Positions 1-20,567 of a DNA stretch of 20,567 nt are shown here, in pieces (position 1 is the stretch's first letter; each line of letters starts with the position of its first letter). The stretch is from a virus. The stretch is from the IMG/VR virus record IMGVR_UViG_3300008218_000073, positions 1 through 20,567 of that record, one strand, 5' to 3'. The notes below the pieces were generated by a model, which saw only the letters and a program-made list of their open reading frames with translations, made no database searches and was not told the origin of the DNA. A program made the translations under genes and the position numbers.

Positions 1-2
1 AT

Positions 3-170
3 GTATACGCAAGTGCAGCATTTGGATTATTTGCAACAATTGAAAAGAATCTAAATGTATTTGCTCCTTCTGATAGTCCGTTTAATTGGTATGTTAAGAA
101 TGGAAAAGTAAAGCAATTCACAAAGTCGCAGAAAATAGCCGACCAAATTGCAACACCAATATTAAGCTAA
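3..170 (+). CDS. C-terminal end of an unidentified protein (5' truncated)
   Basis: An open frame enters from the left edge and ends with TAA at 168-170, giving 55 visible residues. The visible part contains a small-residue/hydrophobic stretch (YASAAFGLFATIEK), then a polar tail ending in TPILS. I recognise no family. The strand and the hairpin right after it (188-207) match the following small rightward genes, so it is probably another member of the early orphan block. The stop codon is part of a 15-nt sequence that recurs at 8375-8389. Function unknown; coding status is fairly likely because the frame is open to the edge and the residue composition looks protein-like. Confidence 0.6.
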   Translation, partial: VYASAAFGLFATIEKNLNVFAPSDSPFNWYVKNGKVKQFTKSQKIADQIATPILS

Positions 171-187
171 ATAAATTAAACTAGATC

Positions 188-210
188 AGCCCCCAGAAAT
201 GGGGGCTTTT
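188..210 (+). terminator. Intercistronic hairpin with AGAAAT loop
   Basis: AGCCCCC (188-194) pairs with GGGGGCT (201-207) around the loop AGAAAT and is followed by four T. It lies between the truncated gene and the 149-residue gene. The same loop sits on different stems at 8390-8411, 8882-8909 and 9391-9416. It may be a weak terminator or an RNA processing or stability hairpin. Confidence 0.7.
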
Positions 211-230
211 CATAAGGAGAAAATAGTGAA

Positions 231-680
231 ATGAAACCAACCATTGAAAGATGGACAAGCTCAGGAAATCATGAACTGAAGCGAATAGGAAAAATAGGTA
301 CTATCAAAGTCAGGAGAAATGAAATGGAAAAGTTATTGACTCAAAAACTATACGAGAAGTATACAATGCTTCAGCGTAATACTGACAAAATGACAATTAT
401 ACTTGCTCACGACAAATCAGGATACCACCTCGTGTTGGCATTGAAAAATGGCGACTCGATTGTACCACTCGCAAAATTTCTTTCTGCAGATGAGATACTC
501 CAAATGGAACCAGATCATGAAATATCTGGTAAATTTCAGGATTTATACAAAGCTGCTCAAGAGATAGATACACGGCAAGGGATGAAGGAGTTTAATGCTA
601 TCAGCGTTGAATTAGACGATCTGTTCAAAAGTTTTACTCACAAATTACTGGAAGATCGTGGAATCAGTATTGAAAGATAA
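231..680 (+). CDS. Hypothetical early protein, 149 residues
   Basis: No family recognised. The protein is soluble, rich in charged residues and mostly helical in appearance, with a basic N-terminal third (about residues 1-45) and an acidic C-terminal half. There are no membrane segments or metal-binding clusters. AAGGAG at 214-219 lies 11 nt before the chosen ATG, a long spacing. An in-frame ATG at 324 (residue 32) has AGGAG at 312-316 with 7-nt spacing, so a 118-residue form is a real alternative. Hairpins stand on both sides (188-207 and 689-716), which suggests a separately regulated small gene. It may be an early host-interaction gene, but only its position supports that. Confidence 0.75.
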   Translation: MKPTIERWTSSGNHELKRIGKIGTIKVRRNEMEKLLTQKLYEKYTMLQRNTDKMTIILAHDKSGYHLVLALKNGDSIVPLAKFLSADEILQMEPDHEISGKFQDLYKAAQEIDTRQGMKEFNAISVELDDLFKSFTHKLLEDRGISIER

Positions 681-688
681 TTAAGACT

Positions 689-719
689 GAGTGGCTTCCT
701 CTTAAGGGAGCCACTCTTT
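689..719 (+). terminator. Intercistronic hairpin
   Basis: GAGTGGCTTCC (689-699) pairs with GGGAGCCACTC (706-716) through 11 bp with one T-G wobble. The loop is 6 nt (TCTTAA) and three T follow. It separates the 149- and 71-residue genes. The T tract is short, so it may be a processing or stability hairpin rather than a full terminator. Confidence 0.65.
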
Positions 720-736
720 ACTAAGGAGAAAGTAAA

Positions 737-952
737 ATGAAGTTACCATTTGAAGATTTATTAATCGGTAGTGAGCCAGAAATAATAGTTAATCCTTATT
801 CAGGACATTCAGCCACATTAACACCAGAAGCAGTTGCAGTTTATGATTTAATTAAAGGTGCTGAAGCAATAGGCTCACATCAAATAGTTAGAGATGGGCT
901 TGACTGGTTCAGAGAAAACTATCCAGAAGAATTTTATATATTATTAGATTAA
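737..952 (+). CDS. Small hypothetical phage protein, 71 residues
   Basis: A 71-residue acidic protein without cysteine clusters or membrane segments. The central stretch (NPYSGHSATLTPEAVAVYDL, about residues 19-38) and the end (GLDWFRENYPEEFYILLD) look like a small hypothetical protein I associate with phage genomes, but I cannot attach a family name or function. AAGGAG at 723-728 sits 8 nt before the ATG. Hairpins bound the gene at 689-716 and 962-990, as for the other small rightward genes. Coding status is convincing from the ribosome binding site and residue pattern. Confidence 0.78.
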   Translation: MKLPFEDLLIGSEPEIIVNPYSGHSATLTPEAVAVYDLIKGAEAIGSHQIVRDGLDWFRENYPEEFYILLD

Positions 953-961
953 ATCAATGAG

Positions 962-990
962 ATTAGCTCCTCATATTTTGGGGAGCTAAT
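962..990 (+). terminator. Intercistronic hairpin without T tract
   Basis: ATTAGCTCCTC (962-972) pairs with GGGGAGCTAAT (980-990), 11 bp with one wobble, around the loop ATATTTT. TAAAACACC follows, so there is no U tract. It resembles an RNA stability or processing hairpin more than an intrinsic terminator. Confidence 0.6.
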
Positions 991-1021
991 TAAAACACCA
1001 CGATAAAAGGAATCAGTTAAG

Positions 1022-1072
1022 GTAATATATAGAAAAAAATTTTAACCCACTGTAAACGATTAAATAGAACGC
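1022..1072 (+). promoter_or_regulatory. Candidate phage promoter/leader element, copy A
   Basis: This 51-nt stretch upstream of the 103-residue gene aligns without gaps to the minus-strand sequence 15266-15216, upstream of a late gene. By hand count about 40 of 51 positions match. The conserved parts are GTAA, TATA, an A tract, TTTTAACCC, GTAAACG and TA-TAGAA-GC. Both copies end about 16 nt before a start codon. There is no TTGACA box. A phage-specific promoter or regulator site is inferred. Confidence 0.5.
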
Positions 1073-1087
1073 ATTAGGAGTAAGGAA

Positions 1088-1399
1088 ATGCCAGATAAAA
1101 CAGTAACAATCTATGGAATCAAAGCAAAGCCATTAATATTCCATACTCAATCAAATACCTATACATTATTCTGGACAGATGAAGAACTGCAAAGAATTTC
1201 TGATGAATCGTTTACACAGTATAAACGGCTCTTTGCTGAGACATGGATGGAGCCTGAAGAAGGTGAATATTCATGCGAGGAATGTGGATTCAGGCGAGAA
1301 GATTATGACTATGATGATCCAGATTTCGGGCATCATTTCTTATGCCCGATTAAAGATAGCATTATTGAGTGCAAACTTGATGAATTTTATGGCGAATAA
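1088..1399 (+). CDS. Small acidic Cys/His protein, 103 residues
   Basis: No family recognised. The N-terminal half (residues 1-55) looks like a small alpha/beta region. The C-terminal half holds a possible zinc site: C63-x2-C66, then H82, H83, C86 and C95, around a very acidic linker (EDYDYDDPDF). TAAGGA at 1081-1086 lies just before the ATG and AGGAG at 1076-1080 is a little further up; together they support this start. It lies directly downstream of the 51-nt element at 1022-1072 and before the ParB-like gene. Metal binding is an inference from residue spacing only. Confidence 0.75.
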   Translation: MPDKTVTIYGIKAKPLIFHTQSNTYTLFWTDEELQRISDESFTQYKRLFAETWMEPEEGEYSCEECGFRREDYDYDDPDFGHHFLCPIKDSIIECKLDEFYGE

Positions 1400-1407
1400 G
1401 AATAGAG

Positions 1408-1436
1408 TTTACTTGTCTATGTTAATAGTATATTAT
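1408..1436 (+). promoter_or_regulatory. Sigma70-like promoter candidate before the ParB-like gene
   Basis: TTTACT (1408-1413), a 17-nt spacer and TATTAT (1431-1436) make a reasonable sigma70-type promoter in the 76-nt gap before 1476. Four of six bases match the -35 consensus and five of six the -10. Start site and use are unproven. Confidence 0.4.
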
Positions 1437-1475
1437 GTATCAGATCACGTTTAAATAATCATAAGGAGATTAGAA

Positions 1476-2417
1476 ATGACAACAGCAACAATACAAAAAA
1501 TCACCATTAATTTAATGTCTGGTGAACAATCATATCCATGTGAAATATGGCTTGAATTGGTTAATCCACAACGAGCAGCAGAACTGCTTAATATTACTAT
1601 CGGCAATCGTAACACAATGCCAAGCCACCTTGATCGAATTATTCATGCTATGAATACAAATAAGTTTGATGAACTTGCAGACCCAATACATATCAGCAAT
1701 ACAGGCAAATTAATAAATGGTCATCATAGGCTTCAAGGAGTTGTAAAAACAGGGAAAAGTTACACATTGTTAATTGTCCGTGGATTGCCTGATAGTGCGT
1801 TTGCCAACCTTGACCAAAGTAAACCACGAACAGGATATGACACATTGCAAGTGTCAGGATATGTAAATTATAGAGAACTTGCACCAGTAATAAAGTGTAT
1901 TATTCGCCTGCAAAAGCGAATGTACAATCCAATAAGTCCAAGCAACTATGAAATTAATATGTCTGCTGACATTCATGGCAGTTTATTAAAGCAATATATT
2001 AAGGATGCACAAATAACAAAAGATCGCATTGGGTTTGTGCCATCAGCACCTGTTGCAGCGTTGTATTACATTTATGGTACGGCAGACAGCGAAAAATATG
2101 ACCAGTTTATTAAAGGGTTGAATTTTAATCGTGGTGTAGTGGATGCTGCTGAAACTACAAAACATCCTATCACAGTATTAGAGAAAAAAATTCGCTCTGA
2201 AGCAACAAAACTAAATTCAAGCATTGTTAATAAAAGCAAGGGTATACCACCTTCACAGTATTCTTTATATTATGCGTGGGTTCATAAAGCATGGGAAAAG
2301 TTCATTGCAGGTAAAACAATGAGTTCAAGGGATTTTGTTGAGAATGAAAGAATAGAAGTTGTAAATCGTTTATTTACATATACAGAAGCAACACTAGGTG
2401 CATTTGTCATTGACTAA
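1476..2417 (+). CDS. ParB-like nuclease-domain protein, 313 residues
   Basis: The N-terminal region (about residues 25-120) resembles the ParB/Srx-type nucleotide-binding fold found in many phage proteins. HISNTGKLINGHHRLQGVVK (72-91) contains the NGHHRL motif at 81-86, equivalent to the ParB GxxR box. It is followed by LDQSKPR (112-118), which is typical of this phage family. The remaining ~190 residues look helical and have no assigned domain. AAGGAG at 1463-1468 is 7 nt before the ATG. A sigma70-like promoter may lie at 1408-1436. Members of the family bind or cut DNA, or hydrolyse CTP; which applies here cannot be read from the sequence. No parA or centromere-like repeat accompanies it, so plasmid-style partitioning is unlikely. 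Confidence 0.8.
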   Translation: MTTATIQKITINLMSGEQSYPCEIWLELVNPQRAAELLNITIGNRNTMPSHLDRIIHAMNTNKFDELADPIHISNTGKLINGHHRLQGVVKTGKSYTLLIVRGLPDSAFANLDQSKPRTGYDTLQVSGYVNYRELAPVIKCIIRLQKRMYNPISPSNYEINMSADIHGSLLKQYIKDAQITKDRIGFVPSAPVAALYYIYGTADSEKYDQFIKGLNFNRGVVDAAETTKHPITVLEKKIRSEATKLNSSIVNKSKGIPPSQYSLYYAWVHKAWEKFIAGKTMSSRDFVENERIEVVNRLFTYTEATLGAFVID

Positions 2418-2434
2418 TTATATATATAATAAAA

Positions 2435-2592
2435 AAGAGGGGTTTATGTTATCCCTTCTTCGTGAGGAGTTGGGATCATTTAAGAACGCACTAGGGTTCA
2501 AGTCTGTCGGAGGGTTTGGTAACATTTCTCCTTCGTTACTCCTTTCGCCCGATATTCCTGTCATCATGCAGACTCGGTGGCAGGAGTGCGTT
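2435..2592. ncRNA. Candidate structured RNA region
   Basis: The gap between the ParB-like gene and the zinc-ribbon gene holds nested complementary segments. AACGCACT (2485-2492) pairs with AGTGCGTT (2585-2592). Inside it, AGTCTG (2501-2506) pairs with CAGACT (2569-2574). Inside that, CGGAGGG (2508-2514) pairs with TCCTTTCG (2541-2547 part) and GGTAAC (2518-2523) with GTTACT (2535-2540). A separate 8-bp hairpin lies at 2435-2460. Bases 2461-2590 are about 51% G+C by hand count, against 30% in the 60 bases at 2341-2400. The strand is not settled. A short reading frame (2446-2637) overlaps and is the competing explanation. Confidence 0.4.
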
Positions 2593-2637
2593 TCAAAAAA
2601 AGAAAGTGAGGAATTATGCAACAGACAAGGAAAATAG
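2446..2637 (+). CDS. Doubtful small reading frame, 63 codons
   Basis: An ATG at 2446 preceded by GAGGGG (2437-2442) opens 63 codons ending at 2637, overlapping the next gene by 22 nt. The product (starting MLSLLREELGSFKNALGF) matches nothing I know. Base composition differs from the neighbouring genes, and the ribosome binding site sits in a hairpin stem with the ATG in its loop. The frame may be only a by-product of the structured region at 2435-2592. Confidence 0.25.
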   Translation: MLSLLREELGSFKNALGFKSVGGFGNISPSLLLSPDIPVIMQTRWQECVSKKESEELCNRQGK

Positions 2638-2849
2638 TTCAGTATCAGTACCAATGCAAGAGAAGCGTTTGCAGTCATATTTGGTGGAGTAAAGAAGATA
2701 GTATAACCAGATGTCCGAACTGCACTCGCCATAATTCAGCAGTAGCAGTACTGGAAGGACAAATGCCTGCACCAATAGATCAAGAATCGCATAAAAATGA
2801 AGGAGCGATTCGGAGAACTGCACAGTTAAAATACAGAAAAACTTTTTAA
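2616..2849 (+). CDS. Small zinc-ribbon protein, 77 residues
   Basis: Residues 14-36 form a zinc-ribbon-like knuckle pair: C14-x4-C19 ... C33-x2-C36 (CPNC), with aromatic residues between (HIWW). The C-terminal half is polar and basic. GAGG at 2608-2611 is 4 nt before the ATG. It is the first gene of the run leading into the ATPase operon, 16 nt before the next gene. Such small ribbons in phages often help DNA- or RNA-binding complexes; no specific role can be assigned. Confidence 0.65.
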   Translation: MQQTRKIVQYQYQCKRSVCSHIWWSKEDSITRCPNCTRHNSAVAVLEGQMPAPIDQESHKNEGAIRRTAQLKYRKTF

Positions 2850-2865
2850 CAAGGAGTAATTAGCG

Positions 2866-3150
2866 ATGGCATATACACAAGAGCAAATTGATAATGGGGA
2901 AGCATGGGATATCTGGTGGAAAAACTTTGCAGTCTATAGACAAAAGAAAGAAAAACCACATAGACTGGCATCTGCAAGAATAGGAGAAACTTTAAAAACC
3001 ATTGCTCAGACAGAACCTTCCACAATAAAAAACCCAGAAGATATTGTATCAATAAAACAACACAACTCTACGTCAAACTCTGGTTCTGTCTGGGCTTCCA
3101 AACGACCTCGCAAACAAACAACAGAAGGCTTTATCAGGGGTCAGTCATGA
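2866..3150 (+). CDS. Hypothetical protein, 94 residues, coupled to the ATPase gene
   Basis: No family recognised. The N-terminus is aromatic-rich (AWDIWWKNFAVYR, about residues 13-25). The C-terminal half is basic, Ser/Thr/Asn-rich and probably disordered. AAGGAG at 2851-2856 is 9 nt before the ATG. The stop overlaps the next start in an ATGA arrangement (3147-3150), so translation of the ATPase is probably coupled to it. A loader or partner of the ATPase is conceivable from position alone. Confidence 0.7.
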   Translation: MAYTQEQIDNGEAWDIWWKNFAVYRQKKEKPHRLASARIGETLKTIAQTEPSTIKNPEDIVSIKQHNSTSNSGSVWASKRPRKQTTEGFIRGQS

Positions 3151-4388
3151 ATGAACCGATTGTTCAGACAACAGGCGAAATAACAACCTACCGATTTATT
3201 GAAGAAGATATTGTTGTTGAAGTCAGTATGATAAAAGAGCATACTGTCGGATTTCCAAGTGCCGAATTTATGATTATGGATACTTCAAGGGATATGATCA
3301 GGACATTAGCACCAGTCCGTAGAATAGGATTAGTAACAGAGAATATCAATGCATGGGCTGATGATCTGGCTGACAGGGTTATTCCACCACGATCAGACGG
3401 CTTCTGGATTACAGCATTAGGATTTATTCAACAGGAAACAATCCGATTGCATAGACAGGGAACTCCGTTTGTTAACATGGGAACCTTTACACCTGATGAT
3501 GAAAGCAACCGATATCTGTTAGAGCCGTTTATTTATGCAAACAGAATATCGTTACTCTATGGAAAAGGTGGAAGTCTGAAGTCATGGATCGCATTGTATC
3601 TTTCCGTCTTATGCGATCTGTATGCTCAAGATAATGAAGCAGGTTTTTTACCTACACCATGCAAGGTTCTTTGGTTATCCTATGAAGAAGATCAGCAGAC
3701 TGTTTATGAGCGAATACAGGCGATTCACAAGGGATTGAAGGCAGAAGTTGACAGCAATATAAGCTTTCGATTTATGAATAGACCATTAGTAGATGATGTA
3801 TCGGTATTAAAGCAATTCTGCGATTCAGAAGATATAGGATTAGTTATTGTTGATTCTGCTATCCCTGCCAGTGGTGGTGAAGCATCTGATAGTGGTGCAG
3901 CAGACCGATTCTTTAAGGGCTTGCAGCAACTTAAAGGTGGAAAGCTAGTATTAGCCCATGAAGCAAAGAACAGTACAGTAAATAATCCGTTTGGAAGTGT
4001 TGTATTTACCAATATGCCCAGATCTGTTTGGGAAGTGCAGTCTGAGGCAGACTATGATTCAAGCTATGCAGCAGTCAGCCTTGTCCACAGGAAGGTTAAT
4101 ACTGGCAGAAGAAGAAAGCCGATAGGATTGCGTTTTGATTTCTCGCCAAGCGATCCACCTGAATGGATTCGGGTGCGTAATTATGATCTCATTAGTGATC
4201 CTAATTTACGCCATACAATTTCCCCAAGAGAACGGATTTATCAGGCATTAAGTCGACATGGAACAGCAATGGATTTGGATTTAATTGCTGAAGAAACAGG
4301 ATTAAAAAACAAAGAAGCTGAAGAAGTTCTAAAAAATAAACCATTCCAATATGTCGGAAATGGAACATATGCACTGGAAACATTATGA
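3147..4388 (+). CDS. RecA/RepA-type AAA ATPase, probable replication or recombination helicase
   Basis: A 413-residue P-loop ATPase. Walker A is GKGGSLKS (139-146), preceded by the beta strand ISLLY. VLWLSYEED (174-182) carries the acidic pair expected of the catalytic glutamate in RecA-fold hexamers. Walker B is GLVIVDSA (231-238), with D236. LVLAHEAKN (268-275) is the sensor region and NPFGSVVFTNMPRSVW (280-295) a later core motif. Residues 1-130 are an unassigned N-terminal domain and 358-413 look like a winged helix. This layout resembles RepA-like helicases and AAA_25-type phage ATPases. It lacks a primase domain. The overlap with upstream and downstream genes (ATGA at both ends) places it at the heart of a DNA-metabolism operon. 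A Sak4-type recombinase is the main alternative. Confidence 0.85.
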   Translation: MNEPIVQTTGEITTYRFIEEDIVVEVSMIKEHTVGFPSAEFMIMDTSRDMIRTLAPVRRIGLVTENINAWADDLADRVIPPRSDGFWITALGFIQQETIRLHRQGTPFVNMGTFTPDDESNRYLLEPFIYANRISLLYGKGGSLKSWIALYLSVLCDLYAQDNEAGFLPTPCKVLWLSYEEDQQTVYERIQAIHKGLKAEVDSNISFRFMNRPLVDDVSVLKQFCDSEDIGLVIVDSAIPASGGEASDSGAADRFFKGLQQLKGGKLVLAHEAKNSTVNNPFGSVVFTNMPRSVWEVQSEADYDSSYAAVSLVHRKVNTGRRRKPIGLRFDFSPSDPPEWIRVRNYDLISDPNLRHTISPRERIYQALSRHGTAMDLDLIAEETGLKNKEAEEVLKNKPFQYVGNGTYALETL

Positions 4389-4684
4389 AGGATGCAGTAT
4401 TAAAAAGACTAAATTTTATCCAACGCAAAGCAATGATGCAAATAAACGTACGAAACAAAATACAAAAAGCGAACGAAAAGGAAGATATTATGGTTACAAA
4501 TGGGAAATCATTATTTATGACTGTATCCGAATTAGCTTTACTGTTCGGATGGAAACGGAACTTTATTCATAGAGGAATAATAGCAGGACGGATTCCTGCA
4601 AAAGCAGAAGGTCAAAGATATTTTATACCAAGGGTTTGGGCTGACCGATACTACTTAGATTCCGTTAAAGGTTTGGACCTTTAA
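4385..4684 (+). CDS. Excisionase/MerR-like helix-turn-helix protein
   Basis: Residues 44-92 match the short HTH_17 (excisionase-family) pattern: FMTVSELALLFGWKRNFIHR followed by the wing GRIPAKAEGQRYFIPRVWADRYY. It should bind DNA through the recognition helix around residues 56-65. The ATG at 4385 overlaps the ATPase stop (ATGA) but has a weak ribosome binding site. An internal ATG at 4490 (residue 36) has AAGGA at 4478-4482 with 7-nt spacing and would yield a 64-residue protein containing just the HTH domain. The first 35 residues are basic and without known domain. The first five codons are the same as in the next two genes. With no integrase in view, excision is unlikely; a regulator or replication accessory role fits better. 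Confidence 0.75.
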   Translation: MKDAVLKRLNFIQRKAMMQINVRNKIQKANEKEDIMVTNGKSLFMTVSELALLFGWKRNFIHRGIIAGRIPAKAEGQRYFIPRVWADRYYLDSVKGLDL

Positions 4685-4686
4685 GT

Positions 4687-5742
4687 ATGAAAGATGCAGT
4701 ATTTAATAATATGATTGTACAACTTTATCATGTTGATGCTCGGCAGCTTCCTATACAGGATGAAAGTATTGATTGTGTTGTAACCAGTCCACCTTATTGG
4801 GGTTTGAGAAATTACGACCTTGACAATGGCATTGGATTAGAACCAACCATTGAAGAATGGGTAACAAATATTGTGCTTGTGTTTCGTGAAGTCTGGCGTG
4901 TATTAAAGCCTACAGGCACAGTCTGGATGAATCTTGGTGACGGGTATGCTCAAGGTGGAAAATTAGGAAGCATGGATGCAGATTCAGAATGGCAAAAGAA
5001 TCAAGTGCGAGCCAAAGATAAAAACTATAATGTTAGGGGATGGGGAGCAGGCAAGCACAGAAATCAAGGGGCATCTGGAAGGGCATCAGGAACGGCTGCA
5101 TCTAAAGATAAAAACAACGTTCAAAGTAATCATGCTGAAACTGATAGTCCATTATGGCATGACAAAAAATATCCTAGATCTTTTCGGTCAACACGATATA
5201 CAAACCAACCCACATCTAATACTTATATACCAGAACTAAAAACCAAAGACCTTATCGGTATGCCTTGGCGAGCAGCATTTGCACTTCAGGCAGATGGTTG
5301 GTATCTGAGATCAGACATTATATGGAGTAAGTTAAACCCAATGCCTGAAAGTGTAACCGACCGACCAACAAAAGCACATGAGTATATCTTCCTGTTAACT
5401 AAACAAGCTAAGTATTACTATGATGCTGATGCGATAAGGGAATCTTCTTCTAATGCAGTAGTTTCAGATAATCGCAACAAACGCACAGTCTGGGAAATAC
5501 CAACGCAACCTTATCCAGACGCACATTTTGCTACTTATCCAGAGAAGTTAGTTGAGCCATGCATCTTGGCAGGATGCCCACCTGATGGCGTAGTGCTTGA
5601 TCCATTTGTTGGATCAGGTACTACCCTTGCAGTTGCACAACGTCTAGGCAGAAAAGGGGTAGGAACAGACTTAAATAAAGATTATCTTACGTTAGCAGAA
5701 CAACGCTTGCGATCTGTAACGTTGCCTATGGATTTATCATGA
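4687..5742 (+). CDS. Beta-class DNA methyltransferase (likely N4-cytosine)
   Basis: Motif IV, VTSPPYWGLRNY (32-43), lies near the N-terminus and motif I, LDPFVGSGTT (304-313), near the C-terminus. This order defines the beta class of exocyclic-amine methyltransferases. TSPPYW rather than DPPY favours N4-cytosine over N6-adenine. FATYPEKL (281-288) and GVGTDLN (324-330) complete the AdoMet-binding fold. Residues ~90-175 are a Gly/Ser/Lys-rich, probably disordered insert near where a target-recognition region is expected. The length (351) is typical. It likely protects phage DNA from host restriction or marks it; no cognate restriction enzyme is obvious, although a VRR-NUC gene overlaps its stop. 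No clear ribosome binding site precedes the ATG, only 2 nt after the previous stop, so re-initiation is probable. Confidence 0.9.
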   Translation: MKDAVFNNMIVQLYHVDARQLPIQDESIDCVVTSPPYWGLRNYDLDNGIGLEPTIEEWVTNIVLVFREVWRVLKPTGTVWMNLGDGYAQGGKLGSMDADSEWQKNQVRAKDKNYNVRGWGAGKHRNQGASGRASGTAASKDKNNVQSNHAETDSPLWHDKKYPRSFRSTRYTNQPTSNTYIPELKTKDLIGMPWRAAFALQADGWYLRSDIIWSKLNPMPESVTDRPTKAHEYIFLLTKQAKYYYDADAIRESSSNAVVSDNRNKRTVWEIPTQPYPDAHFATYPEKLVEPCILAGCPPDGVVLDPFVGSGTTLAVAQRLGRKGVGTDLNKDYLTLAEQRLRSVTLPMDLS

Positions 5743-6062
5743 AAGATGCAGTAGTAATAGATGGGAAATTTTACCCAAGAAGCGAAAAGGTCTGGCAGGA
5801 TCAGGTTCTTGCACTGGCTAAGATTTATGAATGGCAATACTACCATACATGGAGAAGCACTAAGTCAGTAGAAGGATTTCCCGATCTGGTTTTACTGCGT
5901 AAAAAGCGAATTATCTTTGCTGAATTAAAAGGACCAGATCACAAGAAACAGCGATTGAGTATTCATCAGGAAAATTGGATAACAAATTTAAAACATGCAA
6001 TAAAAGAGGTGTATGTCTGGCGTCCACAGGATTGGGATGAAGTAAAACGAGTATTAAATTAA
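5739..6062 (+). CDS. VRR-NUC domain nuclease
   Basis: A 107-residue PD-(D/E)XK-fold nuclease of the VRR-NUC type. The catalytic signature is GFPDLVLL (46-53, D49) followed by IFAELKGP (59-66, E62 and K64). HQENWITNL (76-84) provides the downstream Q/W element. An early glutamate (E16) may join the metal site. Stand-alone phage VRR-NUC proteins are linked to structure-specific or junction nuclease activity, so branch processing during recombination or packaging is a fair guess. The ATG overlaps the methyltransferase stop (ATGA) without its own ribosome binding site. The first five residues (MKDAV) match those of the two preceding genes. Confidence 0.88.
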   Translation: MKDAVVIDGKFYPRSEKVWQDQVLALAKIYEWQYYHTWRSTKSVEGFPDLVLLRKKRIIFAELKGPDHKKQRLSIHQENWITNLKHAIKEVYVWRPQDWDEVKRVLN

Positions 6063-6075
6063 CAAGGAGAGTATC

Positions 6076-6846
6076 ATGAATTTTGACGGCAGAAATGAAG
6101 TACGAGTACAGATGACTGTTACTGAAAAGTGGGCAGATCAAAAACGAATTAAAGCAAATCTTCAGAATCAGGATGGAAGATATCCACATAATATCAATGT
6201 TACAGATCATCCATTGATGGCAGTCTTAGAAATAGATAAAACGTATGAGGTAACAATTCAGCGAGGGAATGGAAAACTTGATGAAAACAAGAAGCCCATA
6301 AATACCAACGTTAGTTTCGGGTATTTCTGGAACTTAATAGAAATACATCAGGAGCAAGCCCCAATAGCAGAAAGCCATATCGTGCAAACAGCTATTGAAA
6401 ATGGAGCAAAAGTTATAAGCGAAACACCTGAACGATTTAAAGACTGGCGAGAAGTTGCTGAAGAACGCAAACAGCAATCCATTGAACGGCAGCAATTAAT
6501 TGTATTTGCTAATAATATATTAACTGCTCATGATGAAATTCAAATCAAGCTTGGAAATACTGATAATGTATCAACTACAGTGAATGATCGGTTAATAAGA
6601 ATTAAGGCTATCGCACGATCATTAGAGCCACATTTTGCTACAGGCTTTCAGGAACAGGTGTTAACAGAAGAAGTTGGTGGAATACCCAAGGAAGAACTTT
6701 TCCCCCCTCAAGACGAGCCACCTATACGCTCTGATGACACTCCTTTTGATCTTGAAGCATACACTTTAGAAAAGAAAAAAGAATATATGTCATCACAAGA
6801 TCAGCCATTACAGTATGAAGATTTAAATAATCCAGATTTGAGGTAA
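6076..6846 (+). CDS. Hypothetical protein, possible single-stranded DNA-binding protein
   Basis: A 256-residue protein with a beta-rich N-terminal ~95 residues: alternating strands such as VRVQMTVTEKW, KTYEVTIQRG and FGYFWNLIEI. A helical middle follows (about 110-200), then an acidic, proline-containing tail ending near the C-terminus in YEDLNNPDLR. An N-terminal OB-like barrel with an acidic tail would suit an SSB, and the operon holds an ATPase and two nucleases, but I see no decisive family motif. AAGGAG at 6064-6069 lies 6 nt before the ATG. Coding status is secure; the function is a hypothesis. Confidence 0.8.
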   Translation: MNFDGRNEVRVQMTVTEKWADQKRIKANLQNQDGRYPHNINVTDHPLMAVLEIDKTYEVTIQRGNGKLDENKKPINTNVSFGYFWNLIEIHQEQAPIAESHIVQTAIENGAKVISETPERFKDWREVAEERKQQSIERQQLIVFANNILTAHDEIQIKLGNTDNVSTTVNDRLIRIKAIARSLEPHFATGFQEQVLTEEVGGIPKEELFPPQDEPPIRSDDTPFDLEAYTLEKKKEYMSSQDQPLQYEDLNNPDLR

Positions 6847-6851
6847 AAAGA

Positions 6852-7115
6852 ATGAAATTTATCGTAGCGTATCAAATAATACAAGATTGCTATATTGAAA
6901 TAGAAGCTCCCAATCATATAGAAGCAGAGATGAAGTTTAAAAATTATCCAAAACTTGCAGAAGGACCAATAACTATCGTAGGGATATATCCTGCTTATAA
7001 TCGGGCTATGGGTGTTCTTGACCCTGCAAATAAGTCAGATAAAAAAGTAATAGATGCAAGGCTGAAATTTCAACGTGAACAATATAGTGCCAGTCAAAAG
7101 AAGGATATGTCCTGA
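6852..7115 (+). CDS. Hypothetical protein, 87 residues
   Basis: No family recognised. The first ~55 residues look like a small alpha/beta fold (KFIVAYQIIQDCYIEIEAPN, then a helix AEMKFKNYPKLAEG and strand ITIVGIYP). The C-terminus is basic and helical. GAGG at 6839-6842 precedes the ATG by 9 nt. It lies 5 nt after the previous gene and its TGA overlaps the ATG of the nuclease gene by one base, so it is part of the same operon. Confidence 0.78.
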   Translation: MKFIVAYQIIQDCYIEIEAPNHIEAEMKFKNYPKLAEGPITIVGIYPAYNRAMGVLDPANKSDKKVIDARLKFQREQYSASQKKDMS

Positions 7116-7957
7116 TGACTATAAAAGAACCAGTAAAAATTAATGATTTTATAGATCGATATGATTCATCAGAGGGTCGTTATTACACAGTTAAGAATGA
7201 CCCTCTGTTAGACCCTACAGAAAAACTATTTTCGGTAACTAATATTCTGGATAAGACAGCATCAAAACCCCAATTAGATGCCTATAAAAAGAAACAGATT
7301 CTGACTGCAGTCCTAGAAGAACTTGCTCCAGATATGCCGTATGAAGCAACGCTGAAACAAACATACAGCAGAGCAAACGGAGATCGACCAGATTATACCA
7401 AGTTTTCTTTTGACGGAAATCTTGGTGATGTTTTTACTCGCATACGAAACAATTCAGATAATGACGCAAAACAGAAAGGGGAGTGGGGAACTCTTGCTCA
7501 TGATATCGTTGCTGATTATTTAAAAGGTGATGATATTGAAAGTAAATTACAGGAGCAGGATCAGGAAGTGATAACAGCAGTTGAGAATTTTCAAGACTGG
7601 TTATCCAATGAAGGCAAGGACATTCTCTGGCAGCCACATCACATTGAAGAAACGATCTATCATCCTGTGGAAAAGTATGCAGGAACTGCTGATGCTATCG
7701 CTATTGAGAATGACGAGTATATTGTCATTGACTGGAAAACAGGCTTTGTAAGTGCAGAATCAAAGCTTCAGATCGCAGCACTTGCAGGAGCGTGGAACTA
7801 CCATAACCCACGAGCAAAAATTACTCGTGGTTATGTCATCCAGATTCCAAGAGAACAGGATCAAAAATACCAAATCTATCCTGTAGAAAATCTTGAAGAA
7901 GTCTATGAAGGATTTCTAAATGCAGTTAAATTGTTTTATATAAAACAGAATCTTTAG
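7115..7957 (+). CDS. RecB-family PD-(D/E)XK exonuclease
   Basis: A 280-residue nuclease with the ordered motifs of the RecB/Cas4-like group: GTLAHDIV (125-132, H129), E179 ahead of the core, AGTADAIA (189-196, D193), YIVIDWKTG (202-210, D206 and K208), and QIAALAGAWNY (219-229, Q219). These supply two-metal catalysis on DNA ends. Phage relatives act in recombination and genome processing, often beside an annealing or recombinase protein; the ATPase at 3147 or the OB-like protein at 6076 could be the partner. Residues 1-115 form a distinct N-terminal part with no motif seen. The gene is last in the operon and is followed by a strong terminator. Confidence 0.86.
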   Translation: MTIKEPVKINDFIDRYDSSEGRYYTVKNDPLLDPTEKLFSVTNILDKTASKPQLDAYKKKQILTAVLEELAPDMPYEATLKQTYSRANGDRPDYTKFSFDGNLGDVFTRIRNNSDNDAKQKGEWGTLAHDIVADYLKGDDIESKLQEQDQEVITAVENFQDWLSNEGKDILWQPHHIEETIYHPVEKYAGTADAIAIENDEYIVIDWKTGFVSAESKLQIAALAGAWNYHNPRAKITRGYVIQIPREQDQKYQIYPVENLEEVYEGFLNAVKLFYIKQNL

Positions 7958-7977
7958 ACTGAAGAGGGGTCGGTCGG

Positions 7978-8015
7978 AAAAGGGGAGTGTATCGGGCTAC
8001 GCTCCCCTTTTTTTT
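7978..8015 (+). terminator. Rho-independent terminator of the DNA-metabolism operon
   Basis: A 13-bp stem formed by AAAGGGGAGTGTA and TACGCTCCCCTTT (one T-G wobble) surrounds the loop TCGGGC and runs into eight or more T. It lies 21 nt after the nuclease stop codon and just before the promoter at 8035. Confidence 0.9.
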
Positions 8016-8034
8016 ATGAATTTTAAGATAATGC

Positions 8035-8063
8035 TTGACATATACAAGGTAAGCAGGTAAATT
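8035..8063 (+). promoter_or_regulatory. Sigma70-type early promoter 1
   Basis: A perfect TTGACA (8035-8040), a 17-nt spacer and TAAATT (8058-8063). It lies directly after the operon terminator and upstream of the 87-residue gene. The 25 nt at 8020-8044 match those at 8915-8939 with two differences. Confidence 0.82.
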
Positions 8064-8100
8064 AAGTTAGTGTTCTATAAAATCATATAAGGAGAATGAA

Positions 8101-8364
8101 ATGAATAACGCAGCTAAAGTAACCATAATGAATACAGAATTCACTATCGGAGATGAACGTGAGGAATATAAGCAGCATATAAAAGATATTCTAAATAGAG
8201 CAAATCAAGAAGGACCATACTTTCCAAAAGACGAATCTAATCTTGATCGTATACACTTTATAGCAGGTGGATGTGGTGCAATAATGCACTTTGTCGAACT
8301 ACTTACAAAACGAATTGAAGATTTGGAACTTGAACTTTGCTCTAGAAATATTAGAAGTTTCTAA
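8101..8364 (+). CDS. Hypothetical early protein, 87 residues
   Basis: No family recognised. The protein looks helical, with HIKDILNRANQE around residues 25-36 and an amphipathic C-terminal helix (LLTKRIEDLELEL). A Gly-rich bend (AGGCGAIM) lies between. No membrane segment or metal site. AAGGAG at 8089-8094 is 6 nt before the ATG. The leader AAGGAGAATGAAATG is shared with the gene at 8431. A close upstream ATG (8096) runs straight into a stop and is not used. The gene has its own promoter (8035-8063) and is followed by a hairpin, the layout of an individually expressed early orphan gene. Confidence 0.75.
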   Translation: MNNAAKVTIMNTEFTIGDEREEYKQHIKDILNRANQEGPYFPKDESNLDRIHFIAGGCGAIMHFVELLTKRIEDLELELCSRNIRSF

Positions 8365-8389
8365 AAATAATAGTTAAATAAATTAAACT

Positions 8390-8415
8390 GACTCCCCAGA
8401 AATGGGGAGTCTTTT
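8390..8415 (+). terminator. Hairpin with AGAAAT loop
   Basis: GACTCCCC (8390-8397) pairs perfectly with GGGGAGTC (8404-8411) around AGAAAT and is followed by four T. It separates the 87- and 131-residue genes. The 15 nt just before it are identical to 168-182, before the first AGAAAT hairpin. Confidence 0.72.
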
Positions 8416-8430
8416 AAAAAGGAGAATGAA

Positions 8431-8826
8431 ATGAAAATGCAATTAGAAAGAACACCACAGGAAAAAACAGTAATGGCTTTCAATAAAGCACAACAGTTAA
8501 TTGAAAAAATACAGGAAATAAAAAACTTTATGAATATGCTTGAAGTCCATCAAAGCGACTTGGAGTTTATTGCAGAATCAATAATGAAATACAGAATCAA
8601 TACACAAATAGGCAGAGATGCAGTAAAGTCAATAAGTATGGATATTGATCAACTGGAAATACAGTTAATGAATTTACTAGATCAATGCCAAGGCGAGATC
8701 GAAAGCTTTAATCATTGGATTAAGCAATGTGCAAGCCTGTCATACTTTGGTGGTTTTGATGGTGCTTCAGCATTAAAAAGACAAGTTAATGAAATACATG
8801 CAAGGATTAATTCCATAATGCGTTAA
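8431..8826 (+). CDS. Hypothetical coiled-coil protein, 131 residues
   Basis: No family recognised. Residues ~10-110 are almost wholly helical with heptad-like spacing of Ile/Leu/Met (AQQLIEKIQEIKNFMNMLEV; IDQLEIQLMNLL), so a coiled coil or helical bundle is likely. A short Gly/aromatic break (SYFGGFDGAS) precedes a final helix. AGGAG at 8420-8424 is 6 nt before the ATG. Two terminator-like hairpins follow. It is one of three short orphan genes between the recombination operon and the convergence point. Confidence 0.75.
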   Translation: MKMQLERTPQEKTVMAFNKAQQLIEKIQEIKNFMNMLEVHQSDLEFIAESIMKYRINTQIGRDAVKSISMDIDQLEIQLMNLLDQCQGEIESFNHWIKQCASLSYFGGFDGASALKRQVNEIHARINSIMR

Positions 8827-8844
8827 ACAATGCTAGGATATAAA

Positions 8845-8878
8845 TGATATTTGTCTCCCGACAATATCACCTATTTTT
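8845..8878 (+). terminator. Terminator hairpin with bulged stem
   Basis: TGATATTTGTC (8845-8855) pairs with GACAATATCA (8860-8869) with one bulged T, around the loop TCCC. CCTATTTTTCC follows. It lies 18 nt after the 131-residue gene and just before a second hairpin. Confidence 0.65.
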
Positions 8879-8881
8879 CCG

Positions 8882-8911
8882 AAAGGCTTCTCAGAAATGG
8901 GGAGCCTTTTT
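8882..8911 (+). terminator. Second tandem hairpin, AGAAAT loop
   Basis: AAAGGCTTCTC (8882-8892) pairs with GGGGAGCCTTT (8899-8909), 11 bp including two T-G wobbles, around AGAAAT. T residues follow. The wobbles keep the fold although the stem sequence differs from the other copies. Confidence 0.72.
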
Positions 8912-8929
8912 ATTATTTTAAAATAATGC

Positions 8930-8958
8930 TTGACATGTATATGTTTATAGTCTAAATT
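8930..8958 (+). promoter_or_regulatory. Sigma70-type early promoter 2
   Basis: TTGACA (8930-8935), a 17-nt spacer and TAAATT (8953-8958). The boxes, spacer length and upstream context are the same as at 8035-8063. It drives the 114-residue gene that starts at 8995. Confidence 0.82.
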
Positions 8959-8994
8959 AATAATATCAAATATACATTCATAAGGAGAATGAAA

Positions 8995-9339
8995 ATGAAA
9001 AACGTAATAACAGCCAGAATAGAAATGACTCAAGAGCAACAGCTTGAATTAGCAAGAGAAATCATACAAGACCAAAAAGGAACAATTGCTGAGTTAGAAA
9101 TTAAAGTTGAAGAATTAATCATAGAATTAATAAATGCAAATAAAGGTTGGAAAGCAGCAAATACCAGAAACAGAGAATTATCTCTATCATTACAAGTAAT
9201 CAATAAAGTAATTAATGCAAGGGAAGTTGGCAAACTACCTAAGAAATATAATGTTCTTCTTGAGGATACCAAACAGCCTCAACAGGAAAACTTATACCAA
9301 ATAGATGAACCATATTGTGCAGACACATACATAGTATAA
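8995..9339 (+). CDS. Hypothetical coiled-coil protein, 114 residues
   Basis: No family recognised. I start it at the ATG at 8995 because AGGAG (8983-8987) is then 7 nt away; the in-frame ATG at 8989 would leave a spacing of one base. Residues ~8-50 form a long acidic amphipathic helix (QQLELAREIIQDQ, IAELEIKVEELIIELI) that looks like a coiled coil. A second helical part follows to about residue 75, then a polar tail with two late tyrosines and one cysteine. It has its own promoter and is the last rightward gene before the convergent terminator. Confidence 0.75.
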   Translation: MKNVITARIEMTQEQQLELAREIIQDQKGTIAELEIKVEELIIELINANKGWKAANTRNRELSLSLQVINKVINAREVGKLPKKYNVLLEDTKQPQQENLYQIDEPYCADTYIV

Positions 9340-9390
9340 ATTAAATGTCCCTCATACAATAAAGGCTAGTCGCTGAGAGGGCAGTGGCGA

Positions 9391-9418
9391 AAAAGCCCCC
9401 AGAAATGGGGGCTTTTTT
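9391..9418. terminator. Bidirectional terminator between the two gene blocks
   Basis: AAAAGCCCCC (9391-9400) pairs perfectly with GGGGGCTTTT (9407-9416) around AGAAAT. T runs follow on the plus strand and, on the complement, after the stem as well. It lies exactly where the rightward and leftward genes meet; its right edge touches the stop codon of the leftward gene at 9417. Confidence 0.88.
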
Positions 9419-9635
9419 ATTTCTTAAACCAACTATCAGAAGGAACTGGTTCTGATTGTTTTAACAAACTCCACATTCCCTTCATAACAGCAGATCGCTC
9501 TTTGCGTGTAAGCTTGCCGTCTTCACTAGCCGATTGTGCTATCTTGACTATTTCCACAGCTTTCTCAATCAATGCCTCGTCTACGCCATCCTCGCAAGCG
9601 ATACACTGTTTCTTGGAACTAAATAAACCCCACAT
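9417..9635 (-). CDS. Small helical protein, 72 residues
   Basis: No named family. It has an N-terminal MWGLFSSKKQ-x-IACEDG segment with two cysteines (C11, C14), then helices (DEALIEKAVEIVKIAQSASE) and a turn plus helix DGKLTRKERSAVMKGMWSLL. The last part resembles residues 42-62 of the 76-residue protein at 11328 (DKKITAIEKSKIVKELK), so the two may be distant paralogues. AAGGAG lies 7 nt upstream of the ATG. It is the terminal gene of the leftward transcript, 3 nt after the cysteine-rich gene. Confidence 0.75.
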   Translation of the reverse strand: MWGLFSSKKQCIACEDGVDEALIEKAVEIVKIAQSASEDGKLTRKERSAVMKGMWSLLKQSEPVPSDSWFKK

Positions 9636-9638
9636 ATT

Positions 9639-10115
9639 CTACTCCTTATCAAAGAACTCCACTTTGCCGAAATTTTTCGTCATTATTAATGGTCTTACTT
9701 TTGAACGCTCCAAACATATATAGCATAGATATAAATTTTTAAGCGTAATATCCGAATACCAGATATATGATTTTCGATATACTCCAGTTTGTCTGTTATC
9801 TAGAATTACATCAAATGGAATATCGAATATATTATTCAGATCATGGCTTGACCAGATGTCTTTTATATATTGAATTTTTGTTCTTGACACATAAAGAACT
9901 GGAGCAGTAATCGTATGATGTTCTCCAACTGCTATCCTGCAGACAGAGCATTTTGCATGTGGACAACGACCACAATCCTTATGCCTGTTTTCATTTGTGA
10001 GTTCACCACAAATACAACAAATCAAATCTGGATTAGTGCGAGCATCAGCAAACCACATTTTATTATGGTTGCTTGATAGTTTCATTTTTTTATCTAATTT
10101 ATAATTAGTGTCCAT
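9639..10115 (-). CDS. Cysteine-rich putative zinc-binding protein, 158 residues
   Basis: The sequence holds several CxxC knuckles: C33/C36 (with an extra C34), C48/C51, C56/C59, and C131/C134, plus H66/H67. This could make two or more zinc sites, the last pair closing against the N-terminal cluster. The middle (70-130) is beta-rich without known motif. It starts one base after the stop of the 397-residue gene and has no clear ribosome binding site, so translational coupling is likely. I do not recognise a family; an HNH-type nuclease can be considered because of the CxxC pairs, but no HNH triad is evident. Confidence 0.72.
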   Translation of the reverse strand: MDTNYKLDKKMKLSSNHNKMWFADARTNPDLICCICGELTNENRHKDCGRCPHAKCSVCRIAVGEHHTITAPVLYVSRTKIQYIKDIWSSHDLNNIFDIPFDVILDNRQTGVYRKSYIWYSDITLKNLYLCYICLERSKVRPLIMTKNFGKVEFFDKE

Positions 10116-10116
10116 A

Positions 10117-11310
10117 TTACTGCGTAGATGGTTCTGCTATTGTTACTTCCACGTTATCTTCTATCGTCATATGGGCAGCAGTCACCGAAGTGGCTACTGT
10201 AAATTCCTTTGTTGCAAATCCAGTCGCATCACCAACCTCATTAAGTAGTATTTCAACTGTACCTGCGTTGATGTTTGACAGCTTACATATACCACCCTTG
10301 GTATATAAGTTCGATAACGTAAGTTTGTCGACTTTTCCGTTTATTCCAGATAAAGGAGCCTGAATCCAGAGCCTGTCGTATGTACCACCTGACGTAATCA
10401 TAGCTTCAGCCTGATGATGACCACCACCGATAGCAAGCATCCGTGAAGTACCTGCTGATGGAGAAAGGGATTGTCCGTCTGAAGCATTACCACGGATTAC
10501 AAGCGTATGTGTTTGTATATTTGATAATTCCAACTTCTTACATCTGGATTTCTCAAAAACCAAATGTCCTATCTCTAGCTTAGTCGCTGTAAATCCTGAA
10601 CTTGCAGGTACTCCACCAATATCAACAACGTTCTGTTGTCCTGAAGGCAAAGCTGATCCTGTGAATACTGTTCCTAACGAAACATCCTTAATCGTAATTT
10701 CCCTGACAGGTGTACTGGCAAGATCAATCCGTAACGTATTGTAGTCTTCTTTCCATTCAACTGGTGCATCCAGTGGTGCTGCATAAATTCCAGAATCTCC
10801 TCGTGCAAATGACCTGCCTTCTAACGCTTCATTAACAACTACAGCTGATCCCACTGTACTGCCTGCAATAAGAAAAGAAGCTGCCATCTGTGGGCTGAAT
10901 CCCATTGCTCGAAGCAACGAATATGGAGACTTTATTACTTGAAATACACGCTTCCACTTTTCACTTTCGCTCTGTAAATAATCAACCTTTTCCAAGAACC
11001 AATTGCGAAAGCGTTTTGCTCCCCTAAAAACGATAATAGGAAACTGAAAGATGGCTCTTGGTGTCAGTTTTTTTATTGACGACCTGAAGATAAATAATCC
11101 CACAAGCAGCGATAATATTGAAGGAATTAATCCTTGTACTCCAGTTTTAATAACTGGAAGTACGAGCGAATATGCTATAGAGGATTCTGGAAACTCAAGA
11201 AGCTGCAGAGGTTGAGTGCCGTATAAGATGAAAAGCGTACACAAAATACCGACTGTAATTAATACATAGCCCAGACCGAAACCGAACCAACGGAGAACTT
11301 TTTCAATCAT
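10117..11310 (-). CDS. Membrane-anchored protein with beta-rich C-terminal region, 397 residues
   Basis: No family recognised. Two membrane segments are visible at about residues 11-31 (FGLGYVLITVGILCTLFILY) and 57-75 (GVQGLIPSILSLLVGLFIF). A third hydrophobic stretch lies at ~141-159. Residues ~180-397 consist of short alternating polar/hydrophobic strands rich in Gly, Ser and Thr, as in beta-helix or fibre-like domains. It sits at the downstream end of the late genes. A virion component that inserts in the cell envelope, or a lysis-associated membrane protein, are both possible. AAGGAGGTGG lies just before the ATG, an unusually strong Shine-Dalgarno. Confidence 0.75.
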   Translation of the reverse strand: MIEKVLRWFGFGLGYVLITVGILCTLFILYGTQPLQLLEFPESSIAYSLVLPVIKTGVQGLIPSILSLLVGLFIFRSSIKKLTPRAIFQFPIIVFRGAKRFRNWFLEKVDYLQSESEKWKRVFQVIKSPYSLLRAMGFSPQMAASFLIAGSTVGSAVVVNEALEGRSFARGDSGIYAAPLDAPVEWKEDYNTLRIDLASTPVREITIKDVSLGTVFTGSALPSGQQNVVDIGGVPASSGFTATKLEIGHLVFEKSRCKKLELSNIQTHTLVIRGNASDGQSLSPSAGTSRMLAIGGGHHQAEAMITSGGTYDRLWIQAPLSGINGKVDKLTLSNLYTKGGICKLSNINAGTVEILLNEVGDATGFATKEFTVATSVTAAHMTIEDNVEVTIAEPSTQ

Positions 11311-11327
11311 AGCACCACCTCCTTAAA

Positions 11328-11558
11328 TCACTTTAATGTTATGTCATCAATCAGACTAATTGCTGAATCGGAAAACTGTTTCAACTCCTTAACAATTTTG
11401 CTTTTTTCTATTGCTGTGATCTTCTTATCTTTTAACGCATCCCCGATTGCATGCACAACATCAAGCCCTTCTTTGAGCGTTACTTTTGCCACAGCACTCT
11501 GTCCTTTATTGAGTGAGTAAAGTGTCATTGCTAACTTTATAACTGCCAATGGATTCAT
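11328..11558 (-). CDS. Small helical protein, 76 residues
   Basis: No named family. A largely helical protein: NPLAVIKLAMTLYSL at the N-terminus, then EGLDVVHAIGDALKDKKITA and IEKSKIVKELKQFSD. The DKKIT turn followed by an acidic/basic helix resembles the end of the 72-residue protein at 9417. AAGGGG precedes the ATG by about 6 nt. Neighbours are a 58-residue membrane protein upstream and the membrane-anchored 397-residue protein downstream. A membrane-associated or lysis accessory role is only suggested by position. Confidence 0.72.
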   Translation of the reverse strand: MNPLAVIKLAMTLYSLNKGQSAVAKVTLKEGLDVVHAIGDALKDKKITAIEKSKIVKELKQFSDSAISLIDDITLK

Positions 11559-11776
11559 GTTTATCCCCTTTTTTTTGCTATTTTTACTTTTCTGACAGCC
11601 CGATTTTTAGGGCTAAATTTTCCTTGTTTTTTGTAGCTAAAAAACATGAAACAAAAGGAAAGACATATAAGTGGTATATTACTATCACTTTAATGCTTTA
11701 ACCCCTCGTAACGGCAAAGGCTAGCTACAAAAAAAGTCAGATTTCTTGCTTCCCGAAAAACACGCATATTTTCCTC
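11559..11776. other. Non-coding gap with nested inverted repeats
   Basis: This 218-nt stretch holds no convincing gene. TTTTTTGTAGCTA (11627-11639) is the exact complement of TAGCTACAAAAAA (11722-11734). Inside it, AAGTGGTA (11669-11676) pairs with TATCACTT (11683-11690) around TATTAC. A further hairpin AGCCC/GGGCT lies at about 11598-11615, and GTTTTTT/AAAAAAC (11626-11645) offers a competing fold. TTTAACCCCTCGTAA (11697-11711) is the exact complement of 15233-15247. A replication origin, a regulatory RNA or a regulator site are possible. Confidence 0.5.
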
Positions 11777-11953
11777 TTATTCAGCCTCTAAAACCTTTAA
11801 CGAAACCCCACCAAGAAACCCAAACACTGATCCAATAACTGCTGTTACAACTTCTGTTGCTCCCATTTTCCATCCGATATACATTCCAAACATTCCGAAT
11901 AATGTACCACATAAAATCGACAAGGCTATTTGTGGTCGTAGTTTTCCCAACAT
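11777..11953 (-). CDS. Small membrane protein, 58 residues (holin candidate)
   Basis: A short leftward frame of 58 residues. AAAGGAG (about 11960-11966 on the complement) lies 6 nt before the ATG, the same quality as neighbouring genes. Two hydrophobic segments are visible: IALSILCGTLFGMFGMYIGW (about 9-28) and VVTAVIGSVFGFLGGVSL (about 35-52), joined by a short loop (KMGATE). The N-terminus is basic (GKLRPQ) and the end acidic. Size and two-helix topology fit small holins or other phage membrane proteins. It starts 11 nt after the fibre-like gene. Confidence 0.72.
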   Translation of the reverse strand: MLGKLRPQIALSILCGTLFGMFGMYIGWKMGATEVVTAVIGSVFGFLGGVSLKVLEAE

Positions 11954-11964
11954 AATTTACTCCT

Positions 11965-12849
11965 TTACGCTTGCTTCTGTGCTACTCCATACGAATTAGC
12001 ATAGACTGTTGTGGCTGTTCCATCACTTCCATTTTGAGCCCATTGAAGCTGAACGTTGCCACTGTTTGTTGAATTAATAACAAGTATATTTAGTTGAACA
12101 TAACAGTATTTTCCTGCTTCCTCTCCACCAAATGACATCGTGTTTGAAAAGTCTGTTTCAGTAAGAGTTCCTATATGAACATTTGTATCATCAACATCAG
12201 TCATTCCAACTGCAGGTCCTACACCAGATAACGATCCTGCTGCACCTGACGGCACAGTAACACCAAATTTAATATCGCCACCTGTAGATGATCGGAAAAA
12301 CACATGAAACGTAATCGCCCAGTTTTCACTTGCTCCGATTGCAAACACTAAGGCATCATCATCCTGTAATGTGGTGCTTGATGTTACCGATTCATTAGAC
12401 GTTTTCCTAACAACCGATCCACTAACAGCAACCCAAATCGGATCAGCACCAGTACCTCGTGTTTGAAGATATGCTCCAGATGAGCCTGCTCCTAATCGTT
12501 GCCAGTTTGATGATCCACGAAACGCTACATCACCACGAGTTCCTACAGTATCGCCAGAGTCACCATGAGAATTAAGAAGTAGTGTTTCTGCTCCTCCATT
12601 TGGTCGGTAATAAGGTCTGCCTGTTTTATCGTATAACGTAATTTGGTTACTTGAACTTGGTGCTGATGGAGTAGAGATCGAATCCATGACTACAGAATCA
12701 ACACCAGATAATTCATCATTGCCATCACCTGCTGCTCCAGAATGTGTATGCGTAGATAAAGCCAACAGGTTATCTTTTAAATGCGTATTCAATAAGGCAG
12801 CAGTAACTAGATCACCTGTTGCCCAAGTTTTCGGTGCAGTCCACGCCAT
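11965..12849 (-). CDS. Tail fibre-like structural protein, 294 residues
   Basis: The start MAWTAPKTWATGDLVTAALLN and the following NTHLKDNLLAL are typical of phage tail fibre or minor structural proteins. THTHSGAAGDG (about 33-43) follows the HxH-Gly pattern common in fibres. The remainder is Gly/Ser/Thr/Asn-rich with many short strands and no catalytic motif, as expected of a trimeric fibre or capsid decoration. It starts 1 nt after the stop of the 91-residue zinc-ribbon gene. Its role in the virion is inferred from composition and its place after the hub protein. Confidence 0.78.
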   Translation of the reverse strand: MAWTAPKTWATGDLVTAALLNTHLKDNLLALSTHTHSGAAGDGNDELSGVDSVVMDSISTPSAPSSSNQITLYDKTGRPYYRPNGGAETLLLNSHGDSGDTVGTRGDVAFRGSSNWQRLGAGSSGAYLQTRGTGADPIWVAVSGSVVRKTSNESVTSSTTLQDDDALVFAIGASENWAITFHVFFRSSTGGDIKFGVTVPSGAAGSLSGVGPAVGMTDVDDTNVHIGTLTETDFSNTMSFGGEEAGKYCYVQLNILVINSTNSGNVQLQWAQNGSDGTATTVYANSYGVAQKQA

Positions 12850-12850
12850 T

Positions 12851-13126
12851 TTAACTCACCTCGTGTTTCTTATTTTCCTGTAATAAATATCTGACGGATT
12901 CGCCACGATTCCAGTTCTGATTTTCAATTGGTCTACTGGAAACAATTTCTTCTATGCGATCTTTGTTTTTTGGAAGCACAATAGACCAAGGTCCTTGACC
13001 ACAAACAGCACAAATCATTTCCTTACGCTTAACCTCATTCCAGATTGCGTATTCAGCGTTATTGCAATTGTCTGTAGGGCAATCGCAAATCCATCTGCCC
13101 CAGTTTAATTTCGCTCGTACTATCAT
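12851..13126 (-). CDS. Small zinc-ribbon protein of the tail module, 91 residues
   Basis: I place the start at the ATG at 13126, where TAATG overlaps the stop of the tail gene; a longer frame reaching 13216 lies inside that gene and is not supported. The N-terminus is MIVRAKLNWGRWICDCP. Cysteines C14, C16 and C21 pair with C39-x2-C42, a zinc-ribbon layout. The C-terminal part ENQNWNRGESVRYLLQENKK resembles the end of small proteins I associate with phage tail modules. Function unknown; a structural zinc site is likely. Confidence 0.78.
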   Translation of the reverse strand: MIVRAKLNWGRWICDCPTDNCNNAEYAIWNEVKRKEMICAVCGQGPWSIVLPKNKDRIEEIVSSRPIENQNWNRGESVRYLLQENKKHEVS

Positions 13127-14679
13127 TAATACGCCAACCTTGTTGATGAATCTAATACACCAGTACCCACAACCCAGTATGATCCAAAGCCACCATCTAT
13201 AGGTGATAATTCCCATTGGACGACATGAGTCATTGGTGCAATAGTATGCTGAATACTATCTATTTGAAACTCATTATTAATTCCTAAATTTGCACCTGTT
13301 GAACTATTTGCTGTTACTGTTATTCGATCGTGTAAATCCCTTGTGATAATTTCATTCATGTGAACACCATCTTTTGCTATAACAGTCATTGATAAACGAG
13401 GTAAAGCATTTTTATAGACTTGCAGATTATACGCACAGTAATCACTGGCTTCATCTGTAGATGGAAGCCATTTTGCAGGAACTGGATATGTTCGTTCTCC
13501 ATATGTTGTAATAGATGTTGCATCCGTCTGCACAATATTTCCTATATTCGATTCCGTTATCGGTGTTCCTCGTGCTTGGAGTTTCGTTATATACGCTAAA
13601 CTTGTTGAGTTATTTGTTAATTGAATAAGCATACGTTCACCAGTTTTTGTTACTGATATACCGATACTTGATGTTAAATTATCCCCTGATCCATCTGATG
13701 CACTATTCGCTAGCATATCGGTTGTGGCTGCAGTCGTTGTCCAAGCGTTAACTCCTACTGCGTTTGTATCGCTATTTGAATTTGGGAATCGTGCTTCAAA
13801 TGTTTTTACAAGTCCTATATCAATTGTTGGACTTGCTGATCCTGTTTCTGGATGAGTCCATAATGCAGCAAGCGAACCAACAGTATATATGCGAGTACCT
13901 GCACGGAATTCATTGAAAATTTGTGGTAATGGATCATTCTGCACAATCTGAACATAGTTTAACGTAGACCCTCCTGCATCACTGAACGTTGCCTGACTTG
14001 TTGAAGCATGTGTTTCAGTATATCTATGATGCCGATTCTCAAAAGCAATCTTTCCGTCTGCTGTTTCTTTTATCCAACCTGCTTCTGTTTCTGCAAGTTC
14101 ATCCAATGCAAATGGTGCAGGCTGTCGTGTTGTCCAATAACGAGTAACAGTTGTCTTTCCTTCGTCAAGATCACGATCATCAGCAGCCCATCCTGCAGCA
14201 TCTAATATATCGTCAACTAATTGATCGGTTCTTTGGCTTGTTGCCTGTGCTACATCAACCTTTGCCTGCTGTAGCCTTCCCAAAGGACCTTTGGCTTCAA
14301 TAACTGCTGTTCGTGCCTGACCTGATTGCACCATAGGAAGAATCTTAGTTATGTATCCAGTCCAGATTGGAGTATCAAGAAATGAAAAAGGAAACGTATA
14401 TGCAAATCCTGTATTGCCTGCCTGTACTTGTATTTTTCTTGACGGCAAAAGATTGCCATATAATGCTCCAGTAGATAAAAAGCTGTTGTAAATACCAGTG
14501 CTGTTATTAAGGGAAATTTGCAATGTTCCTGCTACTGCTTTTCCTGTTAACTGTGAAGCAAAGTTTGCACCACGAAAAAGTCTGACAGAAAAAACATTGT
14601 CGCTTACATCTTCATTAGAGTCTGAAAAATCCCCATCATTATTCCAGTCAACTAATACTTTATATGTTGCAAGTGCCAT
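13126..14679 (-). CDS. Minor tail / hub-like protein, 517 residues
   Basis: The N-terminal ~100 residues carry a pattern I associate with siphophage tail proteins: YKVLVDWNNDGDFSD, then FRGANFASQLTGKAVAGTLQ and YGNLLPSRKIQVQAG. A domain rich in short strands follows, with a C-terminal part ending in VVQWELSPIDGGFGSYWVVG. Such proteins form part of the tail tip or baseplate hub that contacts tail tube and fibres. It is encoded after the tape measure and fibre genes, as expected for tail-tip parts. Its ATG overlaps the stop of the preceding gene as TAATG, and its own stop overlaps the next start the same way. Confidence 0.8.
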   Translation of the reverse strand: MALATYKVLVDWNNDGDFSDSNEDVSDNVFSVRLFRGANFASQLTGKAVAGTLQISLNNSTGIYNSFLSTGALYGNLLPSRKIQVQAGNTGFAYTFPFSFLDTPIWTGYITKILPMVQSGQARTAVIEAKGPLGRLQQAKVDVAQATSQRTDQLVDDILDAAGWAADDRDLDEGKTTVTRYWTTRQPAPFALDELAETEAGWIKETADGKIAFENRHHRYTETHASTSQATFSDAGGSTLNYVQIVQNDPLPQIFNEFRAGTRIYTVGSLAALWTHPETGSASPTIDIGLVKTFEARFPNSNSDTNAVGVNAWTTTAATTDMLANSASDGSGDNLTSSIGISVTKTGERMLIQLTNNSTSLAYITKLQARGTPITESNIGNIVQTDATSITTYGERTYPVPAKWLPSTDEASDYCAYNLQVYKNALPRLSMTVIAKDGVHMNEIITRDLHDRITVTANSSTGANLGINNEFQIDSIQHTIAPMTHVVQWELSPIDGGFGSYWVVGTGVLDSSTRLAY

Positions 14680-14951
14680 TATGTATCAAATCCTTCAATC
14701 TTAGATCGGTTATCTTGAAGTAATTTTTTATCTGCCAACCACCATTTATCTTTAGAAGCAGATGTGGCAGAAACTACTTCCGTTTCCTGTAAAGGCATCT
14801 GCTTTGTAACATTCTTTGCAAGTGATTCTATTTGCTGATCCTTTGCTGCTAGCATCCTTGCTAATGCGATATTATGAAGCTGTGCTACTGCCAAAGGATT
14901 AATCTGCCGTAATTCGTTTAAATCTTCAGATGTTATTTCCACGTTATCCAT
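14679..14951 (-). CDS. Hypothetical protein, 90 residues, in the tail module
   Basis: No family recognised. Residues ~1-50 are helical (DLNELRQINPLAVAQLHNIA, LARMLAAKDQQIESLAKNV) and likely a short coiled coil; the rest is polar. The stop codon overlaps the start of the hub gene as TAATG. The ATG follows the previous stop by 8 nt with a GGGG-type ribosome binding site. An assembly partner or small tail component is possible from position alone. Confidence 0.7.
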   Translation of the reverse strand: MDNVEITSEDLNELRQINPLAVAQLHNIALARMLAAKDQQIESLAKNVTKQMPLQETEVVSATSASKDKWWLADKKLLQDNRSKIEGFDT

Positions 14952-14959
14952 AATTCCCC

Positions 14960-15202
14960 TTATGAAGCAGCCGTAAATGTTGGTGCTGTTAATCCACCAA
15001 CGGCTGCTGATTGTTGCTGCTTACTTGCTGACGTATTGATTAAATCACCAAACTTGTTAACCATTGCCACCTGCCACGCTGCATCATCTCCATATTCTGG
15101 ATATCTTGCACGATTCAAAACTCTTGTCGCTGTTGGGATTGTAATTGTTTTTGTTACTCCACCTACTACTGCTATGCTGATTGTTACATCTCCAGTTGCC
15201 AT
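14960..15202 (-). CDS. Hypothetical structural-module protein, 80 residues
   Basis: No family recognised. A beta-rich N-terminus (DVTISIAVVGGVTKTITIP) precedes a helical middle (RVLNRARYPEYGDDAAWQVA) and a Ala/Ser/Thr-rich tail. AAGGAG lies 7 nt before the ATG. It is the first gene after the 51-nt upstream element at 15216-15266, so it may head a separate late transcript that includes the hub gene. Coding status is well supported by the ribosome binding site. Confidence 0.72.
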   Translation of the reverse strand: MATGDVTISIAVVGGVTKTITIPTATRVLNRARYPEYGDDAAWQVAMVNKFGDLINTSASKQQQSAAVGGLTAPTFTAAS

Positions 15203-15215
15203 ATTCGCTCCTTAC

Positions 15216-15266
15216 GCCTTCTAATTAGCCGTTTACGAGGGGTTAAAAGTTTTTTATATAGTTTAC
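15216..15266 (-). promoter_or_regulatory. Candidate phage promoter/leader element, copy B
   Basis: Read on the minus strand, these 51 nt align ungapped with 1022-1072. The identical parts are GTAA, TATA, an A tract, TTTTAACCC, GTAAACG and the later TAGAA. The element ends 13 nt before the ATG at 15202, within the ribosome-binding leader. It occupies most of one of the few gaps of any size among the leftward genes. Part of it (15233-15247) is also repeated, inverted, at 11697-11711. Confidence 0.5.
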
Positions 15267-15274
15267 TATTAATC

Positions 15275-16957
15275 CTATTCTTTCGCATCAAGCTTCTGAT
15301 TGAGTTCTTGTATTGCCTTTACAATTACAGGTATTAATTGCCGTTCCTGAATTGCAAGAATATTTTGTATATCACCAAAGCTTCCATCACCTTCATGGAC
15401 TGCTTCTGGAATAATTGCCTGTATATCCTGTGCCAGAAATCCGACTCGTGTTTCACTATCAGTTCCGTAGCCGTCAACAAAATTAAATTTCACTGGTCGC
15501 ATTTGTAGAAGATCGGCTAATCCATACGCTGAATCAATAATGTTTTCTTTAACACGTTGATCTGAGGATTCGTGATATGTTCCATGTGTGCCTGTAACAT
15601 CACCTGTACCACCATCAACTGTAAGACGTGTTACATAAGTAGCATTTAAATCAGAACCAGATGATCCTGCTGCAATACCCTGAACAAGAAAATCACCACT
15701 TGTAGCAGAACCCTTGCCTTGCCCTCCACGCAGAACGATATTTCCCCCTGCGATATTATTTGTGGTTGTTGGAGTAGCCTGTCCACCACTTAGAACAAGA
15801 ACATTTGCTGCTTCACCATGTGATGCCCGATATCCTGCTTTAATTATTGCTTCATATCCTGCTGCTGCACTCCATCCAGACGAACCACCTCCACGAAATA
15901 GGTGAATCATTTGATAGCCATCTGATTCAATCAACAGCATTTCGGATGAATCATCAGCAAGAGATGTACTGTCGACTGGTGTTTTTAATGCTCCTTCATT
16001 CGGGGTTAAAGGGCTGTCAGCCGTTGATCCGTCTGTTTTTCTCATATCAAACTTCACAACTGGCTGTGTTGGTGTTGCATCACCAAGACGAAATTCAAAG
16101 TCGGCAGCGTTTCTATCATTATCGCTGAAGAAAAGTAAATTAGGTCCACCATATGCGTCATGCTCTTTTTTAATAGCGAAATAAGTATCTGCTTCCTGAA
16201 CACCAGTAAACGGATGATTGATATCCGAACTCTTTAATGCAAATATCGTATCGTCAGCAGCACCTTGGTTAATCGTTAATCCAGTTGTAACATCACCATT
16301 TGCCGTATCGTTGATATAGGTTGTGCCTGATATTTGGACAATGCCGTTTATGTCCATGAGCGTTGCAGTTATATCAATTTCGCTACCACCTGCTACTACA
16401 AGAGTTGATCCATTTCCATAGATGTATTCACCACCTACATCATTGAAATAAATCTTTTGGCTACCTGATACGAGAACGTCTCCCCCATGAATAACGACTC
16501 TGCCATTTGCTCCATCAAGCTTTAATAATCCTTTTGAATTGCCACCATCAGAAACGGCAAATAGTATATCTCCGTCATTGGTTATATTGCTAATGATAAG
16601 CGAATTAGCTGCTACCCCAAGATGATCAGATGTTCCTTCAATCACATTGGATAATTCTGCATCTGCACTTAATGATGTTGATCGGTTAAGAATAACCGAA
16701 TCACCATCAGTTCCAATCTTCAGCAATGCATCATCAACGATTATTGGGGCAGTACTCCAAACAGGAGCAGTTCCTGAACTGGTAAGAATAGTATTTGCAG
16801 CACCGATTCCTAATCGTGAAAGAACTGTAGTGCTTGTTGCATATGCTATATCCCCTGCTGCCTGACTGGCGAATATATGCCCTGTTCCGTCCGTTGCTTC
16901 AAACTCGGCTTGAGTCATTGAAGTTCCTACTGTTTTATGCTGAAATTCATTAGCCAT
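15275..16957 (-). CDS. Tail fibre/spike with C-terminal S74 intramolecular chaperone
   Basis: A 560-residue fibre protein. Residues 1-455 are Gly/Ser/Thr/Asn-rich with repeating strand-like segments (such as GGDVLVSGSQKIYFNDVGGE), fitting a trimeric beta-rich shaft. Residues ~464-560 match the Peptidase_S74 chaperone: SSDQRVKENI with the Ser/Lys pair S465 and K470, then LLQMRPVKFNFVD, RVGFLAQDIQAIIPEAV and the helical end QLIPVIVKAIQELNQKL. This domain promotes trimer folding and then cuts itself off. The fibre is probably a host receptor-binding part. The ATG overlaps the tape measure stop by 8 nt, with GAGGGA just upstream. Confidence 0.88.
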   Translation of the reverse strand: MANEFQHKTVGTSMTQAEFEATDGTGHIFASQAAGDIAYATSTTVLSRLGIGAANTILTSSGTAPVWSTAPIIVDDALLKIGTDGDSVILNRSTSLSADAELSNVIEGTSDHLGVAANSLIISNITNDGDILFAVSDGGNSKGLLKLDGANGRVVIHGGDVLVSGSQKIYFNDVGGEYIYGNGSTLVVAGGSEIDITATLMDINGIVQISGTTYINDTANGDVTTGLTINQGAADDTIFALKSSDINHPFTGVQEADTYFAIKKEHDAYGGPNLLFFSDNDRNAADFEFRLGDATPTQPVVKFDMRKTDGSTADSPLTPNEGALKTPVDSTSLADDSSEMLLIESDGYQMIHLFRGGGSSGWSAAAGYEAIIKAGYRASHGEAANVLVLSGGQATPTTTNNIAGGNIVLRGGQGKGSATSGDFLVQGIAAGSSGSDLNATYVTRLTVDGGTGDVTGTHGTYHESSDQRVKENIIDSAYGLADLLQMRPVKFNFVDGYGTDSETRVGFLAQDIQAIIPEAVHEGDGSFGDIQNILAIQERQLIPVIVKAIQELNQKLDAKE

Positions 16958-18632
16958 TTATTCCCTCACTCATTTTTTTATCAACTGCTCCATCTAAATC
17001 TTCTTGTTTTACTACTTGCTGCACTGTTCCATAGTTAATTAGCGTTACGTTATTTCTAGCCAACCACTCCATAGTTGCAGTACCACTGCTAAAATCAGCA
17101 TCACCTGTAGATGAAGCACTACCAATTCTTCTTTTTGAAATCCCTAATGCTCGCTCCATGTCTTTCATAACTATTCCCAAACCTGATTCCTCTAACATAG
17201 CAGCTTTTGCTTCTCTTGAAAGAGGAATACCTTTTACGCCTTGCCCTTTATGATGGGCTTCACCACCAAGTACATCAAGCATTTCTTCAAATGCCCCTGC
17301 AACGTTATTAATAGATTTTTCCACTTCTAAAGCTTCACCTTGCAGCACATCAGCCATTTCTTCAAATGACATTGCTACGCCCTCAAAATGTTCTTTGGAT
17401 ACACTTCCAAAATTTTTAAAAGCATTACCAAGGTCTGAAAATTTATCTTTTACAGCAGTAACCATACCATCAGCAGTAAACTCTACTTTTTCCATCGGCT
17501 CTATAAAATCAACACCTAATACTTCACCTAATTTTGGAATTTTTCCAACAAGCCAATTAACGCCACTACTGATTGCATTAACCAGTGTTACAAATGAATT
17601 TACGCCTGCTTCTATAAATCCAATAATTTCATTAAATACAAACGAGACAATATCTCTTACTATTTCAAATCGTCTGAAAGCTACAACAGCTAGAGCAACT
17701 GCTCCTGCAACAGCAAGAAATGGCAACCCTACACCTGCTACAACAACAACTAACCCTTTTATCAGTAAAATAAGCAGAGGCAGACCAACCATTAATGCAC
17801 CGATTGGAATCATTACAGCAGCTATTATTGCTGTGAGTTTAAGAATACCTCGTGTCAAATCAGGATTTGCTTTTATCCAAACAAATAGAGGTTCAGTTGC
17901 TTCCCGAAATGAATCTGCTAATCGTGTCAACTCTGGGATTAATACATTTCCAATTGTTGTCGTTAATCCAGTTTGAACTTTAGCAAGATTTGCTAACGCA
18001 TCACGATATTCTTCAGATGCACGGATGCCTTCTTGTTCTGTAAAAGAACCAAATCTTTTTAGCATTTCTATGGAATCAGCAACAGCACCCGATACGCCTT
18101 CTTCAAATAGTGGAATTAATGCCTGACCCGATTTGCCGAATAGTTGTGTTGCAACAGAACTTTTATCCATATCCTCTGGAAGTTTTGCAATAGCATCTCC
18201 CAATTTGGCAAATGCTTTATCCATTGATAAGCCTTCCAAATCAGCCATACTAACGCCCAATTGATCGAACAAATCTTTATAGGTAGCTGTTCCGCCTTTA
18301 GCTTCACTAATAGCCACAGCCATCTTTCGTGTTGATGTTTCGACAGCAGCAAGATTTACGCCACCTAATTCAGCAGCATGAGCAAGTCCTTGAAGCACGT
18401 CTGTACTCATTCCAGTTGCTTTATTTAATTTGCCGATACGATCTTGGAATATTGATGTTGTATTTGCAGCTTTTAAGAATCCAAATGTTACAGCAGTTCC
18501 CACAGCACCAATTGCAAAGCCCATTCTACGGACTGAATCTGCTGCTTTTTTCACCCGATCCTGAAACGAACCAATAGCAGCTTTTGCTTTTGTCGCATCA
18601 GCTTTAATATTTACTACGACTTCATTAGCCAT
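16950..18632 (-). CDS. Tail tape measure protein, 560 residues
   Basis: I start it at the ATG at 18632, which has GAGGAG just upstream; a longer frame would need a TTG at 18659. The N-terminal ~240 residues are long amphipathic helices (DATKAKAAIGSFQDRVKKAA; GLAHAAELGGVNLAAVETST). Residues ~262-319 form a hydrophobic block with two or more membrane-type segments, typical of tape measure proteins. The rest is helical to the end. Tape measure proteins set tail length and are ejected with the DNA. At about 0.15 nm per residue, 560 residues would suggest a tail of roughly 85 nm. It follows the tail assembly chaperone pair, the standard order. Confidence 0.88.
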   Translation of the reverse strand: MANEVVVNIKADATKAKAAIGSFQDRVKKAADSVRRMGFAIGAVGTAVTFGFLKAANTTSIFQDRIGKLNKATGMSTDVLQGLAHAAELGGVNLAAVETSTRKMAVAISEAKGGTATYKDLFDQLGVSMADLEGLSMDKAFAKLGDAIAKLPEDMDKSSVATQLFGKSGQALIPLFEEGVSGAVADSIEMLKRFGSFTEQEGIRASEEYRDALANLAKVQTGLTTTIGNVLIPELTRLADSFREATEPLFVWIKANPDLTRGILKLTAIIAAVMIPIGALMVGLPLLILLIKGLVVVVAGVGLPFLAVAGAVALAVVAFRRFEIVRDIVSFVFNEIIGFIEAGVNSFVTLVNAISSGVNWLVGKIPKLGEVLGVDFIEPMEKVEFTADGMVTAVKDKFSDLGNAFKNFGSVSKEHFEGVAMSFEEMADVLQGEALEVEKSINNVAGAFEEMLDVLGGEAHHKGQGVKGIPLSREAKAAMLEESGLGIVMKDMERALGISKRRIGSASSTGDADFSSGTATMEWLARNNVTLINYGTVQQVVKQEDLDGAVDKKMSEGING

Positions 18633-18846
18633 ATTTCTCCTCGTCTGGCTGTGCTTCAATAAGTATTCGGTTCATGTGTAGAAGTAAAGAAGCATCCTCA
18701 TTCATTAACTGACTCGGAACAACTCCGTATTTCTGACATAAATTATCAATTAACCTATAGATGATTAACACCTTCGGCATCCCTTCAATATCTCCTAATT
18801 CATTGGTATGTCCACCAGTATGTCTGAACTGTTGGACTGCTCGGAT
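18625..18846 (-). CDS. Second tail assembly chaperone part, made by -1 frameshift
   Basis: A frame in the -1 register relative to the chaperone gene runs from just after the slippery site to TAA at 18627-18625 (73 codons). It reads IRAVQQFRHT... then ELGDIEGMPKVLIIYRL and YGVVPSQLMNEDASLLLHMN, like the T part of siphophage G/GT chaperones. It has no good start codon: an ATG at codon 23 follows AGGAG by 11 nt and is a weak alternative. Fused to residues 1-107 of the upstream gene it would yield a 180-residue product. It ends 8 nt inside the tape measure gene. In characterised phages the long form recruits the tape measure protein. Confidence 0.82.
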   Translation of the reverse strand: MRAVQQFRHTGGHTNELGDIEGMPKVLIIYRLIDNLCQKYGVVPSQLMNEDASLLLHMNRILIEAQPDEEKYG

Positions 18847-19166
18847 AAAGGGTCGTCAGGCTTTGCCACAACCTCCGTCCATTTCTCAATCAAAAGAGTT
18901 GATAATTCCAACGGCAACTGCAAAACACCTTCAGCATCAGCAGGAATATCATTGCCGTCTTCCTGAAGATTCCAATTTAATAAAATTTCATTTCCGAATT
19001 TTTCCAATATATCTTTTGACTGGTTTGCTTCCACCATTGTCTGTATTTCGAGGAACAGCCCCAGAGGAACATCAAGGCGAGTGCGTATTTCCAAGCCTTC
19101 ATAATCGCCTTCAAATACCAATAAGGCTGTTCTTCTTTGTAATTGAAACTTTCCGTTACTGCTCAT
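18795..19166 (-). CDS. Tail assembly chaperone, short form
   Basis: A 123-residue protein between the tail tube and tape measure genes, the position of the G-type tail assembly chaperone. I start it at the ATG at 19166, with GGAGGGG a few bases upstream; a TTG at 19178 would add four residues. The N-terminal half is beta-rich (KFQLQRRTALLVFEGDYEGL; RTRLDVPLGLFLEIQ), and the rest helical and acidic. Codons 106-107 (CCT TTA) lie in a canonical slippery site, so some ribosomes shift to make the 180-residue form. The rest read on to TAG at 18795. Confidence 0.82.
   Translation of the reverse strand: MSSNGKFQLQRRTALLVFEGDYEGLEIRTRLDVPLGLFLEIQTMVEANQSKDILEKFGNEILLNWNLQEDGNDIPADAEGVLQLPLELSTLLIEKWTEVVAKPDDPLSEQSNSSDILVDIPMN
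18810..18837 (-). promoter_or_regulatory. Likely frameshift-stimulating stem-loop
   Basis: Eight nt after the slippery heptamer, GTCCAACAG (18837-18829) pairs with CTGGTGGAC (18818-18810): eight base pairs with one A-G mismatch around a 10-nt loop. Spacing and size are as expected for a -1 frameshift stimulator. Confidence 0.6.
18846..18852 (-). promoter_or_regulatory. Programmed -1 frameshift slippery heptamer
   Basis: On the minus strand the sequence is C CCT TTA in the frame of the chaperone gene, an exact X XXY YYZ heptamer. It lies immediately downstream of the last stop (TGA, two codons earlier) in the -1 frame and 51 nt before the 0-frame stop. Both tRNAs can re-pair as CCC and TTT. 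Confidence 0.8.
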
Positions 19167-19179
19167 TTTCCCCTCCAAA

Positions 19180-19584
19180 CTATGCCCATGTCGGAACTGT
19201 TGTGCTGTTTAAACTGCCTGATGCTGTGTAATTCGCTTCACCTGTTGCACTTCTACTAAGTGCATAATCAGTAAAGATTGTTTCATTCGGTAGCGATTGT
19301 CCTGAGATTGTTATAGTTACTGTGCGAGTTACTGAAGTAGATGAGACTGTGCTGAAGACTGCATGAGATAGGTTACTCGCATCATTAAATACTCCGTTCA
19401 CAGTGATAGTAAAATCGGCAAGCAATAAGAGTCTTTCAACTGCACTACTATTTATTCCTGTAACATCCTGTACTCCTCGTGGAATACCGAAATCGAGTGA
19501 GGTAACATCATTGGAAATAGTTCTTGCTGATCCACCATGATCATCAACAGCTAGAGCCATTCCCATTCCTGATTCTTTTGCCAT
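19180..19584 (-). CDS. Major tail tube protein
   Basis: A 134-residue protein whose sequence strongly resembles siphophage tail tube subunits: MAKESGMGMALAVDDHGGSA at the start, then SLDFGIPRGVQDVTGINSSA, ERLLLLADFTITVNGVFNDA, and the beta-rich end TRTVTITISGQSLPNETIF ... TVPTWA. Such subunits stack as hexameric rings around the tape measure. The gene lies just before the chaperone pair, the standard place for the tail tube. AGGAGGG precedes the ATG. The size is on the small side but fits this type. Confidence 0.88.
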   Translation of the reverse strand: MAKESGMGMALAVDDHGGSARTISNDVTSLDFGIPRGVQDVTGINSSAVERLLLLADFTITVNGVFNDASNLSHAVFSTVSSTSVTRTVTITISGQSLPNETIFTDYALSRSATGEANYTASGSLNSTTVPTWA

Positions 19585-19602
19585 AGTAACCCTCCTTTTG
19601 GT

Positions 19603-20013
19603 TTACTTGTTTTGACGTTTAAATTGATACATATCCTCGTTAAAATTATCTGTCCATCTTTCGGGTTCTGCTATGCCTTGTCCATTTTTATATAACACAG
19701 GCACTTTATCGGTAGCGATAACATGAGTTCCCGATTTGAAGCAAGGTTGACCTGCTTCAAAATGAAACTTAATTAGATTCTCATCCAATTGTTTTTCGGT
19801 AAAATATCGTTTTGTTTTCTTACATTCAGTACGCAGAATATTCACATATAATTCACCAGTAGTTGGTTCAACTTGCGTAGGAGATAACAACACATCCCAT
19901 CCGTTAAAGTATTGAGGGCAATCTGCATCTATACAATTCGACTTCCGAAAATGATCGGCTAATCGTTTTGCTCTATATCGGTTTTGTGTACTACGCATAT
20001 GCGACTGAATCAT
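19603..20013 (-). CDS. Small conserved-looking protein before the tail tube gene, 136 residues
   Basis: No function known to me. NCIDADCPQYFNGWDVLLSP (about 26-45) with C27, C32 and later C64 and C91, GELYVNILRTECKKTKRYFTE, FHFEAGQPCF and the end EPERWTDNFNEDMYQFKRQNK match a small protein I have met near phage tail tube genes. The chosen ATG follows AGGA by about 7 nt and overlaps the previous gene's stop by 23 nt. Head-tail completion or tail assembly are plausible roles. Confidence 0.75.
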   Translation of the reverse strand: MIQSHMRSTQNRYRAKRLADHFRKSNCIDADCPQYFNGWDVLLSPTQVEPTTGELYVNILRTECKKTKRYFTEKQLDENLIKFHFEAGQPCFKSGTHVIATDKVPVLYKNGQGIAEPERWTDNFNEDMYQFKRQNK

Positions 20014-20566
20014 TTGCCGTTCCTATTCTAATTGCTACTGCAACGACTGCATTTGATAATGTGCCTGTTGCCGTTACTCTAAGATATCTGCGAACTGCAC
20101 CTGCTACTGTTACTCGTTCCGTTGTCGGTTCTGATCCATCCGATACAGCAGTAAACGAAACCAGATCAGACCAAGAACTATCATTGGCACTGTCTTCAAT
20201 CTTTATCGTTGGAGCCCCTGAGTTAATATCGAATAGCTGTAGGATTACAGCAGCACCATTTGAGGTTGCTGCTCCTTGGTCATAGCTTGATTTACTACCT
20301 GCTGATGAGAATGTTTCTTTGGCTGCTGTGAGCATTACGCCCCATTCCATAGGAACATCTGCATCGCCCAGACAAGAAATGCTGCCCATAAGGCTTCCAT
20401 CTGCACCACCACTCCAATCGTAGTTCGTCTGCTTTGCTGTAAATAATGCTGCTGATGCACCCCTATCAGAACTAACAGCATAGATCGCATGTGTCGTTGC
20501 ACCTGCCTGTAAGGCTCGTAACGCAAGATGCGCCTGTCCAGAAGCATCATTAAAGAAACAACTGAA
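19991..20566 (-). CDS. Structural protein, tail-module type (5' truncated by window edge)
   Basis: The frame is open to the right edge, so the true start is outside; 191 residues are visible. FFNDASGQAHLALRALQAG and VSSDRGASAALFTAKQTNYD at the visible start lead to DADVPMEWGVMLTAAKETF. The C-terminal part is a beta-sandwich-like region (TIKIEDSANDSSWSDLVSFT; TERVTVAGAVRRYLRVTATG). This matches structural proteins found beside siphophage tail tube genes. Since the visible part lacks a start, a shorter frame beginning at the internal ATG at 20389 should not be annotated as the gene. Confidence 0.8.
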   Translation of the reverse strand, partial: FSCFFNDASGQAHLALRALQAGATTHAIYAVSSDRGASAALFTAKQTNYDWSGGADGSLMGSISCLGDADVPMEWGVMLTAAKETFSSAGSKSSYDQGAATSNGAAVILQLFDINSGAPTIKIEDSANDSSWSDLVSFTAVSDGSEPTTERVTVAGAVRRYLRVTATGTLSNAVVAVAIRIGTANDSVAYA

Positions 20567-20567
20567 A

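Follow-up and report, generated by a model that had tools for sequence, protein, structure and literature searches.

The minus strand of the window, by which we mean the whole stretch of 20,567 nucleotides analysed here, very probably encodes a pair of tail assembly chaperones of the lambda G/GT type, produced by −1 ribosomal frameshifting at C CCU UUA. While this kind of gene pair is well known, the family to which the present pair belongs and the shift site it uses are new; the family is not recognised by the protein-family libraries searched and is unannotated.

According to the proposed mechanism, most ribosomes would read G through to its own stop codon and synthesize a chaperone of 123 aa, whereas a minority would slip back by one base at C CCU UUA. 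The proline tRNA would then re-pair from CCU to CCC and the leucine tRNA from UUA to UUU, and translation of 73 further codons would yield a GT protein of 180 aa. In analogy to what has been proposed for G and GT in lambda (PMC5009743), the G domain may bind the tape measure protein and the T domain may recruit the tail tube protein, with the ratio of G to GT serving tail assembly. In the window, a hairpin downstream of the slip site probably increases the rate of the shift.

Organization of the locus

The features of the tail module on which this reading is based are the following:

18795–19166, minus strand: putative G, short-product tail assembly chaperone of 123 aa (ORF with ATG at 19166; homologs)
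18846–18852, minus strand: predicted −1 shift site C CCT TTA (zero-frame heptamer, kept at the family junction)
18838–18845, minus strand: 8-nt spacer (from the sequence)
18810–18837, minus strand: hairpin, candidate stimulator (folding energy, shuffles)
18625–18846, minus strand: T in the −1 frame, 73 codons and stop, C-terminal part of the predicted 180-aa GT (open frame, homologs)
18778–18780, minus strand: T-frame ATG with upstream AGGAG, possible internal start (not conserved)
16950–18632, minus strand: tape measure protein, the ATG overlapping the end of T (phrog_8462, E 2.4e-33)
19180–19584, minus strand: conserved tail-tube-like gene directly upstream of G (51% identical in Streptomyces phage Dagobah; present at 43 bacterial genome loci)
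19991–20566, minus strand: second tail protein, incomplete at the window end (phrog_9522 major tail, E 2.8e-12, residues from 20389 on)

The original prediction had placed an in-frame C CCT TTA on the minus strand, followed by a spacer of 8 nt, and both were found as described: the heptamer occupies 18852–18846 in the zero frame of G (context GAC CCT TTA), ahead of the G stop codon at 18797–18795. The last −1 stop (18858–18856) lies one codon ahead of CCC, and the −1 frame is open from 18855. After the slip it comprises 73 codons (18846–18628) and ends with a stop at 18627–18625, overlapping the start of the tape measure gene (18632), so that the frame check also bore out the 73-codon frame and the fusion of 107 + 73 = 180 aa. 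It had further been pointed out that the open overlap begins at the slip site, which is correct here but incidental, the overlaps of relatives measuring tens to several hundred bases or more. The statement that the −1 frame has no good start codon does not hold strictly for the window, which does contain an ATG at 18780–18778 with an AGGAG upstream, although no start is conserved in the family.

The assignment of the gene at 19180–19584 to the tail tube is weak, the match to the major tail family phrog_10528 reaching E 0.032. With the gene at 19991–20566, the module contains two tail-tube-like genes on the minus strand. In four host genomes, the profile of the gene at 19180–19584 matches one more ORF each, in three cases on the same contig, a pattern suggestive of paralogy among tube proteins. 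Elsewhere in the window, a tail fibre-like protein with a C-terminal Peptidase_S74 (endosialidase-type) chaperone domain is encoded at 15275–16957 (minus strand), and a replication/modification block at 3147–7957 (plus strand) comprises an AAA_25 ATPase, an N6_N4 DNA methylase and a VRR_NUC nuclease, together with a possible HTH_17 protein and a possible PD-(D/E)XK nuclease.

Identity of the two proteins

Profile searches with G gave no credible chaperone match in Pfam, NCBIfam or PHROG, and T gave no credible match in Pfam. The name chaperone is therefore derived from the order of the genes, the arrangement of the frames and the fold; as these proteins diverge strongly, a missing profile match does not exclude membership in a chaperone family. 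In the AlphaFold model of G (pLDDT 85.7), the folded part extends to about residue 101, ending shortly ahead of the slip at residue 107. A Foldseek search of this model against BFVD retrieved uncharacterised phage proteins as well as an annotated viral tail assembly chaperone (E 8.6e-3, probability 1.00, TM 0.55/0.59), and a weak match was obtained with the HK97 chaperone 2ob9 (Z 5.1 over 92 residues, rmsd 4.7, 15% identity). T is predicted to be mostly helical (pLDDT 83.8). Against the PDB, Foldseek returned no significant match for the G or the T model, and sequence profiles found nothing credible.

Homologous loci in phages and bacterial genomes

XXXYYYZ heptamers in any frame occur 100 and 95 times on the two strands of the window. 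At about one hundred per strand, such a heptamer is weak evidence when taken from a single sequence, and relatives were therefore sought.

In Streptomyces phage Dagobah, tblastn of the fused protein located a counterpart with an E value of 6, directly ahead of a gene of 653 aa that occupies the place of the tape measure gene. This locus was retained because gene order and pairwise homology checked out: G is homologous to its Dagobah counterpart (pairwise E 7e-5), T is 33% identical, and the −1 frame reads LIVGLCQQFSTLPSALYEEDAELL in Dagobah versus LIDNLCQKYGVVPSQLMNEDASLL in the window, the Dagobah junction being G GGA AAA. The fused query from the relative L036 matched Dagobah in two pieces (E 1e-12). 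Two other weak matches, Methanobrevibacter vir075 and Vibrio CHOED (E 2 and 9), were dropped owing to unsuitable contexts. In the Dagobah annotation, G and T (HUN42_00022 and HUN42_00023) are separate hypothetical proteins with no frameshift annotated, and the annotated T (L007:3136–3264) starts inside the −1 frame and is hence truncated. The expectation that gene callers mishandle the second half of the fusion is thus borne out by the split and truncated Dagobah genes.

Single-sequence searches of IMG/VR with G, T and the tape measure protein yielded only near-identical copies (about 99.7% identical). Using an alignment of two fusions, from the window and Dagobah, as the query, we obtained 69 IMG/VR loci, 65 of which had both halves detected. 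T lies in the −1 frame in all 65, and 64 carry a zero-frame heptamer at the junction (C CCT TTA in 57, C CCT TTG in five and G GGA AAA in two loci). The sole exception, L046, has G GGG GAA at this position; GGGGGAA is known as the “fivetwo” chaperone slip motif and has been described for some thousand phage frameshifts (PMC10885494). Many of the IMG/VR loci are near-duplicates, and the number of distinct junctions, including those of the window and Dagobah, is 50.

The fused two-sequence alignment found no match in the bacterial genome contigs (genome_contigs), and an alignment of the tail-tube-like gene led to 43 loci in bacterial genomes. They belong mostly to Streptomyces and other Actinomycetota, and also include a Dehalococcoidia, a Chloroflexi and an Acidimicrobiia MAG; a sample of 301 genomes from the phylum of the Dehalococcoidia genome contributed one further match, which was weak. 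Downstream of the tube-like gene, G and T profile matches are present in all 43 loci (T being weak in L104, E 0.27), and T stands in the −1 relation with a junction heptamer in every one of them (C CCT TTG in 35, C CCT TTA in five, G GGA AAA in two and T TTA AAA in one). Tape measure profiles matched eight of nine tested ORFs downstream of these pairs. The order of tail-tube-like gene, G, T and tape measure gene is common to the IMG relatives, Dagobah and the genome loci. Heptamer and −1 frame, whose lack in related phages would have counted against the original prediction, are hence kept there, and together with the gene order they support its reading as a frameshifted G/GT-type chaperone pair.

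Shift site and downstream hairpin

That C CCT TTA is less usual than the G GGA AAG of lambda had been noted from the start, and it is indeed an uncommon slip sequence, yet one measured to be prone to frameshifting in E. coli. All 64 heptamers have been measured in this organism, and C_CC.U_UU.A and C_CC.U_UU.G are among 18 that combine a negative genome z-score with more than 0.10% frameshifting without stimulators (PMC4066793), which means that slippage at the uncommon motif has experimental support, in E. coli at least. Taken alone, the tetramers U_UUA and U_UUG are weak there. In the literature we found no use of frameshifting at CCCUUUA, CCCTTTA or CCCTTTG by a tail chaperone, most subscription papers lying outside the search.

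In the genome loci (L079–L121), the last base of the heptamer differs among host groups. C CCT TTG is found in all Streptomyces and Kitasatospora loci, whereas C CCT TTA occurs among the genome loci only in Dehalococcoidia, Chloroflexi, Acidimicrobiia, Amycolatopsis and Catellatospora, and UUA predominates in marine viral and Chloroflexota loci. The tRNA that reads UUA in Streptomyces is rare and under developmental regulation. It is a tentative and rather doubtful suggestion that C CCU UUR represents a chaperone shift signal that is old and specific to this family, its last base tracking the leucine tRNA supply of the host; the UUA/UUG pattern could instead be explained by overall G+C content.

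The predicted hairpin with one mismatch is present at 18837–18810, but its stem consists of 9 bp (5 + 4 bp around one A.G mismatch, with an 8-nt loop) rather than the 8 bp described originally. It has a folding energy of −12.1 kcal/mol (z −2.5 versus shuffles). Stimulators have been placed at spacer distances of 5–9 nt (PMC5009743), and empirical bacterial rules demand a start 4–10 nt past the motif, a G-C first pair and at least 7.6 kcal/mol (PMC4066793); the window hairpin satisfies these latter rules, and its 8-nt spacer falls within both ranges. In the IMG alignment, the window stem is paired in 65.5% of cells, which exceeds column shuffles; some slid versions of the stem score about equally on covariation, and RNAalifold did not recover the hairpin as a consensus structure. 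In the alignment of the genome loci, mostly from Actinomycetota, a different stem of 7 bp is located 7 nt past the heptamer and is paired in 77.6% of cells; its covariation is not clearly above chance, and RNAalifold predicts nothing. A hairpin structure shared across the family is therefore not supported by the alignments, while a role of hairpins as stimulators in individual genomes is plausible. Among frameshifted chaperones of the G/GT type, stimulatory structures past the slip site are frequent without being universal.

Alternative explanations

Judged on the window alone, with its many heptamers, G and T could be two independent genes with a heptamer that arose by chance and no frameshift at all. 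Across the relatives, a perfect zero-frame heptamer is found at the junction of 107 of 108 loci (64/65 from IMG/VR and 43/43 from genomes) whereas the pooled background is close to one per 10,000 codon positions: in-frame XXXYYYZ sequences with Y = A/T occur in G outside the junction at only 1 in 4750 codon positions of the IMG set and 0 in 5564 of the genome set. Nor can codon bias account for CCT-TTG fixed at one site, because both codons are rare in the G genes of the genome loci (CCT 22 of 419 proline codons, TTG 25 of 535 leucine codons; average G+C of the loci 69%). The −1 frame itself has an identity of 0.44 downstream of the slip versus 0.23 upstream, and a −1 stop occurs within 15 codons upstream in 18 of 92 sequences versus none of 92 within 18 codons downstream. 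As the loci share descent, their counts are non-independent events; the conservation is informative because the Streptomyces, Chloroflexota and marine loci lie far apart. The probability of independent genes with a chance heptamer is accordingly close to negligible.

Alternatively, T might be synthesized as a separate protein by internal initiation or reinitiation coupled to termination of G, for example at the ATG at 18780, which is preceded at a distance of about 11 nt by an AGGAG, lies near the G stop and would give a separate T piece of 51 aa. This start is not conserved among relatives; a protein beginning there would lack roughly the first 22 residues of T, which are conserved, and the conservation of the heptamer would have no explanation. 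Moreover, seven relatives (L019, L020, L024, L042, L044, L073 and Dagobah) have no ATG, GTG or TTG in the T frame before the conserved core. That T is translated exclusively from a start of its own had been named as one of the findings that would speak against the prediction, and for these three codons it is thus ruled out in the seven relatives. They are strong evidence that internal initiation is not the general mechanism, without bearing on rarer start codons, and we regard this explanation as very improbable. A change of frame by transcriptional instead of ribosomal slippage appears even less probable. Other genes are known to undergo slippage at homopolymer runs (PMC3711429), and nothing specific points to it here: the runs are merely CCC and TTT, and what is conserved is a tandem-slip heptamer in fixed phase, in whose place some relatives have G GGA AAA or T TTA AAA. 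Ribosomal frameshifting at the junction heptamer is the reading retained.

Significance and comparison with known systems

An unannotated family of putatively frameshifted tail chaperones thus spans viral metagenome contigs, Streptomyces prophage-like loci and Chloroflexota, and gene callers split or truncate its second half, as exemplified by Dagobah. In this family, C CCU UUA/UUG would be in natural and widely conserved use; the only other place in which we encountered these heptamers is a reporter screen in E. coli. For the annotation of tails, a tail-tube-like gene followed by a small gene that carries C CCT TTR close to the end may serve as a compact signature.

The window can be compared with loci that contain true homologs of both halves. 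Dagobah shares their order and the −1 phase but has G GGA AAA as shift site where the window has C CCT TTA, and the genome loci likewise have homologs of both halves in the same order and phase, mostly with C CCT TTG. The HK97 tail assembly chaperone (2ob9) shows a middling likeness in fold to G that is too weak to prove homology. The lambda gpG/gpGT pair resembles the window in its small G followed by T in the −1 frame, in the zero-frame heptamer near the end of G, and in a tail-tube gene upstream and a tape measure gene downstream; it differs in that lambda uses G GGA AAG instead of C CCU UUA, and the proteins of the window match no described sequence family.
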